The notes beneath the pieces are model-generated. The model was not told where the DNA came from. It made no database searches and saw nothing but the letters and a program-made list of their open reading frames with translations. From Mucilaginibacter sp. L196 (lineage in GTDB: Bacteria; Bacteroidota; Bacteroidia; Sphingobacteriales; Sphingobacteriaceae), in the NCBI RefSeq assembly GCF_009765905.1, contig NZ_LMUO01000015.1:746927-810926 (forward strand): a stretch of 64,000 nucleotides of DNA, read 5' to 3'. Position 1 is the first letter of the stretch. Each line of letters opens with the position of its first letter. Of the stretch, positions 1-64,000 are shown one piece after another. The position numbers and the translations under genes were made by a program.

Positions 1-132
1 CGGAGCGCGCCAGCGCTTTCGACCGACAGGGTGGAGATATTTTATAATCAAAACGACAGCGTGCTCATATCGCCGAAAGATCAGGCTGAGTTTATTGAGC
101 GGTTAAAGGCGGTTAATGGGGAGATAGTCTGA
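1..132 (+). CDS. C-terminal fragment of a bacterial PH-domain protein
   Basis: The open frame runs in from the window edge and ends at TGA 130-132, giving the last 43 residues. The stretch DRVEIFYNQNDSVLISPKDQ followed by a helix containing EFIERLKAVN resembles the end of the bacterial PH-domain family related to YyaB or DUF1200, where a short strand with a SPKD turn precedes the last helix. Function in this family is poorly defined. The stop codon lies inside the GTCTGAAC terminus of the repeat that starts at 127, so the true C-terminus may have been altered by that repeat. The assignment rests on a short fragment. Confidence 0.55.
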   Translation, partial: RSAPALSTDRVEIFYNQNDSVLISPKDQAEFIERLKAVNGEIV

Positions 133-265
133 ACCTTGATTCGTTTGATTTTGGGATTTTCTTGATTTTGATTGGCATGTGGAATCAAGGGAATCTTTTA
201 ATCCGTTTAATCATGGTTCGGGCTATTTGTAAAAGCAGTGCCGGTGCTGGTATTAACGGTAGTCC
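127..265 (+). repeat. Repeat A, left copy (139 nt)
   Basis: This stretch matches the reverse complement of 11599-11739 along its whole length, at roughly 85-90 percent by eye. It starts with GTCTGAACC and ends with GGTAGTCC. The first ~97 nt form an imperfect palindrome that also occurs alone at 13172-13268. The remaining ~42 nt (AAAAGCAGTGCCGGTGCTG and following) occur only in the two long copies. The GGTAGTCC end faces the DUF3037/HipA pair, 18 nt from the DUF3037 stop codon. Confidence 0.85.
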
Positions 266-282
266 AACTTAATATTAAACAA

Positions 283-1134
283 CTAGATAATTTTTTCGAT
301 AGCTGTTTTCACATTGCGGGCAAACTGTTCAGCTTCATTTTCATGTATAATAGTCACCTTTACATCATTATTGCTTTGTGATAATGTATCTTTAATAAAA
401 ATATTTAAATGTTCACTTGTCTTTGGTGACGTTGTTAGAAAAAACAAATTCATCTTTTCATTTGACGACTCAAGTTCTTTGATAATACCAGACCATTTAT
501 ATACTTTGGTTTTGATTGAATCTTCTCGTTTTAAATCAAAAGAAAGGCTTTGATAGCAGTTCCAAACTCCATTTTTCCAAGCCTTATCAAATTTAATCTG
601 ATCATTATGCGTTTTGATTGTATGATCTTTCAATCTTGGAGTAATTCCTAACCTATCAAAATGAGCTTTGTACACTTTGGTCCAAACATAGGCGTCGGTA
701 TGAACTTCTTTGCTCGCATCAATATTATATTTATCAACTAACCGTTCATATAAATCATCTAATGCTTTTCCTGCATCCAGATCTAGTCCATATTTTACAT
801 TAGAAAGGTAAAGCGCACTATCATCTTGTACTAGAATTTTTTTTGTTATATCCGACAAATTATAGTCTTTTTCGGAATCAAAAGAATTACTTGAATTGAA
901 AAAGTAAAGATCTAAGTTTACAGAGCGAATTTCCTTCTGAAAATGCTTCAGTGTGTTTAGTAAGAAATAGCCATTAAATTCCTCAAAAAAATTAGATATT
1001 CGACTAAATTTATTTAGCATCTTAGCTTCAAGGAATCGACCAGTAGGTTCAAATAATACAATGCCCACATTTACAAACTCGCCAGTAGTTCGATCGTGGA
1101 GATATCTGATGATTTGATACTCGAATTTTTTCAT
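283..1134 (-). CDS. DUF3037 family protein
   Basis: A 283-residue protein beginning MKKFEYQIIRYLHDRTTGEF and continuing VNVGIVLFEPTGRF. This opening (a YxIxRY strand, then GEFVNVGIVLF) is the hallmark of DUF3037. The molecular function is unknown. No signal peptide or membrane segment is visible, so it is probably cytosolic. Its ATG overlaps the TGA of the upstream HipA-like kinase gene (ATGA, 1131-1134), which implies translational coupling. From memory, DUF3037 genes often neighbour HipA-like kinases, and a partner or antitoxin-like role is possible but unproven. The gene is clearly AT-richer than the metabolic genes after 2.3 kb, in keeping with acquisition by transfer. It ends 18 nt from repeat A. 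Confidence 0.8.
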   Translation of the reverse strand: MKKFEYQIIRYLHDRTTGEFVNVGIVLFEPTGRFLEAKMLNKFSRISNFFEEFNGYFLLNTLKHFQKEIRSVNLDLYFFNSSNSFDSEKDYNLSDITKKILVQDDSALYLSNVKYGLDLDAGKALDDLYERLVDKYNIDASKEVHTDAYVWTKVYKAHFDRLGITPRLKDHTIKTHNDQIKFDKAWKNGVWNCYQSLSFDLKREDSIKTKVYKWSGIIKELESSNEKMNLFFLTTSPKTSEHLNIFIKDTLSQSNNDVKVTIIHENEAEQFARNVKTAIEKII

Positions 1135-1949
1135 AATAGTATCCTATTTAATTCGCTCGTAAATATATCAGCGCGTGACATTAATGTATTTAAGTGTTTT
1201 TTAATCTCGTCAACTTGTTCAGTTAACCAATCAGGAGGTAAAATGGTTTCTATTTTATCCCAAAATGAATTATCAATTAATTCAAGTTTACTTTGGAACG
1301 AAGAATAATCAAATTGCTTTCCTTTTAATCTATTGAAACAAAAATTGTCGTTAATCCAATTTAAATCTTGTGACCGAATTTTCCAAGGTTCGGAATTTCG
1401 CAAAAAGGACAATTCCATTGTAAATCCGAAAGCAAGTTCATGATCGAAAATAATTATCTCATCACCGTTCGTCAAAAAATTTGGTTTTTCAATTCTCCGA
1501 TCCGCATTGCTTATAAAAATATCGAATGCGTAAAGTTCGATAAGTTTATCTTCGAGAGAACTGCTAATTGTTTGATCTTTTATAACGGAATAATAGCCAG
1601 TTTTATATTCGTTACCGAAATTAAATCCTAAGCTATTGCTAGCAACTAGATAATTATCATTTCCTCGCATCAGTTCAACGAATTCATCTGAGATATGAAT
1701 AATTACAGGTTCGGGAACATTAAAGTCAAGTTCTTTAGCTATTAAAGCAGCAATCAACTCACGAGCACTTGCCTCTGGAGACATGCGCTGTGCTCCTATA
1801 AATTTAATAACATAATCTGACTTTATTCCAGTTTGTTCGCATATGCCTACGACAAGTTGCGGCATTGTAGTACCGGATTGAAGAATTTCGCCAAATGCCA
1901 CAGCGTGGACAGTTGGCAAGAAGTAATCAGGATGTGATAGTTTAAGCAC
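1131..1949 (-). CDS. HipA-like kinase (HipA_2 type)
   Basis: A 272-residue protein with a GTG start. A HipA/PI3K-like kinase fold is suggested by the lysine in YVIKFIG (~residue 50), the helix SARELIAALIAKELDFNVPE (~60-80), the catalytic loop ISNADRRIEKPNFL (~150) and the metal-binding IIIFDHELAF (~168). It is shorter than classical HipA (~440 residues) and matches the stand-alone HipA_2 group. HipA kinases phosphorylate aminoacyl-tRNA synthetases or related targets in toxin-antitoxin systems. Whether this one does is not known. No HipB-like helix-turn-helix gene is next to it; the partner is instead DUF3037, overlapping by 4 nt. A TAAATTTG promoter box lies ~20 nt upstream. The gene is AT-rich and enclosed by repeats A and B. 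Confidence 0.75.
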   Translation of the reverse strand: MLKLSHPDYFLPTVHAVAFGEILQSGTTMPQLVVGICEQTGIKSDYVIKFIGAQRMSPEASARELIAALIAKELDFNVPEPVIIHISDEFVELMRGNDNYLVASNSLGFNFGNEYKTGYYSVIKDQTISSSLEDKLIELYAFDIFISNADRRIEKPNFLTNGDEIIIFDHELAFGFTMELSFLRNSEPWKIRSQDLNWINDNFCFNRLKGKQFDYSSFQSKLELIDNSFWDKIETILPPDWLTEQVDEIKKHLNTLMSRADIFTSELNRILL

Positions 1950-1968
1950 TGCGCATAATTGTGATCTG

Positions 1969-1976
1969 CAAATTTA
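1969..1976 (-). promoter_or_regulatory. Bacteroidota -7 box TAAATTTG for the HipA/DUF3037 pair
   Basis: On the minus strand the sequence TAAATTTG fits the TAnnTTTG -7 consensus and lies 19 nt upstream of the GTG start at 1949. No clear TTTG -33 element is found at the usual spacing, so this is a moderate-strength prediction. Confidence 0.4.
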
Positions 1977-2060
1977 CGCTTTTCTGCTTAATATAATTTA
2001 TTTTATTGCGCATCAGAATTTTGATAGAGTTTAGAGATGTTTTTAAAGTTTTTGTTAGTA

Positions 2061-2123
2061 AGTTAACCGGTACATACAAATTTCGGGAAATGGGTTGGGA
2101 TAAGTGCTGACAGTGTTTTGTCA
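2061..2123 (+). repeat. Repeat B, left copy (63 nt)
   Basis: The sequence from AGTTAACCGGTACATAC to GACAGTGTTTTGTCA matches the reverse complement of 9814-9876 at 61 of 63 positions, and similarity stops sharply on both sides. The GTTAACC end faces the HipA gene. It lies ~110 nt upstream of the HipA start and outside its predicted promoter. Confidence 0.9.
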
Positions 2124-2304
2124 TATTGGTATTGCATTGATTTTTATGTGATTGCAACGATGGAGTAGGGTCGTCGCTCATACTCGAGTACCTACCCATA
2201 ACATGTTTGTTTAAATCCTGTTTTTAACGATTTTCCGCCCCCGCAGGAAACTAAACTAAAACTTGCTTAAAATAGCCATCTTTATAATACTCATTACAGC
2301 AAAC

Positions 2305-2781
2305 ATGAAAACAGTATTTGACAAAACGACAAGAGATGAATTGATCAGTAGGATCGATACGGTTAACGAAAACAGCCAGAACGAGTGGGGCAAAATGAGT
2401 GTGTACCAGGCGCTGAAGCATTGCACCCTGTGGGACGAATGGATACAAAGTAATAAAAACAACAATCAGGCATTCATTGGCCGTTTGTTTGGGAGAATGG
2501 CCTTAAAAAAAATACTGAAGAATGAGGCCCCTTTGGCACGTAATACACCCACGCTTAGTGAACTTAAAGTAAAAGAAACCAACGGCGATATTGCATCAGA
2601 AAAAAAGAAGTGGATTGCCTTGATTAACGAATATGTTCATTTCTCGAACCCCGGTTTCGTCCATCCCTTCTTCGGGAAAATGACAAAAGAACAGGTCGGG
2701 CAAGTGGCTTATAAACTGACCACCATCTGCGGCAATTTAATTGTTAGATCTGCTTTTTTATGGTGCTTAAAGTGGTCATAA
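2305..2781 (+). CDS. DUF1569 (DinB-superfamily) protein with frameshifted C-terminus
   Basis: Starting at ATG 2305, the protein reads MKTVFDKTTRDELISRI, then NEWGKMSVYQALKHCTLWDE and VHPFFGKMTKEQVGQVAYK, which match DUF1569, a DinB-like four-helix family that usually carries metal-binding histidines. The family normally ends with a YKHxDHHLRQF motif. Here, after YK, the frame changes and gives LTTICGNLIVRS and so on, while the next forward frame reads TDHHLRQFNC and then a stop at 2745-2747. A net loss of one or four bases near 2713-2717 explains this. The current product loses two C-terminal histidines and gains an unrelated tail. It could be a real inactivating mutation or a sequencing error. 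An upstream in-frame ATG (2263) is judged less likely. Confidence 0.75.
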   Translation: MKTVFDKTTRDELISRIDTVNENSQNEWGKMSVYQALKHCTLWDEWIQSNKNNNQAFIGRLFGRMALKKILKNEAPLARNTPTLSELKVKETNGDIASEKKKWIALINEYVHFSNPGFVHPFFGKMTKEQVGQVAYKLTTICGNLIVRSAFLWCLKWS

Positions 2782-2899
2782 CTCAATGAATAGCCACGAA
2801 AGTTCCGCTCCTCATCTTCCAACAAAACACTCTCCTCTCTTTGCAATCTCCCGCACTTTGCTATTTTTACAACATTATCCATTATAAGCGCTTAAGAAC

Positions 2900-3361
2900 A
2901 TGATCACAATCAATACCCACGCTGAATTTGAATCTTACTTAGGTAAGGAATTAGGCACATCCGGCTGGCATACCATTACCCAGGAACAGATTAATAAGTT
3001 TGCCGATGCAACCATCGATCATCAATGGATACATACCGATGAGGAAAGGGCTAAAAATGAAGGACCTTTTGGAGGCACTATAGCACATGGATATTTAACG
3101 GTATCGTTACTACCTTACTTCTGGCACCAGATAGCAAATGTGCAGAACCTTAAGATGGAAATTAATTACGGTATTGAAAGCATGCGGTTTGCCCAGCCGG
3201 TACTGGTAAACAGCAACGTAAGGCTTATAGCAAAGCTTGCAGGTATAGTTAACCTGAGGGGCGTTACTAAAGCTAACATTGGCGTTACCATGGAAATTGA
3301 AGGCCAGAAAAAACCTGCTTATGTTGGCGAGGTGGTTTTTCTTTACCATTTTTTGGATTAA
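2900..3361 (+). CDS. MaoC-family (R)-specific enoyl-CoA hydratase-like protein
   Basis: A 153-residue single hotdog domain. The hydratase-2 motif is visible as ADATIDHQWIHTDEERAKN (~residues 36-54) followed by PFGGTIAHGYLTVSLLPYFW, with the catalytic Asp/His of the DHQWIH segment and the GGTIAHG loop. Members hydrate trans-2-enoyl-CoA to (R)-3-hydroxyacyl-CoA or serve related roles in fatty-acid metabolism; the exact substrate cannot be read from sequence. Length is typical of stand-alone MaoC proteins. It lies 22 nt upstream of the aspartic protease gene, possibly co-transcribed. Confidence 0.85.
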   Translation: MITINTHAEFESYLGKELGTSGWHTITQEQINKFADATIDHQWIHTDEERAKNEGPFGGTIAHGYLTVSLLPYFWHQIANVQNLKMEINYGIESMRFAQPVLVNSNVRLIAKLAGIVNLRGVTKANIGVTMEIEGQKKPAYVGEVVFLYHFLD

Positions 3362-3383
3362 ATTTAGGGCTTAAATAATATTT

Positions 3384-4271
3384 ATGGCCCGAATTTATTT
3401 TAACCGTTATAAGACTTTCTTTTTGCTGATTGGCCTGTTGTGCATCAACGCAGTAGCGTATGCACAATCGTCTATCCCGTTTACCATTACGGCGCAGGGC
3501 CACATCATGGTAAAAGCTAGTATAAATGGCGTTGAGGGTAATTTTATATTTGATACCGGTGCGGGATTAACGGTTATTACTAAAGCATTTGCCTCGAAAA
3601 TTAATGGGGCGGCTAAAGAGGATGGTGGTTTAACATTATTCCGCGCAACGGGCGAAAAAATGACTGTCGACCTTTACAAAGCGAATATCTTATCGTTAGG
3701 TAGCTTTGTAGAGCAAAATCCGCAGCTCACTATTGTTGATGCCATTTTTGGTGAGATAGATGGTTTGATATCTTTAATGAGTTTCAGGAACCAACCCTTC
3801 ACCATCGACTACAATAAAAAACAGATCGTATTTGAAACCGGCGAAACACTTGCCGCGATAAAAAAACAAGGTTCGATAGTACCCTTACAAATGGACATGT
3901 CGCGCGATAAAACGCTTGATGTTTTTGTTTACGTAGTGGTGAACAATAAGCTCACCCTGCAATTTTGTATTGACAGCGGAGCGGGTGCCAATATTTATCG
4001 TATCAATGGCAAATACATTTCGGCTTTGGGGGTTGATACCGCGGCTGCCGTTAAAACCTATCATCCAAGTGAATTTAACCCTCAAATTAAAACGGTTATT
4101 TATAGCGCTAACTTACAATCACTGGCTATTAAGGGTTTTCCTGCTATTAACGTCCAAAATGTTAAGACCCAATTTATTGATGGTTTAATTTATGACGGCA
4201 TTGTATGGTTAAGCTGGATAGGTAAGCAAGTCACTTTTGATTTACCGCACAGCGAGATGGTGGTGAGGTAG
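3384..4271 (+). CDS. Secreted retropepsin-like aspartic protease
   Basis: A 295-residue protein with an N-terminal signal peptide (hydrophobic FFLLIGLLCINAVAYA, then Q). Two aspartic-protease half-sites are present in one chain: GNFIFDTGAGLTVITKAF at ~residue 50-70 and LQFCIDSGAGANIYRI at ~190-207. Most retropepsin-like bacterial proteins pair one D(S/T)G per chain in a dimer; two sites here suggest a pseudo-symmetric monomer. It is probably exported to the periplasm or cell surface. The substrate is unknown. The stop lies 35 nt before the preferred Crp/Fnr start, so these genes could share a transcript. Confidence 0.8.
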   Translation: MARIYFNRYKTFFLLIGLLCINAVAYAQSSIPFTITAQGHIMVKASINGVEGNFIFDTGAGLTVITKAFASKINGAAKEDGGLTLFRATGEKMTVDLYKANILSLGSFVEQNPQLTIVDAIFGEIDGLISLMSFRNQPFTIDYNKKQIVFETGETLAAIKKQGSIVPLQMDMSRDKTLDVFVYVVVNNKLTLQFCIDSGAGANIYRINGKYISALGVDTAAAVKTYHPSEFNPQIKTVIYSANLQSLAIKGFPAINVQNVKTQFIDGLIYDGIVWLSWIGKQVTFDLPHSEMVVR

Positions 4272-4306
4272 ATGTGATTCCAAAAATCACTAATTTCGCA
4301 CATCAC

Positions 4307-4879
4307 ATGGAAAATCAACTGACCGTTTTTCTAAAAAGCTTTGGTACATTTCAGGATGCTGATACGGCCCTAATAGCCGCGGCAACCGAAAGTCGTATTT
4401 ACCACGAGGGTGATTATCTTTTTAAATCGGAAAAAATTTGCAGGGAAATGTTTTTTGTTTGCAAAGGGGTATTGCGGGTTATGGTGGTTAATGAACAGGG
4501 CCACGAGGTAACGCACTTCTTTCTAAAGGAAAACCAGTTTTGCAGCATACTAAATAGCTTTAACAACCGGGTTGTAGCCCATGAAAGTATACAGGCAGCC
4601 TGCGATGCTGAAGTATTGGTTTTCAGCCGTAAAAACCTGGATCAACTTTATATTCAAATTCCTTATTTAAAAGAACTCATCACCCAAATCACCCACCAGG
4701 GTTTGCTGGATAAGATCGCATTGAGGAATAGCTACCTGGGGCATGATTCCACAGCGCGTTATAAATTATTTCTGTCGCAGCAACCGCTTGTTGCTTCGCA
4801 GGTGCAATTGGGGGATATTGCTTCTTATCTGGGCATTACTCCCCAATCGTTGAGTCGCATCCGGAAAAATATTCGCTAA
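4307..4879 (+). CDS. Crp/Fnr-family transcriptional regulator
   Basis: ATG 4307 (MENQLTVFLKSF) is preferred over the upstream in-frame codon because family members start close to this sequence. The protein has 190 residues. An N-terminal cyclic-nucleotide-binding-type beta-roll (YHEGDYLFKSEKICREMFFV, then CKGVLRVMV) is followed by a helical dimerisation segment and a short C-terminal helix-turn-helix, LGDIASYLGITPQSLSRIRK. This compact type, with no wing after the recognition helix, is common in Bacteroidota. No Fnr-type cysteine cluster is visible. It may regulate the SDR gene that starts 78 nt downstream, which is an inference from position. Confidence 0.85.
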   Translation: MENQLTVFLKSFGTFQDADTALIAAATESRIYHEGDYLFKSEKICREMFFVCKGVLRVMVVNEQGHEVTHFFLKENQFCSILNSFNNRVVAHESIQAACDAEVLVFSRKNLDQLYIQIPYLKELITQITHQGLLDKIALRNSYLGHDSTARYKLFLSQQPLVASQVQLGDIASYLGITPQSLSRIRKNIR

Positions 4880-4956
4880 AATCGCTTTTTACCATTTGTT
4901 AAGTGTATTGGGGATGCGTTTTCGGAAATTTGCTTCATCTAAAAAGAAGTATAATT

Positions 4957-5703
4957 ATGAAAAACCAAACATCGGAACAAAATGGATTTTTAACCGGTAA
5001 AAAAGTAGTAATACTTGGTGGTAGCTCGGGCTTGGGCTTGGCAACTGCGATAGCAGCTTCACTAGCAGGAGCTGAATTAACCATCGTATCCAGCAATCAG
5101 CAACGTATTGATAAGGCAATTAAGCAATTACCCAAAGGCGGCAAAGGGCTGGCAATTAACCTTACTGATGAAGAGCAGGTGCAGGAAATGTTTACCGAGA
5201 TAGGTGCATTTGACCATTTGGTTTATACTGCTGGTGAATCGTTAGTATTGAAAAACATAGAAGATGTAACCGTTCAGGACGCGAAAAGCTTTTTTGATTT
5301 GCGCTACTGGGGTGCTTTTACGGCAGTGAAATACGCGGCGCCACATATCAATGCGGGCGGATCGATAACCTTAACAGGTGGTGTTGCCAGCGCAAGGCCG
5401 GGGAAAGGATGGTCGTTAGGGGCGAGCATTTGCGCGGCAATGGAAGGGTTTACCCGTGCTATGGCTATTGAACTTGCTCCATTAAGAGTAAACCTGGTAT
5501 CACCGGGTATGATAAGAACTAATTTATGGTCGGACATGCCGGATGCTGATAGGGACGCGATGTATGAACATGTTGGTAATGGTTTGCCTGTAAAACGCGT
5601 AGGCGAGGCAGAAGATATTGCCCAAACTTATATCTACCTTATGCGGCAACAATTTAGTACCGGCCAAATTATAATTGCAGACGGCGGGTACGTGCTGGTA
5701 TAA
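4957..5703 (+). CDS. Short-chain dehydrogenase/reductase lacking the YxxxK catalytic pair
   Basis: A start at ATG 4957 (MKNQTSEQNG) gives 248 residues. The Rossmann glycine motif VVILGGSSGLGLATAIA (~residues 16-32) and the C-terminal IIIADGGYVLV identify the SDR fold. The usual active-site YSASK is replaced by GASIC, immediately before AAMEGFTRAMAIELAP, so both the catalytic Tyr and Lys are absent. A subgroup of SDRs with a GWSLGA-type active-site region is known in many bacteria and has poorly defined activity. The first 54 bases of the longer open frame are read as leader. It follows the Crp/Fnr gene on the same strand. Confidence 0.8.
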   Translation: MKNQTSEQNGFLTGKKVVILGGSSGLGLATAIAASLAGAELTIVSSNQQRIDKAIKQLPKGGKGLAINLTDEEQVQEMFTEIGAFDHLVYTAGESLVLKNIEDVTVQDAKSFFDLRYWGAFTAVKYAAPHINAGGSITLTGGVASARPGKGWSLGASICAAMEGFTRAMAIELAPLRVNLVSPGMIRTNLWSDMPDADRDAMYEHVGNGLPVKRVGEAEDIAQTYIYLMRQQFSTGQIIIADGGYVLV

Positions 5704-5761
5704 TAGCTTAAGATTAGTGTGAAAAACAGATGCTTTTTGATGGGAAATGAACAAAAAAACG

Positions 5762-5915
5762 ACTTTTTGGAGTGTTTTTCAGACTAAAACGGGTGTTTTT
5801 CGTCAGAAAATCGAAATATAAAGCATCTGAAAATGGCCTTTTTAGATATAAAAAGGCCATTTTTTGGTATAAAAGTGTACCATTTGTACCAGGTGTTCCA
5901 TTTGTGTCGTGATAC
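5762..5915 (+). repeat. Dispersed GTACC-type intergenic repeat, copy 1
   Basis: Segments of this region match the reverse complement of 63416-63550: a GGGTGTTTTTC block and a block reading AAAAGTGTACC, TTGTACC, GTGTTCC. Between them this copy carries a strong hairpin at 5830-5865. It lies between the SDR and GNAT genes. It could be a non-autonomous mobile sequence or an expanded terminator-like repeat. Confidence 0.65.
5830..5865 (+). terminator. Hairpin terminator after the SDR gene
   Basis: A 14-bp perfect stem (AAAATGGCCTTTTT paired with AAAAAGGCCATTTT) with a 6-nt loop and further T residues. A and T tracts flank both arms, so it could work on either strand. It sits 127 nt after the SDR stop and inside the dispersed repeat. 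Confidence 0.6.
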
Positions 5916-5982
5916 AATAATGTTGAAATAAATAACAATTTGATTACCTCTGTTTTCCGTCTTTTTTATACGTTTGCCGCCA

Positions 5983-6672
5983 ATGGAACACGTATTAGAT
6001 AACCCGGGCTGGAACGCGCTGATCTCGGGGAATAAACATCTCGCTCACGGTGATGATCAGGTTAGGTATTTCGCTTCGGAGGTTTCGCCCTTCATTGGGC
6101 TGAGGGATCAATCGGATAAGCAGTTCCAGGTGCTGTATGATATGATAGCGCATGACGGGCCTGTAGGTTTTATCACCAATATAGAAACAGAAATACCTGA
6201 GATGTGGAAGCTGATACAGCCCAATAAAGCATTCCAGATGATATACAACCTACCGGCTGATCCGCCCGCGGTTGAGATTGAGATCGTACCTTTAACAGAA
6301 CAGCATGTGCCCCAAATGCTGGCGCTCACTAAATTGACCAACCCGGGGCCCTTCGCCGAGCGTACTATAAATTTTGGCCACTACTACGGTGTTTTTGATG
6401 GTGATAAGCTGGTAGCCATGGCTGGGCAACGCCTGCATATTGGCGAGTACGCCGAGATCAGCGCCGTTTGTACCCATCCTGACTATTTAGGCAGGGGGTA
6501 TGCTAAACAATTGCTGCTGAGTCATATCCATCGAATCAGGGCGGCTAAAAATGTTCCTATACTTCACGTTCGTACGGATAACCACCGGGCTTTACGGGTT
6601 TATGAGAGCCTGGGGTTTAAAGCGAGGGCTATTATCTACTTCAATATTCTGATGAAGAATAAGCAGGGGTGA
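5983..6672 (+). CDS. GNAT-family N-acetyltransferase
   Basis: A start at ATG 5983 (MEHVLDNPGWNAL) gives 229 residues; an in-frame TTG three codons earlier overlaps a TACGTTTG promoter-like box (5969-5976), which argues against it. The C-terminal half has the acetyl-CoA binding signature: AEISAVCTHPDYLGRGYAKQ, then LLLSHIHRI and a closing NHRALRVYESLGFKARA. The N-terminal ~110 residues look like a degenerate first GNAT-like domain, as in FR47-type proteins. The substrate is unknown. If the promoter box is real, the mRNA would have almost no leader. Confidence 0.85.
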   Translation: MEHVLDNPGWNALISGNKHLAHGDDQVRYFASEVSPFIGLRDQSDKQFQVLYDMIAHDGPVGFITNIETEIPEMWKLIQPNKAFQMIYNLPADPPAVEIEIVPLTEQHVPQMLALTKLTNPGPFAERTINFGHYYGVFDGDKLVAMAGQRLHIGEYAEISAVCTHPDYLGRGYAKQLLLSHIHRIRAAKNVPILHVRTDNHRALRVYESLGFKARAIIYFNILMKNKQG

Positions 6673-7008
6673 TCCTATTTGTAATTTTCCTAATTTGAAA
6701 ATATCATTTGTTCTTTAGTTAAAAAACCAATACTGGCAGGATATTTGCGCATTTTTCAACGAAATGTGCGCAAATATGTTATTGTGGAAACCATAGAAAA
6801 ACAGTTAAAGTATTGGATGATCTGATCTGGATCAACAGTGACTGTATCGCAGGATTTGATCATGCGAGTAATTTATAGCAAAGCCGCACTCATTAATAAT
6901 GGTACGGTTTTTTTGTTTTTATTCAGTCCTCTTTAACAATATGTTAATATGGGTAAATTATACTTGTAAACATTCTGCTTTCAGTATAAATTAAAAAATG
7001 AATGTAAG
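6673..7008. other. Intergenic region without a recognised gene
   Basis: This 336-nt AT-rich stretch has no convincing open frame or RNA gene. Near 6885-6915 an imperfect CCGCAC / GTACGG pairing is followed by a T run (GGTTTTTTTG), which may be a weak terminator. Nothing else stands out. Confidence 0.4.
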
Positions 7009-7194
7009 ATGGACAACACCCCAATAAAATCAAGCCAAACTGTTCCTATGTGTCCTTGTGGACAAACAGAAAAAGCGAATCTCGCAAGAATCAGGCGTAC
7101 AGCTTTTATGAAGTTTTTTTTATTTTGGTTGCCTTTAAAGCGATACAAGTGCTATAAGTGCCAGCAGAATAAATGGATTATGCAGTCTAACTAA
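7009..7194 (+). CDS. Small zinc-ribbon-like protein
   Basis: A 61-residue protein with CPCGQTEKANLARIRRT near the N-terminus (~residues 15-31) and FWLPLKRYKCYKCQQNKWIM near the C-terminus. The CxC and CxxC pairs could bind one zinc ion. A basic, aromatic-rich segment links them. The first half-site has CPC rather than the usual CPxC. Similar small proteins ending in WLPIKRYKCxxC seem to recur in related genomes (from memory). Function is unknown. A TATCTTTG promoter for the next gene lies 77 nt downstream of the stop, so the two are probably separate units. Confidence 0.6.
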   Translation: MDNTPIKSSQTVPMCPCGQTEKANLARIRRTAFMKFFLFWLPLKRYKCYKCQQNKWIMQSN

Positions 7195-7271
7195 ATTGTC
7201 ATAAAAATTAATATATATGATTATGGTGTAGGTGCATATGGTTTCAAAAAACTTTTTAATATATTAAATCG

Positions 7272-7279
7272 TATCTTTG
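7272..7279 (+). promoter_or_regulatory. -7 box TATCTTTG upstream of the desaturase gene
   Basis: TATCTTTG matches the TAnnTTTG consensus exactly and lies 35 nt before the GTG start at 7315, leaving a plausible leader of about 30 nt. The -33 region is AT-rich without a clear TTTG. Confidence 0.55.
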
Positions 7280-7314
7280 AAAACTAGTTTTTTATTTTTA
7301 TCAATACCAATTTC

Positions 7315-8055
7315 GTGATTATATTAATTTTCTTTTTGGCTCACTGGTTTCTTTCCCTGTTTTTCCAAACATTTTTTCTTCATAGATACGTATCGCACAA
7401 GATGTTCTCAACCAACAAGTTTAATGAGCGCATTTTTTATTTGCTGACGTTTGTTTTCCAGGGATCGTCATTCTTAAACCCTCGTGCATACGCAATTATG
7501 CACCGTGAACACCATGCTTTTAGCGATACCGAAAAAGATCCGCATTCGCCACACTTTTTTAAGGATGTGTTCCAAATGATGATGTACACCGCGACCAGCT
7601 ACAAGGCTTATGAAAGCCGTTTAAAAGAACCTGATGCGCAATTTGGTGGCCATTACCCTGAGTGGAAATTTATTGATACTGTAGGCTCAAGCCTGGCAAC
7701 CCGCATAGGCTTTGGTGTGTTGTATGTTAGTTTTTACGTAGCCTTCGCTACACATTGGTGGATGTTTTTATTATTGCCGATACACTTTTTAATGGGCCCT
7801 ATCCAGGGTGCTATTGTTAACTGGTGTGGCCACAAATACGGTTATTCTAATTTTGATAATAACGACAAATCAAAAAATACAACTCCATTTGATTTCTTAT
7901 TATTAGGCGAATTATTCCAGAATAATCACCACAAACGCCCAAACAACGCCAACTTCGGTGCACGTTGGTTCGAGGTTGATCCGGTTTATCCAATCATGAA
8001 GTTTATGCACTGGATACGCCTCATCAAATTAAAGCCAGCAACCTTAAACAGGTAA
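7315..8055 (+). CDS. Acyl-CoA / fatty acid desaturase, membrane-bound
   Basis: A 246-residue membrane protein, GTG start chosen because the hydrophobic first helix (IILIFFLAHWFLSLFF) begins at once and the upstream promoter fits. Three di-iron histidine boxes are visible: HRYVSHK (~residue 24), HREHHAFSD (~63) and NNHHKRPNN (~204). An extra conserved segment reads NWCGHKYGYSNF. The order and spacing match the delta-9-type desaturase family that introduces double bonds into membrane acyl chains. It is slightly shorter than many homologues, mainly because the N-terminus is compact. The aminotransferase gene follows 58 nt downstream. Confidence 0.85.
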   Translation: MIILIFFLAHWFLSLFFQTFFLHRYVSHKMFSTNKFNERIFYLLTFVFQGSSFLNPRAYAIMHREHHAFSDTEKDPHSPHFFKDVFQMMMYTATSYKAYESRLKEPDAQFGGHYPEWKFIDTVGSSLATRIGFGVLYVSFYVAFATHWWMFLLLPIHFLMGPIQGAIVNWCGHKYGYSNFDNNDKSKNTTPFDFLLLGELFQNNHHKRPNNANFGARWFEVDPVYPIMKFMHWIRLIKLKPATLNR

Positions 8056-8113
8056 TCCTAAAATTTTTACTGAACAGTTCATTTTCAATCTGCACATTTA
8101 AAATTCATCTAAA

Positions 8114-9370
8114 ATGAATGTATCTAAATTAGCGCAAGGCCTTCGCGGCTCCGAGATCATCAAAATAGCCGGCGAGATAAACGAATTAAAACGCCAGGGA
8201 AAAAATATTGCCAACCTAACCATTGGCGATTTCGACTCTAATATTTACCCAATCCCTGCCGAAATGAAGGAAGGCATCATTGCTGCTTATAACGATAATC
8301 AAACCAACTATCCGCCTGCGGATGGTATGTTGAGCCTGCGCGAAAGTGTATCTTCATTTTTAAAAAGCAGGTATAATTTAGATTACACCCCTACACAAAT
8401 TCTAATCTCAGGCGGTTCACGCCCTTTGATATATTCTATATTTTTGGCTGTGGTTGATCCCGGCGAAAAGGTGGTTTTTCCTACCCCATCATGGAACAAT
8501 AATCACTATTGTGATTTGCTTGGTGCCGAATCAGTAATGATTGCTACTCGCCCCGAAAATAATTTTATGCCTACGGCGGATGAGATCCGTTCGCATTTAA
8601 AGGGAGCGGCTTTGCTGGCATTATGCTCGCCATTGAATCCAACCGGTACCATGTTTGGTAAAAAAGATCTGGAAGAAATCTGCGACCTGGTAATTGCCGA
8701 AAACAAAACCCGTGCAGGAGGCGAAAAGCCTTTGTACTTATTATACGATCAGATCTATTCGCAATTAACCTTCGGTGCTCACGAGCATTTTAACCCGGTT
8801 AGTTTGCGTCCTGAATTAAAAGACTACACCATATTTGTTGATGGCTCATCCAAATGCTTCGCCGCTACCGGCGTGCGGGTAGGCTGGGGTTTTGGCCCTG
8901 CCAACGTGGTAAACAACATGAAAGCCATCGTAGGCCACATGGGTGCCTGGGCGCCAAAGGCCGAGCAGGTAGCCATGGCTAAATTTTTAGCCAACGACAC
9001 CTACGTAAATAACTACCTGGCCCAGCTAAAAACCAACATACAGGCCAGCTTAAACACCCTGCACGAAGGCTTCCAGCAATTAAAAGCTGAAGGTTTTACA
9101 GTTGATTCTATCGAGCCAATGGGTGCCATATATTTAACCGTTAAGGTTGATTATAAAGGCAAAACCACACCCGATGGAGCGGTATTAAACAGCCCTGCCG
9201 ATATTAATTTCTATCTCATCAAAGAAGCAAAAGTGGCATTGGTGCCATTCTCCGCTTTCGGTACCGATGAAGATCTAACCTGGTTCCGTGTATCCGTAGG
9301 CGCAATCACCCTACAGGATATCCAGGCGATGATCCCGAGGATTAAAGAGGCCTTGGGTAAGTTGAAATAA
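8114..9370 (+). CDS. Pyridoxal-phosphate-dependent aminotransferase, class I/II
   Basis: A 418-residue fold-type I enzyme. The substrate-binding start LTIGDFDSNIYPIP, the cofactor-contacting region ISGGSRPLIYSIF, the CSPLNPTGTMF loop (~residue 175), LLYDQIYSQLTF (~215), the Schiff-base lysine in VDGSSKCFAATGVRVGWGF (~252) and the carboxylate-binding arginine in WFRVSVG (~395) are all present. It resembles the Bacteroidota aspartate-aminotransferase-like group; the exact amino acid substrate cannot be assigned. No coupling with neighbours is evident. A palindromic repeat begins 7 nt after the stop codon. Confidence 0.9.
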   Translation: MNVSKLAQGLRGSEIIKIAGEINELKRQGKNIANLTIGDFDSNIYPIPAEMKEGIIAAYNDNQTNYPPADGMLSLRESVSSFLKSRYNLDYTPTQILISGGSRPLIYSIFLAVVDPGEKVVFPTPSWNNNHYCDLLGAESVMIATRPENNFMPTADEIRSHLKGAALLALCSPLNPTGTMFGKKDLEEICDLVIAENKTRAGGEKPLYLLYDQIYSQLTFGAHEHFNPVSLRPELKDYTIFVDGSSKCFAATGVRVGWGFGPANVVNNMKAIVGHMGAWAPKAEQVAMAKFLANDTYVNNYLAQLKTNIQASLNTLHEGFQQLKAEGFTVDSIEPMGAIYLTVKVDYKGKTTPDGAVLNSPADINFYLIKEAKVALVPFSAFGTDEDLTWFRVSVGAITLQDIQAMIPRIKEALGKLK

Positions 9371-9376
9371 GAATTT

Positions 9377-9464
9377 GTCTGAACCTGAATTTATGGAATT
9401 TGAGAATTAATCGAATTTAAAAGCATTCTGCCCATTCTTTAATTCCATAAATTCGAGTTCAGAC
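9377..9464 (+). repeat. GTCTGAAC palindromic repeat, short variant
   Basis: An 88-nt element bounded by GTCTGAAC and GTTCAGAC. The outer 23 nt of both ends pair with two mismatches (GTCTGAACCTGAATTTATGG against its partner). It shares termini with repeat A and the 13172 copy, but its interior differs. It starts 7 nt after the aminotransferase stop and could act as its 3' hairpin. Confidence 0.75.
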
Positions 9465-9813
9465 AATATTTGGGCGTTCCCGCTGATAGAAGCGGGCGGG
9501 CTGTGCGTTCATACTGCTTCAGGCCTTAAGCGCAAGGCCGGTATCTACTCCCATCCCTAACGCAGAATATCCAATTAGTAAATAAAAGCACCAACCCTCC
9601 GTTAACCGCAAAATTCGGCATCGGCTGGTTCGGCAACCACACCAGAAGTTCAAGCACTGAACATTCAAAGAAGCAGGCGCAGCCGAGAGTTTTCTTTTGG
9701 TTACTTTTCTTTTGGCGGTCAAAAGAAAAGTGACACCTAGCGTAGCGATACCAGCGACAAGCAAATATTGCAAATTCTACAAAAGCAACTAATCTTCAAT
9801 TAACCATCTCTAC
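9465..9813. repeat. Repeat-rich intergenic region with a perfect 12-bp hairpin
   Basis: No gene is supported here. The 9490-9560 part (GCGGGCGGGCTGTGCG, CAAGGCCGGTATCTACTCCC) resembles an intergenic repeat that I recall from related genomes. At 9703-9731, ACTTTTCTTTTG and CAAAAGAAAAGT form a perfect 12-bp stem around GCGGT. A minus-strand open frame across this hairpin is rejected as repeat-derived. Confidence 0.5.
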
Positions 9814-9876
9814 TGACAAAACAGTGTCAGCACTTATCCCAACCCATTTCTCGAAATTTGTATGTACCGGTTAACT
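9814..9876 (-). repeat. Repeat B, right copy (63 nt)
   Basis: The reverse complement of this stretch equals 2061-2123 with two mismatches. Its GTTAACC end points toward the AlbA_2 gene, just as the left copy's points toward the HipA gene. Similarity does not extend on either side. Confidence 0.9.
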
Positions 9877-10090
9877 GCTCTTGCGAAAGGGCCAATAATG
9901 TTCTTTGAAGTATTGAAAATCAAACCAGGAAAAAATACTTGCGCTCGTTTATAGGAAGTAATAGTTTTTCGCATTTTAATGTTGTCATCAAGAAAATATT
10001 ATTCATTAAAAGCATTATACTGATAATATTAACATGGGTGGAAATATGTTTATATTTACAGATATTTACCTATTCCTATCAATAGTCTCA

Positions 10091-11469
10091 ATGAAAGAAA
10101 AGAAAATTAAAAAGGAAGATGCTTTAAGCCTTATAGAAAAAGAAGAGTCGCATTTCTTTGATCATAAGGCCTTAGAAATATCTGGAGCCAAAACTCAAAA
10201 AATAGCTATTGCATTTGCTAATGCGGATGGTGGGGAATTTTTAATTGGAATTAAAGATCCTAAAGATGAAGCAGATCCAAATAAAAGATGGAATGGCGCT
10301 AAACCATCGAAAATTTTAACTCTCACTTACAAGCTATTTCGGAAATTCAACCAACTTTAGATTTTAGCTGCACATTTTTATTTTGTGATGATTTCCCGGG
10401 ATATGTAATGCAAATTAAAATTGAAAAAAGTGCAGGCGTGCATGAAACTTCCGGAAAAGAAATTTACGTCAGAAATGGAGCCCAATCGTTAAAAATAACT
10501 GACAAACAAAAAGTTATTGAATTGCAATTTGCAAAAGGGGCAACTTCATTTGAAGATTTTGTAGTTGTCACAGTTCCGCCAGAATCTACATATGAATCTA
10601 AAGAAATAGCCTCATTTCTAAGTGATTTTTCTCCCCGTACAGAGCCGCTTGAATATGTAATTAGTGAGAATTTAATTGATTTAAAAACGTATGATCCTCG
10701 GGTGTCAGGGCTGCTTTTATTTTCCGATAATCCTTCAGCTCTGTTGCCTCGAAAATGTGCCGTAAAAATCATAAGGTATGAAACAAGGGAGGACGAACCT
10801 GAGCGAGATTACTTAAAAGAAACAATTTCTGTTGAGGGAGCTTCATATCATTTAATAAATCAAACGGTTAAGATTGTTTGTGAGATAATGTCCAGTATAA
10901 AAGTTTGGACACCACAAGGTCTCAGAGCAATGGAATATCCACCAGAAGCTATATGGGAAATCATTACAAATTCCATTATTCATAGAGATTATTCGATATC
11001 TGATGATGTTCAGATTATGATCTATGATAATAGAATTGAGGTGATTAGTCCGGGTAAATTACCGGGTTATGTAACCGTAGAAAATATTTTAGAATCAAGG
11101 TATGCCAGAAATCATAAAATTGTAAGGACATTAAGTAAGTATAAAAACGCACCAAATAAAGATATTGGAGAAGGATTAAATACGGCTTTTGAAAAAATGA
11201 AAGAGTGGAAGTTGAAATCTCCTATTATAGAAGAACTGGAAAGAAGTGTAAAGGTAATTATTCCTCATGCACCCTTAGCAAGGCCAACTGAACTTATATT
11301 AGAGTTTTTGCAAAATAATCCTACAATCAATAATAGACAAGCACGTGAACTGACAGGAATAAAATCAGAAAATTTGGTGAAAGTTGAGTTTTATAAACTT
11401 AGGGACGAAAAATTAATAGAGCGCGTTCCCGGTTTAGAAGGTCCAGCTTCAGCATGGCGATTAAAATAA
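10091..11469 (+). pseudogene. AlbA_2 (Schlafen-like) DNA-binding ATPase, disrupted by a frameshift
   Basis: Two open frames together form one AlbA_2/ATP-binding regulator of about 459 residues. The first (from ATG 10091) has SHFFDHKALEISG and AIAFANADGGEFLIGI, typical of the AlbA_2 domain. The second contains the domain's end, KEIYVRNGAQSLKI, then an ATPase-like HATPase_c_4 part (AIWEIITNSIIHRDYS, DNRIEVISPGKLPG, DIGEGLNTAFEKMKEW) and a C-terminal winged helix. A single lost A at about 10301-10303 (AAACC in place of an expected AAAACC) breaks the frame: after RWNGAK, the plus-one frame continues TIENFNSHLQAISEIQPTL into the second part. It could be a real null allele, phase variation or a sequencing error. 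Such proteins are linked to regulation and phage defence. The gene is AT-rich and bounded by repeats B and A. Confidence 0.8.
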
Positions 11470-11474
11470 TATCC

Positions 11475-11509
11475 TTTTTTGGTACACGCGACCTGCGTGT
11501 ACCAAAAAA
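11475..11509 (+). terminator. Strong hairpin after the AlbA_2 gene
   Basis: TTTTTTGGTACACGC (11475-11489) pairs perfectly with GCGTGTACCAAAAAA (11495-11509) around the loop GACCT. It starts 5 nt after the stop codon. The downstream arm ends in A rather than T, so it is symmetrical in sequence but lacks a clean U tail on the plus strand; it may act by RNA stability or from the opposite side. Confidence 0.55.
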
Positions 11510-11598
11510 TTAACCCGCGTGTGTTATTTAAATTACAAGCCCCACATCTCTAACCCAATTACAGCGAATATCGGCTCGCGCAGTATAAGCGAAAAGCA

Positions 11599-11739
11599 GG
11601 ACTACCATTTAATAGCAGCATCGGCACTGCTTTTCCAAATAAGTCTGAACTATGATTAAAAGGATTAAAAGATTTCCTTGATTCCACTTGCCAATCAAAA
11701 TCAAGAAAATTCTCAAATCAAGCGAATCAAGGTTCAGAC
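11599..11739 (-). repeat. Repeat A, right copy (141 nt)
   Basis: The reverse complement runs from GTCTGAACCTTGATTCGC to GGTAGTCC and aligns over its entire length with 127-265. The 97-nt palindromic core is 11643-11739, and the GGTAGTCC end (11599) points toward the AlbA_2 gene. Confidence 0.85.
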
Positions 11740-11756
11740 AAAATAAAAGGTTTCTC

Positions 11757-11764
11757 TACCTTTG
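11757..11764 (+). promoter_or_regulatory. -7 box TACCTTTG upstream of the AraC gene
   Basis: TACCTTTG fits TAnnTTTG and lies 20 nt before ATG 11785. A -33 TTTG is not found at the usual spacing, where the end of repeat A lies instead. Confidence 0.45.
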
Positions 11765-11784
11765 TATGTTTAGGTAATTCAAAC

Positions 11785-12657
11785 ATGGCCGATAATATAT
11801 TAGAGCTTTTTAATCCACAAACCAAATCCTTAGCCTTTAGGGTTCTTTCTTTTGATGATGCCGGTTATTTTAGTGGCTTAAATAAGTATAATTATTTTTC
11901 ACTGATTTTGATTTTACAAGGCGAGGGGAGTGTTACCGCGGATGTTTCCGAATTTAGTTTTAATCAAAATAGCCTCATGTGCTTTTCGCTTTACCAACCA
12001 TTTAAAATCACAGCAAATGACGAATTAAAAGGGATTATGGTCAATTTTCACCCGGAGTTTTTTTGCCTTCATAAACATCGTCACGAAGTTTCCTGCAATG
12101 GTGTTTTATTTAACAATATCTATGAATCGCCGGTTATTAATTTAAGCGAAGAAGAAAGGGAGTCGCTTTTAACAACCATCATGGGGCTTAAAACTGCAAT
12201 GTCGAGCCCGGGCACGGCACAATTGGAGCTGCTGATCTCTTATTTGAAAATATTGCTTATCAACGCTTCCCGGATCAAAATTGATCAGCGGCATCCGCAG
12301 GGTACGCGTTTGGAAAAAGAGCCTGAGGCTTTGAATACTTTGAAAGATGCGATAGAGCAGCACTTTAAAGTATTGCATAGTGCTGGGGAATATGCGGAAC
12401 TGCTTAATATGTCGATAGCCACATTAAACAGGCTAAGCAAAAAGTATTTCAATAAAACATTGTCAAACCTGATAGCGGACCGGATAATAATAGAAGCGAA
12501 ACGACAATTATACCTTACTGCAAAATCCGTTAAATTAATCGCTTTTGAGCTGGGCTTTAATGATGAATTTTATTTCAGTCGTTTTTTTAAGGGCCATGTA
12601 GCTATCTCGCCCCAATTTTTCAGAGATACTGTTGGGGTTGACCAGGAAAACGCTTAA
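11785..12657 (+). CDS. AraC-family transcriptional regulator
   Basis: A 290-residue protein. The N-terminal ~150 residues form a cupin-like sensor part (FSLILILQGEGSVTADVSEF, LMCFSLYQPFKI, NFHPEFFCLHKHRHEV). The C-terminal ~100 residues hold two helix-turn-helix units: YAELLNMSIATLNRLSKKYF and the hallmark SVKLIAFELGFNDEFYFSRF followed by FKGHVAISPQFFR. The inducer is unknown. Its closest same-strand neighbour is the DUF1348 gene 101 nt downstream, a plausible target. Repeat A ends 45 nt upstream of the start. Confidence 0.9.
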   Translation: MADNILELFNPQTKSLAFRVLSFDDAGYFSGLNKYNYFSLILILQGEGSVTADVSEFSFNQNSLMCFSLYQPFKITANDELKGIMVNFHPEFFCLHKHRHEVSCNGVLFNNIYESPVINLSEEERESLLTTIMGLKTAMSSPGTAQLELLISYLKILLINASRIKIDQRHPQGTRLEKEPEALNTLKDAIEQHFKVLHSAGEYAELLNMSIATLNRLSKKYFNKTLSNLIADRIIIEAKRQLYLTAKSVKLIAFELGFNDEFYFSRFFKGHVAISPQFFRDTVGVDQENA

Positions 12658-12758
12658 TGCTTTGCAATAGTCGGTTAAGATATTCTTTGTCCTAAATATC
12701 CATGTTAATATAGGATTTATCCATGTTGTTTCAGCAGGCATAACCTCACATTTGTATC

Positions 12759-13157
12759 ATGAAAAACGAAAAACGATACCCGCTGCCTCCATGGGATATG
12801 GAAACCGCGGCTGAGAAACTGCAGTTGATTGAGAACGATTGGAATAGCCTTGATCCCGAAAAAGTGATCGTGAATTATACCGAAGATGCTGAGATGCGTT
12901 TTGGAACAGCATTTTTAAATGGCCGTGAAGAGATCAAACAGTTTCTGATTGCTAAGTGGCAGAAAAACCTGCAATTTAAATTGAAACTGGATTTATGGGG
13001 AGCACTCAAAGGCCGTATGGCTGTAAGGTTTGAGTACGAATGGAAGGATACTGAAGCTAGATCATATAAAACTTACGGTGTTCAGGTTTTTCAATTTGAT
13101 GATGACGGATATGTGCAAATGAACTTTGCAAGCTATAACGACGATCTTGTCAAATAG
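12759..13157 (+). CDS. DUF1348 (NTF2-like / SnoaL-like) protein
   Basis: A 132-residue protein with the DUF1348 pattern: PPWDMETAAEKLQLIENDWN, then VNYTEDAEMRFGTAFLNGRE, LWGALKGRMAVRFEYEWKD and a closing ASYNDD. These proteins adopt the NTF2-like cone fold; their ligand or reaction is generally unknown. No signal peptide is visible, so it is probably cytosolic. It is preceded by the AraC regulator on the same strand and followed 14 nt later by a GTCTGAAC palindrome. Confidence 0.85.
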   Translation: MKNEKRYPLPPWDMETAAEKLQLIENDWNSLDPEKVIVNYTEDAEMRFGTAFLNGREEIKQFLIAKWQKNLQFKLKLDLWGALKGRMAVRFEYEWKDTEARSYKTYGVQVFQFDDDGYVQMNFASYNDDLVK

Positions 13158-13171
13158 TAAACGGTAAAATA

Positions 13172-13268
13172 GTCTGAACCATGATTTAGCGGATTAAAAG
13201 ATTCCCCTGATTCTACCTGCCAACCAAAATCAGGAGAATCCGTAAATCAAGCAAATCAAGGTTCAGAC
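13172..13268 (-). repeat. GTCTGAAC palindromic repeat, core of repeat A (97 nt)
   Basis: The element runs from GTCTGAACC to GTTCAGAC and aligns without gaps with 11643-11739 in the same orientation. The additional ~42-nt tail of repeat A is missing. It lies directly after the DUF1348 gene. Confidence 0.8.
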
Positions 13269-13278
13269 AACCATCAGA

Positions 13279-13311
13279 AAACTTACGAAGTTTTAAAAAC
13301 TTCGTAAGTTT
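13279..13311. repeat. Perfect 15-bp hairpin
   Basis: AAACTTACGAAGTTT, a 3-nt centre TAA and AAACTTCGTAAGTTT form a perfect inverted repeat. Half of it recurs at 19006-19024 (TTACGAAGTTTTAAAAACT). It may terminate the DUF1348 transcript upstream of the ribosomal-protein promoter. Confidence 0.6.
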
Positions 13312-13376
13312 ATTTCCGCCAATCCATCCGCTCTTCGCTCCAAACTCCCGCACCTTAATAAAAAACCTAAAATCCA

Positions 13377-13407
13377 TTTGTAAATCACACAAAAACATCT
13401 ATCTTTG
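13377..13407 (+). promoter_or_regulatory. Promoter of the rplM-rpsI-rpsB cluster
   Basis: TTTG at 13377-13380 and TATCTTTG at 13400-13407 are separated by 19 nt, an exact fit to the Bacteroidota TTTG-N19-TAnnTTTG promoter. The start codon of rplM is 54 nt downstream. This is the best promoter match noted in the window. Confidence 0.8.
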
Positions 13408-13461
13408 CAGTCCCGAAAATGCGGGGTATAATAAACGTTTAATTAATTTAATTTAAAGCAA

Positions 13462-13899
13462 GTGAATACGTTAAGTTACAAAACTGTCTCAGCCAACAAA
13501 AAAACCGTTAACAAGCAATGGGTTGTTGTTGACGCACAAGGCGAGATTTTGGGGCGCTTGTCCACTAAGATCGCAATGATCATCAGAGGAAAAACCAAGC
13601 CAGATTTTACCCCAAACGTAGACTGTGGTGATAATGTAATAGTTATCAACGCAGACAAGGTTAAACTGACCGGAAACAAATTCAGCGAAAAGCAGTATGT
13701 TTCTTACACTGGATATCCAGGAGGTCAGCGATTCATTTCTCCTAAGGAGTTAATGGCAAAACATCCAACACGCGTAATTGAAAAAGCGGTTCGTGGTATG
13801 TTACCTAAAAGTCGTTTGGGCAAAGCATTGTTTGGCAATTTGCATGTATATGCAGGCGCCGAGCATCCTCATGCAGCACAAAACCCAACAACCATTTAA
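13462..13899 (+). CDS. rplM: 50S ribosomal protein L13
   Basis: A 145-residue protein with a GTG start. WVVVDAQGEILGRLSTKIA, IRGKTKPDFTPNVDCGDNVI, YTGYPGGQRFISPKEL and the closing HVYAGAEHPHAAQNP are characteristic of L13, an early-assembling large-subunit protein that binds 23S rRNA. It opens the conserved rplM-rpsI-rpsB-tsf cluster and is followed after 19 nt by rpsI. A near-ideal promoter lies upstream. Unlike the next two genes, no Shine-Dalgarno sequence precedes it; the region before the GTG is A/T-rich (TTTAATTTAAAGCAA). Confidence 0.97.
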   Translation: MNTLSYKTVSANKKTVNKQWVVVDAQGEILGRLSTKIAMIIRGKTKPDFTPNVDCGDNVIVINADKVKLTGNKFSEKQYVSYTGYPGGQRFISPKELMAKHPTRVIEKAVRGMLPKSRLGKALFGNLHVYAGAEHPHAAQNPTTI

Positions 13900-13904
13900 T
13901 TTTT

Positions 13905-13911
13905 AAAGGAG
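13905..13911 (+). promoter_or_regulatory. Shine-Dalgarno sequence AAAGGAG of rpsI
   Basis: AAAGGAG is followed by 7 nt and then ATG 13919. A match this good is notable because most Bacteroidota genes, including nearly all others in this window, lack one. Confidence 0.75.
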
Positions 13912-13918
13912 AAAAGAA

Positions 13919-14308
13919 ATGCCAACAACAACTAACACTTCGGGCAGAAGAAAAACAGCAGTTGCACGCATCTACCTAACAGATGGAAGCGGAGCAATTA
14001 TCGTAAACGGTAAAGATTACAAACAGTATTTCCCTACATTGCCTTTACAATACATCGTTACACAGTCAACAGAAGTTTCTGGTTCAACTGGTTTGTTTGA
14101 TGTTAAAGTAAATGTTGCAGGTGGTGGTGTAAAAGGACAGGCTGAGGCCGTTCGTTTAGCTATCGCGAAAGCCATTGTTGAACTAGATCCTGAAAAGAAA
14201 CCTTCACTACGAGCTAAAGGTATAATGACACGTGATGACCGTATGGTTGAGCGTAAAAAACCAGGTCGCAAAAAAGCACGTAAGAAATTCCAATTCAGTA
14301 AACGCTAA
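13919..14308 (+). CDS. rpsI: 30S ribosomal protein S9
   Basis: A 129-residue protein. TSGRRKTAVARIYLTDGSGA, the RNA-binding GLFDVKVNVAGGGVKGQAEA and the basic tail ending KKARKKFQFSKR are diagnostic of S9, whose C-terminal arginine reaches the P-site tRNA anticodon stem. Here the tail ends SKR, as expected. It lies 19 nt after rplM and 21 nt before rpsB, clearly the same operon. A strong Shine-Dalgarno sequence precedes its ATG. Confidence 0.97.
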   Translation: MPTTTNTSGRRKTAVARIYLTDGSGAIIVNGKDYKQYFPTLPLQYIVTQSTEVSGSTGLFDVKVNVAGGGVKGQAEAVRLAIAKAIVELDPEKKPSLRAKGIMTRDDRMVERKKPGRKKARKKFQFSKR

Positions 14309-14313
14309 TCAAC

Positions 14314-14321
14314 AAAGGAGG
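14314..14321 (+). promoter_or_regulatory. Shine-Dalgarno sequence AAAGGAGG of rpsB
   Basis: AAAGGAGG is separated by 8 nt from ATG 14330, a full-strength match to the 16S rRNA anti-SD. It is exceptional relative to other genes in the window and may have a regulatory role. Confidence 0.75.
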
Positions 14322-14329
14322 ACAACAAA

Positions 14330-15202
14330 ATGGCAAGAACAACATACGACGAATTACTGGACGCTGGTGTACACTTTGGTCACCTTACCCGTAAATGGGA
14401 TCCGAAAATGTCACAATACATTTTCATGGAGCGTAACGGTATTCACATTATCGATTTAAATAAAACCTTAACTAAGGTTGAAGAAGCTGCTGCAGCTATA
14501 AAACAAATTGTAAAATCAGGCCGTAAAGTATTATTCGTAGCTACAAAGAAACAAGCGAAAGATATCGTAGCTGAATATGCGAAAAATGTAAACATGCCTT
14601 TCATCACCGAAAGATGGTTAGGTGGTATGTTAACTAACTTTGCAACTGTACGTAAGTCAATCAAAAAGATGTCAAACATTGATAAATTGACTAAAGATGG
14701 TACTTACAGCAACCTTTCTAAAAAAGAAAGACTGATGATACAGCGTGAGCGTATCAAATTAGAAACTTTGTTAGGTGGTATATCGGATCTTAACCGTTTA
14801 CCTGCTGCATTGTTCCTGATCGACGTTAAAAAAGAACACATCGCGGTATCTGAAGCATTAAAGTTAAATATCCCAACCTTCGCGATGGTTGATACTAACT
14901 CTGATCCTTCAAACATCGATTTCCCTATCCCTGCGAATGACGACGCTACCAAATCAATTTCATTGATCACCGGTATCATCATCAAAGCTATCGAAGAAGG
15001 TTTGGAAGAACGTAAACGTGAGAAAGATGACGAAGCTGAAAAAGAAGCAGCCGCCGCGAAAGCTAAAGCAGATGCTCCTGAGTCAGTAACGCCAGATAGA
15101 TCAGCAAACGAAGGTGGCAAAAGAAGCCGTACTAAAGCAACAACTGCTGAAGTAGCAGAAGCTGCTGCCGAAACCGGTACCGAGCCAGCTGAGAACGAAT
15201 AA
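14330..15202 (+). CDS. rpsB: 30S ribosomal protein S2
   Basis: A 290-residue protein. DAGVHFGHLTRKWDPKMSQY, IIDLNKTLTKVEEAA, ERWLGGMLTNFATVRKS and FAMVDTNSDPSNIDFPIPAN are standard S2 signatures. Compared with typical S2 (~240 residues) it has a ~50-residue C-terminal tail rich in Ala, Glu and Lys (EKEAAAAKAKADAPESV and onward), probably disordered; such tails are frequent in Bacteroidota. It is in the rplM-rpsI-rpsB-tsf cluster. A long imperfect hairpin lies between it and tsf. Confidence 0.97.
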   Translation: MARTTYDELLDAGVHFGHLTRKWDPKMSQYIFMERNGIHIIDLNKTLTKVEEAAAAIKQIVKSGRKVLFVATKKQAKDIVAEYAKNVNMPFITERWLGGMLTNFATVRKSIKKMSNIDKLTKDGTYSNLSKKERLMIQRERIKLETLLGGISDLNRLPAALFLIDVKKEHIAVSEALKLNIPTFAMVDTNSDPSNIDFPIPANDDATKSISLITGIIIKAIEEGLEERKREKDDEAEKEAAAAKAKADAPESVTPDRSANEGGKRSRTKATTAEVAEAAAETGTEPAENE

Positions 15203-15215
15203 TAAAATTTAGTTT

Positions 15216-15287
15216 AAAGTTGAAGGTTGAAAGCGATAAGTTAATTCTTATGGCTTTCGACTTTCAACTTTTCACTTTCAACTTTAA
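15216..15287 (+). repeat. Imperfect hairpin with two competing 3' arms between rpsB and tsf
   Basis: AAAGTTGAAGGTTGAAAGC (15216-15234) pairs with GCTTTCGACTTTCAACTTT (15253-15271), with two differences. A second CTTTCAACTTTAAA (15275 onward) can also pair with the upstream AAAGTTGAA, so two exclusive folds are possible. It may be a genome-wide repeat or a local RNA element affecting tsf expression. Confidence 0.5.
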
Positions 15288-15298
15288 AATAAAAAACA

Positions 15299-16150
15299 AT
15301 GTCAACAGTACAAATATCTGCAGCTGATGTGAACAAATTGCGCCAACAAACTGGTGCAGGCATGATGGATTGCAAAAAAGCTTTAACTGAAACCAATGGC
15401 GATTTTGAAGCTGCTATTGATTTTTTAAGAAAAAAAGGTGCTAAAGTTGCTGCCAGCCGTCAGGACAGGGAGTCAAACGAAGGTGTTGTTATCGCACGTA
15501 CATCTGCAGATGGCAAACGTGGTGTGATCATCGAGTTAAACTGCGAAACTGATTTCGTGGCTAAAAATGCTGAATTTATTGCTTTTGCTAACGCGATCGC
15601 AAATGAAGCGGTACAAAACAACCCTGCTTCTATCGAAGCATTGAGCCAGTTACAAATTGATACCGAAACTAACCGTGGTACCATTGCTGAAGCAATTATC
15701 AGCCGTACAGGTACAATCGGCGAAAAAATCGGTGTATCTAAATACGAAGTTATCGAAGGCGAAAAAGTTGTTGCTTACATCCACGGTAATTTCCGTTTAG
15801 GTGTATTAGTTGCACTTAGCGCTAACGCTGCCGGTGTTGAAGAAGCAGGTAAAGATGTTGCGATGCAAATTGCAGCTATGAACCCTGTTGCTTTAGATAA
15901 AGACGGTGTTGATGCTACAGTTATCGAGCGTGAATTAGAGATCGCTAAAGATCAGATCCGCGCTGAAGGCAAACCTGAAGAAATGGTTGAAAAAATCGCT
16001 GCAGGTAAGCTTAACAAATTCTACAAAGACTCAACTTTACTAAACCAGGAGTTTGTAAAGGACCCATCTAAAAACGTTGCTCAGTTTTTAAGCACCGTTG
16101 ATAAGGGACTAACAGTAACCGCCTTTAAGCGGGTAGCTTTAGGAGCTTAA
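15299..16150 (+). CDS. tsf: Elongation factor Ts
   Basis: A 283-residue protein. The N-terminal UBA-like part (VNKLRQQTGAGMMDCKKALT), the EF-Tu contact motif ELNCETDFVAKNAEF (~residues 79-93), a central YIHGNFRLGVLV strand and the C-terminal EFVKDPSKNVAQFL identify EF-Ts, the guanine nucleotide exchange factor for EF-Tu. Length is normal for the phylum. It is the last gene before a strong terminator (16158-16192), which closes the ribosomal unit. Start ATG 15299 lies 96 nt after rpsB, with a hairpin in between. Confidence 0.97.
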   Translation: MSTVQISAADVNKLRQQTGAGMMDCKKALTETNGDFEAAIDFLRKKGAKVAASRQDRESNEGVVIARTSADGKRGVIIELNCETDFVAKNAEFIAFANAIANEAVQNNPASIEALSQLQIDTETNRGTIAEAIISRTGTIGEKIGVSKYEVIEGEKVVAYIHGNFRLGVLVALSANAAGVEEAGKDVAMQIAAMNPVALDKDGVDATVIERELEIAKDQIRAEGKPEEMVEKIAAGKLNKFYKDSTLLNQEFVKDPSKNVAQFLSTVDKGLTVTAFKRVALGA

Positions 16151-16157
16151 ATATATT

Positions 16158-16192
16158 ATCCCCCTCGTTTATTAACGAGGGGGATTTTTTTT
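16158..16192 (+). terminator. Rho-independent terminator after tsf
   Basis: ATCCCCCTCGTT pairs perfectly with AACGAGGGGGAT around a 4-nt loop and is followed by eight T residues. It starts 8 nt after the tsf stop codon. Confidence 0.92.
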
Positions 16193-16227
16193 GCAATATT
16201 GTTTTCCAAATGGTTATTCTTAACAAA

Positions 16228-16258
16228 TTGTCATTCTGAGCGGAGCGAAGAATGACAA
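16228..16258. repeat. Short palindrome TTGTCATTCT / AGAATGACAA
   Basis: A perfect 10-bp stem flanks GAGCGGAGCGA between the tsf terminator and nagA. The GTCATTCTGAGCGGAGCGAA wording is a common Bacteroidota intergenic repeat type and is related in style to the repeats at 18195, 18964 and 21712. Confidence 0.55.
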
Positions 16259-16276
16259 ATAAAAAAGATATTTTTT

Positions 16277-17392
16277 ATGACCACTGCCCTCCACAATCTC
16301 CAACTCATCTCCGATGGTGTGATCACCAGCGGCAAGGCCATTTTAATTGATGGCGAAAAGATCATCGATGTTATTGATGATTCTGCTATTCCACAAGATT
16401 TTAATAAAATTGACCTGAACGGTGCAAATGTTGCCCCGGGATTGATCGACCTGCAAATTTATGGCAGTGGCGGCAAGTTGTTTGGCGGTAAACCCGAAGT
16501 GTCGGCATTGGAAAGGATGGAGGAAGACCTGCTAGGTCAAGGCACAGTAGGATTTTTTGCTTGCATTGCTACCAACAGCGATGATATAGTGGAACAAGGC
16601 ATCGCGGCAGCCAAAGCTTACCGCGAAACAGCCAAAGGCAACTTTTTAGGTTTACACTTGGAAGGCCCGTTCCTGAATTCCGTAAAACGTGGTGCGCATC
16701 CTGAGAAATACATCAAAAAAGGTACAATGGACTTGGTGCGCCGATGGATTGAAAGCGCCGACGGTGTGATCAAAATGATGACCATCGCCCCGGAATTGCA
16801 AGATCAGGAGGTGGTTGATTACCTGAACGATCATGGTGTGATTTTATCATCCGGACATAGTAACGCTACTTATCAGCAAGGCAAAACATTTCTAAATAAT
16901 CCTGTAAAAGCGGTAACGCATTTATTTAATGCGATGCCACCAATGCATCACCGCGAGCCGGGCTATATACCCGCCATCTTCGAAGAAAAGCCATACACCA
17001 GTATCGTAAATGATGGTGTTCATGTTGATTTCACGATGGTTCGTTTAGCTAAACGCGAGTTAGGTGATAAGCTGTTTTTTATTACTGATGCTGTTACCAC
17101 AGCCACTGAAGGAACGTATCAACATGTGTTTTCCGGCGATCGTTATAGCATGCCCGACGGAACTTTATCAGGGTCATGTTTAACTATGCTTAAAGCAGTG
17201 CAAAACGGTGTGGAGCATGTTGGCATAACTTTGGCAGAGGCTATCAATATGGCTTCATTATACCCTGCTCAGTTGGCATCGTTACCAACAAAAGGAAAAA
17301 TAGCAGCCGGTTATGATGCCGACCTGATTGTTTTTAATGCAGCCTTTGAAGTGCAGGCAACTGTGTTTAAAGGCGACTACTTAACAAAGTAG
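16277..17392 (+). CDS. nagA: N-acetylglucosamine-6-phosphate deacetylase
   Basis: A 371-residue amidohydrolase. PGLIDLQIYGSGG near residue 54, HLEGPFLNSVKRGAHP (~128) with the metal-binding Glu, SSGHSNATYQQG (~193), THLFNAMPPMHHREPG (~216), NDGVHVDFTM (~246) and FFITDAVTTATEG (~270) form the NagA active site. It removes the acetyl group from GlcNAc-6-phosphate, linking amino-sugar recycling to glycolysis. The first metal ligand region carries IYGSGG in place of the H-x-H of many amidohydrolases, which is normal for the one-metal NagA type. Its place between tsf and pyrH is unusual. The tsf terminator upstream suggests its own promoter. Confidence 0.92.
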   Translation: MTTALHNLQLISDGVITSGKAILIDGEKIIDVIDDSAIPQDFNKIDLNGANVAPGLIDLQIYGSGGKLFGGKPEVSALERMEEDLLGQGTVGFFACIATNSDDIVEQGIAAAKAYRETAKGNFLGLHLEGPFLNSVKRGAHPEKYIKKGTMDLVRRWIESADGVIKMMTIAPELQDQEVVDYLNDHGVILSSGHSNATYQQGKTFLNNPVKAVTHLFNAMPPMHHREPGYIPAIFEEKPYTSIVNDGVHVDFTMVRLAKRELGDKLFFITDAVTTATEGTYQHVFSGDRYSMPDGTLSGSCLTMLKAVQNGVEHVGITLAEAINMASLYPAQLASLPTKGKIAAGYDADLIVFNAAFEVQATVFKGDYLTK

Positions 17393-17423
17393 ATATATAA
17401 TTTTAACATTAGATTTATTTCTA

Positions 17424-17431
17424 TAATTTTG
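17424..17431 (+). promoter_or_regulatory. -7 box TAATTTTG upstream of pyrH
   Basis: TAATTTTG fits TAnnTTTG and lies 13 nt before ATG 17445. At the -33 spacing only TTTT is found, so it is a medium-strength prediction. It would give pyrH a short leader independent of nagA. Confidence 0.5.
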
Positions 17432-17444
17432 ACAAACTCTCCTC

Positions 17445-18149
17445 ATGCGATATAAAAGAATCCTACTAAAACTTAGCGGCGAATCCCTTATGGGTGACAG
17501 GCAATACGGTATTGATAACAACCAGGTATTGCAATATGCAAAAGATATTAAAAGTGTTTTTGATGAAGGTATCGAAATTGCGATTGTTGTAGGAGGCGGT
17601 AATATTTTCAGAGGCCTTAGTGCCGAAAAATCAGGTATGGAGCGTGCCCAAGCTGATTATATGGGAATGCTGGCAACCGTTATCAATTGCATGGCCCTTC
17701 AAAATGCATTGGAAAGCATCGGAGTAGAGACCCGCCTGCAATCGGCCATCAAAATGGAACAGATCTGCGAGCCTTACATCCGCCGTCGCGCGATGCATCA
17801 TTTAGAAGTTGGTAAAATTGTAATTTTTGGAGCAGGTACAGGTAATCCTTATTTTACTACCGATACCGCTGCTTCCCTTCGCGCTATCGAAATAAAGGCC
17901 GATGTAGTATTAAAAGGTACCCGTGTTGATGGTATCTATTCTGCCGATCCGGAGAAAGATCCATCTGCAACGCGTTATGATGAAATTTCTTTCCAGGAAG
18001 TGTATGACAAAGGTTTGAACGTAATGGATATGACCGCCATTACCCTTTGTCAGGAAAACAACTTGCCTATCATAGTTTTTGATATGAATAAGGAAGGTAA
18101 TTTTATGAAAATAGCTAAAGGCGAACCAATCGGTACTTTAGTAAAATAG
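17445..18149 (+). CDS. pyrH: UMP kinase
   Basis: A 234-residue amino-acid-kinase-fold protein. [14 protein letters not shown] at the N-terminus, [20 protein letters not shown] (~residue 47-66), [20 protein letters not shown] (~126) and [19 protein letters not shown] (~157) are diagnostic. It phosphorylates UMP to UDP in pyrimidine synthesis and is a hexamer regulated by GTP and UTP in other bacteria. pyrH between tsf and frr is the usual order, but here nagA and a lipocalin gene interrupt it. Confidence 0.96.
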
Positions 18150-18194
18150 ATAGCCTAGTTACTATAAGAAGCTGCTTAATAGCGATAAAACTAT

Positions 18195-18278
18195 CGTCAT
18201 TGCGAGGTACGAAGCAATCTCTACATAAGTAAGTCTGCTATGTATAGTTTAGAGATTACTTCGTACCTCGCAATGACG
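18195..18278. repeat. CGTCATTGCGAGG palindromic repeat, copy 1
   Basis: An 84-nt element whose 28-nt ends (starting CGTCATTGCGAGGTACGAAG) pair with one mismatch. A second copy of the same architecture is at 21712-21803. It lies downstream of pyrH. Between it and the lipocalin gene (18285-18456) only short hairpins such as GAGGCTGAAGCCTC are seen. Confidence 0.8.
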
Positions 18279-18456
18279 TTTTGTGTTTGTATGAAAATAA
18301 GATTGAACCATTTTAAACAATTTCCAAGGATGGCCTTAGCGCCATGCTAATAAAACACCTTTGAGGCTGAAGCCTCGATATTCAAATAAATAATTTTCAT
18401 TCTGCCAAAAAACTACATGTGGGTTAATTACGTAAAATAATTAACAAACAACCCGT

Positions 18457-18945
18457 ATGAAATCGCTTTGTATCGCCCTTTTTGTATTGTTTAGCATGTC
18501 GGCAGGCTTGCCAAATAAGCCTGTTGAAAAACTGGATGTTAAACGTTTCGCTGGTAAATGGTATTCATTATACTCCATACCAACCATGTTTGATAAAGGC
18601 ACGCGCGAAACCACGGCTACTTACACGCTAAACAGCGATGGTTATTATAACGTACTTACCTGTGCAAAAAAAGGTACTGATGAAGATATTCATACCTACA
18701 ACTCCAAACTATTTCCCCAAAAAAATGGCGAACTGAAGGCCCAGTTCATTTGGCCTTTTAAAATTGATTATTGGGTGATAGACCTTGCCGATGATTACTC
18801 CTATATGGTAGTAGGTAACCCTGATCATAAATTTCTGTTCATCATGAGCCGCAAGCCATCAATGGATAAAAAGCTGCACGATGAATTGGTTGAAAAATGT
18901 AAAGAAATGGGATACCCGGTAGATGAATTGACCGCGCAGAGGTAA
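18457..18945 (+). CDS. Bacterial lipocalin (Blc-like)
   Basis: A 162-residue protein. An N-terminal signal peptide (LCIALFVLFSMSAG) has no clear lipobox cysteine at its end, so a soluble periplasmic or secreted form is likelier than the lipoprotein form of E. coli Blc. The lipocalin signature FAGKWYSLYSIPTMF (~residues 30-44) and the segment YWVIDLADDYSYMVVGNPDH (~107-126), then FLFIMSRKP are present. The family binds lysophospholipids or other small hydrophobic ligands and is tied to envelope stress. It sits between pyrH and frr, flanked by palindromic repeats on both sides. Confidence 0.88.
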   Translation: MKSLCIALFVLFSMSAGLPNKPVEKLDVKRFAGKWYSLYSIPTMFDKGTRETTATYTLNSDGYYNVLTCAKKGTDEDIHTYNSKLFPQKNGELKAQFIWPFKIDYWVIDLADDYSYMVVGNPDHKFLFIMSRKPSMDKKLHDELVEKCKEMGYPVDELTAQR

Positions 18946-19050
18946 ACTATATGCTCACCAATTTGTCATTCCGAGGAACGAAGTAATGATGATAGATTTT
19001 GAGATTTACGAAGTTTTAAAAACTAAATCTTGAATTTGGAAGATCAAGAA

Positions 19051-19127
19051 GGGTGTCATAGTGAGCGTAGTCGAAGTATGTGGGCGGGCCTCTGCGCCAA
19101 CCCTTCGACTACGCTCAGGGTGACACC
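19051..19127. repeat. GGGTGTCA palindromic repeat
   Basis: GGGTGTCATAGTGAGCGTAG (19051 onward) pairs with the segment ending at 19127, 23 of 26 positions matching. A degenerate piece of the CGTCATTGCGAGG-type repeat (GTCATTCCGAGGAACGAAG) precedes it at about 18965, and a half copy of the 13279 hairpin lies at 19006-19024. The 350-nt stretch between the lipocalin and frr genes is therefore made largely of repeat fragments and holds no gene. Confidence 0.65.
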
Positions 19128-19273
19128 CACTACACATAACTCACGTTAATTTAAGTGCAATTTTCGTCCCCGCAGGGCTCTCTAAGAGAACCCTGCGAAC
19201 TCCCCCAAAACAATTTTCTATTTATACGCTTTGTAGAGTTGAGATTAGATAACCCTAAAATCATACTTTTTAC

Positions 19274-19281
19274 TATTTTTG
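19274..19281 (+). promoter_or_regulatory. -7 box TATTTTTG upstream of frr
   Basis: TATTTTTG fits TAnnTTTG, 16 nt before ATG 19298. There is no clear -33 TTTG at the standard distance. Confidence 0.45.
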
Positions 19282-19297
19282 TCAAAAATCTATATCG

Positions 19298-19861
19298 ATG
19301 AGCGAACTCATTAAAAAACAGGTGACTGAAACAAAGGCTTTAATGGACAAAGCCATTGACCATTGCGAAAACGAATTGCAAAAAATACGTGCCGGTAAAG
19401 CAAGCCCTGCTATGCTGGATGATGTGTATGTTGATTATTACGGTACCGCTACGCCATTAAGCCAGATTGGTAACGTAAACACGCCAGATGCCCGTACCAT
19501 TGTGGTACAGCCATGGGAAAAAAATATGTTAGGCCCAATTGAAAAAGCGATAATGGAAGCCAACCTGGGTTTAAACCCTCAGAACGATGGTATCATTATC
19601 CGCTTAAATGTTCCGCCATTAACAGAGGAACGCCGCCGTGATTTAGTTAAAAGAGCTAAAGGCGAGGCCGAAACAGGAAAGATCGCTATCCGTAACCTGC
19701 GTAAGGATGCGAACGAAAAAATAAGAAAACTAAAAACAGAAGGTGTTTCAGAAGATGAAATGAAAGTTGGCGAAGCCGAGATTCAAAAATTGACTGATGC
19801 CTATATTATCAAGGTTGATCGGCATTCTGAAGCTAAGGAAAAAGATATTATGACGGTGTAA
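19298..19861 (+). CDS. frr: Ribosome recycling factor
   Basis: A 187-residue protein. The N-terminal helix (ALMDKAIDHCENELQKIRAG), DVYVDYYGTATPLSQIGNVN, IVVQPWEKNMLGPIEKAI and the basic LTEERRRDLVKRAKGEAE (~residues 109-126) are diagnostic of RRF, which splits post-termination ribosomes together with EF-G. Length is standard. It ends in a strong terminator and is the last member of the translation cluster. Confidence 0.97.
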   Translation: MSELIKKQVTETKALMDKAIDHCENELQKIRAGKASPAMLDDVYVDYYGTATPLSQIGNVNTPDARTIVVQPWEKNMLGPIEKAIMEANLGLNPQNDGIIIRLNVPPLTEERRRDLVKRAKGEAETGKIAIRNLRKDANEKIRKLKTEGVSEDEMKVGEAEIQKLTDAYIIKVDRHSEAKEKDIMTV

Positions 19862-19882
19862 ATACCAACCTAATGTCAAATT

Positions 19883-19917
19883 AAAGGGAATGAGCTACTT
19901 AGCCATTCCCTTTTTTT
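19883..19917 (+). terminator. Rho-independent terminator after frr
   Basis: AAAGGGAATG pairs with CATTCCCTTT, extended by a GCT/AGC pair in the loop, and is followed by a run of T residues. It starts 22 nt after the frr stop codon. Its T tract runs into a TATTTTTG promoter-like box (19917-19924). Confidence 0.88.
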
Positions 19918-19924
19918 ATTTTTG
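19917..19924 (+). promoter_or_regulatory. -7 box TATTTTTG upstream of the ABC exporter
   Basis: TATTTTTG begins at the end of the frr terminator T tract and lies 8 nt before ATG 19933, so the mRNA leader would be almost absent. The T-rich context makes a chance match possible. Confidence 0.35.
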
Positions 19925-19932
19925 CATCAAGC

Positions 19933-21687
19933 ATGAAAATACTCTTATCATATCTTAAAAAACACCGCTGGATAGTAGCCTCCGCATTGTTATTTGCAGC
20001 GATTAACATCGGTTTTTCTTTACTTGATCCATATATCTCCGGCCGGATTTTCGACACCGTGATCAACCAACATAATAAGCTGGATTACCATGTATACCTT
20101 TCCAGGGCGCTTAAACTGGTAGGTTTAGCTATTGGCGTTGCGATGGTATCTCGTATAGCAAAAAACTTTCAGGATTATTTTACCAATATTATCACACAAA
20201 AAACAGGTGCAGAAATGTATGCCGATGGTTTAAAGCGCTCCCTTGAATTACCTTACCAGGTTTTTGAAGATCAGCGCAGCGGCGAAACTTTAGGCATCCT
20301 GCAAAAAGTACGTTTAGATTGCGAAGCGTTTATTACTTCGTTTATTGGAGTATTATTTGTGAGTATTACAGGGATGACGTTCGTAATAGTGTACTCGCTG
20401 TTTGTGAGCTATAAAGTAACATTGGTATATGTTGCCGCTATCCCAATTATCACATTCGTGAGCGTGGTGCTGAGTCGCCGTATCAAGAAAATTCAACGTA
20501 GCATTTTATCTGAAACAACCGCTTTGGCAGGTTCAACAACCGAATCATTAAGAAATATTGAATTGGTAAAAAGCTTAGGTTTGGTTAAGCAGGAAATTAA
20601 CCGCTTAAATAATACCACCTATAAAATATTAGGTCTCGAGCTTAAAAAAGTGAAGTATGTACGTAGCATGAGCTTTGTGCAGGGTACAACCGTAAACTTT
20701 GTAAGGAGTACTATGGTTGTGGTATTGTTGTTGTTGATCTTCGGGCAAACTATTACTCCGGGTCAATACATCAGCTTATTGTTCTACTCTTTCTTTTTGT
20801 TTAACCCTTTACAGGAACTTGGTAATGTGATTGTTGCCTGGCGTGAAGCAGAAGTTTCTTTAGGTAATTTTGAAAAGATTTTGAATACGCCGGTTGATGA
20901 GAAGCCGGAAAAACCGGTATTGTTAGAAACTGTTAACAAACTTGCTTTTGATAACGTAAGCTTTAAACACCTAACTGCCAATCGCAACGCGCTTAACCAC
21001 ATCAGCTTTGAAACTAACATCGGCGAAACTATCGCTTTCGTTGGCCCATCAGGTTCGGGTAAAACTACTTTGGTGAAATTGCTGGTAGGTTTATATCAGC
21101 CTTTAGAGGGCGATATTTTATACAACAATGTATTAAGTAAGGATATTGATCTTGACCAATTGCGTGAAAAAATTGGTTTTGTAACACAGGATACCCAATT
21201 ATTCTCTGGTACTATACGTGAGAACTTATTGTTTGTACGCCCCAATGCTACGGATGCTGAGTGCATGCAAGCTCTTGAAAAAGCCGCTTGTCAAACCTTA
21301 TTAGCCCGTGCGGACCGTGGTTTAGATACCGTGATAGGTGAGGGTGGTGTAAAAGTATCAGGTGGTGAGAAGCAACGTTTATCCATTGCCCGTGCTTTAT
21401 TGCGCAGGCCTGATATTTTGGTATTTGATGAGGCTACCTCTTCACTCGATTCATTAACCGAAGAAGAGATCACCGAAACCATTAAGGATGTATCTGTATT
21501 TGGTGATCACATCACGATATTGATCGCCCACCGCTTATCAACCATTATGCACGCCGACAGGGTTTATGTGCTGGAGAAAGGCAATATCATCGAATCCGGC
21601 AAACACACCGACCTGCTCGCCCAAAAAGGCCTTTACTACGCCATGTGGAGGCAACAGATAGGTGAGAAGGATGTTGTGGAGGCATAA
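19933..21687 (+). CDS. ABC exporter, fused membrane and ATPase domains
   Basis: A 584-residue half-transporter. Six transmembrane helices occupy ~residues 15-300 (first ASALLFAAINIGFSLL). The nucleotide-binding domain has Walker A GPSGSGKTT (~371), Q-loop IGFVTQDTQLFSG, signature VSGGEKQRLSIARALL (~475), Walker B ILVFDEATSSLD (~495) and the switch histidine in LIAHRLST. It is a type IV exporter (MsbA/LmrA group), acting as a dimer in the inner membrane. Substrate cannot be assigned. No partner gene is adjacent, so a homodimer is likely. A palindromic repeat follows 24 nt after the stop. Confidence 0.92.
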   Translation: MKILLSYLKKHRWIVASALLFAAINIGFSLLDPYISGRIFDTVINQHNKLDYHVYLSRALKLVGLAIGVAMVSRIAKNFQDYFTNIITQKTGAEMYADGLKRSLELPYQVFEDQRSGETLGILQKVRLDCEAFITSFIGVLFVSITGMTFVIVYSLFVSYKVTLVYVAAIPIITFVSVVLSRRIKKIQRSILSETTALAGSTTESLRNIELVKSLGLVKQEINRLNNTTYKILGLELKKVKYVRSMSFVQGTTVNFVRSTMVVVLLLLIFGQTITPGQYISLLFYSFFLFNPLQELGNVIVAWREAEVSLGNFEKILNTPVDEKPEKPVLLETVNKLAFDNVSFKHLTANRNALNHISFETNIGETIAFVGPSGSGKTTLVKLLVGLYQPLEGDILYNNVLSKDIDLDQLREKIGFVTQDTQLFSGTIRENLLFVRPNATDAECMQALEKAACQTLLARADRGLDTVIGEGGVKVSGGEKQRLSIARALLRRPDILVFDEATSSLDSLTEEEITETIKDVSVFGDHITILIAHRLSTIMHADRVYVLEKGNIIESGKHTDLLAQKGLYYAMWRQQIGEKDVVEA

Positions 21688-21711
21688 GGTTTATCTTATT
21701 CTATTTAAGCG

Positions 21712-21803
21712 CGTCATTGCGAGGAACGAAGCAATCTCTACATAAGTAGGTCTTGTTATTTGATTTGTACAGTATAGAGATTGTTTCGTTCCTCGCAATG
21801 ACG
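21712..21803. repeat. CGTCATTGCGAGG palindromic repeat, copy 2
   Basis: A 92-nt element with 28-nt ends (starting CGTCATTGCGAGGAACGAAG) that pair with one mismatch. It shares ends and the internal TCTACATAAGTA with 18195-18278, but the loop is longer and different. It separates the convergent ABC exporter and MFS genes. Confidence 0.8.
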
Positions 21804-21851
21804 TTTGTATTTAAGCAATGCACTTTGTTGGTGTTGTCACCAACAAATAAA

Positions 21852-23132
21852 TTAATCTTCAGTCTCAGTCCTATTAATATCCTCTAGTCCCAGCGGTATC
21901 AAATTCTTAGTTTTGAAGTAGGTAACAGTTACCACTGTCAACGTAACGCACCCACCAAAAAGCACAGCAGGAATTAAACCCATAATACTTGCGGCAGTGC
22001 CCGATTCAAAATCACCGAGCTCATTTGACGAACCAATAAACATGGAGTTTACTGCCGATACCCTGCCCCGCATCTGGTCGGGGGTAAGTAATTGCATAAT
22101 GGTGCCACGAATAATTACACTTACGCTATCAAATGCACCCTCAACAAACAGGAAGAATAGAGAAAGATAAAAGTTGCGTGACAGCCCGAAGCAAATAATA
22201 GACGCGCCAAAGCCGGTAACAGCAATCAATAAGTTACGCCAGGGCCTGTTCATGGGTGAAAACCTCGACATGGCCAGCATGGTCAACACGGCCCCTGCCG
22301 AACCTACCGCACGCATAATCCCAAGGCCTTCGGGGCCTACTTTTAATACTACGTTGGCAAAAGCTGGTAATAAAGCCACAACGCCGCCGAAAAACACCGA
22401 GAATAAGTCCAGACTCATCGCGCCCAACATCATCTTGTTTTTAAAAACAAAATTTATACCCTCGCCAAGGCTGGTCCAAATATCTTCTTTCGGTTTAAAA
22501 ACCGCCGGGTATTGCTTCAGGAAGTAAACTAATATTAATGCTACCAGTATAAAAAACAGGATAACGTAAAACGTTGCTGTAATACCGGCAAATCCATAAA
22601 TTAACCCACCTGCTGCCGGGCCTAATATGGATGCTATTTGCCAGGTCGAACTGCTCCATGTGCTACCGTTAGGGTAAAGTTCTTTGGGGATGCTATGGGC
22701 GTAAATGGTAAATGTTGCCGGGCCAAAAAAAGCTCGTGCTACGCCATTGCAAAATATCATACCGTATATAATCGGTACTATCCAGCCTGCATGTATATAT
22801 GCCCCCATGCTTTTAAGCGTAACGATATACATTACCGCCGAGGATAAAAATACGCCGGTATAAATCCACAAAAGCATTTTTCTTTTTTCAGATTTATCAG
22901 CGATGTAGCCGCCATATAAAGCGATTCCTACTGCCGGGATAGCTTCGCTGAGGCCAAGCATGCCCAGGGCAAATACACTTTTAGTTAGCTGGTAAATATA
23001 AAAACCGATAACAACGGTTTGCATTTGGTAAGCGAAGGTAAAAAAGAAGCGCATGCCAATGTATGCGCGAAAATCCTTGTATCGTAAGGCTGCAAATGAA
23101 TCTTTTTTGGGTTGACTGAGTGGGTCGGGCAC
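21852..23132 (-). CDS. MFS transporter (EntS-like group)
   Basis: A 426-residue protein with about 12 hydrophobic segments. FAALRYKDFRAYIGMRFFFT at the N-terminus and the loop IADKSEKRKMLLWIYTGVFL between helices 2 and 3 are typical of the MFS group that includes the enterobactin exporter EntS and macrolide exporters. The C-terminal half has LTPDQMRGRVSAVNSMFIGS, a conserved loop of this group. It is predicted to export small molecules from the inner membrane; the substrate is unknown. recG lies 88 nt upstream on the same strand, so they may share a transcript. Confidence 0.88.
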   Translation of the reverse strand: MPDPLSQPKKDSFAALRYKDFRAYIGMRFFFTFAYQMQTVVIGFYIYQLTKSVFALGMLGLSEAIPAVGIALYGGYIADKSEKRKMLLWIYTGVFLSSAVMYIVTLKSMGAYIHAGWIVPIIYGMIFCNGVARAFFGPATFTIYAHSIPKELYPNGSTWSSSTWQIASILGPAAGGLIYGFAGITATFYVILFFILVALILVYFLKQYPAVFKPKEDIWTSLGEGINFVFKNKMMLGAMSLDLFSVFFGGVVALLPAFANVVLKVGPEGLGIMRAVGSAGAVLTMLAMSRFSPMNRPWRNLLIAVTGFGASIICFGLSRNFYLSLFFLFVEGAFDSVSVIIRGTIMQLLTPDQMRGRVSAVNSMFIGSSNELGDFESGTAASIMGLIPAVLFGGCVTLTVVTVTYFKTKNLIPLGLEDINRTETED

Positions 23133-23220
23133 TATGTTATTGGGGTTGATGTGGGGTAAAAATACTATTTATACCGCAATTTGCGCCGATTGAATATATA
23201 TTATCACCGTAAAATTACAT

Positions 23221-25323
23221 TTAGGATATTTTATCCCAACTCAAACCCTGCTCTTTTGATTGCAGCGAAAGATGCAAAATCTGGTGCTCAGGATTCGTCA
23301 GTTGTGGGTCAGCCTCAAAAATACCTTCCACAATTTTGCGTACCTGTATTAATAATTGCTGGTCGGTTGCCAGGTTTGCCATCTTTAAATCAAGCACGCC
23401 ACTTTGCTCGGTACCTTCAATATTGCCGGGGCCGCGCAACTCTAGGTCTATCTCCGCTATCTCGAAGCCATTGTTGGTTTTAACCATCGTATTGAGCCTT
23501 TTGCGGCCATCGTGGCTTAGTTTGTGGTTGCTCATGAGTATGCAATAGGATTGTTCGGCACCGCGCCCTACACGGCCTCTTAGCTGGTGTAGCTGCGACA
23601 GGCCGAAGCGTTCAGCATTCTCGATGATCATCACAGAGGCATTGGGTACGTTAACACCCACCTCAATTACCGTGGTGGCCACCATAATATGCGTTTCACC
23701 TTTAATAAAACGCTTCATCTCGTAAGCTTTCTCAGCGGCCTTCAATTTGCCGTGAACAATGCTAAGCTGATAATCCGGCACCGGAAACTCATGGCTCATT
23801 GTATTAATGCCATCCTCGAGATTTTTCAGGTCGAGTTTCTCACTTTCTTTAATCAGTGGATATACTACATATACCTGCCTGCCCAGGGCAATCTCCTGTT
23901 TCATAAAACCGAACATCCGCAATCGCTGGTTCTCATAAAAATGAACTGTTTTTATAGGCTTGCGCCCAACGGGTAACTCATCAATTACCGATATATCCAA
24001 ATCGCCATATAAAGTCATGGCTAAAGTTCGGGGTATAGGGGTAGCCGTCATTACCAAAATATGGGGAGGAATAACATTTTTTCGCCACAGTTTGGCGCGT
24101 TGTTCCACACCAAAGCGGTGCTGCTCATCAATCACCACCAGGCCAAGGTTCTTATATTGTACCTTATCTTCGATGAGGGCATGGGTGCCGATCAGTATTT
24201 TAAGTTCACCGCTTTCTAACCGCTGGTGTAAAACCTTTCGTGCCTTTTGCGGGGTTGAGCCGGTAAGCAGGGCCACCTCAATAAAATCATCGCCCACTAA
24301 ATCTTTAATAGTTTGATAGTGCTGATTAGCCAAAATTTCTGTGGGTGCCATAATACAGGTTTGGAAACCGTTGTCAATGGCTATCAGCATGCTCATTAAA
24401 GCTACCACGGTTTTGCCGCTGCCAACATCGCCTTGCAGCAATCGGTTCATCTGTACGCCGCGCTGGGTGTCCTGCCGAATCTCTTTTAAAACCCGTTTCT
24501 GCGCATTGGTTAGCGGAAAGGGGAGCTTATGCTCATAAAAATCGTTAAATATATTACCAACAGTGCCGAATATATTCCCCTTAAACTTTAAAGTGCGATG
24601 CATCTTGCTTTTCAGCATCCGTAGTTGCAACAAAAATAATTCTTCAAACTTTAATCGATGCTGCGCTTCGTTCAACGCGGCGGCATCACCCGGGAAATGG
24701 ATGTTGCGGTATGCGGTAGCTTTATCAACTAACCGATATTTATTGATAATATATTGGGGGAGATTCTCATGAATGTCCTTAGCGCATTGGTCCAGCAGCG
24801 TAGCAACCAGCTTTTGCAGGCCTTTGCTATCCAGCATAAACTGCTTTAGCTTTTCGGTAGAACTATATGCAGGCTGTAAAGTTAAGTTACCATTACGTGC
24901 CAGATTAGCCGGTGAGTAAAGTTCCATCTCCGGATGCGCCATTTGGGCTTTGCCGTTAAAAAAGCCAGGCTTACCAAATATCACATACGCTTTGCCAGGC
25001 ACCAGCGTTTTCTCCATCCACTTAATACCCTGAAACCATACCAGTTCCATCACGCCAGTATCGTCCTGCGCCTGGATGACTAGGCGCTTGGTGCGTTTAT
25101 CGCCTAAAAGTTCTTTACTGGTAATACGGGCAATAACCTGTACATAGGGCAATTCAGGCTCAATGTCGCGTATTTTATAAAACCGGGTACGGTCAATATA
25201 CTTATACGGGAAATGCCTAAGCAGGTCCTCAAAGGTAGCCAGCCCTAATTCCTTTTTCAGAACACCCGCACGGGAAAGGCCTACGCCTTTTAAATACTCA
25301 ATGGGTGTTTGAAAAGGGTTCAA
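23221..25323 (-). CDS. recG: ATP-dependent DNA helicase RecG
   Basis: A 700-residue protein. The N-terminal wedge/OB domain starts TPIEYLKGVGLSRAGVLKKE and spans ~residues 1-240. The motor has Walker A LLQGDVGSGKTVVALMS (~300), the VVIDEQHRFGVEQRA box (~405), TATPIPRTLAMTLYGDLD (~435), and VIEVGVNVPNASVMIIENAE with QLRGRVGRGAEQSYC (~580-610) in the second RecA fold. RecG remodels stalled replication forks and recombination intermediates. Length is standard. ridA follows immediately upstream on the same strand with a 36-nt gap. Confidence 0.96.
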   Translation of the reverse strand: MNPFQTPIEYLKGVGLSRAGVLKKELGLATFEDLLRHFPYKYIDRTRFYKIRDIEPELPYVQVIARITSKELLGDKRTKRLVIQAQDDTGVMELVWFQGIKWMEKTLVPGKAYVIFGKPGFFNGKAQMAHPEMELYSPANLARNGNLTLQPAYSSTEKLKQFMLDSKGLQKLVATLLDQCAKDIHENLPQYIINKYRLVDKATAYRNIHFPGDAAALNEAQHRLKFEELFLLQLRMLKSKMHRTLKFKGNIFGTVGNIFNDFYEHKLPFPLTNAQKRVLKEIRQDTQRGVQMNRLLQGDVGSGKTVVALMSMLIAIDNGFQTCIMAPTEILANQHYQTIKDLVGDDFIEVALLTGSTPQKARKVLHQRLESGELKILIGTHALIEDKVQYKNLGLVVIDEQHRFGVEQRAKLWRKNVIPPHILVMTATPIPRTLAMTLYGDLDISVIDELPVGRKPIKTVHFYENQRLRMFGFMKQEIALGRQVYVVYPLIKESEKLDLKNLEDGINTMSHEFPVPDYQLSIVHGKLKAAEKAYEMKRFIKGETHIMVATTVIEVGVNVPNASVMIIENAERFGLSQLHQLRGRVGRGAEQSYCILMSNHKLSHDGRKRLNTMVKTNNGFEIAEIDLELRGPGNIEGTEQSGVLDLKMANLATDQQLLIQVRKIVEGIFEADPQLTNPEHQILHLSLQSKEQGLSWDKIS

Positions 25324-25359
25324 TAAAAAGCAGTTTAGCTATGGTGGTTAAACTAAATA

Positions 25360-25740
25360 TCAGGATTTTAACGCGGTAACAGAAATTTCCACATTTACAT
25401 TCTTAGGTAAACCTGCCACGGCCACAGTTTCGCGTGCCGGGAATTTATCGGTAAAGTATGAGCCGTAAACTTCATTCACCTGTGCAAAATTCTGCATATC
25501 GGTTAAAAAGATAGTGGTTTTAACAATATGCCCGAAACCGATACCCGCCTCAGTTAATATCGCCTTGATGTTTTCCATTACCTTGGTTGTTTCGGTTTTA
25601 ATATCATCCAAAACCAATTCACCGGTAGCGGCGTCAATAGCCACCTGGCCTGACACAAAAATAAAATCGCCGGCAATAATAGCCTGGTTGTATGGGCCTA
25701 TAGGAGCAGGGGCATTAACGGTATTGATTACGGTTTTCAT
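25360..25740 (-). CDS. ridA: RidA family enamine/imine deaminase
   Basis: A 126-residue protein. NTVNAPAPIGPYNQAIIAGD, FVSGQVAIDAATGELV (~residues 29-44), the active-site arginine in KFPARETVAVAGLPK (~101-115) and the ending VEISVTAL match RidA, which hydrolyses reactive 2-aminoacrylate and related enamines made by PLP enzymes. It forms trimers in other bacteria. It lies 36 nt upstream of recG in the same direction. Confidence 0.94.
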   Translation of the reverse strand: MKTVINTVNAPAPIGPYNQAIIAGDFIFVSGQVAIDAATGELVLDDIKTETTKVMENIKAILTEAGIGFGHIVKTTIFLTDMQNFAQVNEVYGSYFTDKFPARETVAVAGLPKNVNVEISVTALKS

Positions 25741-25790
25741 GTATGTGTAGTAAATTTATGATGTAAGATAGATAGTGATTAGCACGACAA

Positions 25791-25934
25791 CTAATGCTTT
25801 AATATAAACATATCGATAAGTTTCCAGATGATACCCAGCACAAAAACGGTAATAGCGATGGCATTGATGATATGCATCACTTTAAGGTTAAAGCTGGTAG
25901 GCCGGTTAGGATCTTTTTTTCTGAAAAAGTACAT
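25791..25934 (-). CDS. Tiny membrane protein of 47 residues
   Basis: The start at ATG 25934 (MYFFRKKDPNRPTSFNLKVM) is preferred over an upstream in-frame ATG because the longer frame would overlap the ompA terminator and a TATATTTG box directly precedes this codon. After a basic N-terminal third, one transmembrane helix follows (IINAIAITVFVLGIIWKLI). It resembles a small Bacteroidota family (perhaps DUF6728, from memory) of unknown role. It lies 50 nt upstream of ridA on the same strand. Confidence 0.6.
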   Translation of the reverse strand: MYFFRKKDPNRPTSFNLKVMHIINAIAITVFVLGIIWKLIDMFILKH

Positions 25935-25982
25935 ATACAAATATAAGCAGAAGCAAAAAGATTTATGCAAATATAAAGCAAC

Positions 25983-26015
25983 AAAAAAGCCTTCCGAATC
26001 TCGGAAGGCTTTTTT
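25983..26015 (-). terminator. Symmetrical terminator after the OmpA gene
   Basis: AAAAAAGCCTTCCGA pairs perfectly with TCGGAAGGCTTTTTT over 15 bp around a 3-nt centre. On the minus strand it starts 23 nt after the OmpA stop codon and ends in six T residues. Confidence 0.9.
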
Positions 26016-26038
26016 CAATATATTATTTTATCTAATAA

Positions 26039-27376
26039 TTATTGGTGGAATTCAACACGACGGTTAGCCACGCGGCCTTCTTCTGTTGAATTGTCAGCTA
26101 TTGGATGAGTTTCACCGTAAGCTTTGATTTTTAAATGTTTAGCTTCAACACCTGAGTTAACAAGGTAAGTTTTTACTGATTCAGCACGGTCTTTAGATAG
26201 ACGCATGTTGTGAGCAGCAGTACCTTCAGATGAAGCGTAACCAGCTAAAGTGATAGTTTTACCAGAAGCACGTAGATCAGATGAGCTAGCATCTAACGCT
26301 GGGTAAGATGAAGTTCTTAATACTGAGCTATCAAATTCAAACTGGATGTTAGAGAAAGGAGATGCTTTAACTGAGTCCATTTTAACTGTATCCTTAGGGA
26401 ATACAATAACGCAACCAGAACCATCAACCACGCTACCAGCAGGAGTGTTAGGGCATTTGTCAAATTGATCAGATACACCGTCACCATCAGAATCTTTCTT
26501 CAAGTCAGCAACTGCAGTTTCAACGTTAGTTACACGACCTTTTAAAGCTTCAACTTCTTGACGTAATGCTGCATCATATAATTCATCATACATCATTGCA
26601 ACTGGGTTAGCCCAAGCTAAAGCTGGTTTTGATTTTGTACCTAAAGTGAACTCTAAACCTGCGTAACCGTAAGCATAGTGATCTTTTTGAGGATAACCTG
26701 AGTTAGTTCCGTCAAAGTTGTTAGCATCAATAAAGTTCTCAGTGTAACCTAAGTTTAATGCAACAACATTAGAAAGGCGGAAATTAACACCTGCACCTGC
26801 ATCAAGTACTAAGTTGCTGATGTAATGTTTGCTTCCGTCAGCATTGTCAAAATCAATTGCTGTTCCGTTAGCAAGTGTACCTGTAGGGCGGTACTGAGCT
26901 AAACCTGCACCACCTTTTAAGTAAAAGTTTACAGTTCTTTGGCGGTGTAAGTAGTCCATATCAATGCTTGCAAAGTTATAGCTACCGTTTAAAGTTTCTT
27001 GGTAGAAATTGGTTTTGTAGGCACCTGGGTTGTTGCTACCATTGTTACCTTTAACCTGGCCACCTGTCAAATCTAATTGAGTTGACCATGATTGAGCCCA
27101 TTGTTGTTTTAACGAAAGGCCGTAACCGTAATCAATAACTGCTTTTGAAAAACCGTTATTGCGGCTACCAGTTAAAAGTGCGTCACCAGTAACACCACCG
27201 TTAATACCAATGCTAAATGTTCTGTACTGTTTTGCTCCACCAAATACCTTGGCTGAAGACATGTCAGAAGATGTCTTAGTTGTATCTGTAGTTGTAGTCT
27301 GCGCGCTAGCGATTCCTACAGCCATCAAACTTACAACCGACAATGCTACTGTTTTCTTTAATGTAGAATAGTTCAT
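26039..27376 (-). CDS. OmpA-family outer membrane protein with TSP3 repeat
   Basis: ATG 27376 (MNYSTLKKTVALSVVSLMAV, then GIASA-QTT) gives 445 residues with a clear signal peptide; a start six codons upstream is less likely. Residues ~45-265 form a beta-barrel-like part, followed by a short coiled segment (LKGRVTNVETAVADLKKD), a calcium-binding thrombospondin-type repeat (DSDGDGVSDQFDKCPNTPAG) and a C-terminal OmpA peptidoglycan-binding domain (SSEGTAAHNMRLSKDRAESV, GRVANRRVEF). It is expected to anchor the outer membrane to the cell wall. A TAATTTTG promoter box and a strong terminator bracket it, so it is monocistronic and probably highly expressed. Confidence 0.92.
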   Translation of the reverse strand: MNYSTLKKTVALSVVSLMAVGIASAQTTTTDTTKTSSDMSSAKVFGGAKQYRTFSIGINGGVTGDALLTGSRNNGFSKAVIDYGYGLSLKQQWAQSWSTQLDLTGGQVKGNNGSNNPGAYKTNFYQETLNGSYNFASIDMDYLHRQRTVNFYLKGGAGLAQYRPTGTLANGTAIDFDNADGSKHYISNLVLDAGAGVNFRLSNVVALNLGYTENFIDANNFDGTNSGYPQKDHYAYGYAGLEFTLGTKSKPALAWANPVAMMYDELYDAALRQEVEALKGRVTNVETAVADLKKDSDGDGVSDQFDKCPNTPAGSVVDGSGCVIVFPKDTVKMDSVKASPFSNIQFEFDSSVLRTSSYPALDASSSDLRASGKTITLAGYASSEGTAAHNMRLSKDRAESVKTYLVNSGVEAKHLKIKAYGETHPIADNSTEEGRVANRRVEFHQ

Positions 27377-27413
27377 AGTTTTAAGATTAAACAATTTAAT
27401 TGTGATTTTTTTT

Positions 27414-27421
27414 CAAAATTA
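27414..27421 (-). promoter_or_regulatory. -7 box TAATTTTG upstream of the OmpA gene
   Basis: On the minus strand TAATTTTG lies 37 nt before ATG 27376. A TTTGG sequence occurs 23 nt upstream, slightly longer than the ideal 19-20 nt spacing. Confidence 0.5.
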
Positions 27422-27525
27422 GTAATTATGTTTGAAACGATTACCAAATTTTGTTCCAAAAATCATATTACTTATACAAATAAAGTAAAAAGATTGTTTA
27501 AATAAAGTTGATAAATACACCTAAT

Positions 27526-28815
27526 ATGAAATATCTACCTGTAAATCAGCAGCTTTTTCTCTATAATAGAAAAAATTTCGTTTCGAGATTAAAGCCCTCA
27601 TCCATAGCTATTTTCAATGCAAATGATGAGTTTCCACGTAGCGGGGATCAAACTTTTGTATTTAAACAAAATGCTGACTTTTTTTATCTCACAGGTATCG
27701 ATCAGGAGCAAAGTATATTAATTTTATTTCCTGATTGTCCTAATACACTATACAGAGAAGTACTGTTTTTAAGACAAACCAGTGAACATATTGCTGTTTG
27801 GGAAGGACATAAGTACACTAAAGAGGAGGCAAAACAGGCATCGGGCATTGACAGTGTGTTTTGGCTGAGTGAATTTGACGCTATTTTACATAGCATTATA
27901 AATTACGCGGAGAACATCTATATCAATACAAACGAAAATGATCGTTTTAGCTTTGATGTGCCGTACCGCGACCTTCGTATGCTGGATAAATTGCGCGTAC
28001 AATATCCATTGCATCATTATCAGCGATCGGCTCCAATTATGCGTGATCTGCGGGTAGTGAAATCTGAAATTGAGATCGAGCTGACTAAAAAGGCTTGCGC
28101 TATTACCCGCGATGCCTTTATCCGCATACTTAAATTTGTAAAACCAGGGGTTGCCGAATATGAAATTGAGGCCGAAATAACGCATGAGTTTTTAAGGCAA
28201 CGTGCAACCGGGCATGCATACTCACCTATAATAGCATCCGGTAAAAATGCCATAGTGCTGCATTATATCGACAATAACCAGGTTTGTAATGATGGCGATG
28301 TGATCTTGTTCGACTTTGGCGCCGAGTACGCGAACTATAATGCCGACATGAGTCGCTCGATACCCGTGAACGGCCGTTTTACAAAACGCCAGCGCCAGGT
28401 TTATGATGCGGTATTAAAGGTAATGCGTGAAGCCACAAAGCTAATTGTAGCCGGTGCCATATGGAATGATTACCATGATGAAGTTGGTAAAATAATGACC
28501 AGTGAATTAATCGGCTTGGGCTTATTGGATAAACACGATGTTGAAAAACAAGACCCTAAAATGCCTGCATATAAAAGGTACTTTATGCATGGTACATCGC
28601 ATCATTTAGGGTTAGATGTGCATGATTTTGCCAGTAGATACAAACCTTTTGAAGTTGGAAATATTTTAACCTGCGAGCCGGGCATCTACATACCACAAGA
28701 AAGCTTAGGCATCAGGCTGGAGAACAATATATTAATTACCAAAGACGGAAATATCGACCTGATGGCGGATATCCCAATCGATGGTGATGAAATTGAATTA
28801 ATAATGAATTCTTAA
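27526..28815 (+). CDS. Xaa-Pro aminopeptidase (aminopeptidase P family, M24)
   Basis: ATG 27526 (MKYLPVNQQLFLYNRKNFV) gives 429 residues. The N-terminal creatinase-like domain includes FVFKQNADFFYLTGIDQEQS. The catalytic pita-bread domain carries the five metal ligands expected for M24: the Asp in ILFDFGAEYANYNADMSRSI (two Asp, ~265 and ~276), His in HGTSHHLGLDVHDF (~356), and Glu in CEPGIYIPQESLGIRLENN (two Glu). It removes N-terminal residues before proline. No signal peptide is visible, so it is cytosolic. It is divergent from the OmpA gene. Confidence 0.92.
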   Translation: MKYLPVNQQLFLYNRKNFVSRLKPSSIAIFNANDEFPRSGDQTFVFKQNADFFYLTGIDQEQSILILFPDCPNTLYREVLFLRQTSEHIAVWEGHKYTKEEAKQASGIDSVFWLSEFDAILHSIINYAENIYINTNENDRFSFDVPYRDLRMLDKLRVQYPLHHYQRSAPIMRDLRVVKSEIEIELTKKACAITRDAFIRILKFVKPGVAEYEIEAEITHEFLRQRATGHAYSPIIASGKNAIVLHYIDNNQVCNDGDVILFDFGAEYANYNADMSRSIPVNGRFTKRQRQVYDAVLKVMREATKLIVAGAIWNDYHDEVGKIMTSELIGLGLLDKHDVEKQDPKMPAYKRYFMHGTSHHLGLDVHDFASRYKPFEVGNILTCEPGIYIPQESLGIRLENNILITKDGNIDLMADIPIDGDEIELIMNS

Positions 28816-28884
28816 GCTCTAAGTTCCCCTTCCTGGGGGGCGCGAAGGAGACGCGCAATAGCAGGGGTGAGTTTCTACGCTATG

Positions 28885-29769
28885 CTAATAATATTCATCC
28901 AAAAATTTATACAGATTAAATTCAGGATCAACTAAAGCTTTGGCAATATCTTGCTGAAGCTTTTTTTTGTCGATAGTAGCCATTCTCTTTTGCTGAATCA
29001 ACTTGTAGGCTTTATCAGCAAGTAACATTTCCTTGCGATGATGTTTTTTATTTGCGGCAGATGCAATGAAATTAATAATAGCGCCAACTCCATCTGCCTG
29101 TGATGCCACACTTTTAAAAACCGGAACCCGATCAGTTAGTTTTTTAAGGTTATTGGCAAAAATATCTGCGCCCTCGCGATCAGCTTTATTAACGATAAAG
29201 GCATCTGCAATCTCCATCAGGCCTGATTTAATGTTTTGTATCTCGTCGCCACTCTCGGGCACTAATACCACCAGGGTAACATCAGCAAGGCCAGCAATCT
29301 CCACTTCGCTTTGGCCAACACCAACTGTTTCCACAAAAATATAATCAAATCCGGCGGCACGCAGCACATCGGTCATCTCAATTGTTTTTGCAGATAATCC
29401 GCCTAATGATCCGCGTGTAGCCAGCGAACGTATATAAACTTTAGGGTGATTAAAATAAGCCGACATCCGTATCCTGTCGCCCAATAAAGATCCGAAGTTA
29501 AAAGGGGAGGTGGGGTCAATAGCTAAAATAGCTACTTTATTATCCTTAGCGATAAGATCACCAATAAGCGCGTTAACAAGTGTGCTTTTACCTGCCCCCG
29601 GAGGCCCTGTTATACCTATAATAGGTGTGGGGTTAATAAAACGCAGACTTTTTAAAAGCTCATCGGCACCACGCAGGTTATTCTCAACAATGGTTAAAGC
29701 CCTCGCGACCGATTTAAAGTTATCGCTGTTTAAAGATGATAAAATATCGGGAGCGGTTTTTAATGCCAT
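28885..29769 (-). CDS. meaB: MeaB-type G3E GTPase for methylmalonyl-CoA mutase
   Basis: A 294-residue protein. The P-loop GITGPPGAGKSTLVNALIGD (~residues 54-73), AIDPTSPFNFGSLLGDRIRM, VETVGVGQSEVEIAGLADVT and the NKAD base-recognition motif (~198) identify MeaB/ArgK. The GTPase guards loading of adenosylcobalamin on methylmalonyl-CoA mutase. No mutase gene is in the window. It is a little shorter than common homologues (~320), mainly at the C-terminus. It is divergent from the glycosyltransferase at 29878, with 108 nt between them. Confidence 0.92.
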   Translation of the reverse strand: MALKTAPDILSSLNSDNFKSVARALTIVENNLRGADELLKSLRFINPTPIIGITGPPGAGKSTLVNALIGDLIAKDNKVAILAIDPTSPFNFGSLLGDRIRMSAYFNHPKVYIRSLATRGSLGGLSAKTIEMTDVLRAAGFDYIFVETVGVGQSEVEIAGLADVTLVVLVPESGDEIQNIKSGLMEIADAFIVNKADREGADIFANNLKKLTDRVPVFKSVASQADGVGAIINFIASAANKKHHRKEMLLADKAYKLIQQKRMATIDKKKLQQDIAKALVDPEFNLYKFLDEYY

Positions 29770-29877
29770 TGCAGTGCAAATGAAAATAAATTACCACAAG
29801 TTATTTAATTATTTGCCCGAAAATTATTTGTTTAGATAAAAAAGCGAATATTTACAGGATCAATACATATTAATATA

Positions 29878-30936
29878 GTGTCAAAACCATCCATACTGCT
29901 CACCTTCGATTCCATGAAATATCCAAACTCTGGTTTTTTCTCCTTCGGGAAAAGCCTGGGCGATGCGATATTGACTCAAAATAAAGCACGTTACAGGCTG
30001 TACTACTATGTACATAAAAGGTCGACGTACTTATTTAACCGGAAAGTAAGCCTCGTATACCTGTCAAAGCTTCATAAACTATTTTTCCCTGAGCCGAAAC
30101 GATTTGAGCTGATCCATTTTACCGACCAGTATTGCAGGTTAAAGCCACAAAAGGTAAAAGGCAAAAAAATATTAACCATACACGATATTAACCCGGTACA
30201 CGAGCAGCGTAAATCTTCAAAAAAAATAGAAAAACACCTTAATAAATTAAGAGGCTATATAAATGCTTGCGATAAGATTGTAACCATATCAAATTTTGTA
30301 GCTAAGGATATTTTAAAATATTTTCCGGAGGCTGAAGGTAAGGTGAGCGTGATATACAATGGTGCCGATCAATTACAGGTTACCGAAGGCCATACACCAA
30401 AATATCAACCTAAAAAAGCATTTTTATATACTATAGGATTTGTAGCCCCAAAAAAGAATTTCCATGTATTACCGCCTTTATTGGTAGGTAACGATTACGA
30501 ATTGATTATAGCAGGTGTAGAAACACCCTATAAAAGTGTGATAATGGAAGAAGCGCAAAAGTTTGGCGTTGCCGATAGGGTTAAAATAACCGGCCCGATA
30601 AGCGAGGACGATAAAGCCTGGTATTATAAAAACTGCGAGGCCTTTGTTTTTCCATCCATAGCCGAGGGCTTTGGCTTACCGGTTATTGAGGCCATGCATT
30701 TTGGCAAGCCGGTTTTCCTGTCAACCCATACCTCGCTGCCCGAAATTGGTGGTGATGCCGCTTTCTACTTTGAAAACTTTGAGCCGGAAGTTATGCAAAG
30801 CGCTTTCGCGAAAGGCATGGAAGCGTTTAAAACCAATGATATGCAGCAAAAAGTTATTACCCATGCCATGCAATTTGATTGGCAGAAAACGGCCCGCCAG
30901 TATCTGAAATTATACGATGAATGCCTCGGTTTATAA
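29878..30936 (+). CDS. Glycosyltransferase family 4
   Basis: A 352-residue protein with a GTG start (SKPSILLTFDSMKYPNSGFF). The GT-B fold is shown by VTISNFVAKDILKYFPEAEG at the domain border, YTIGFVAPKKNFHVLPPLL (~residue 185) and the C-terminal E-x7-E motif in FPSIAEGFGLPVIEAMHFG (~260-278). It transfers a sugar from a nucleotide donor to a growing glycan in the cytosol. Acceptor and donor are unknown. It precedes the MsbA-like ABC transporter by 67 nt on the same strand, so together they may make and flip a lipid-linked glycan. Confidence 0.88.
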   Translation: MSKPSILLTFDSMKYPNSGFFSFGKSLGDAILTQNKARYRLYYYVHKRSTYLFNRKVSLVYLSKLHKLFFPEPKRFELIHFTDQYCRLKPQKVKGKKILTIHDINPVHEQRKSSKKIEKHLNKLRGYINACDKIVTISNFVAKDILKYFPEAEGKVSVIYNGADQLQVTEGHTPKYQPKKAFLYTIGFVAPKKNFHVLPPLLVGNDYELIIAGVETPYKSVIMEEAQKFGVADRVKITGPISEDDKAWYYKNCEAFVFPSIAEGFGLPVIEAMHFGKPVFLSTHTSLPEIGGDAAFYFENFEPEVMQSAFAKGMEAFKTNDMQQKVITHAMQFDWQKTARQYLKLYDECLGL

Positions 30937-31003
30937 TGACAATTTAATTATAGCGTTAATTAGCTAATTACTTTAGATTTGCATTCTTTTATTTAATTAT
31001 TTG

Positions 31004-32833
31004 ATGAAGACATATTTCAGGCTACTCTCTTTTGCAAAACCCATCGAAAAGTACGCCATACCATACATTATATTTACCCTGCTTTATGTAGTTTTTAGTA
31101 CAACGGTGTTTACCTTGTTAACACCGCTTATGAACACGCTTTTTTCTGCAGATAGTAGTGCAACGCATGTTGTACACGCTATGCCAAAAAGCGCTTTAGA
31201 TGTTACCGGCTGGTTTAATTATTACATGGACTACTTTATACGTACGCATGGTGCCTGGGGCGCATTGCAGTTTGTATGTATGACGCTGATAGTAACCATA
31301 TTTTTAGGTAATTTTTTCAGATACCTATCTGCCCGCACTATGGAAAATCTTCGGGTACATACACTGTTAAATCTTCGTCGCAGGGTTTTTAATAATGTAA
31401 TGGATATGCACCTGGGCTTTTTTAATAACGAGCGTAAAGGCGATATTATATCAAAAATCGCATCAGATGTACAGGTGGTACAATACTCGGTTACCGGTAC
31501 ATTGCAGGTAATATTTAAGGAGCCAATTACCCTGATTGCATTTATGGTAATGCTGTTCATTTATTCAACCAAGCTTACCCTTTATTCGCTGATGGTGGTG
31601 CCTGTATCAGCCTTTATTATCTCCAAAATAGTTAAGAAGCTTAAATCACAAGCGATAGCAGCGCAGCAAACTTATGGTAACATGATTAGTTATCTTGATG
31701 AGGCACTATCGGGAGTTAGGATTATAAAAGCGTTTAATGCCACCAATTTTATCAAAAATCGTTTTGATAACGAGAACGTCAAATATTCAAAAATAATGCG
31801 TTCAATGGCCAGGCGGCAGCAGTCTGCCTCGCCGGTCTCCGAGACGCTATCAGTAACCATGATCTCCTGTATAGTGTTATATGGGGGCTATCTTATCCTC
31901 AACCATAAATCAGATCTTAACGCCGGGCAGTTTATTGCCTACATAGCTATATTTTCACAAGTAATGCGCCCGGCTAAAGCTATTTCTGATTCCTTTAGCG
32001 GAATACACTCGGGCATAGCGGCAGGCGAGCGAGTATTAGCACTTTTGGATGAAAAACCCGCTATTGTTGATGTGCCTAATGCTAAACCCATCGGCGAATT
32101 TAAACAAGCCGTTGAATTTAAAGATGTTTCTTTCGCCTACGGTGATAAGAAAATTTTACAAAACATTAATATAACCGTTCCGAAAGGAAAAACCATTGCA
32201 CTGGTTGGCCCGTCGGGTGGTGGTAAATCTACTTTGATTGATCTGATACCGCGTTTCATCGTGCCACAATCAGGGCAGGTATTAATTGATGGGGTTGATA
32301 TAGCAACCGTTACGGTTGATTCGGTAAGAGGTTTACTGGGTATAGTAAACCAGGAGTCGATATTATTTAACGATTCTATTTTCGGCAACATTGCATTTGG
32401 TAAAACCGATGCAACTATGGAGGAGGTAATGGCGGCTGCTAAAATTGCCAATGCCCATAACTTCATCATCGAAACAGAAAAAGGCTACGAAACCAATATC
32501 GGCGACCGCGGTACCAAACTATCAGGTGGGCAAAAACAGCGTATTTGTATAGCCCGTGCGGTACTGGCTAATCCGCCTATCATGTTGTTGGATGAGGCTA
32601 CATCTGCATTAGATACTGAATCGGAAAAATTGGTACAGGATGCCTTAAACAACCTGATGAAAAACCGTACCTCATTAATTATAGCACACCGTTTAAGCAC
32701 CATACAAAACGCGGATTTGATTCTTGTGTTAGAGAGCGGTAAAGTTGTGCAGCAAGGCACTCACCAGGAATTGTTAAGCCAGGATGGCTTGTACAAAAGG
32801 CTTATCAATATGCAAACCTTTAACGGGGACTGA
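31004..32833 (+). CDS. MsbA-like ABC exporter
   Basis: ATG 31004 (MKTYFRLLSFAKPIEKYAIP) gives 609 residues; the preceding TTG is not needed. Six transmembrane helices occupy ~residues 20-330, and the ATPase domain has Walker A GPSGGGKST (~402), LLGIVNQESILFNDS, signature LSGGQKQRICIARAVL (~506), Walker B IMLLDEATSALD and IIAHRLSTIQ. The arrangement matches lipid A or lipid-linked glycan flippases. It is flanked by glycosyltransferase genes. Its last 14 nt overlap the 3' end of the opposite-strand glycosyltransferase (32820-32833), leaving no room for a terminator between them. Confidence 0.9.
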   Translation: MKTYFRLLSFAKPIEKYAIPYIIFTLLYVVFSTTVFTLLTPLMNTLFSADSSATHVVHAMPKSALDVTGWFNYYMDYFIRTHGAWGALQFVCMTLIVTIFLGNFFRYLSARTMENLRVHTLLNLRRRVFNNVMDMHLGFFNNERKGDIISKIASDVQVVQYSVTGTLQVIFKEPITLIAFMVMLFIYSTKLTLYSLMVVPVSAFIISKIVKKLKSQAIAAQQTYGNMISYLDEALSGVRIIKAFNATNFIKNRFDNENVKYSKIMRSMARRQQSASPVSETLSVTMISCIVLYGGYLILNHKSDLNAGQFIAYIAIFSQVMRPAKAISDSFSGIHSGIAAGERVLALLDEKPAIVDVPNAKPIGEFKQAVEFKDVSFAYGDKKILQNINITVPKGKTIALVGPSGGGKSTLIDLIPRFIVPQSGQVLIDGVDIATVTVDSVRGLLGIVNQESILFNDSIFGNIAFGKTDATMEEVMAAAKIANAHNFIIETEKGYETNIGDRGTKLSGGQKQRICIARAVLANPPIMLLDEATSALDTESEKLVQDALNNLMKNRTSLIIAHRLSTIQNADLILVLESGKVVQQGTHQELLSQDGLYKRLINMQTFNGD

Positions 32834-34067
32834 TATAATCAATAGCTTTTTTATATTTTTCGATAGTAACCGGCCAGCTATAATTGTCGGCAACGTATTT
32901 TTTAGCGTTGTGGCTTAAAATAACAGTGTCAAAATCCGGTTTAAGTATGGCATCCAACGAGTTTTTGAAACTCTGATAATCATTAAATAAGAATCCGGCA
33001 TTGCTGTTATTAATGTGGCCCTTTAAAACTTCACATTTCTCATTGGCTATAACCGGCACGCCATAAGCCATGCTTTCCAATGTTACTAACGACAGGCTTT
33101 CGTACAGCGATGGGATAACCAAAGCTTTAGCCTTTAAAAGCAACGAGGTTTTAATATCATCAGCTACAAAGCCAGTTAATATAATATCCGGATTGGCAGG
33201 TGCATCCATAAATAGCTCACCCACAACAACCAGCTTTAAATTGCTATTCGACGTTTTTTTATAGGCCGAAAAATAATCAAACAGTGTACCGCAACCTTTT
33301 GATGGATCAACGCGGCCAATGTATATCAAAAACGGATCTCCGGGTTTTATTATATCATCAATAATTTGTGGCGCTATCTCTTTCGGTGGATCAATCCCCA
33401 CACCAACAATTTCTGAAAATATGGCTTCGTTATGAAATTGCTGATTCACAAAATGCTTCTCACTTAAAGTATTATAAAGTATAGCAGCGGGCTTTTTAAA
33501 AAATTCCTTGAATATATTTAAGTAAATAGGTGGTTCGTCATGCGCAGTTGGTACCAAAATTGATTTTTTCGGCGCTGCATTCATCCCAAATACAGTAGGG
33601 TAATATAAATAGGTGAAAAATATAAGCGCATCGTAGTGGGACTGATTCCCGGTAAGATAATTGACAAGGGTTGGTATATAAGGCCCCTGGCATTTTATCC
33701 ATTCCTCTTCCTTTTTTTGGATAGCATCTGTAGGTTGCACCTTTTCAAAGGCATTTAATAAACCAAACAAGCGTAAGGCTTTTTGATATAGCCTTCGTTT
33801 ACCAATTAATAGCCGGCTCAATGAGTTGAATTTTTTCCAGTTTCTTGATTCCTCCACTGCAAATCTGCGTACGGTTATGTCATTTACAATACTAATTCCC
33901 TCAGTATACTCATTCTTCCACGATAAATAATCTTTGGCGCATGAGGTAAGCACCTCAACATCATAAATATCTTTTAACTTTTCAGCTATAATCCGGCAGT
34001 GGTATTCGGCGCCGCCGTTAACTTCCAAACCATAGCGCTGCACAATAAAGGCTATTTTTTTTCTCAA
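32820..34067 (-). CDS. Glycosyltransferase family 4
   Basis: A 415-residue protein. The N-terminus KKIAFIVQRYGLEVNGGAEY has the glycine-rich GGAEYHCRIIAEKL typical of GT4 donors. In the C-terminal GT-B half, LIYIGRVDPSKGCGTLFDYF (~residue 243) and VIPSLYESLSLVTLESMAYG (~315) with E-x7-E are visible. It probably acts on the inner face of the inner membrane. It overlaps the converging ABC gene by 14 nt at its end. The next genes upstream on the same strand are two GT2 enzymes, 23 nt away. Confidence 0.87.
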   Translation of the reverse strand: MRKKIAFIVQRYGLEVNGGAEYHCRIIAEKLKDIYDVEVLTSCAKDYLSWKNEYTEGISIVNDITVRRFAVEESRNWKKFNSLSRLLIGKRRLYQKALRLFGLLNAFEKVQPTDAIQKKEEEWIKCQGPYIPTLVNYLTGNQSHYDALIFFTYLYYPTVFGMNAAPKKSILVPTAHDEPPIYLNIFKEFFKKPAAILYNTLSEKHFVNQQFHNEAIFSEIVGVGIDPPKEIAPQIIDDIIKPGDPFLIYIGRVDPSKGCGTLFDYFSAYKKTSNSNLKLVVVGELFMDAPANPDIILTGFVADDIKTSLLLKAKALVIPSLYESLSLVTLESMAYGVPVIANEKCEVLKGHINNSNAGFLFNDYQSFKNSLDAILKPDFDTVILSHNAKKYVADNYSWPVTIEKYKKAIDYISPR

Positions 34068-34090
34068 AATCTATCTGGTCATTGTACTGC

Positions 34091-34738
34091 TTATGTAGCA
34101 ATAGTATCGTAAAAATTGTTTTGCAGTACCTGTTTATTAATATCCTTAATATGTATCAGGCAATAATCTTCGTTTTTTGATGGCAGGTAAAAATGCTTTT
34201 TATAACCTATCACTTCTTCGTGCACAGCATTTTTCCATTTTATTACCCCATTTAATTTAAATATCCTGAATTGGTAGTCCGGGAAGTTTACGCGGTTGTT
34301 CTCGTCAATATTCCACTTCCACTGGTTTATATGTTCGGTGGTTAAGCCATTCACAATATTTATTCTCGGCACCAAAAAACAGTCGCGCTTACTTTTTTGC
34401 CTTAATATCTTTTTAATCTGCCTCACTAAAGTCTCCTTCGGTATCTCATCAGCATCAATCTGAAACAAGTAATCGCCTTTGGCATGTGCTATAAGCTTGT
34501 TTTTAAATGTAGCAAAATCATTGTTAAGCCTGGATTCAATAACAACCACCTTGCTTCTGTAATTATCAATTACCTCGGTAGTGGGGGCATCTTTATTGGT
34601 TACATCCTGCAAAATAATAATCTCATCATCCTCATCAATAATAGGGATCAGCATAGCAAGTAGTTTACTCAGTTCAACCGATTCGTTACAAACGGTAATG
34701 CCGTATGATATTTTTATTTTTTTTCGTGTAAAAAACAT
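34091..34738 (-). CDS. Glycosyltransferase family 2 (short)
   Basis: A 215-residue protein. KISYGITVCNESVELSKLLA opens a GT-A fold, and GDYLFQIDADEIPKETL (~residue 88-104) has the metal-binding DxD in a QIDADEIP form. The later FPDYQFRIFKLNGVIKWKNA and VHEEVIGY resemble the acceptor side of WaaE/KdtX-type GT2 enzymes. It is short for GT2 but its core is complete. Its ATG overlaps the stop of the upstream GT2 gene by one base (34738), so the two are translationally coupled. Confidence 0.82.
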   Translation of the reverse strand: MFFTRKKIKISYGITVCNESVELSKLLAMLIPIIDEDDEIIILQDVTNKDAPTTEVIDNYRSKVVVIESRLNNDFATFKNKLIAHAKGDYLFQIDADEIPKETLVRQIKKILRQKSKRDCFLVPRINIVNGLTTEHINQWKWNIDENNRVNFPDYQFRIFKLNGVIKWKNAVHEEVIGYKKHFYLPSKNEDYCLIHIKDINKQVLQNNFYDTIAT

Positions 34739-35925
34739 TACTGAGGGGAATTAATAAGTTGCTTTTCGTGAGTTGCGGGTTTAAGTATCCGGATGGTAAA
34801 AATGCTGAATTTTAAATTAAACCGGTCCTTTTTAAATAATTTTTCAAAAAAAGTGGCAGGTGCGTTTATTTGTTTGGTGATGATTTCATTAATACGCTGA
34901 AGCTTATTGAATGTTTTTTCGTTAACATCATTTCCATCCAGCGTTATTAAAACATCATTATTTTTAGCCGAATTTAAGGGTTTGATCCTGTTTTTTAGGA
35001 TGATGTTTGTATTTGGCTGTTCCTTATTAATATAATCCGAAGCATCAACATCAATATATATTACCGAGCACCATGGCTCTAGTTTTGCAAGCAAATTTTC
35101 ATTGCCGTTTTGTACCACCAGGCCAATATCATACTTGTTTTTTATGGGTGATGAGTTTTTAAATCCCCACTTGCGCACAAAGTTTTTATTGGAGTTTGCT
35201 TCAATTTGTGCCGTTCTGTTTTGATACTCCTCAGAAAAGCGTGAAGTTTTACTCACAAAGTGATAACAAATAGCATCAAGCAGGGTAAGCGTTTTTAACC
35301 CGGATAATCGTAACCTTAAAATCAGGTCATCATCCTCACAAAACATCGGGTTATATAAAGGGTCGAGGCCGCCAATAGTTAACAGTACCTGCCTGTTGGC
35401 ACATAAAAAAAACGAGGTGCCGGCATCTGGAATAATAGCATCTTTATTTTTCTGCTGTATCTCAAGCGCGAATTGATATAAGCCGTTTTTATCCAATGTA
35501 TCAACATCAGCGCCAAAATCTTTAACAATTTTTCCCGGTCGTTCATCACCCGAAAATATGGGCGGTTCAATGGTAGTGTAATAAATTACTAATTGCTCGG
35601 CAACATGCTTTTCCATGTTCTCGATAAATCCGGGTGTAAGTACCACATCATTATGTGCAAAAGTCACATATTCACGGGTTGCCAGTTGTGTGCATTTGTT
35701 AAAGGTATCCGAAAAGGTTTTGTCTTCGGTAGAAATGAAATAAATAAGATTTTTATCCTGTAATGAATTTATCCATTCATGTGTGCCATCGGTACTGTTA
35801 TAGCTTGTAAATACAATTTCAACATCCGGGTATAATTCGCGTGTGGTATAATAAAAGTTCTTGCTGTATTCCAGGTTATTTTTTAACCCAACCAATAAAG
35901 AGATATTGTTTTTTATTGAATTCAT
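34738..35925 (-). CDS. Glycosyltransferase family 2 with C-terminal extension
   Basis: A 395-residue protein. The first ~260 residues form a GT-A domain: NNISLLVGLKNNLEYSKNFY, EYVTFAHNDVVLTPGFIENM (~89) and MFCEDDDLILRLRLSGLKTL (~190), where EDD is the probable catalytic region. The last ~130 residues (from about GLVVQNGNENLL) resemble no domain I know and may contact a partner. It heads the three-gene minus-strand unit GT2-GT2-GT4. The region between it and the divergent DUF5672 gene (116 nt) should hold both promoters. Confidence 0.82.
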   Translation of the reverse strand: MNSIKNNISLLVGLKNNLEYSKNFYYTTRELYPDVEIVFTSYNSTDGTHEWINSLQDKNLIYFISTEDKTFSDTFNKCTQLATREYVTFAHNDVVLTPGFIENMEKHVAEQLVIYYTTIEPPIFSGDERPGKIVKDFGADVDTLDKNGLYQFALEIQQKNKDAIIPDAGTSFFLCANRQVLLTIGGLDPLYNPMFCEDDDLILRLRLSGLKTLTLLDAICYHFVSKTSRFSEEYQNRTAQIEANSNKNFVRKWGFKNSSPIKNKYDIGLVVQNGNENLLAKLEPWCSVIYIDVDASDYINKEQPNTNIILKNRIKPLNSAKNNDVLITLDGNDVNEKTFNKLQRINEIITKQINAPATFFEKLFKKDRFNLKFSIFTIRILKPATHEKQLINSPQ

Positions 35926-36041
35926 TGGTTGTTTAACTAAATTGAGCTGTATTTTTATTGTGAATAAGCTCTAATTGTAAATCTTTCGATGCAAAGATAA
36001 GTACTTGTTTACGTAAGCCCTATTTTAGCAGGTATTATACA

Positions 36042-36845
36042 ATGGAAAAAAAAGTAGCCGTAATAATACCCTTTTATAGGGAAGAATTATTACACAACGA
36101 AAGTGTATCACTACATCAATGTTTTAAAATTTTAGGTAACCATACTATCATAGCCATAAAGCCCGAGAGGCTGGTTTTACCTGAAACTATTACTCAATAT
36201 CCTTTTTCTAAGATTACCTCTTTTAATAATAGTTTTTTTGCTAATGTACAAGGCTACAATAGGCTAATGCTTTCTGCTGAATTTTATGATAAGTTTATTG
36301 ACTACAAGTACGTTTTACTATACCAGTTAGATGCATTTGTTTTTAAAGATGAGTTGCTTTATTGGTGTAACCAGGATTTTGATTATATAGGCGCACCTTG
36401 GATGCGAAAAAAACAATACCCGAATATAATTATAGCCACACTGTCAAAAGGATTACAATATTTTGCTAAACGCTATGATATTAAGAAACACGGATTGCCT
36501 AGCAAAAAGCAATTTGATGATAGTGTAGGGAATGGTGGGTTTTCGTTGAGGCATGTGCCTTTGTTTTATAAAATATGCGTAGAGCACCGCGAGAAAATAA
36601 TTGAATATAATAAGCATACCACGCATCATTTTAATGAAGATGCTTTTTGGGGAATTGAGGTGAATCGTAAAAAAAGAGTATTAAACATACCTGATTATGC
36701 AACAGCCCTGAAATTTGCTTTTGAGATGGCACCCGGGCGGGCTTATAAAATTAATAATAGTCAGCTGCCATTTGGCTGCCATGCATGGGACAAGCATATT
36801 GATTTTTGGAAGGATATATTTAAGCAACAAGGGTACACTATATAG
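36042..36845 (+). CDS. DUF5672 family protein (GT-A-like)
   Basis: A 267-residue protein. EKKVAVIIPFYREELLHNES, YKYVLLYQLDAFVFKDELLY (~residue 87-106), WCNQDFDYIGAPWMRKK, VGNGGFSLRHVPLFY (~165) and QLPFGCHAWDKHIDFW near the end match DUF5672, a family associated with glycosyltransferase clusters and thought to be a glycosyltransferase itself. QLDAF may carry the metal-binding acid. The sugar is unknown. It lies 15 nt before the next GT2 gene, so the two are likely co-transcribed. Confidence 0.84.
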   Translation: MEKKVAVIIPFYREELLHNESVSLHQCFKILGNHTIIAIKPERLVLPETITQYPFSKITSFNNSFFANVQGYNRLMLSAEFYDKFIDYKYVLLYQLDAFVFKDELLYWCNQDFDYIGAPWMRKKQYPNIIIATLSKGLQYFAKRYDIKKHGLPSKKQFDDSVGNGGFSLRHVPLFYKICVEHREKIIEYNKHTTHHFNEDAFWGIEVNRKKRVLNIPDYATALKFAFEMAPGRAYKINNSQLPFGCHAWDKHIDFWKDIFKQQGYTI

Positions 36846-36860
36846 CTATCACCGTTTTAT

Positions 36861-37838
36861 ATGGAAAATTTGCCGCTGGTTTCAATAGCTTTATGTACTT
36901 ATAATGGTGAAAAATATCTATCCCAACAGATAGATACTTTGCTGGCTCAAACCTATCATAATTTAGAGATTATTGCCGTAGATGATTGCTCAAGTGATAA
37001 CACACATAATATCCTTTTAAATTATGCTAAAAAATATCCTGGTTTTACTGTTTACAGGAATGAAATAAATGTAGGTTTCCTGAGAAATTTTGAAACTGCT
37101 TTAGGATACTGTAAAGGCGAATATATTTCGTTTTGTGACCAGGATGATTTATGGCATCCGAATAAAGTAGAACTAACTGTTGCCGCTATTAAGGATAGTC
37201 AATTTGTTTATCACGATTCGGAATTTATTGATGATGATAATAATTTGATGGGTAAAAAAATGTCTGACATCTTTAAATTTTATCGTGGAGACAGGCCTGA
37301 ACCTTTTTTGTTAGACAACTGTGTGTCGGGCCATGCAATGCTTGTCAGGCGCGATCTCATAAAACATGCCCTACCTTTTAAAAAAGGTTTTTATCATGAT
37401 TGGTGGTTAGCTTACGTAGCTACCAATGTTGGAAAGATAGATTTTATACCGGATTGTTTGGTGCAGTATAGACAGCATAAGGGTAGCAATACAGATTTGC
37501 TGGATCTAAGCAAAGTTGAAAAAAGAAAACTTGGGGCTGCATCAATAACAAAAAAGTTGTTAAACGAAAAACGATGGCTTGAACATTGTTTAAGTTATCA
37601 GGAAAACAAAAATCCGGAATTTGTTAAAACGCTTTATCAACTATATATTGGAAGATTTAATTCTTTTACTGCCATAAGCTTTTATCTTTTCTTAAAAAAG
37701 CATGCAGATGTACTTTTCTTTTTTCAAAATTGGAAAAAGAAGGCGCTATATAAATATATATGGGGGTATAAAGCCAAGAATTATTGGTATTCCTATGTTA
37801 GGCCTAATAAGGATAAGATATTAAAACTTGAAGATTAA
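36861..37838 (+). CDS. Glycosyltransferase family 2 (rhamnosyltransferase-like)
   Basis: A 325-residue protein. PLVSIALCTYNGEKYLSQQI at the start, AVDDCSSDNTHNILLNYA and EYISFCDQDDLWHPNKV (~residue 89-105, with the DQDD metal site) are classical GT2 features of the RfbF/WbbL-type group. HDWWLAYVATNVGKIDFI (~175) is a typical acceptor-side motif. It lacks transmembrane segments. It follows the DUF5672 gene and converges on a third GT2 gene, 17 nt away. Confidence 0.88.
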   Translation: MENLPLVSIALCTYNGEKYLSQQIDTLLAQTYHNLEIIAVDDCSSDNTHNILLNYAKKYPGFTVYRNEINVGFLRNFETALGYCKGEYISFCDQDDLWHPNKVELTVAAIKDSQFVYHDSEFIDDDNNLMGKKMSDIFKFYRGDRPEPFLLDNCVSGHAMLVRRDLIKHALPFKKGFYHDWWLAYVATNVGKIDFIPDCLVQYRQHKGSNTDLLDLSKVEKRKLGAASITKKLLNEKRWLEHCLSYQENKNPEFVKTLYQLYIGRFNSFTAISFYLFLKKHADVLFFFQNWKKKALYKYIWGYKAKNYWYSYVRPNKDKILKLED

Positions 37839-37855
37839 TATATCAGCGCCGGTGA

Positions 37856-38725
37856 TCACCCGAAAAAATACGTTTTAAACACATAATATTTCAACTTCCA
37901 GTAAAGCCCCGATTTTTTATAAAATTTATTCTTTAGTACAGCGTAAGCAATGCCGGATGGGAATTTTAACGCAACCAGCCTTTTTATAAATTCTTTAAAA
38001 GTCACCTTTTCCATATAAACACACTCGGCGGCTGTAAAAGCCCCAACATTTATAGGCAAATAATCTTTCCATTTGTTATGTAATATTAAGGTATCCTCCA
38101 TCCATTCACGGCTATATTTTCCTTCAGAAAGGTGATTGATTAATATTTCATAAGTAACGGCTACTTTATAACGCGACCCAACGGCTATTGAATAGTCAAT
38201 GTCATAAACATGAAACCCTTTGAACGTGTCTTCGTCAAACTTAAATTCAGTTGCAACCTTACTTGTTGTAGCCAAGCATACACCATCAACACATGCTACA
38301 CGTTCAAGTAAGCTGTTTTTAGGATTTCTATAGTCATGATAAGTTTCTTTTTTTGAGTACTTGTAGCTTTGAATAATATTGCAAAAAGTGTTCTTTACAC
38401 CTAATCCTTCCCAGGTTGATGGTGTAAATGGTTTATAACTGCCTCCAACAACACCGAGCAAACCAATATCTATGTTATTGTCAAAAATATTTTTTAAAAT
38501 CGCGCCCCAGTTATCAGTTTTTATAATAATATCCTCATGCATAAAGCAAAGTATATTATACCTGGCTTGTTGTATGCCGCTGTTATAAATTTCGCAAATG
38601 CCTTTGCCGCCATCGCTGTTATTAATTGCTATTATCTCAAAGGGCACGCCAATAGTGATCTCAATATTTTCGGTAACCTGTTGTAATTGGTTGGGATCAG
38701 CCGAAGCGATTATTATGGAGATCAT
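37856..38725 (-). CDS. Glycosyltransferase, GT2-like
   Basis: A 289-residue protein. MISIIIASADPNQLQQVTEN and NILCFMHEDIIIKTDNWGAI (~residue 55-74) resemble the GT2-like group of glycosyltransferases seen in streptococcal and Bacteroidota surface-glycan loci. FHVYDIDYSIAVGSRYK (~190) is probably the substrate-binding region. There is no signal peptide. It is the last gene of the AT-rich glycan cluster and converges with the GT2 gene at 36861. Confidence 0.8.
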   Translation of the reverse strand: MISIIIASADPNQLQQVTENIEITIGVPFEIIAINNSDGGKGICEIYNSGIQQARYNILCFMHEDIIIKTDNWGAILKNIFDNNIDIGLLGVVGGSYKPFTPSTWEGLGVKNTFCNIIQSYKYSKKETYHDYRNPKNSLLERVACVDGVCLATTSKVATEFKFDEDTFKGFHVYDIDYSIAVGSRYKVAVTYEILINHLSEGKYSREWMEDTLILHNKWKDYLPINVGAFTAAECVYMEKVTFKEFIKRLVALKFPSGIAYAVLKNKFYKKSGLYWKLKYYVFKTYFFG

Positions 38726-38802
38726 TTAATTTAAAGGCAGATTTACGCTTGCAAATATAACAATCAATAAAAATAATGGGTAGTGCCACACAAGGTATAA
38801 AA

Positions 38803-38903
38803 AATGGAGATTAGAGATCGGGTTATAAAATAAAGGCTATCATGAAACACAAATTCAACAACACCAGCCTTTAAATATAAAACCCTACCCTCTAATCTCC
38901 ATT
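38803..38903. repeat. Long imperfect inverted repeat (101 nt)
   Basis: AATGGAGATTAGAGATCGGG (38803 onward) pairs with the segment ending CTAATCTCCATT at 38903 over about 37 nt per arm with a few mismatches. The loop holds ATCATGAAACACAAATTC. It lies in the 265-nt gap between a glycosyltransferase and a porin, both minus strand; no gene is seen there. Confidence 0.65.
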
Positions 38904-38990
38904 AAAGATTAGCAGATCAGGATTTAAAGCTCTTATCACACAATACCCAAACCAAGCTTTACAATCCTAATCACTAATCTGAAATCTTAT

Positions 38991-39671
38991 TTAGTCAAAC
39001 TTAATACCTAAGCCAATTTGAAACACCTGGTTGCGGTAATCAGGTACGTATGAATCTCCGTAACCGTCACCCTGGTTAAAGTCTATGGTATAACGTGCAC
39101 GTAACTCAACGTTCTGGTTAAGGTCAAAACTAACGCCAATTACACCATCAAGAAAAGTGTTGTTGCCATTATTATTGTTTTGATGATCCTGCTCTGTAAC
39201 GGTAAAGCCGCTACTGTAAGTGTTAGTAGTATTGGTTAAGAACGATAATTGTGGGCCAATCAGGAAGTTAAACCCCGGTGTTAATTTAAATTTAGCTAAC
39301 AACGGCACATCAATAAAATCTTCACGCGAAGTAAAATGTCCATCAGGTGTGTTTGCACTATATCCCTTTTGTGAGTATAAAACTTCAGGCTCAAAAGATA
39401 GTGGATAAATCAATGGTACTTCAAGAAATAAACCCGCGTTAAAACCTGCAATTGTACCGGTACTAACTTGATTATCATAACCGGCTACAGTATTTGCAAG
39501 GTTTAAACCACCTGTAACACCAACTCTTACGCGATTAAAATCGTCGTGATTGTCTTCTTCTCTTTGTCTGTGATGTCTAACTACACGTCGTGGGCCATAA
39601 TAATATTCCTGCGCGCTAACCGAACCTGCAAACACGAGGCCCATTGCTAATAGTAAAAGAACTTTTTTCAT
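38991..39671 (-). CDS. Outer membrane beta-barrel protein (porin family)
   Basis: A 226-residue protein. A clear signal peptide (VLLLLAMGLVFAGSVSA, then Q) is followed by a His/Arg-rich segment (RRVVRHHRQREEDNHDD) and a beta-barrel of the OMP_b-brl_2 type: VRVGVTGGLNLANTVAG, the FEPEVLYSQKGYS strand and the final QVFQIGLGIKF with an aromatic C-terminus. Proteins of this group are small outer-membrane barrels of unknown substrate. The short charged N-terminal linker is unusual. Confidence 0.88.
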   Translation of the reverse strand: MKKVLLLLAMGLVFAGSVSAQEYYYGPRRVVRHHRQREEDNHDDFNRVRVGVTGGLNLANTVAGYDNQVSTGTIAGFNAGLFLEVPLIYPLSFEPEVLYSQKGYSANTPDGHFTSREDFIDVPLLAKFKLTPGFNFLIGPQLSFLTNTTNTYSSGFTVTEQDHQNNNNGNNTFLDGVIGVSFDLNQNVELRARYTIDFNQGDGYGDSYVPDYRNQVFQIGLGIKFD

Positions 39672-39797
39672 GTTTTCATATTTTAATATAACACATAGAG
39701 TAATTATTAAACCAAAGGTTTATTTTACTTTGTATTTTTTTTACAAGGTGAAACTAAAACCATGCCATACAATTTAAGTTTTACCTACATTTGAACC

Positions 39798-41522
39798 ATG
39801 GCCACTATCAGAAAAAGCTTTATTTATAGCTTATTGTTAACCTTAAATTTTATTACCGTTAGCGCATTCGCGCAAAAAGAAAGCTATATACAATCATTAA
39901 ATAAGCAAAACCATTGGGTCGATTCGGTATTTAAAAAACTTAACCGGAGACAAAAAGTGGCGCAGTTATTTTTTGTGCGGGCGCATACTAACCTGGGGTT
40001 GACTTATGAAGATTCGGTAGCTAATGTCATAAAAAATGAACAGGTTGGCGGTTTAGTGTTTTTTCAGGGAGGACCGGTGCGGCAGGCGCAGTTGATCAAT
40101 CGTTATCAGAAAATATCAAGGGTGCCATTAATCATAGCTCAGGATGGAGAATGGGGTTTGGGTATGCGCCTGGATTCAACTATCTCATATCCTTACCAAA
40201 TGACCTTAGGCGCCATACAGGATAATACCCTGATTTACAAAATGGGGCAAATGGTAGCTTATGATTTTAAGCGCATGGGCATGCAAATGAATTTCGGGCC
40301 CGATATGGATATTAACAATAATCCGGATAACCCCGTGATTGGTTACCGCTCCTTTGGTGATAATAAATATAATGTGGCCGCTAAGGGCATAGCTTACTTT
40401 ACCGGTATGCAAAGCGAAGGCTTACTCACTACGGCAAAGCATTTCCCAGGCCACGGCGATACCAATGTAGATTCGCACTTTGATCTGCCGTTATTACCTT
40501 TCAGCAGGGAGCGTTTAGACACTTTAGAAGAGTATCCCTTCCGCGAAGCGATAAAAGCAGGCATCAGCGGCATTATGATAGCCCATATGGATATTCCATC
40601 GTTAGATAGCACCAAACATCTGCCATCAACATTATCCCGCAAAATAGTAACAGGTATTTTAAAGGATTCGCTGGGTTTTAAAGGGCTGGTGGTTTCTGAC
40701 GCGATGGAAATGAGAGGCGTTGTGAAATATTTCCCTAATGGTGAGGCCGATGTAAGGGCATTTTTAGCCGGAAATGATATTTTAGAACTATCGCCAAACT
40801 CAGAACTGGCCATCAAAAAAATCAGACGGGCTATTCGTAAAGATGAAATAACGCAGGCAGAATTTGATACCAAAGTTAAAAAAGTACTGGCGGCAAAATA
40901 TTGGGCAGGCCTGAATAATTACCACGAAACGCCAATAAACAATTTAGTTGCTGAGTTAAACCGCCCGGCAGCAAAAGAGCTTGTAAGCCAATTAAGCGAT
41001 GCTGCTATTACACTTTTAAAAGGCAATGCAGCCTCGTTGCAACTTAACCCGATTATTAAAACCGCGATAATAAGCATAGGTGGCATGCAACCAACCGTAT
41101 TTCAGCAGGATCTGACGCACTGGTACGTGAATAGCCGAATTTTCATGATCAGTAAAAATGAATCTGCCAGTGATGTGAAGAATCTTTTAACCGTATTAAA
41201 AAACTACGGACAGGTTTATATCAGTATTCATGATACCCGTATTCGCCCGCAAAGCAAGCTTGATTATAATGTATATGTTAAACAACTCATCACCGAGCTT
41301 GCCTCACGCAGGAATACGGTAATAAGTGTTTTTGCCAATGCATATGCTATTGCCGGTTTGCCGGGTATTGAAAAAGCAGGCGCATTAATGGTTGCTTATC
41401 AAAACAGCGACTACCTGCAACACTCAGCAGTTAAGGTTATTACACAGCGTTTAAAACCAAGCGGTAAACTATCAGTTAGTATAAATGAGTACTTTAAAAA
41501 CGGTGCAGGCATAAGTTTATAA
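39798..41522 (+). CDS. Glycoside hydrolase family 3, probable beta-N-acetylhexosaminidase
   Basis: A 574-residue exported protein (signal peptide ending SAFA-Q). The GH3 barrel has FFVRAHTNLGLTYEDSVAN, IIAQDGEWGLGMRLDS (~residue 118), the NagZ motif KHFPGHGDTNVDSHFDLPLL (~215-234) with the catalytic His/Asp loop, and the nucleophile Asp in GLVVSDAMEMRGV (~298). The C-terminal ~180 residues form a second alpha/beta domain. NagZ enzymes remove GlcNAc from muropeptides or chitooligosaccharides. Many Bacteroidota homologues are fused to a beta-lactamase-like domain, which is absent here. A TACATTTG box at 39786-39793 lies too close to the ATG for a leader. Confidence 0.9.
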   Translation: MATIRKSFIYSLLLTLNFITVSAFAQKESYIQSLNKQNHWVDSVFKKLNRRQKVAQLFFVRAHTNLGLTYEDSVANVIKNEQVGGLVFFQGGPVRQAQLINRYQKISRVPLIIAQDGEWGLGMRLDSTISYPYQMTLGAIQDNTLIYKMGQMVAYDFKRMGMQMNFGPDMDINNNPDNPVIGYRSFGDNKYNVAAKGIAYFTGMQSEGLLTTAKHFPGHGDTNVDSHFDLPLLPFSRERLDTLEEYPFREAIKAGISGIMIAHMDIPSLDSTKHLPSTLSRKIVTGILKDSLGFKGLVVSDAMEMRGVVKYFPNGEADVRAFLAGNDILELSPNSELAIKKIRRAIRKDEITQAEFDTKVKKVLAAKYWAGLNNYHETPINNLVAELNRPAAKELVSQLSDAAITLLKGNAASLQLNPIIKTAIISIGGMQPTVFQQDLTHWYVNSRIFMISKNESASDVKNLLTVLKNYGQVYISIHDTRIRPQSKLDYNVYVKQLITELASRRNTVISVFANAYAIAGLPGIEKAGALMVAYQNSDYLQHSAVKVITQRLKPSGKLSVSINEYFKNGAGISL

Positions 41523-41526
41523 AATC

Positions 41527-42210
41527 ATGGACAAAAAAATCAAGGTAATTGTAACCGGCGCAACCGGCATGGTAGGCGAGGGCGTAATGCACGAGTGTTT
41601 ACTCAACCCGCAGATTGAACAGGTATTGATCGTAAACCGGAAACCATCCGGCTTTACCCATCCAAAGCTTAAGGAAATTATTCATGCTGATTTTTTTGAT
41701 TTGTCGCCCATTGCCGATCAGCTTGCAGGATATGATGCTTGTTGCTTTTGTCTCGGCGTTTCCTCAGTAGGTATGAAAGAGCCTGAATATTACAAACTAA
41801 CCTATACCCTTACCATGCACTTTGCTGAGACGGTAGTTAAACAAAACGCTAACATGACTTTCTGCTACGTATCGGGAGCTAGCACTGATAGCACCGAAAA
41901 AGGCAGTTCGATGTGGGCAAGAGTAAAAGGGAAGACAGAGAATGATTTAACGAAACTACCCTTTAAGGCAGTTTATAATTTCAGGCCCGGCGGCATGCTG
42001 CCTACTAAGGGATTGAAAAATACATTGCCTTACTACAAGTATTTTATATGGTTATTTCCGATTATGCGAAAATTCTTTCCGAAAACGGTTTGTACCCTTG
42101 CGGAAGTAGGCCAGGCTATGATCAATAGCACATTGATTGGTTATGATAAACATGTTTTAGAAGTGCTGGATATTGTTAAGCTGGCACATGAGGGCGAAGT
42201 GGAAAATTGA
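41527..42210 (+). CDS. NAD(P)-binding oxidoreductase, HTATIP2/epimerase-like
   Basis: A 227-residue Rossmann-fold protein. IKVIVTGATGMVGEGVMHEC (~residues 5-24) is the dinucleotide-binding loop, and CFCLGVSSVGMKEPEYYKLT and TFCYVSGASTDSTEKGSSMW are central motifs of the atypical SDR group related to HTATIP2. No canonical YxxxK is seen. The substrate is unknown. It begins 4 nt after the GH3 stop, so it is probably co-transcribed with it. Confidence 0.82.
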   Translation: MDKKIKVIVTGATGMVGEGVMHECLLNPQIEQVLIVNRKPSGFTHPKLKEIIHADFFDLSPIADQLAGYDACCFCLGVSSVGMKEPEYYKLTYTLTMHFAETVVKQNANMTFCYVSGASTDSTEKGSSMWARVKGKTENDLTKLPFKAVYNFRPGGMLPTKGLKNTLPYYKYFIWLFPIMRKFFPKTVCTLAEVGQAMINSTLIGYDKHVLEVLDIVKLAHEGEVEN

Positions 42211-42232
42211 TGGAATTATAGTAAATTTGAAT

Positions 42233-42424
42233 ATGAAAATAGTTCCTGTAGTTAGAAGGTCTGTACTTAAAGATATTGATGAGGGGTATGAAGATCTATT
42301 ATATTGGCTTTCAAAATCTCCGCAGGAACGTATGGCGGCTGTAACGCAATTGCGCTCCCATAGTCTTACCCCGGGACAACGCATCGATAAATCTGTTGTT
42401 ATAAAAAGAAAGCTTCATTCATGA
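42233..42424 (+). CDS. Small putative antitoxin-like partner of a nucleotidyltransferase
   Basis: A start at ATG 42233 (MKIVPVVRRSVLKDIDEGYE) gives 63 residues. The middle, LLYWLSKSPQERMAAVTQLR, resembles short proteins found upstream of AbiEii-like nucleotidyltransferases, usually written as a WLSxTPxER helix (from memory). Its TGA overlaps the ATG of the nucleotidyltransferase gene (ATGA 42421-42424). The gene is AT-rich. A regulatory or antitoxin role is an inference from the coupling and from general gene order. Confidence 0.6.
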   Translation: MKIVPVVRRSVLKDIDEGYEDLLYWLSKSPQERMAAVTQLRSHSLTPGQRIDKSVVIKRKLHS

Positions 42425-42879
42425 CTCTTGATAAAGATTTCGAAGACTTTGTTTTCTTATTGAACAAGTATGATGTTAATTACATGATAATTGGGGGATA
42501 TGCATTAGCTTTTCACGGCAGGCCGAGACATACGGGTGATTTAGATATTTGGATCGATGTATCTGAAGAAAACGCTCGGAAAATGTTCAATGTTATTAAT
42601 GAATTTGGACTGGCATCATTAGGTTTAAAAATTGAAGATTTTTTAGAAAAGGGGATTATTACTCAAATTGGTTATCCGCCTTTGCGAATTGATATCTTAA
42701 ATGAAATTGATGGCGTTCAGTTTAACGAAGCTTATCAAAATAAATTAATCATCGATATTGATGGTTTGCCAATAAGTTATATTAGCTTGGATGATTTGAT
42801 CAAAAACAAACAAGTTAGTGGGCGGCAAAGAGATTTAAGCGATGTAAGTGAGTTAAATAAATTAAAAAAGAATAAATAG
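42421..42879 (+). CDS. Nucleotidyltransferase (AbiEii / DUF6036-like)
   Basis: A 152-residue protein. The core reads YMIIGGYALAFHGRPRHTGD, then LDIWIDVSEENARKM, containing the GG at ~residue 23 and the DLDI pair of the polymerase-beta fold (~41-43). The later LDDLIKNKQVSGRQRDLSDV resembles the end of stand-alone AbiEii-like domains. Such enzymes add nucleotides to tRNA or proteins, and many act as toxins. Translation is coupled to the 63-residue protein before it. Compared with its neighbours the pair is AT-rich. Confidence 0.72.
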   Translation: MTLDKDFEDFVFLLNKYDVNYMIIGGYALAFHGRPRHTGDLDIWIDVSEENARKMFNVINEFGLASLGLKIEDFLEKGIITQIGYPPLRIDILNEIDGVQFNEAYQNKLIIDIDGLPISYISLDDLIKNKQVSGRQRDLSDVSELNKLKKNK

Positions 42880-42947
42880 TTCTCCCACCTACCTTTTATT
42901 CTTATATTCTTACATTCTTAAATTAGGAAATATCCATTTACCTTACT

Positions 42948-45900
42948 ATGCAACCATCTGCCAATAAATACAACGAAAAATTTCAGGAAGCTTTAGCCAA
43001 CCTTAACCCTGAGCAGTTGGCTGCGGTTAATACAATGGATGGCCCGGTGCTGGTGGTTGCAGGGCCGGGTACTGGTAAAACCCAGATTTTGGCGGCACGT
43101 ATAGGTAAAATTTTGACCGATACCGATGCCCTGCCCAACGAAATACTTTGCCTTACTTATACCGATGCTGGCGCTATTGCCATGCGCAAGCGTTTATTTG
43201 ATTTTATTGGACCGGATGCATACCGGGTTAATATTTATACTTTCCACGCCTTTTGTAACGAGATCATCCAGGAAAACCTGGAATATTTTGGTAAACTAAA
43301 TCTGGAACCATTGTCGGAACTGGATGGCGCTATGCTGTTCCGCGAGTTGGTGGATGAATTTCCGAATGAGCATTTATTAAAGCGTTTTACAGGTGATGTT
43401 TATTTTGATGCACCACGATTAAAGCGCCTATTCTCCACCATGAAAAGTGAGGGCTGGAGTGAAGAATCTATTGCGGCAGCTGTAAAAGAATATTTAGACG
43501 ACCTACCTAATCGTGAAGAATTCATCTATAAAAGAGCCAATGCCAAAGCAGGCATAAAAATTGGCGATCCGAAGCAAAAGGATATTGATAAAGTTGCTGA
43601 AGCGATGCAAAAGCTGATGGCTGCTGTTAACGAGTATAAAAACTATTCGGCTAAAATGGCCACCAATAACTGGTATGATTATGACGACATGATCATCTGG
43701 GTGCTAAAGGCTTTCCGTGAAAACGAGGAAATATTGCGCAAATACCAGGAGCGCTATCAGTATATTTTGGTTGATGAGTTTCAGGATACCAGCGGTTCAC
43801 AAAATGAGTTGTTGAAATTTCTGCTGAACTACTGGGAAATCCCTAATGTTTTTGTGGTGGGCGATGATGATCAATCCATCTTCAAATTTCAGGGTGCTAA
43901 CATGAAAAACATCCTTGATTTTGCGAACGATTATGTGAGTACCTTACACACCGTAGTGCTTAAACACAATTACCGTTCAAATCAGCAAATTCTTGATATT
44001 TCCAAAGCGCTTATTAATAACAATAACGAGCGTTTAACCAGTCAGCTTGCGCTGGATAAAGATTTAAGAGCATCGCATCCTCGTTTCGGTGAGCTAACTG
44101 TTCAGCCCACCATTCGCGAATATGAAAACCCCGGCAAAGAGGTAGTGGACGTTGCCATGCAGATTAAAAAACTGATTGAAAAAGGCACACCGCCAAATGA
44201 AATCGCGGTGATATACCGCAATCACAGTCAGGTTGAAGAATTACTGCAATATTTAGATGTTGAGAAGATAGCCGTTAATACCAAACGTAAAATTGACATA
44301 CTGGAACAGCCTTTCGGCGAAAAGATCATCACGATTCTGCGCTACCTCGCTATGGAAATGGATTCGTCCTACAGCGGTGATGAATTGCTGTTCGAGATCA
44401 TGCATTATGATTTCTTCGGCATCGCGCCGATTGAAGTGGCTAAGGCAAGCATCGCGGTAGCAAAAGAAAACTATGCGACCGCGTCTAATAATCAGCCTAA
44501 AACATCATTACGAAGGTACGTAAGCGAAATGCGAACACCAACACAACCGGGCTTATTTGATACCGTGCAGAATGTGGAAATGAAATTCCTCATCAACAAT
44601 ATTGACTTTTTATTGAAAGAATCAGTTAGCGTTACGCTGCAACAGTTCTTCCAGCAGGTGATCGGTAAAATGGGTATCCTGCGTTACATCATGCATCAAC
44701 AAGATAAAGGTACGTACATGCAAATGTTGACTAGCTTTTTTGATTTCCTGAAAGATGAAAGCCGCAAAAATCCTGAGATAAAGCTAAGCGACCTGATATT
44801 GACCATCGACCTGATGAAAAAGAATAATATCCGTTTGAGCTTAAATCAAATGATATTTTCTGAAAAAGGCATCAACTTTTTAACCGCCCACGGCTCAAAA
44901 GGATTGGAATATGAGTATGTGTTTTTCATCGGTTGTGATAAAAAAACGTGGGACAGCAAAGGCCGGAATACAGGCTTCAGTTATCCGGATACCCTAACGC
45001 AAACTAAAGGTGATGACATCGCCCAAAAAGAAGAATCGCGTAGGTTATTTTATGTGGCGCTTACCCGTGCTAAACAATGTTTGATGATCTCTTATTCAAG
45101 TACCGATAAAAACGGCAAGGATCAGGAATCGTCGCAATTTGTAGGGGAAATTTTGGCCGATACGCATTTACAGGTACAACATCCACAGGTTAGCGAAGAG
45201 GATATGATCGGCTTTTACGCCACCCAGTTTAATGTGGATGATAAGCCAAAAGTTGAATTGCTGGATACCAACTATATCAATCAACTCCTGCAAAATTATA
45301 CCCTTTCGGTAACACATCTGAATAATTACCTGGATTGCCCGTTGCGGTTTTATTTCCAGTGTTTAATCAGGGTGCCATCGGGTAAAAGTCCTTCCGCTAC
45401 GTTTGGGCAGGCGGTGCATTGGGCGCTTAACCGTACATTTAAAAAGCTGAAGGAGTGGGGCGATGAATTCCCGCCTACTGAGGAGTTTATGAAGGAATTC
45501 CGCTGGTATATGTACCGCAACCGGGATTCATTTACTAAAGAAGAATTCAAATTGCGTCTTGCCTACGGCGAAAAAATAATGCCAGCCTACTACGAGCAAA
45601 ATATTACGCATTGGAACAAAGTTGCTGTAACCGAACGTGCTATTAAAAATATTGAAATACAAGGTGTGCCGATTAAAGGTAACCTGGATAAAATAGAGTT
45701 TGAAGGCAAGAATGTAACCGTTATCGACTATAAAACTGGTAAACTTAAAAATGCCAAAGATAAACTGGTAGGTCCGACAAATGATCAGCCCAACGGTGGC
45801 GATTATTGGCGCCAGGCTGTTTTCTACAAAATACTAATAGACCACGACCGCACAAACGATTGGCAGGTGGTGGGTACAGTGTTTGATTTTGTGGAACCGA

Positions 45901-46103
45901 TAAAAGATAACGAGTACCACAAAGAAAAAATATTTATCACTGCCGAAGACACCGAAACAGTTACAGAACAGATCACCTCAGTATACAAAAAAATAATGGC
46001 GCATGATTTTAATACCGGCTGCGGTAAAAAGGAATGTGACTGGTGCCATTTTGTAAAAAGCAATTTTAACCAGGTTGAAGGTGTAATGGAGGAAGCCGAA
46101 TAA
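42948..46103 (+). CDS. UvrD/Rep-type helicase fused to an iron-sulphur PD-(D/E)XK nuclease
   Basis: A 1051-residue protein. Superfamily-1A helicase motifs are ordered: Walker A VVAGPGTGKTQ (~37), YTFHAFCNEI, VDEFQDT (~275), VVGDDDQSIFKFQGAN (~302), HGSKGLEYE (~647) and FYVALTRAK (~701). The C-terminal ~260 residues form a RecB-like nuclease: THLNNYLDCPLRFYFQCLI (~790), VIDYKTGKL (~925) with the D/K pair, and CGKKECDWC (~1025). The Cys of LDCPL together with C-x4-C-x2-C at the end are the four ligands of an AddB-type [4Fe-4S] cluster. The enzyme should unwind and degrade DNA. It is an all-in-one relative of AddAB, here with no separate partner gene. Confidence 0.88.
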   Translation: MQPSANKYNEKFQEALANLNPEQLAAVNTMDGPVLVVAGPGTGKTQILAARIGKILTDTDALPNEILCLTYTDAGAIAMRKRLFDFIGPDAYRVNIYTFHAFCNEIIQENLEYFGKLNLEPLSELDGAMLFRELVDEFPNEHLLKRFTGDVYFDAPRLKRLFSTMKSEGWSEESIAAAVKEYLDDLPNREEFIYKRANAKAGIKIGDPKQKDIDKVAEAMQKLMAAVNEYKNYSAKMATNNWYDYDDMIIWVLKAFRENEEILRKYQERYQYILVDEFQDTSGSQNELLKFLLNYWEIPNVFVVGDDDQSIFKFQGANMKNILDFANDYVSTLHTVVLKHNYRSNQQILDISKALINNNNERLTSQLALDKDLRASHPRFGELTVQPTIREYENPGKEVVDVAMQIKKLIEKGTPPNEIAVIYRNHSQVEELLQYLDVEKIAVNTKRKIDILEQPFGEKIITILRYLAMEMDSSYSGDELLFEIMHYDFFGIAPIEVAKASIAVAKENYATASNNQPKTSLRRYVSEMRTPTQPGLFDTVQNVEMKFLINNIDFLLKESVSVTLQQFFQQVIGKMGILRYIMHQQDKGTYMQMLTSFFDFLKDESRKNPEIKLSDLILTIDLMKKNNIRLSLNQMIFSEKGINFLTAHGSKGLEYEYVFFIGCDKKTWDSKGRNTGFSYPDTLTQTKGDDIAQKEESRRLFYVALTRAKQCLMISYSSTDKNGKDQESSQFVGEILADTHLQVQHPQVSEEDMIGFYATQFNVDDKPKVELLDTNYINQLLQNYTLSVTHLNNYLDCPLRFYFQCLIRVPSGKSPSATFGQAVHWALNRTFKKLKEWGDEFPPTEEFMKEFRWYMYRNRDSFTKEEFKLRLAYGEKIMPAYYEQNITHWNKVAVTERAIKNIEIQGVPIKGNLDKIEFEGKNVTVIDYKTGKLKNAKDKLVGPTNDQPNGGDYWRQAVFYKILIDHDRTNDWQVVGTVFDFVEPIKDNEYHKEKIFITAEDTETVTEQITSVYKKIMAHDFNTGCGKKECDWCHFVKSNFNQVEGVMEEAE

Positions 46104-46173
46104 AACTTTTAATTAGGATTGCATTCTTTGGTGAAGTTTAATAAATTAGTACTGAATTACTTAAACTTATTAC

Positions 46174-47649
46174 ATGGCATTTGGCTTTACTCCTAAATTT
46201 GAACAGGACCTTGAATTAAATGGGCTTGACCCCAAACACTACCTTGCTATTGCACTGGAAACAGTAAAAAGCTTGGGTTGGAGTGTGAGCTACACCAGCA
46301 AAAGTGGTTTTATTGCGATTGTTGGTGGTGGAATGTTTAAAAGCATGGAAACCTTCCAGGTGTCCACACATGATAATAGGGTATACATAGTCAGTAAAAA
46401 TGCTAAAGGTGGCATGTTTGACTGGGGTAGAAATAAGAAGCACGTTAATGAATTTATAGATGCTTTCATAAATGTTCAGGCCAATTTATCAGAACAACAA
46501 TTAGATGATAAGCTGACAGAATTAACACCTGTGTTTGAATCTACAGACGAGGATAGATTAGCGTTGCCACCAGCGAACTTTAACGATAACATAAAAAGCT
46601 TCTTTGAAATCTTCGTTCCCCGAAAGGGATTTTTCGTTACCCCATTAATTATTGATGTCAATCTTCTGGTATTTATATTGATGGTGGCCTCGGGCGTAAG
46701 CTTTTTTGAGCCTACAACCTTAGACCTGTTACATTGGGGCGCAAATTTGCGTGTTATGACTTTGGAAGGCCAGTGGTGGCGGTTAATTACCAATACCTTT
46801 TTACATATTGGCATATTTCATATCCTATTTAATATGTATGCACTGTTATACATAGGGTTGATATTAGAACCTTATATCGGAAGGGCCAGATTTGCAGCAG
46901 CCTATTTGTTTACTGGTGTAATTGCAAGTTTAGCAAGTATTTATTGGCATCCTCAAACGGTAAGCGCCGGTGCTTCAGGAGCAATATTTGGGATGTATGG
47001 CGTTTTCCTGGCTATGCTAACCACAAATATTATTGACAAGTCGGCACGCAAACCATTGCTAATGAGTATTGGTGTTTTTGTGGCGTATAACCTGATGAAT
47101 GGGATGAAGGAAGGTATTGATAATGCGGCACACATTGGCGGGCTGGTAAGTGGTTTAGCAATTGGGTATAGTTTTTACCCGAGTTTAAAACAACCATCAC
47201 AACCAAGGTTAAAATATATAACCATATCGCTTCTTCTTATCGCAACGTTAAGCACATCATTCGTTATTTATCAAAATATCCCAAAGGATACGATCAAGTA
47301 TGACGCTTATATGAAAGATTTTGCCACGAATGAAACGGCAGCGCTTTACGTGTTTTCATTACCCAAAAACTCATCTAATGATGTTGTAGCCTCGGCACTA
47401 AGAAACAATGGACTACCTAACTGGGATAAAAATTTATTGGTACTCGATTCAATGGATAAACTTGATCTTCCGGCAGAATATACTGCACGAGTGTATACAC
47501 TAAGAAAATATTGTAAATACAGAATTAAGGTATATAATTACGCTTTAGAAGATTTAAACGAAAATACAAATGCCCACCGTGATTCAATCGTATATTATAA
47601 TCAAAATATTAAAGCCATAATTGATAGTTTGAAGGGTGGGGCTAATTAA
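46174..47649 (+). CDS. Rhomboid family intramembrane serine protease with long soluble flanks
   Basis: A 491-residue protein. Residues ~1-150 are soluble with no recognised domain (LAIALETVKSLGWSVSYTSK, an alpha/beta-looking start). The membrane core (~155-350) has GQWWRLITNTFLHIGIFHIL, the catalytic serine in SAGASGAIFGMYGVFLAML (~267-270, GxSG) and the catalytic histidine in AAHIGGLVSGLAIGY (~318). The last ~110 residues are soluble (ASALRNNGLPNWDKNLLVLD). The rhomboid fold cleaves membrane proteins within the membrane; the substrate is unknown. It follows the helicase by 70 nt on the same strand. Confidence 0.88.
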   Translation: MAFGFTPKFEQDLELNGLDPKHYLAIALETVKSLGWSVSYTSKSGFIAIVGGGMFKSMETFQVSTHDNRVYIVSKNAKGGMFDWGRNKKHVNEFIDAFINVQANLSEQQLDDKLTELTPVFESTDEDRLALPPANFNDNIKSFFEIFVPRKGFFVTPLIIDVNLLVFILMVASGVSFFEPTTLDLLHWGANLRVMTLEGQWWRLITNTFLHIGIFHILFNMYALLYIGLILEPYIGRARFAAAYLFTGVIASLASIYWHPQTVSAGASGAIFGMYGVFLAMLTTNIIDKSARKPLLMSIGVFVAYNLMNGMKEGIDNAAHIGGLVSGLAIGYSFYPSLKQPSQPRLKYITISLLLIATLSTSFVIYQNIPKDTIKYDAYMKDFATNETAALYVFSLPKNSSNDVVASALRNNGLPNWDKNLLVLDSMDKLDLPAEYTARVYTLRKYCKYRIKVYNYALEDLNENTNAHRDSIVYYNQNIKAIIDSLKGGAN

Positions 47650-47792
47650 AAGGGAGATGAATTAAGACTGTTATGACACTGCAATTACGATACTAATCTG
47701 TCTTATACAAAACGTATCAGTATTACCCACTTCTGTATAAATCTGCCCCTGTAATTGCCCATAGTTTTGTATCAACATTAAAAAACAAAGCA

Positions 47793-48611
47793 ATGGCAAA
47801 AACAATTTTTATTACTGGAGCTTCCAGAGGATTTGGAAGAATATGGGCAGAAGCATTTTTAAAACGTGGCGACAAAGTTGCGGCAACTGCAAGAAATTTA
47901 GATACCTTAAATGATTTGGTAGCTACGTATGGCGATGCTATATTACCTATACAATTAGATGTAAACGATAGAGCAGCTGGTTTTGCCGCTGTTAAAAAAG
48001 CAAAGGAAACATTTGGCAGTATTGATGTATTGATTAACAATGCAGGTTTTGGCTTATTTGGCGCGATTGAGGAAACTACCGAGCAACAGGCACGCGAACA
48101 AATTGAAACCAATGTGTTCGGCTTATTATGGATAACACAGGCGGTGCTGCCGATTATGCGTGAGCAACGTCATGGGCACATTATCCAGGTATCAAGTGTA
48201 TTGGGTGTGGCTACATTGCCGGTATTGGGCATCTACAACGCATCAAAATTTGCGGTTGAGGGTTTGAGTGAAACTTTAGCAAGCGAAGTAAAGGATTTTG
48301 GAATTAAAGTTTCTCTGATAGAACCTAATGGTTTTTCAACCGATTGGGCCGGCGCGTCATCATCACAAACTGAGCCAATTGAAGCTTATGCAGGTATTAA
48401 AGCAGCTTTCCAGGCAGGGCTTACCGATGACGCATTTGGTGATCCTGAAGCAACCACCCCGGCAGTTTTAAAGCTGGTTGATAGCGAAAACCCGCCGCTT
48501 AGGTTGTTTTTAGGTAAGGTTGCTTATCCATGGGTAAAACAATTGTACGCAAGCCGTTTAGCTGAATGGGAAGAATGGAGCGAAGTAGCAACAGCCGCTC
48601 ATGGTCACTAA
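47793..48611 (+). CDS. Short-chain dehydrogenase/reductase (classical)
   Basis: A 272-residue protein. AKTIFITGASRGFGRIWAEA (TGxxxGxG loop), NNAGFGLFGAIEE (~residue 82), the serine of HIIQVSSVLGVA (~137) and YNASKFAVEGLSE (Tyr/Lys ~151-155) give an intact SDR active site. The C-terminal region resembles the group used by bacteria on small carbonyl compounds, but the substrate is not known. It precedes an AraC regulator by 67 nt. The 143-nt region before it contains no gene. Confidence 0.9.
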   Translation: MAKTIFITGASRGFGRIWAEAFLKRGDKVAATARNLDTLNDLVATYGDAILPIQLDVNDRAAGFAAVKKAKETFGSIDVLINNAGFGLFGAIEETTEQQAREQIETNVFGLLWITQAVLPIMREQRHGHIIQVSSVLGVATLPVLGIYNASKFAVEGLSETLASEVKDFGIKVSLIEPNGFSTDWAGASSSQTEPIEAYAGIKAAFQAGLTDDAFGDPEATTPAVLKLVDSENPPLRLFLGKVAYPWVKQLYASRLAEWEEWSEVATAAHGH

Positions 48612-48678
48612 TTAAATTCTATTTTATCGTGACAAACCTACGCCGATTTCGATGTAGGTTTGTTTAATTTATCTCAGC

Positions 48679-49566
48679 ATGAAACACTTCACAAGCATTG
48701 CCGAACTACATAAATACAACGGCTTCCCGCCACCTGAGCACCCGCTGATCAGTCTTTTTCAATGCAACAAAACCTGTAACATCGGGGATCGGGAATTTAC
48801 CTCTGATTTTTATATGATCGGTTCTAAAAAATTGAAATCGGGCGTGGTTTTATACGGCCGCACTAAGTACGATCATGATAATGGCTCAATGTCGTTTTAT
48901 AAACCGAGGCAAGTGGTTGAATTTAGGAATCTGGAGTTTGAAGAAGATGGTTTCCTGATATTTATTCACGAAGATTTCTTAAACGGACACGTACTGCATA
49001 ACGAGATAAAAAAGTATGGTTTCTTTGATTACGAAGCCAACGAAGCACTGCATTTATCGCCAAGGGAAGAAGAAATAGTGTGGGACTTATTTCATAAAAT
49101 ACAAACCGAATACAACAGCAACCCCGACGAATACAGTCGCGATATTATGTTAACGCATATCGATTCCATGTTAAAATATTCGCAGCGATTTTATAACAGG
49201 CAGTTTATAAATCGGACGCAATTATCAGGCAAAACAGTCTCCAAATTCAACAACTCGTTGGCAACCTATTTTTCAAACGGTGGATTAGCTAAAGGTTTAC
49301 CTACGGTAAATTATATGGCTGAGCAGCTAAACCTTTCGTCACGCTATTTGAGTGACTTGCTAAAAAAAGAAACAGGCAAAACCGGACTTGAACTGATCCA
49401 TATCTATTTAATATCGGAAGCAAAAAACCTGCTGACGGTAGCCGATCAAAGCGTATCAGAAATTGCGTATGCCCTAGGTTTTGAAAACCTCCCTTACTTT
49501 TCAAGACTCTTTAAAAAAGAAGTAGGCATCAGTCCAAATCAGTTTAAAAAGCAGTTTTATAATTAA
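48679..49566 (+). CDS. AraC-family transcriptional regulator
   Basis: A 295-residue protein. The N-terminal cupin-like domain has CNIGDREFTSDFYMIGSKKL and VVEFRNLEFEEDGFLIFIHE. The C-terminal double helix-turn-helix carries NYMAEQLNLSSRYLSDLLKK and the signature SVSEIAYALGFENLPYFSRL followed by FKKEVGISPNQF. Effector is unknown. It follows an SDR and overlaps the opposite-strand DHA2 exporter by 4 nt (49563-49566), a common trio in this phylum (regulator, reductase, exporter). It is a likely regulator of one or both. Confidence 0.92.
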   Translation: MKHFTSIAELHKYNGFPPPEHPLISLFQCNKTCNIGDREFTSDFYMIGSKKLKSGVVLYGRTKYDHDNGSMSFYKPRQVVEFRNLEFEEDGFLIFIHEDFLNGHVLHNEIKKYGFFDYEANEALHLSPREEEIVWDLFHKIQTEYNSNPDEYSRDIMLTHIDSMLKYSQRFYNRQFINRTQLSGKTVSKFNNSLATYFSNGGLAKGLPTVNYMAEQLNLSSRYLSDLLKKETGKTGLELIHIYLISEAKNLLTVADQSVSEIAYALGFENLPYFSRLFKKEVGISPNQFKKQFYN

Positions 49567-51110
49567 TGATCTGATGATGGTATCACCACTTTCTTTGTCT
49601 TATCGCGTTTAGCAACAAATAATAAAAGCGGTAATACAATCGCGAAGAATGATCCGATCAGGAAAAAGCCATCCAGATAGCTGGAAAACGAAGATTGTTT
49701 AACCACCACCAGCTCGATTAGCTGCATAGCTTTTTGCTTCGCATCCAAAAAACCAAAACCCTTCTGCTGAAACAGTTGAGTATAGCTATTGATGCGTGCA
49801 ACCGAAATCGGATTATCTGATGTGATATGCGTGATCAGATCCATACGGTGCGAGGCAATTCGCCTGGCAACATAGGTATTGATGATGGAGATGCCAAATG
49901 AGCCGCCCAGTTGTCGCATCATATTATTTAACGCCGTGCCTTGCGGCATATCCTTTGCTTCCAGCGATGAAACGGCGAGTGTGCCTAATGGCACGGTTAG
50001 CAAAGCCATGCCTATCGCCCTAAAAATTAAATTCAAAGTAATATCTGATGCCGGTGTTTGCAGGTTAATTCTTGACATTGACCAGTTAAAATAGATAAAA
50101 CATAAAAAGCCCAATAAAACAATTAATGCCGGTGATACGCCCTTTTGTAGCAGCTTACCGGTTATAATGAGCGCCAAAACGGCTACGATAGATCCGGGTA
50201 ATAATAGCAAGCCCGATTGCGTAGGTGTAAAGCCCAGTAAACGTTGCGCCACAACAGGTGTTAGGTAAATAGAGGTATACATCCCCATCCCGGTAATAAA
50301 AGTGAGTACAGCGGCAATGCTTAATGATCTGAACCTTAAAATATGCAGATTGACCACCGGGTTTTTGGTATGCAGTTCCCATATAATAAAAGCGGTAAGC
50401 GATAGCGTTGCCAGTACGGTTAAAAAAGTGATGTAATCCGCCGCAAACCAGTCGTCGGTTTGGCCCCGCTCGAGTACTACCTGTAAGGAGCCGATGCCGA
50501 CAATTAGCAACATAATACCCAACCAATCTATCTCCCTGATCTTTTGTTTGATCGGTTCGTACAAAAAGAACATACAGGAAACCGCCGCGGCTATGCCGAT
50601 AGGTACGTTAATATAAAATATCCATGGCCAGGAATAATTTTCGGTAATATAACCACCTAAAGTTGGGCCAATTGTTGGGCCGATAAAAATCCCTATACCA
50701 AACAAAGCCCTTGCGGTTGCCTGTTTTTCCTTCGGGAATAATTCATAAACTACCGTTGCCGATACCGATAATAATGCACCGCCACCTAATCCTTGTAGAA
50801 ACCGGAATGCCACTAACTCCCAAATACCTGTAGCGTTACCACACATAAATGAGCAAACAGTAAACAATATAATTGAACCGATATAATAATTACGCCGCCC
50901 CAGGTTATTGGCTAAAAAACTGGTCATGGGGATGATGATCACATTAGCTATGGCGTAAGAGGTGATCACCCAGGATGTATCTTCTAAAGTTGCACCCAAA
51001 TTACCGCTCATGTAATTGAGGGCTACGTTTACTATGGAAGTATCAATTAGTTCCATAATTGCTGCAGCAATTACGGTGATGAGGAGGATTTGTCTTTTTA
51101 GTGGGCTCAT
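49563..51110 (-). CDS. DHA2-family multidrug MFS transporter (EmrB/QacA type)
   Basis: A 515-residue protein with 14 hydrophobic segments. MELIDTSIVNVALNYMSGNL (motif D1) near the N-terminus, NLGRRNYYIGSIILFTVCSF, RFLQGLGGGALLSVSATVVY (motif B) and PTIGPTLGGYITENYSWPWI (motif C) identify the DHA2 group. It should export drugs or metabolites by proton antiport, usually with membrane-fusion and TolC partners, neither of which is adjacent. Two palindromic operators lie directly upstream. The 3' end overlaps the AraC gene by 4 nt. Confidence 0.93.
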   Translation of the reverse strand: MSPLKRQILLITVIAAAIMELIDTSIVNVALNYMSGNLGATLEDTSWVITSYAIANVIIIPMTSFLANNLGRRNYYIGSIILFTVCSFMCGNATGIWELVAFRFLQGLGGGALLSVSATVVYELFPKEKQATARALFGIGIFIGPTIGPTLGGYITENYSWPWIFYINVPIGIAAAVSCMFFLYEPIKQKIREIDWLGIMLLIVGIGSLQVVLERGQTDDWFAADYITFLTVLATLSLTAFIIWELHTKNPVVNLHILRFRSLSIAAVLTFITGMGMYTSIYLTPVVAQRLLGFTPTQSGLLLLPGSIVAVLALIITGKLLQKGVSPALIVLLGFLCFIYFNWSMSRINLQTPASDITLNLIFRAIGMALLTVPLGTLAVSSLEAKDMPQGTALNNMMRQLGGSFGISIINTYVARRIASHRMDLITHITSDNPISVARINSYTQLFQQKGFGFLDAKQKAMQLIELVVVKQSSFSSYLDGFFLIGSFFAIVLPLLLFVAKRDKTKKVVIPSSDH

Positions 51111-51116
51111 ATATAT

Positions 51117-51132
51117 TATACCAATCGGTATA
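51117..51132. promoter_or_regulatory. Palindromic operator TATACCAATCGGTATA, proximal to the DHA2 gene
   Basis: A 16-nt near-perfect palindrome 6 nt upstream of the DHA2 start codon, followed by TTTTAAAAT. The same pattern recurs 61 nt away at 51178. Spacing and symmetry match TetR-family binding sites. It would block transcription of the exporter when bound. Confidence 0.65.
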
Positions 51133-51177
51133 TTTTAAAATGTGATTTTATGTAGATTTTTCCATGTGATCCACAAA

Positions 51178-51193
51178 TATACCAATTGGTATA
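51178..51193. promoter_or_regulatory. Palindromic operator TATACCAATTGGTATA, distal copy
   Basis: A perfect 16-nt palindrome followed by TTTTATAAT. With the proximal site it forms a direct repeat of ~28 nt at 61-nt spacing, close to six helical turns, so two dimers could sit on the same face. The remaining 51194-51448 holds no gene; it is AT-rich and should contain the GH92 promoter. Confidence 0.65.
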
Positions 51194-51448
51194 TTTTATA
51201 ATGATAATGGATGCCAAATGACGTAGAAATGGCAATGAACTCTGTTTATTCTCAAAAAGCAAATCCATCAGGTAGTGTATGCTTCCTCGATTTAGCTTTT
51301 TTGTAATAATGTGGTGATAATGTAAAAAATCGGATTAAATTTAGCCAGCTATTACGTATTTATAAGGTACATGTAATATAATTGCACCTTAATATAACTG
51401 ACACGTATCACCCCTATTAATAAGGCATCTGCCTTAAAATTTACATTG

Positions 51449-53725
51449 ATGAAAAAAATACTCATTATTATTATCGCCTGTTTACCGCTATTTACATTTG
51501 CACAGGTTGTTAAACAAACTGATCTGGTTGAATATATAAACCCGCTGATGGGTACGGCATCTAAGCCCATCATGTCTAACGGTAATACCTATCCTGCTGT
51601 GGCTGTTCCTTGGGGCATGAATTTTTGGACGCCGCAAACCGGCAAAATGGGAGATGGCTGGCAATATACCTATGATGCTGATAAAATACGCGGCTTTAAA
51701 CAAACGCATCAGCCATCGCCATGGATGAATGATTACGGCATGTTTTCTGTATTTCCTGAAACCGGGAAAGTGATCATCGACGAAAATAAACGCGCCAGCT
51801 GGTTTTCGCACAAAGCCGAAACCGCCAAACCATATTACTATAGCGTTTACCTAGCCGATTATGATGTTACCACCGAAATTACACCAACCGAACGTACTGC
51901 AAACTTTAGGTTCACATTTCCTAAAAGCGATAGCTCACATATTTTGATTGATGCTTTTGATAAGGGATCATATGTAAAGATCATACCCGAAAAGCACGAA
52001 ATAATAGGCTATAGCACCCGGAATAGTGGCGCTGTTCCTGCTAATTTTAAAGATTATTTTGTTATTTATATTGATAAGGATTTTACCGGCAATATCTGGC
52101 ACGATAAAGATATTGAAGAAAATGCATTAGAATATAAAGGCGATCATGCAGGGGCTATCATCAGCTTTAAAACTATCAATGGCGAAAAGGTGCATATGCA
52201 TGTTGCTTCGTCCTTTATTAGTATTGAGCAAGCCGAGCTGAATTTAAAACGCGAACAAGGAACCGATAGCTTCGATGCTACCGAACAAAAAGCAAAAGCC
52301 ATCTGGAATAAAACTCTTAACCATGTACAGGTTGAGGGTGGCACAATCGATCAGATGCGCACTTTTTACTCCTGTTTGTACCGGATGCTTTTCTTTCCGA
52401 ACCGTATGTATGAGGTTGATGCCAAAGGGCAGATAGTACATTACAGCGTTTATAATGGCAAAATTATGCCGGGCTACTTGTTTGCAGGTACCGGCTTTTG
52501 GGATACCTTCAGGGCTTTATATCCGTTCCTGAATATGGTTTATCCGTCCATCGTTAAAGAAATGCAACAAGGCTTAATAAACGATTATAAAGAAGGTGGC
52601 TGGCTGCCTGAGTGGTCGAGCCCGGGTTATGCCGATTGCATGGTGGGCAACAACTCCGCATCGGTAGTGGCAGAATCATATGTGAAGGGCCTGCGCGGTT
52701 ATGATATTGAAACTTTGTACAAAGCATTAATCCACGGCGCCAACAACACCGGGCCAAACGCTACCGGCCGTATCGGGGTGGATTATTACAACACATTGGG
52801 CTATGTGCCCTATGATGTAAATATTCATGAAAACGCTGCCCGCACGTTAGAATATGCTTATGACGACTTTTCAATCTATACCTTAGGTAAAGCGCTTGGT
52901 AAACCGGCATCAGAGATCGACATATACAAAAAGCGGGCAATGAACTACAAAAACCTGTTTGACCCTAGCACAAGGTTAATGCGCGGTAAAAATAAAGATG
53001 GTTCATTTGAAACACCTTTTAACCCGTTTAAATGGGGCGATGCTTTTACCGAGGGTAACAGCTGGCACTATACCTGGGGTGTTTTTCAGGATGTACAGGG
53101 TTTGATTAACCTGATGGGCGGAAAACAAAATTTTGTAGCCAAGCTTGATTCTGTATTTACCCTGCCACCAATATTTGACGATAGCTATTACGGGTACACC
53201 ATACATGAAATACGCGAAATGCAGGTAGCTGATATGGGACAATACGCGCATGGGAACCAACCCATTCAACACATGATTTACCTATACGGCTATGCAGGCG
53301 AACCATGGAAAACCCAATACTGGGCCCGCGAAACCATGAACCGGATGTATAGGGCAACACCTGATGGTTATTGCGGTGATGAAGATAACGGCCAAACATC
53401 GGCATGGTATGTATTTTCGGCGATTGGTTTTTACCCGGTATGCCCGGTTAGCGGGCAGTATGTGTTAGGTGCGCCACTGTTTAAAAAGATCACCATTAAT
53501 TTGGAGGATGGTAAAAAGCTTATCATCAACTCGCCAAAAAACAGCGCCGATAACAAATACGTTAATACCATGACCTATAATGGCAAACCGTATGACTTAA
53601 ACTGGGTTAGTCACCTGGCTTTAATGCAGGGAGCTGTTATCAATATGGATATGTCTGCGGCACCTAATAAAGCCCGTGGCATCAAAGCTTCGGATGTGCC
53701 TTATTCATTATCAAATGATAAATAA
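51449..53725 (+). CDS. Glycoside hydrolase family 92 (alpha-mannosidase-type)
   Basis: ATG 51449 (MKKILIIIIACLPLFTFA, then Q) gives 758 residues with a Sec signal. The GH92 pattern is seen in VEYINPLMGTASKPIMSNGN and AVAVPWGMNFWTPQTGKMGD, FKQTHQPSPWMNDYGMFSVF, GWLPEWSSPGYADCMVGNNS (~residue 390), and the conserved GDEDNGQTSAWYVFSAIGFY (~645). The enzymes are exo-acting, calcium-dependent alpha-mannosidases on N-glycans or mannan in most known cases; the linkage cannot be read from sequence. It is a stand-alone gene with its own terminator. Confidence 0.93.
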   Translation: MKKILIIIIACLPLFTFAQVVKQTDLVEYINPLMGTASKPIMSNGNTYPAVAVPWGMNFWTPQTGKMGDGWQYTYDADKIRGFKQTHQPSPWMNDYGMFSVFPETGKVIIDENKRASWFSHKAETAKPYYYSVYLADYDVTTEITPTERTANFRFTFPKSDSSHILIDAFDKGSYVKIIPEKHEIIGYSTRNSGAVPANFKDYFVIYIDKDFTGNIWHDKDIEENALEYKGDHAGAIISFKTINGEKVHMHVASSFISIEQAELNLKREQGTDSFDATEQKAKAIWNKTLNHVQVEGGTIDQMRTFYSCLYRMLFFPNRMYEVDAKGQIVHYSVYNGKIMPGYLFAGTGFWDTFRALYPFLNMVYPSIVKEMQQGLINDYKEGGWLPEWSSPGYADCMVGNNSASVVAESYVKGLRGYDIETLYKALIHGANNTGPNATGRIGVDYYNTLGYVPYDVNIHENAARTLEYAYDDFSIYTLGKALGKPASEIDIYKKRAMNYKNLFDPSTRLMRGKNKDGSFETPFNPFKWGDAFTEGNSWHYTWGVFQDVQGLINLMGGKQNFVAKLDSVFTLPPIFDDSYYGYTIHEIREMQVADMGQYAHGNQPIQHMIYLYGYAGEPWKTQYWARETMNRMYRATPDGYCGDEDNGQTSAWYVFSAIGFYPVCPVSGQYVLGAPLFKKITINLEDGKKLIINSPKNSADNKYVNTMTYNGKPYDLNWVSHLALMQGAVINMDMSAAPNKARGIKASDVPYSLSNDK

Positions 53726-53742
53726 ATAGAATATATCAAATC

Positions 53743-53793
53743 ATTACTAAACAAAAAAGCTTGCTGATTCAGCAAGCTTTTTTGTTTAGTAAT
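53743..53793. terminator. Bidirectional terminator between GH92 and the sterol desaturase
   Basis: A 25-bp perfect inverted repeat (ATTACTAAACAAAAAAGCTT with its partner ending TTTTTTGTTTAGTAAT) around a single central base; the real loop must be larger. T tracts flank both sides. It lies 17 nt after the GH92 stop and 10 nt after the oppositely oriented desaturase stop. Confidence 0.9.
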
Positions 53794-53803
53794 ATATTAT
53801 AAG

Positions 53804-54763
53804 TTAATTATAAACAGGATTTACCTCTGATGGCGCTAAGTGTATTTCAGGTATTTTGCTTGCTTTCTCAGTTGGTGATTCTTTATCTATATCAATACGT
53901 ACAACCGGACCATCGGCGGAAAGCTCACTACCCGGTACTTTTGATTTAAATATAGGCCAAAGTAATTGCGCGTACCATTGGTCGCCCTCGTAATGAGAAA
54001 TACCGTAAGCTTTTGGGTATTGGCGTGATATTAGCGCGGTGCCAAATATAATATCCCACAAAAAGAACATATTACCAAAGTTGCCTTTGTAATAGCCTAC
54101 GCCATCATCAGTAGTTGCCGCGTGGTGCGCATGGTGTGTTGCCGGGGTTGATATTAAACGCTCCAATACCCAGGCAATAGGATGTAATGCTTTGTATTTG
54201 TAGAATGGTTTATCCCACGCAATACTAGAGTGGGCAAGCGTAGTAATAGTTGATTTAATTAATCTTACCGCAATAGCAGGTATACCCAAACCAAGGTAAA
54301 CTAGTGCCGCTGTTAAATATGTCTGCGAAAAAAAGAGCGTATAAATAAGATTTTGACGGCTTGCCATTGCCATACCCATATAGTTAGCCGAGTGGTGGGT
54401 ACGGTGAAAACGCCATAACCACGGGATTTCATGGTGCAGGCGGTGATACCAGTATTGAGTTAAATCGTCGGCAACAGCAATAATGGCGAAACCCCATAAA
54501 AATGGTACCCAGCCAAATACATTTTTAAATCCGGGTAAGGCGTACGGTAAAAATTGCAGCGCGTAGTAAGCGAAAGCCGGCCGTATAACCAGCCGTGGCA
54601 ACGTAAAGCAGGTAATATCTACCCATCTTTCGTTTTTAGGCCACTTCCTTTTATATAACCCGAATGAAAATTCGAGTACCCCGATAAAGAATACCAGGAA
54701 TGGAAATCCAAAACCGTTAAGGTTTTCCACTATTTTCTTTATGAACTCAATCGTTGCTTCCAT
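53804..54763 (-). CDS. Sterol desaturase / fatty acid hydroxylase family membrane protein
   Basis: A 319-residue membrane protein. The di-iron histidine boxes HRLHH (~residue 107), HRTHHSANY (~119), and TPATHHAHHAATTDDGVGYY (~205) fit the fatty-acid-hydroxylase superfamily. Hydrophobic segments occupy ~residues 15-35 and 45-100. Members hydroxylate or desaturate sterols, fatty acids, carotenoids or sphingolipids. The substrate here is unknown. It is the last gene of a minus-strand run with SusC, SusD and two tiny membrane proteins, overlapping the 66-residue gene by 17 nt. The C-terminal ~55 residues are soluble and acidic. Confidence 0.86.
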   Translation of the reverse strand: MEATIEFIKKIVENLNGFGFPFLVFFIGVLEFSFGLYKRKWPKNERWVDITCFTLPRLVIRPAFAYYALQFLPYALPGFKNVFGWVPFLWGFAIIAVADDLTQYWYHRLHHEIPWLWRFHRTHHSANYMGMAMASRQNLIYTLFFSQTYLTAALVYLGLGIPAIAVRLIKSTITTLAHSSIAWDKPFYKYKALHPIAWVLERLISTPATHHAHHAATTDDGVGYYKGNFGNMFFLWDIIFGTALISRQYPKAYGISHYEGDQWYAQLLWPIFKSKVPGSELSADGPVVRIDIDKESPTEKASKIPEIHLAPSEVNPVYN

Positions 54764-54947
54764 TGTTCAAATTGGTTTTGTTGGTTACTGGTTTTGTGTT
54801 AGCTGCTTTTTGGGTTTTCTTTTCCCATGGTCTTTGGCCGGTTATGGTAAATGTTAAAAACATTAATGCAATCGGCAGCAGATAGATAAATAGGCTCAAA
54901 GCCACGTTTCTTACTATCCGCTCTTTGGTAGCTTGTTCAATTTTCAT
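54747..54947 (-). CDS. 66-residue membrane protein
   Basis: A protein with one strong transmembrane segment (VALSLFIYLLPIALMFLTFT, ~residues 15-34) after a charged N-terminus (MKIEQATKERIVRN), then TGQRPWEKK and a Lys/Thr/Asn-rich tail. No family is recognised. Its start ATG overlaps the stop of the 57-residue gene upstream (ATGA), and its end overlaps the desaturase start by 17 nt. The two overlaps argue strongly that all three are translated in a coupled way. Confidence 0.72.
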   Translation of the reverse strand: MKIEQATKERIVRNVALSLFIYLLPIALMFLTFTITGQRPWEKKTQKAANTKPVTNKTNLNNGSND

Positions 54948-55117
54948 GGTTTATTAGTTTTATTAGTTTTTGAAATTTGTTGCTGTGGTTTTGGATCACC
55001 GCCTAACGCTTTTTGTGTGACCCACAAGCCACCTGCGATAATGATAAAAGGCACCAGGGTGATAATAATACCAACCAGGATTTTTTTACCTAAAATGGAT
55101 ACATCTGATAGTGTCAT
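54944..55117 (-). CDS. 57-residue membrane protein
   Basis: On the minus strand ATG 55117-55115 opens MTLSDVSILGKKILVGIIIT, continues LVPFIIIAGGLWVTQKALGG and ends in a Lys/Gln/Thr-rich tail (DPKPQQQISKTNKTNKP). One transmembrane helix (~residues 12-33) is predicted. The TGA overlaps the next gene's ATG. It begins 28 nt after the SusD stop. Both tiny proteins share the same plan (short head, one helix, basic Asn/Lys/Thr tail), so they may be a paired small-subunit set. No family is recognised. Confidence 0.7.
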   Translation of the reverse strand: MTLSDVSILGKKILVGIIITLVPFIIIAGGLWVTQKALGGDPKPQQQISKTNKTNKP

Positions 55118-55145
55118 ATATAAATTAGTTTTAATGGTTTATGAT

Positions 55146-56630
55146 TTAGTTATAGCCGGGATTTTGTTTCAGTTTTGCATTCTGCTGTATTTCCACCAAT
55201 GGAATTGGGAATAAGGTGTTTTTTGAAGTAGCTGCAGATTTTGCAGAAATTTTATGCAAGGCATCAACCAAAACTGTACCGCCCTGGCGCACCAGGTCAA
55301 ACCAGCGGTGGCCTTCCTGTATAAACTCTTTTCTTCTTTCCAGAAAGATCGAATCCCTGAAAGCAGCTTGGTTAAGGCCCGGTGTTAAGTTGGCTATTTG
55401 AGCACGTGTTCGTACCTGGTTTATTGCGGTGTAAGCATCGCTAGTTGGCCCACCGTTTATTTCATTTAATGCTTCTGCTTTCATTAGCAATACATCCGCG
55501 TAGCGTAAAACCGGGTAATTAACGCCACTTAAACTTTGTGATGATAAAGGGCTAAGACTATAATCAACAAACTTGTTAAAATATGGCGTGTAGGCATTGT
55601 TATATACTACATTTTGCCCTGTAGCGGCATTGTAAACGGTATTGTAGAAAGTAACTGATCTGCGGGTATCATTGGCACTAAATAGGTTATATAAGCTAGT
55701 ATCTACAGGTATATCAATAGGGAAGGTGCCAGTATTGAATGAGGTGAAACTTTCGCTCAGGTATTGTGTGCTGTTTGCTTCGCCTAAATTGGTTTCAAAC
55801 TGTACCGAGAAAATGTGTTCAACACCATTCTTGGTTGCTTTCTGAAAAGCATCATAATAATTAGGGAACAGCGCATACCCATAGCCACCGTTTATAACCA
55901 AGTTAAGCTGGGTAAGGGCATCCGGCCAATCCTGTTGTGTTAAGTATACCTTAGCTAATAAAGTGTGCGCGGCACCCGAGGTTGCACGACCTAAATCGGT
56001 AGAACTATATGATTTAGGCAGATTGGTAGCATCTTCTAAATCGGCAATAATCTGTGTATAAACATCAGCAGCGGGCGTACGTGCAGTCAATAAATTATCA
56101 ATATTGGTGCTGTTGGGGTTATGCAATACTAAAGGCACATCGCCATACAGGCGTACAAGATCAAAATAAAGTAAGGCCCTGATAAATTTAGACTCCCTTA
56201 CCAAACGCGCACGTAATGTGGTGTCCATTTGTATTGTCGGGACATTATCTATAGCGATATTAGCACGGTTAATGCCATAATATAATTGCTGCCAAACCTT
56301 TTGCACACGGCTGTTTGCCGATATATAGGTTTCAGTACCCAACGCTCTTACATCGGGGTTGGTATTGCTTGGGCTATATAGCTGGTTATCGCTGGCATTT
56401 TCTACTAACAGATTTAATTGCCTACCGTACAGCGGGAAGTCACCTGCAGGGTCGCTGTTTAATGTGCTGTAAACAGCATTTACAGCCGATGTAGCATCAG
56501 ATGTGGTTTGATAAAACTGAGAGGATACGATAACTGATTTTGGGTCCTCCGATAACTTATTGCAGGATGTTAGCCCAACGACTGAACCGGTCAGTAATAA
56601 TATAATTTTATATGGTGATATATTTTTCAT
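55146..56630 (-). CDS. RagB/SusD family outer-membrane lipoprotein
   Basis: A 494-residue protein. A type II signal peptide ends LTGSVVGLTSC (lipobox cysteine near residue 23). The N-terminal SusD region includes KLSEDPKSVIVSSQFYQTTS and AVNAVYSTLNSDPAGDF, and the ending FLERRKEFIQEGHRWFDLVR (~residue 430) is diagnostic of the family. It should sit on the cell surface and form the lid of the SusC barrel, binding the glycan. It follows SusC by 21 nt and is followed by the 57-residue gene. Confidence 0.94.
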   Translation of the reverse strand: MKNISPYKIILLLTGSVVGLTSCNKLSEDPKSVIVSSQFYQTTSDATSAVNAVYSTLNSDPAGDFPLYGRQLNLLVENASDNQLYSPSNTNPDVRALGTETYISANSRVQKVWQQLYYGINRANIAIDNVPTIQMDTTLRARLVRESKFIRALLYFDLVRLYGDVPLVLHNPNSTNIDNLLTARTPAADVYTQIIADLEDATNLPKSYSSTDLGRATSGAAHTLLAKVYLTQQDWPDALTQLNLVINGGYGYALFPNYYDAFQKATKNGVEHIFSVQFETNLGEANSTQYLSESFTSFNTGTFPIDIPVDTSLYNLFSANDTRRSVTFYNTVYNAATGQNVVYNNAYTPYFNKFVDYSLSPLSSQSLSGVNYPVLRYADVLLMKAEALNEINGGPTSDAYTAINQVRTRAQIANLTPGLNQAAFRDSIFLERRKEFIQEGHRWFDLVRQGGTVLVDALHKISAKSAATSKNTLFPIPLVEIQQNAKLKQNPGYN

Positions 56631-56651
56631 TTTGTTGTGTTATGGATTTAA

Positions 56652-59600
56652 TTAAAAAGTGACGTCAACGCCCGCTAAAAATGTGCGTACAGCAGGGTAG
56701 GTGCCATAGTCAATTCCCTGTTTGGTATTATCGTTGTCGTAAAAGTTTACTTCCGGATCTAGTCCGCTGTATTTAGTTATGGTTAACAGGTTTTGGCCGG
56801 ATACATAGATCCTTAATTTCTTTGCTCCAATTTTTGAAGCAAGGTTGTTGGTAAACGTGTAGCCTAATGATGCATTTTTAAGTTTTAAATATGATCCGTT
56901 TTCTACATAGCGGTCAGTTACCTGTGGCACCGGCGAGTCCGTAGCGCGTGCAACTGTACCATTTGGATTTGTTGGGCTCCATCTGTTTAATAAAGTTGCC
57001 GATGCATTTTGGGTAAGTGTTGGGCGCTCTAAAGTTTGCTGCAACAGGTTGAATATTTTATTGCCGTATGACCCCTGGAAGAATACTGAAAGATCAAACT
57101 GGTTGTAGCTAAATGTATTGGTGATACTACCTGTAAACTTAGGCTGGGCGCTACCAAGGCTGTGTTTATCGGCGGTGGTAATTACCCCGTCGTGGTTGTT
57201 ATCTACATACCTGGTATCACCTACTTTTTGAGGCACACCATTTAAAAGCGGTACGCCTTTAGCAATATCAGCAGCGGTCAATAACCCCTGGGTTGAGTAT
57301 CCCCAAAAAGTACCAACCGGTAAACCAACCTGTACAATTACTGGTGATACCTGCCCCGTTGGTGCTACAGGAAAATAACTGCTAACACCTGGGCCCAAGC
57401 TTAATACCTTGTTACGGTTTTCGGCAAACTCTATGTTGGTTTTCCATGAGAAATGATCCGTTTTTACGTTATCAGTATTAATACCTAACTCAATGCCTTT
57501 ATTTTCAACACTACCCACGTTTTCTAGCTCACTTGCATAACCTGAGTATAAGGGCAATGGTACGTTAAGTAAAAGATCGGTAGTTTTTTTATAATAAGCG
57601 TCGAACGTAAGGTTAACCCGGTTATTAAACAAACCAAGATCAAGGCCGGCATCATATTGTGTAGTAGTTTCCCATTTAAGGTTAGGGTTATCTATTTGTA
57701 CAGGTGATATACCCGTTACCAGCTTACTGCCAAAATAATAATTGGTTGGCGCTAATGCGGCTAATGAGCTATATGGTGGCACCTCTGAGTTGCCTGTTTG
57801 CCCTGCACTTACCCTTAGTTTTAAACTGCTGATGTCCTGTGCCAGTGGTTTAAAAAAGTCGTTCTTATCAATGTTCCATGAAAAGCCTGCTGATGGGAAA
57901 TAGCCCCATTTATTATTGGCCCCTAACTTAGATGAGCCATCCGCGCGTGCAGAAACAGTTAGGTTATAAATATGCAGATAAGAATAATTCACCCTTGCCA
58001 AATAAGAATCCAAAGCTTGGCTGGCAAAGCTTGATGTTGGCAAATTAGCCACACCTGCATAAGAAAGATTATTGTAAGAGGTTAAATCATTCGGGAATTT
58101 TTGGGCAGATGCTGTTGATGATGAAAAACGAGTGTATTGAGTGGTATAACCCGCCAATATGTTTAAAAAGTTGGTGTTGTTAAAGGCATGATCATAAGTA
58201 AGCGTGTTCTCATTCAACCAGCTTAACTCATTACCATTCCCTATTGATGCGTAACCTTGATCGGCATATCCACCAGATGTATTCGATGGCGCGTAATAAT
58301 CCTGAACAGTATTTAGTATATCAACTCCGGCGGTTACTTTTAAAGTAAGGTCGGGTAGTATCTTATATTCACCGGCAACATTACCTAATACACGTGTTAA
58401 TGTGGTAGTGTTGGTTGTGGCAGTTATATCCTGTAATGGATTAGTTGGTGTGGCAATATAGGGGCTATTAGTATAATAACTACCATCTGGATTTGTTATT
58501 GGCGATGTTGGTGGGGTTAGCAATAAGGTTGCAAATGCATTGCTAAAGTTAATGCTGTTGTATGCACTACCTACAAGCTTGTTTTCTATCGACTGGCTGC
58601 CAAAAACGTTGGTTGATATTTTAAACTTGTCGGTTACATTTTTTTCATAATTAACCCTTGCAGAATACCTTTTGAACCCGGTATTTAAAATAGTACCCTG
58701 TTGGTCAAAATAATTACCTGATATCAGGTAACGGGATTTTTCATCACCGCCAGATATAGATAACTCTCCATTATATTCAGGTGCATTCCTAAGCGCGGCA
58801 TTTTGCCAGTTTGAACCTGTTCCTAAAGCAGCTAACTGTGCAGGGGTATAAGTTGGTGCAACACCATCGCTTAAGTTTATATCGTTTACTAATGATCCCC
58901 ATTGTGAGGCATCTAACAGATCAAGTTTTTTAGCGATGGTCTGATCGCCAAAATAACTGCTGAAGTTAACATTGTTGGTGCCTTTTTTTCCTTTTTTAGT
59001 GGTGATGATAACCACACCATTGGCACCATGTGAACCATAAATAGCAGTTGCCGAAGCATCTTTTAATACTTCGATGGATTCAATATCACTCGGATTGATG
59101 GTAGATAATGCGTTTACACTGGTACCGTTTGAGCCTACGTTCGCATAGTCGTTATCATTATAAATAATAAAACCGTCTATCACATAAAGCGGTGCATTAC
59201 CAAATGAAATGGAGTTACCGCCACGTACCCTGATGGTAGCGCTACTGCCCGGCTGGCCGGAATTTTGTGTAACCGCTACGCCAGATACTGCACCCTGTAG
59301 CAAATTATCAAATGAGGCGGCAGGTTGATTTAAGATGTTTTTTGGTACTGATCCGATAGCACCTGTCAGATCACTTTTTTTCTGTGTACCGTAGCCCACT
59401 ACAACTACATCGTTCAGTTGGGCAATGTTTTCGGCAAGTTGTATGTTAACCGGGCTGCCATTGGCAACAACTTCCTTGGTTTTATAGCCAATAAAGCTTA
59501 CTACTAAGGTGTAAGGTAGCTTTTGGCCGGTAACAAATGTAAAGTGGCCATTTGAACCTGTAGTTACCTCGTGGGTTACGTTTTTTATACGCAGGGTAAC

Positions 59601-59768
59601 ACCGGCTATGGGTTGTTTGCTAACGCTGTCAACAACGGTACCTTCAATTCTTGAGTTAATTACAGGCACATCTTTTTGCTGCGCGAGGGCAGAGAAAGGT
59701 ATAATTAAGAATAAAAGAGCTTTTAAAAACTTATTTAGTACGTGTTTTGCATGGATATATATTTCCAT
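56652..59768 (-). CDS. SusC/RagA family TonB-dependent outer-membrane transporter
   Basis: A 1038-residue protein. A signal peptide ends FSALA-Q, then a carboxypeptidase-like beta domain (IEGTVVDSVSKQPIAGVTLR, ~residues 41-120) and the TonB-box-like region DVVVVGYGTQKKSDLTGAIG. The plug carries IRVRGGNSISFGNAPLYVID and VLKDASATAIYGSHGANGV, and the barrel ends at the C-terminus with YPAVRTFLAGVDVTF. No N-terminal STN signalling domain is present, so it is unlikely to signal through an anti-sigma factor directly. It imports an oligosaccharide with SusD. No hybrid two-component or SARP-type regulator is in the window. Confidence 0.95.
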   Translation of the reverse strand: MEIYIHAKHVLNKFLKALLFLIIPFSALAQQKDVPVINSRIEGTVVDSVSKQPIAGVTLRIKNVTHEVTTGSNGHFTFVTGQKLPYTLVVSFIGYKTKEVVANGSPVNIQLAENIAQLNDVVVVGYGTQKKSDLTGAIGSVPKNILNQPAASFDNLLQGAVSGVAVTQNSGQPGSSATIRVRGGNSISFGNAPLYVIDGFIIYNDNDYANVGSNGTSVNALSTINPSDIESIEVLKDASATAIYGSHGANGVVIITTKKGKKGTNNVNFSSYFGDQTIAKKLDLLDASQWGSLVNDINLSDGVAPTYTPAQLAALGTGSNWQNAALRNAPEYNGELSISGGDEKSRYLISGNYFDQQGTILNTGFKRYSARVNYEKNVTDKFKISTNVFGSQSIENKLVGSAYNSINFSNAFATLLLTPPTSPITNPDGSYYTNSPYIATPTNPLQDITATTNTTTLTRVLGNVAGEYKILPDLTLKVTAGVDILNTVQDYYAPSNTSGGYADQGYASIGNGNELSWLNENTLTYDHAFNNTNFLNILAGYTTQYTRFSSSTASAQKFPNDLTSYNNLSYAGVANLPTSSFASQALDSYLARVNYSYLHIYNLTVSARADGSSKLGANNKWGYFPSAGFSWNIDKNDFFKPLAQDISSLKLRVSAGQTGNSEVPPYSSLAALAPTNYYFGSKLVTGISPVQIDNPNLKWETTTQYDAGLDLGLFNNRVNLTFDAYYKKTTDLLLNVPLPLYSGYASELENVGSVENKGIELGINTDNVKTDHFSWKTNIEFAENRNKVLSLGPGVSSYFPVAPTGQVSPVIVQVGLPVGTFWGYSTQGLLTAADIAKGVPLLNGVPQKVGDTRYVDNNHDGVITTADKHSLGSAQPKFTGSITNTFSYNQFDLSVFFQGSYGNKIFNLLQQTLERPTLTQNASATLLNRWSPTNPNGTVARATDSPVPQVTDRYVENGSYLKLKNASLGYTFTNNLASKIGAKKLRIYVSGQNLLTITKYSGLDPEVNFYDNDNTKQGIDYGTYPAVRTFLAGVDVTF

Positions 59769-60416
59769 ATATTTAAATGTTTTATGTTAATGATTCAATT
59801 CGTTCGTAAAACTTTGATGATCAGTGTGTGATTCGCAGTCGTTGCTGATCCATCATGTAATTAACCGGCAAGGCTTCCTTGCCGGTTTGTTTTTATAGGT
59901 AAATTTAAAGGGCCATTTGTATCTTCTTAATTGTAATGTAAGGACTGTAAATTGCACATGCCATTGCCTAAGCAAATCGCACTCATGTAACAATAAATAA
60001 ATTTTAAGGTGGAGGTTGGTATTTTAGCAACAACAACAGGCACAACACATCCGCTGTACCGGGGCGGTACTCAAAGCGGTTAATGTATTAATGTAAAAAT
60101 GTAAAAAAGCTTTCATTGCGTTTGTTCTACGCAGCAAATATATAAAATAATTTAAATATTCTAGTAAATGTGTAGATTTTATAGAATATGTGCGATGTAA
60201 ATCGAATTTACATTCAGATTCAGCTCAAAAAAATCAAAATAGTATCAAATTTATATCTTATATATGGCTATAAATGCTGTTTCCCTACCAAATCTTCATA
60301 AAATGTAGCAGCGTTTTAGTGTGTATGCGAAATCGTAGAAAATGGAATAATCCATTCATTTAATTGTTTCATCTACAATTATAATTTATATTTTTACGTT
60401 GCAAGCCAATTGTAAT
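59769..60416. other. Intergenic region between SusC and GH51
   Basis: About 650 nt without a gene. It should contain the divergent promoters of the SusC unit (minus) and the GH51 unit (plus). At 59863-59894 AACCGGCAAG and CTTGCCGGTT form a 10-bp stem around a 5-nt loop, followed by TTGTTTTT, like a plus-strand terminator, though no plus-strand gene precedes it. The 60100-60416 part is very AT-rich. Confidence 0.5.
59863..59894 (+). terminator. Terminator-like hairpin with no upstream plus-strand gene
   Basis: AACCGGCAAG-GCTTC-CTTGCCGGTT is followed by TTGTTTTT. On the plus strand it looks like a rho-independent terminator; on the minus strand it would form a leader hairpin of SusC without a T tract. 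No open frame or RNA gene upstream accounts for it. Confidence 0.5.
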
Positions 60417-61967
60417 ATGAAACCAAAATTATACTTGTTATCACTATTGTTGATATTTTCCTGTATTAAATCACAAGCCCAAACAAGCGTTAGCATAAGC
60501 TTTCCTGCCGACTCAGGATCAGTTAAAATAAGTAAATACATCTATAGCCATTTTGCCGAGCATTTAGGCCGGGGAATATATGATGGTTTTTATGTCGGCG
60601 ATACTTCCAAAATACCCAATACCCACGGTGTTAGAAATGATGTAATCGCGGCATTAAAAAAAATGAAGATCCCGGCCCTTAGGTGGCCTGGCGGCTGTTT
60701 TGCCGACACTTATCATTGGAAAGACGGTATCGGCCCTAAAGATAAAAGACCATCTATAGTAAACCGCTGGTGGGGTGGCACGGTTGAAGACAATAGCTTT
60801 GGTACCAACGAATTTTTAAATATGTGCGAACTGCTGGGTGCTGAACCTTACATCTCTGGTAATGTGGGCAGTGGTACTGTTCAAGAGCTGTCTGACTGGG
60901 TCTCTTATGTAAGTTCTGATAATAAAAACCCGATGTCTGACCTGCGCCGTGCCAATGGGCGCGATAAACCATGGAACGTAAAGTTCTGGGGCATCGGTAA
61001 TGAAGCCTGGGGTTGCGGCGGCAATATGGCGCCTGATTATTATGCAAACGAATTCAGGAAATACTCCACCTTTATGCCGGGATCTGACAATACCACCAAA
61101 ATTTACAGGATCGCTTCCGGAGCGAATTCTGATGATTATAACTGGACAGAAACTCTTATGAAGCAGATCCCGCTAAACCTGATCGAGGGAATCGCTCTGC
61201 ACTATTATTCTGTTATTGATTGGGACCACAAAGGTCCGTCAACCAAATTTAATGAGCAGCAATATTTCACCACCATGAAACGCGCCCTGTTTATGGATAC
61301 CCTGATCACCAAACATTCCCGTATTATGGATAAATATGATCCGAAGAAAAAAGTCGGCTTGGTGGTAGATGAATGGGGCGGCTGGTACGATGTAGAGCCG
61401 GGCACTAATCCGGGTTTCCTGTTTCAGCAAAATAGCATGCGCGATGCCATGATCGCGGGCGTAACCCTAAACATATTCAATAACCATTGCGACCGTGTAC
61501 GTATGGCTAACCTGGCACAATGCATCAATGTATTACAAGCGGTTATCCTTACCAGTGGCAATAAGTTAATACTTACGCCAACTTACTACGTAATGGAAAT
61601 GTACAATGTGCATCAGGACGCTACTTTATTGCCGATAACTATTAATAGCGATGATTATGTGTTAGGTAATGAAAAGTTGTCGGCTATTTCTGTATCTGCA
61701 TCAAAAGATAAAAATGGCGTGGTACATATATCGCTTGTAAATATTGATCCTGACCATGTGCATAAGATAAAGCTTAACCTTAACGGCAAAAAATTTGCTG
61801 CCGTTACCGGAAGGATACTGGTTTCAGCCAAAGTACAGGATTATAATTCCTTCGATAACCCAGGAAAAATAAAAACAGTAGCTTTTAACGGAGCAGCTTT
61901 AAAAGGAGATGGCCTGGATGTGAGCCTGCCGGGTGCATCGGTAGTGGTACTTACATTAAATAACTAA
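60417..61967 (+). CDS. Alpha-N-arabinofuranosidase, GH51
   Basis: ATG 60417 (MKPKLYLLSLLLIFSCIKSQ, then AQ) gives 516 residues with a signal peptide. GH51 signatures: ISKYIYSHFAEHLGRGIYDG, ALRWPGGCFADTYHWKDGIG (~residue 80-100), the acid/base Glu in FWGIGNEAWGCGGNM (~195) and the nucleophile Glu in GLVVDEWGGWYD (~313). It releases terminal arabinofuranose from arabinan, arabinoxylan or arabinogalactan. Signal peptide and position next to SusC/SusD suggest periplasmic or surface action. The CE4-like gene follows 1 nt after the stop codon (TAA-G-ATG). Confidence 0.94.
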   Translation: MKPKLYLLSLLLIFSCIKSQAQTSVSISFPADSGSVKISKYIYSHFAEHLGRGIYDGFYVGDTSKIPNTHGVRNDVIAALKKMKIPALRWPGGCFADTYHWKDGIGPKDKRPSIVNRWWGGTVEDNSFGTNEFLNMCELLGAEPYISGNVGSGTVQELSDWVSYVSSDNKNPMSDLRRANGRDKPWNVKFWGIGNEAWGCGGNMAPDYYANEFRKYSTFMPGSDNTTKIYRIASGANSDDYNWTETLMKQIPLNLIEGIALHYYSVIDWDHKGPSTKFNEQQYFTTMKRALFMDTLITKHSRIMDKYDPKKKVGLVVDEWGGWYDVEPGTNPGFLFQQNSMRDAMIAGVTLNIFNNHCDRVRMANLAQCINVLQAVILTSGNKLILTPTYYVMEMYNVHQDATLLPITINSDDYVLGNEKLSAISVSASKDKNGVVHISLVNIDPDHVHKIKLNLNGKKFAAVTGRILVSAKVQDYNSFDNPGKIKTVAFNGAALKGDGLDVSLPGASVVVLTLNN

Positions 61968-61968
61968 G

Positions 61969-62784
61969 ATGAAACTGATCAAATATACAATGCTATTGGT
62001 TATGCTGTTTGCAATGCAAATAACAATTGCGCAGACCGATAACACATGGAATGGTAAAAAATGCGCAGTTGTATTAACCTATGATGATGCGATTAATGTT
62101 GATTTAGACAACGTTATCCCCGCGCTTGACTCGTTGGGTTTTAAAGCGACATTTTACCTGATAGGCTCATCGCCGGTAGTTAATTTAAGGGTTAATGAAT
62201 GGCGGGCAGCAGCAAAGCACGGGCACGAATTGGGTAATCATTCTCTTTTTCATCCATGTGATGGTAGTTTGCCCGGACGTGGGTTTGTAACCGCGGATAA
62301 TGATCTAAGCAAATACACCGTAACCCGGGCCGTGAATGAGATCAGGGTAAATAACACCTTACTAAAAGCTATTGATGGTAAGGACCTGAGGACCTTCGCT
62401 TATCCATGTGGCGATCTGACCGTATGCGGACAATATTTTTATGATCAACTGGCAAATGAGTTTGCTGGCGCGCGCGGGGTAATGCCGGGATTACAAACTA
62501 TAGATGAGGTAAACCTAACAAATATTGAATGCTATGGTATCAACGGGCAATCCGCCGGTTATATGATTGATCTGGTGAAAAAAGCCATGGAAACACATAC
62601 ACTGCTTGTTTTTCTTTTTCATGGCGTAGGCGGCGGGCATAGTATCAATGTTTCCCTTGGTGCCCACAGCGCGCTGCTGCACTATTTGAATCAGAACAAA
62701 AAATATATATGGATAGCGCCTATGGTACAGGTAGCGTCATATATAAAAAGCCATCAAACTGTCGCCTCTGGCAAAACAAAATAA
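61969..62784 (+). CDS. Polysaccharide deacetylase (CE4 / NodB-like)
   Basis: A 271-residue exported protein (signal peptide ending TIA-Q). The NodB-homology motifs are VVLTYDDAINVDLDNV (~residue 34-49, catalytic Asp pair), HELGNHSLFHPCDG (~83-96, H-x3-H zinc site) and RTFAYPCGDLTVCG (~142). LLVFLFHGVGGGHS near residue 215 holds the late histidine. CE4 enzymes remove acetyl groups from xylan, chitin or peptidoglycan. It is fused by position to GH51, so an acetylated arabinoxylan-like substrate is plausible (inference). Confidence 0.9.
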   Translation: MKLIKYTMLLVMLFAMQITIAQTDNTWNGKKCAVVLTYDDAINVDLDNVIPALDSLGFKATFYLIGSSPVVNLRVNEWRAAAKHGHELGNHSLFHPCDGSLPGRGFVTADNDLSKYTVTRAVNEIRVNNTLLKAIDGKDLRTFAYPCGDLTVCGQYFYDQLANEFAGARGVMPGLQTIDEVNLTNIECYGINGQSAGYMIDLVKKAMETHTLLVFLFHGVGGGHSINVSLGAHSALLHYLNQNKKYIWIAPMVQVASYIKSHQTVASGKTK

Positions 62785-62862
62785 ATGTTTTTGTTATTAT
62801 ATTATTAGGTATTAATTAAAATATATAATACTTAACTTAGTATATACCAATTATAACATACT

Positions 62863-63315
62863 ATGACTACACTCGATAAAATTAAATTTTGGGGTGATCA
62901 TCACAATCCCAAATGGCTGGTGTTTTTTAGAATTGCACTTGGCCTGGCGCTTGTTTGGAAAGGCATCGCGTTTATATTAAATTTAAATGTACTTGCCGAT
63001 TTTCTGCACGATACCGGCTTAACGGAGAGTATAAGTGCTTCGGTATCTATCTCAGTATTAGCAGATTTGATTATCGCGCTGCATCTGATCGGTGGTATTT
63101 GTATTGCTTTCGGTTTGCGTACCCGCTTGTTCTGTTTGCTTAACTTACCTGTTTTATTAGGGGCCGTATTTTTGATAGGCCTGAAAGAAAGCGTTTTAAA
63201 GCCCTATTCCGAAATATGGTTATCCATAATAGTACTTATAGCAATTATTGGGTTTCTAATTGAAGGCAACGGGCAAATCGCGGTTGAACACGAGGCACGG
63301 GAAACAATCACCTAG
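62863..63315 (+). CDS. DoxX family membrane protein
   Basis: A 150-residue protein with four hydrophobic segments, the DoxX plan: KWLVFFRIALGLALVWKGIA (~residue 17-36), VLADLIIALHLIGGICIAFG (~65-84), LRTRLFCLLNLPVLLGAVFL and WLSIIVLIAIIGFLIEGNG near the end. The exact function of DoxX proteins of this kind is uncertain; some take part in thiosulfate oxidation or redox balance. It begins 78 nt after the CE4-like gene and may be in the same transcript. Confidence 0.85.
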   Translation: MTTLDKIKFWGDHHNPKWLVFFRIALGLALVWKGIAFILNLNVLADFLHDTGLTESISASVSISVLADLIIALHLIGGICIAFGLRTRLFCLLNLPVLLGAVFLIGLKESVLKPYSEIWLSIIVLIAIIGFLIEGNGQIAVEHEARETIT

Positions 63316-63415
63316 ATTCCCGTTTTAAATCCAGTAATTTCCACCCATTTTGCAAGGTCTTTTTCGCAAGAATAGGGCCTTTTTTATGTCCCTAAATTCC
63401 AACCCATGCTGTACT

Positions 63416-63550
63416 GTACCACGGTACAAGTGGAACAGGTGGTACACTTGGTACACTTTTCGCCCCAAAAACGCCCGAAATGACCCTGAAAAGGTGGTTT
63501 TTACATTGGTTTTAGAGTGATTTTTTACTGAAAAACACCCATTTTATGCA
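63416..63550 (-). repeat. Dispersed GTACC-type intergenic repeat, copy 2
   Basis: Read on the minus strand this segment carries a GGGTGTTTTTC block, then AAAAGTGTACC, AGTGTACC, CTGTTCC and TTGTACC, in the same order as copy 1 at 5762-5915. A palindromic GTACCACGGTAC marks its end at 63416-63427. It lacks the strong hairpin of copy 1. Confidence 0.6.
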
Positions 63551-63675
63551 AAAAAAAGATTAAAAAATGATATTTTTTGCTTGTTTTTCGTCAATTTTTG
63601 GTGAAAAAATACGTGTTTTTATAGCTTTTGGATTGCGTTTTGGCACAGATTGAAACAGCAGTACATGTCATTTTT

Positions 63676-63847
63676 ACTGGTTTAAGAGTTAGCACCGCGC
63701 TCTTAAATCAAATTATAAAATGAAGGACTCCGTCCGGGTAAAGACCGCGATAGCTATTGCACCGTAAAGCTTTTCGTTTCGTACGCCAGACGGAGTCTTT
63801 GTTTTTCATGCCGGGTTTAAGAGTGCGATGCTAACTCTTAAACCAGT
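63676..63847. repeat. Nested long hairpin element (172 nt)
   Basis: The outer arms (63676-63707 and 63816-63847) pair at 30 of 32 positions, starting ACTGGTTTAAGAGTTAGCA. Inside, AAGGACTCCGTCCGG (63723-63737) pairs with CCAGACGGAGTCTTT (63786-63800) with two wobble differences, and the loop holds GCGATAGCTATTGC. The whole element could fold as an RNA or be a miniature inverted-repeat element. No protein is encoded. The segment 63850-64000 that follows holds only further short inverted-repeat fragments (TCCTCCCCGGTAGGGAGGA) and no gene. Confidence 0.75.
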
Positions 63848-64000
63848 GGGGCTTTGAAAGTATTTATTGATATGTATTAAAAAGTCCCCTATGCTGGCGC
63901 AAGCCCAATGTCATTAAGTTAAGCCCCACCTAAATCCTCCCCGGTAGGGAGGACTTAAAAAAAACAAACGCGGGCGAAGCTAAAGTCTCCCCTTCCGGGG

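Follow-up and report, generated by a model that had tools for sequence, protein, structure and literature searches.

A HipA-like kinase and DUF3037 gene pair of the PDC-M66 type in Mucilaginibacter sp. L196, and a short relative found in nearly every genome of the genus

The window analysed here is a 64,000-nucleotide stretch of DNA from Mucilaginibacter sp. L196. It carries a two-gene pair consisting of a HipA-like kinase gene and a gene for a DUF3037 protein of long form, with the following features:

1131 to 1949, minus strand: HipA_2 (HipA-like) kinase gene, GTG start, 272 aa, matching PDC-M66A
283 to 1134, minus strand: DUF3037 gene, long form, ATG start, 283 aa, matching PDC-M66B
1131 to 1134, minus strand: ATGA overlap of the kinase stop and the DUF3037 start, from ORF coordinates and coding-strand letters
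1969 to 1976, minus strand: candidate -7 promoter box TAAATTTG, 19 nt before the kinase GTG

Among the window ORFs the kinase gene comes first and the DUF3037 gene second, and the four-base ATGA overlap proposed in the initial annotation was found on the coding strand at 1131-1134. The GTG start of the kinase is well supported because similarity across Mucilaginibacter long-form loci begins at this codon, with three other loci similar downstream of the GTG and dissimilar upstream. The sequence TAnnTTTG is the Bacteroidota -7 promoter consensus. Three of the four Mucilaginibacter long-form loci have such a box ending 18-19 nt ahead of the GTG (19 nt in the window, 18 nt in two of the three others), and one occurs within 17-20 nt of the GTG in 0.1-0.8% of shuffles. 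The common promoter that had been proposed for the two genes is thus plausible from the sequence at three loci, while no TAnnTTTG box precedes the GTG in the fourth (G008). A candidate operator of two TGCGCA boxes 5' of the window kinase was rejected, being absent from the three other loci of the genus.

The initial annotation had also stated that HipB is missing. A family scan of six small ORFs neighbouring the pair returned no HTH family and no HipB, no HipB gene stood beside the window kinase in the ORF lists, and the three other loci show no likeness in the DNA preceding the kinase start, all in agreement with that statement. No retron reverse transcriptase adjoined the pair among the ORFs listed, and no dense defence island was seen around it when the window ORF list was inspected by eye. 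Further along the window, positions 42948-46103 encode a UvrD helicase of 1051 aa whose C-terminal domain is of the PD-(D/E)XK type, and a DUF6036 nucleotidyltransferase gene (42421-42879) precedes it; the helicase scores against GajB helicase models and may be a repair protein. A ParE-family toxin gene (L064:61-375) lies about 9.9 kb to the left of the window.

In the window kinase, HipA_2 was the sole Pfam family listed (E 7e-15), and no N-terminal HipA domain was found by Pfam in its 272 residues. The PADLOC profile PDC-M66A was matched with an E-value of 8.6e-111 across residues 4-271 of 272. The protein carries K49, E64, D143, N148, D150, R151, N157, and D169. All of these except E64 were invariant in 118/118 distinct paired kinases, and position 64 was E in 115 and D in the remaining three; by script class these kinases comprised 95 short and 23 long forms, one of the 95 being a split case from Hymenobacter. 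All eight residues were invariant in 19/19 diverse kinases, so that the HipA catalytic loop and metal-binding Asp described initially are present and conserved. Searches of solved structures with single sequences yielded no usable match. When a profile of the 19 kinases was compared with the PDB, the matches were to PI4K type 2 (E 0.0016), actin-fragmin kinase (E 0.022), and CtkA (E 0.17), and the PI4K match ran through the N-x-D-R loop and the D that comes after it, where we take the aligned PI4K motifs to be catalytic and metal-binding. An AlphaFold2 model of the kinase, built from a two-row alignment, was poor (mean pLDDT 42.3).

The partner protein matched Pfam DUF3037, the only family listed (E 4.2e-18), and the PADLOC profile PDC-M66B with an E-value of 9.4e-112 across residues 1-281 of 283. 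Its DUF3037 domain spans residues 6-133 and is followed by a C-terminal domain of ~150 aa. Distinct DUF3037 proteins from the loci examined were bimodal in length (119-139 aa and 274-372 aa), and the DUF3037 domain (about residues 1-133) was common to the long and short forms, with R10, E19, F20, N22, and G24 invariant in 19/19 aligned partners. Within the ~150 residues added by the long form, a stretch around AWKNG and PLSFDL is conserved. Both window frames are intact and nearly full-length against PDC-M66, with all catalytic residues kept, and this makes it very improbable that the pair is decaying and functionless, as might be suspected from a related pair in G090 whose kinase frame ends early and from a Hymenobacter plasmid copy whose partner is split.

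The AlphaFold2 model of the partner was likewise built from a two-row alignment and was poor overall (mean pLDDT 44.6), with values of ~50-71 in the C-terminal part. When this low-confidence C-terminal part (residues about 145-283) was searched using Foldseek, the best match was XisH (E 3.5e-3). Using VIA, Z-scores reached at most 7.5, with Cdn1, VC1899, FokI, BstEII, and Mus81/Eme1 at about 7; the caution line for VIA is Z 8, and unrelated GTPases scored the same Z as these nuclease-like matches. The best fold matches were mostly restriction-endonuclease-like (XisH, Cdn1, Can2, FokI, BspD6I, and Mus81/Eme1), proteins that presumably have one fold in common. No conserved D/E-x-K was present in the DUF3037 alignment. 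The models thus give a hint that the long-form C-terminal domain may have a nuclease-like, perhaps DNA-binding, fold. No Pfam match to DUF1829 was obtained in the window partner or in the other partners scanned. A DUF1829 identity for the long C-terminal domain was tried and rejected, as hhalign against DUF1829 proteins from 23 of 395 genomes gave a probability of 0.1, no better than two controls.

The initial annotation stated that the pairing recurs in other bacteria, and it does. Both genes were present in 63/63 loci (L001-L063). In a draw of 395 genomes from the phylum, DUF3037 matches were obtained in 67 frames of short and 24 of long form, and 67/67 short and 20/24 long ones were directly preceded by a HipA_2 match, within 1 kb and in the same orientation; no pair in reversed order was reported. 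Gene-neighbourhood counts had been proposed as a check, and 87 of the 102 HipA_2 matches in this draw were accompanied by a DUF3037 match. On inspection of the 19 exceptions, several HipA_2 kinases were found to have a partner of ~287 aa missed by Pfam, and ten distinct ones stand alone. Four long DUF3037 genes were without an adjacent HipA_2 match (L135, L136, L137, and L138, from G551, G574, G608, and G634), and with 4/24 long forms in this state DUF3037 may also act without a HipA_2 kinase.

Several of the unpaired loci have features of their own. The lone long DUF3037 gene of L136 is directly behind a type I hsdR-like gene, and that of L138 follows a restriction-methylation-like gene and a DUF3800 gene. 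HipA_2 kinases without a DUF3037 partner were seen in other families of the phylum (L140, L147, and L149; L146, L148, and L150), the first three apparently having a C-terminal extension in common. In G571 (L153:2923-4715), a HipA_2-like kinase (PDC-M03A) is followed by a HIRAN-domain protein (PDC-M03B), again a HipA-type pair without HipB.

The window pair is a member of PDC-M66 and is close to HipAD (reportedly Brenes and Laub, 2025), and the system type is already known because two papers test pairs of a HipA-like kinase and a DUF3037 protein. The description of DUF3037 as a family without known function, given in the initial annotation, has accordingly been overtaken by the passages of these papers that deal with Retron-Sda1 and with DS-6/HipAD. 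According to the relevant passages of the first, Retron-Sda1 includes genes for a HipA-like kinase and for a DUF3037 protein, which were matched to PDC-M66; its defence against Bas51 requires the kinase but neither the reverse transcriptase nor the ncRNA; and defence is abolished when the kinase is deleted, whereas deletion of DUF3037 is toxic (PMC12548924). As described in passages of the second, DS-6, renamed HipAD, consists of a HipA-related kinase and a DUF3037/DUF1829 protein; defence is lost when the kinase is catalytically mutated, the two proteins form a complex in AlphaFold3 predictions, and DNA contacts are predicted for DS-6B (PMC13092281).

The window pair was likened to both systems through these descriptions and through the PDC-M66 profiles. 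Its proteins match both profiles nearly full-length and share with PDC-M66 and Retron-Sda1 the order of kinase then DUF3037, with overlap, but unlike Retron-Sda1 the pair has no adjoining reverse transcriptase in the listed ORFs. As in the published portrayal of DS-6/HipAD, where kinase activity is required for defence, a HipA-related kinase is joined to a DUF3037 protein without HipB; DS-6B differs in being annotated also as DUF1829, for which the window partner has no match. HipBA of E. coli, as outlined in passages of PMC13092281 and PMC10627512, similarly combines a HipA-superfamily kinase with a neighbouring partner gene, but the window pair has no HTH HipB as its partner protein, and its kinase is of the small HipA_2 form. 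HipBST, in the passages that describe it, also has a small HipA-like kinase and an antitoxin that is not HipB, but is made up of three genes, and HipS is the counterpart of the HipA N-subdomain 1 and not DUF3037 (PMC10627512). The comparison with HipS rests on that description and on the family match, DUF3037 being the sole Pfam match of the window partner. With the window pair, the known range of a recently described defence system comes to include Mucilaginibacter.

A long DUF3037 form was present in 4 of 90 Mucilaginibacter genomes, its own included (G000, G008, G031, and G048). The window pair has a GC content of ~0.31, lower than that of most of its flanks, which lie at 0.39-0.47 (about 42% around). 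The left anchor gene was found in 33/46 and the right-hand gene in 22/46 genomes of the genus. In left-anchor loci of seven relatives an rsmI-like neighbour was kept; the sequence beyond it differs, and the pair is missing there. In total, the pair was absent from eight relative loci bearing the left or right anchor (L184 having the right-hand gene alone), and no clean empty site was found among these eight. In IMG/VR, 46 loci on viral contigs encode long DUF3037 relatives, with the kinase directly upstream in 44 and one of the two exceptions starting at the end of the available DNA; these loci are not independent, since many are near-identical. Phage searches gave no usable match, nor did searches of viral contigs with single proteins or of E. 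coli genomes with one viral-contig copy.

Neighbours of the long pair in relatives include SIR2/ThsA-like and E1-like proteins. A 620-aa SIR2-domain protein, ThsA-like by PADLOC, adjoins the long pair of G048 (L065:6959-8821). In the related long pair of G090 (L068:9464-10988), the kinase frame stops at 166 aa before the partner, and this is possibly a broken copy.

Based on composition, distribution, and relatives on viral contigs, the window pair is probably a foreign, horizontally acquired defence module, and it looks like a recent arrival at its site. The low GC content and sporadic distribution suggest that it would have entered the genome by horizontal transfer.

Most likely, the window pair combines a kinase toxin with a DUF3037 antitoxin that holds it in check, and serves against phage. 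The kinase would be the toxin and, by analogy with HipA and HipT, would probably phosphorylate a translation factor and so halt growth. The DUF3037 protein would be produced from the kinase transcript and would bind the kinase and keep it quiet, as is in print for relatives. Infection may then free the kinase, and the infection would end together with the cell. For the window pair, what the kinase acts on, what triggers it, and what the C-terminal domain does are inferred. The suggestion in the initial annotation that DUF3037 restrains the kinase gains support by analogy from Retron-Sda1, in the passages reporting that deletion of DUF3037 is toxic (PMC12548924).

That same toxicity fits restraint and weighs against a second reading, in which the DUF3037 protein is not an antitoxin but a phage sensor or targeting subunit that would use its C-terminal domain to bind DNA and to direct or activate the kinase; both roles could hold, however. 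This reading, which we put forward tentatively and at less than an even chance, draws on the ~150 aa that the long form adds beyond the DUF3037 domain, on the solo long DUF3037 genes that exist without a kinase, and on the predicted DNA contact of DS-6B in the passages describing it (PMC13092281). It also draws on the resemblance of the low-confidence C-terminal model to restriction-endonuclease-like folds, but those matches are below the caution line and are equalled by unrelated GTPases.

A second HipA_2-DUF3037 pair was found elsewhere in the same genome (G000):

C13:1055619-1056714 (L001:1495-2638): second HipA_2-DUF3037 pair, with a DUF3037 protein of 127 aa

Two classes unforeseen by the initial annotation are thus present, a sporadic long form in the window and a near-universal short form elsewhere in the genome. 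The short pair resembles the long pair of the window in gene order, catalytic residues, and DUF3037 domain, but differs in having a bare partner without the C-terminal domain (119-139 aa across relatives), in being near-universal in the genus, in forming its own clade, and in having no viral-contig match. It was present in 84/90 genomes of the genus by both the kinase and the DUF3037 search, and the six genomes without it were the same in both searches, all drafts of at least 170 contigs. The short pair is catalytically intact and may extend to much of Sphingobacteriaceae; a DUF3037 match, long or short, was obtained in 211/251 genomes of the family (206/236 good ones). In the kinase tree, from which only the unity of the short clade was used given many long branches and a warning of false joins, 94 of 95 short rows formed one clade, with the long forms outside. 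The odd row was from a Hymenobacter plasmid, with an annotated short DUF3037 gene and a separate small gene beside it, and for this reason its partner looks like a split long form.

The GC content of the short kinase (0.427) is close to that of its surroundings (0.430, from a flank of only 356 bases). No relative was found on viral contigs when the short DUF3037 alignment was used as the query, but a Bacteroides finegoldii plasmid has an annotated short pair. Synteny was compared with one control gene, aminopeptidase P, in the 19 genus genomes having both genes, of 52 with the short kinase. A similar neighbour within 1 kb upstream of the short pair was seen in 9/171 genome pairs and downstream in 8/171, against 171/171 and 137/171, respectively, for the control. 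Across 20 kb, four members of the genus had next to no common neighbour except the short pair itself. Identity of the short kinase tracked that of the control protein weakly (Spearman 0.15, p 0.055, 171 pairs), a pattern that would fit transfer of the short pair. Because the short pair is nearly always present, single, and intact and is seldom in the same place, it fits a mobile or addictive module, and such presence without a fixed place would be unusual for a housekeeping gene. No account of the short pair was found in passages on DUF3037 or by title and abstract, in a search with preprints and most subscription journals outside its scope.

The near-universal and catalytically intact short pair is also what might favour a third reading of the window pair, as a regulatory kinase and partner that is not a toxin-antitoxin system and for which defence is a side effect or absent. 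We regard this as unlikely: the long form of the window has a sporadic distribution, a low GC content, and relatives on viral contigs, and both toxicity and defence are reported for relatives in the passages describing them (PMC12548924, PMC13092281).

Taken with the preferred reading of the window pair as a kinase toxin with a DUF3037 antitoxin, a joint reading of the two forms can be offered with some doubt, as a conjecture that may well fail. The long form would be a mobile phage-defence module, and the short form would be either an addiction module swept to near-fixation or a HipA-type kinase used in ordinary physiology. On this view, bare DUF3037 would be the smallest kinase-binding antitoxin, and the long form would have gained its C-terminal domain as a phage sensor.

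Although it looks ordinary, the long pair of the window is a good representative of PDC-M66, and the short near-universal form is the part that deserves follow-up. A natural comparison is offered by one genome in which the long pair and the short pair each have an intact kinase, and it could separate the part of the DUF3037 protein that restrains the kinase from the part that senses phage. It also raises the question of why a toxin-like kinase stays in almost every Mucilaginibacter species without a fixed place in the chromosome.
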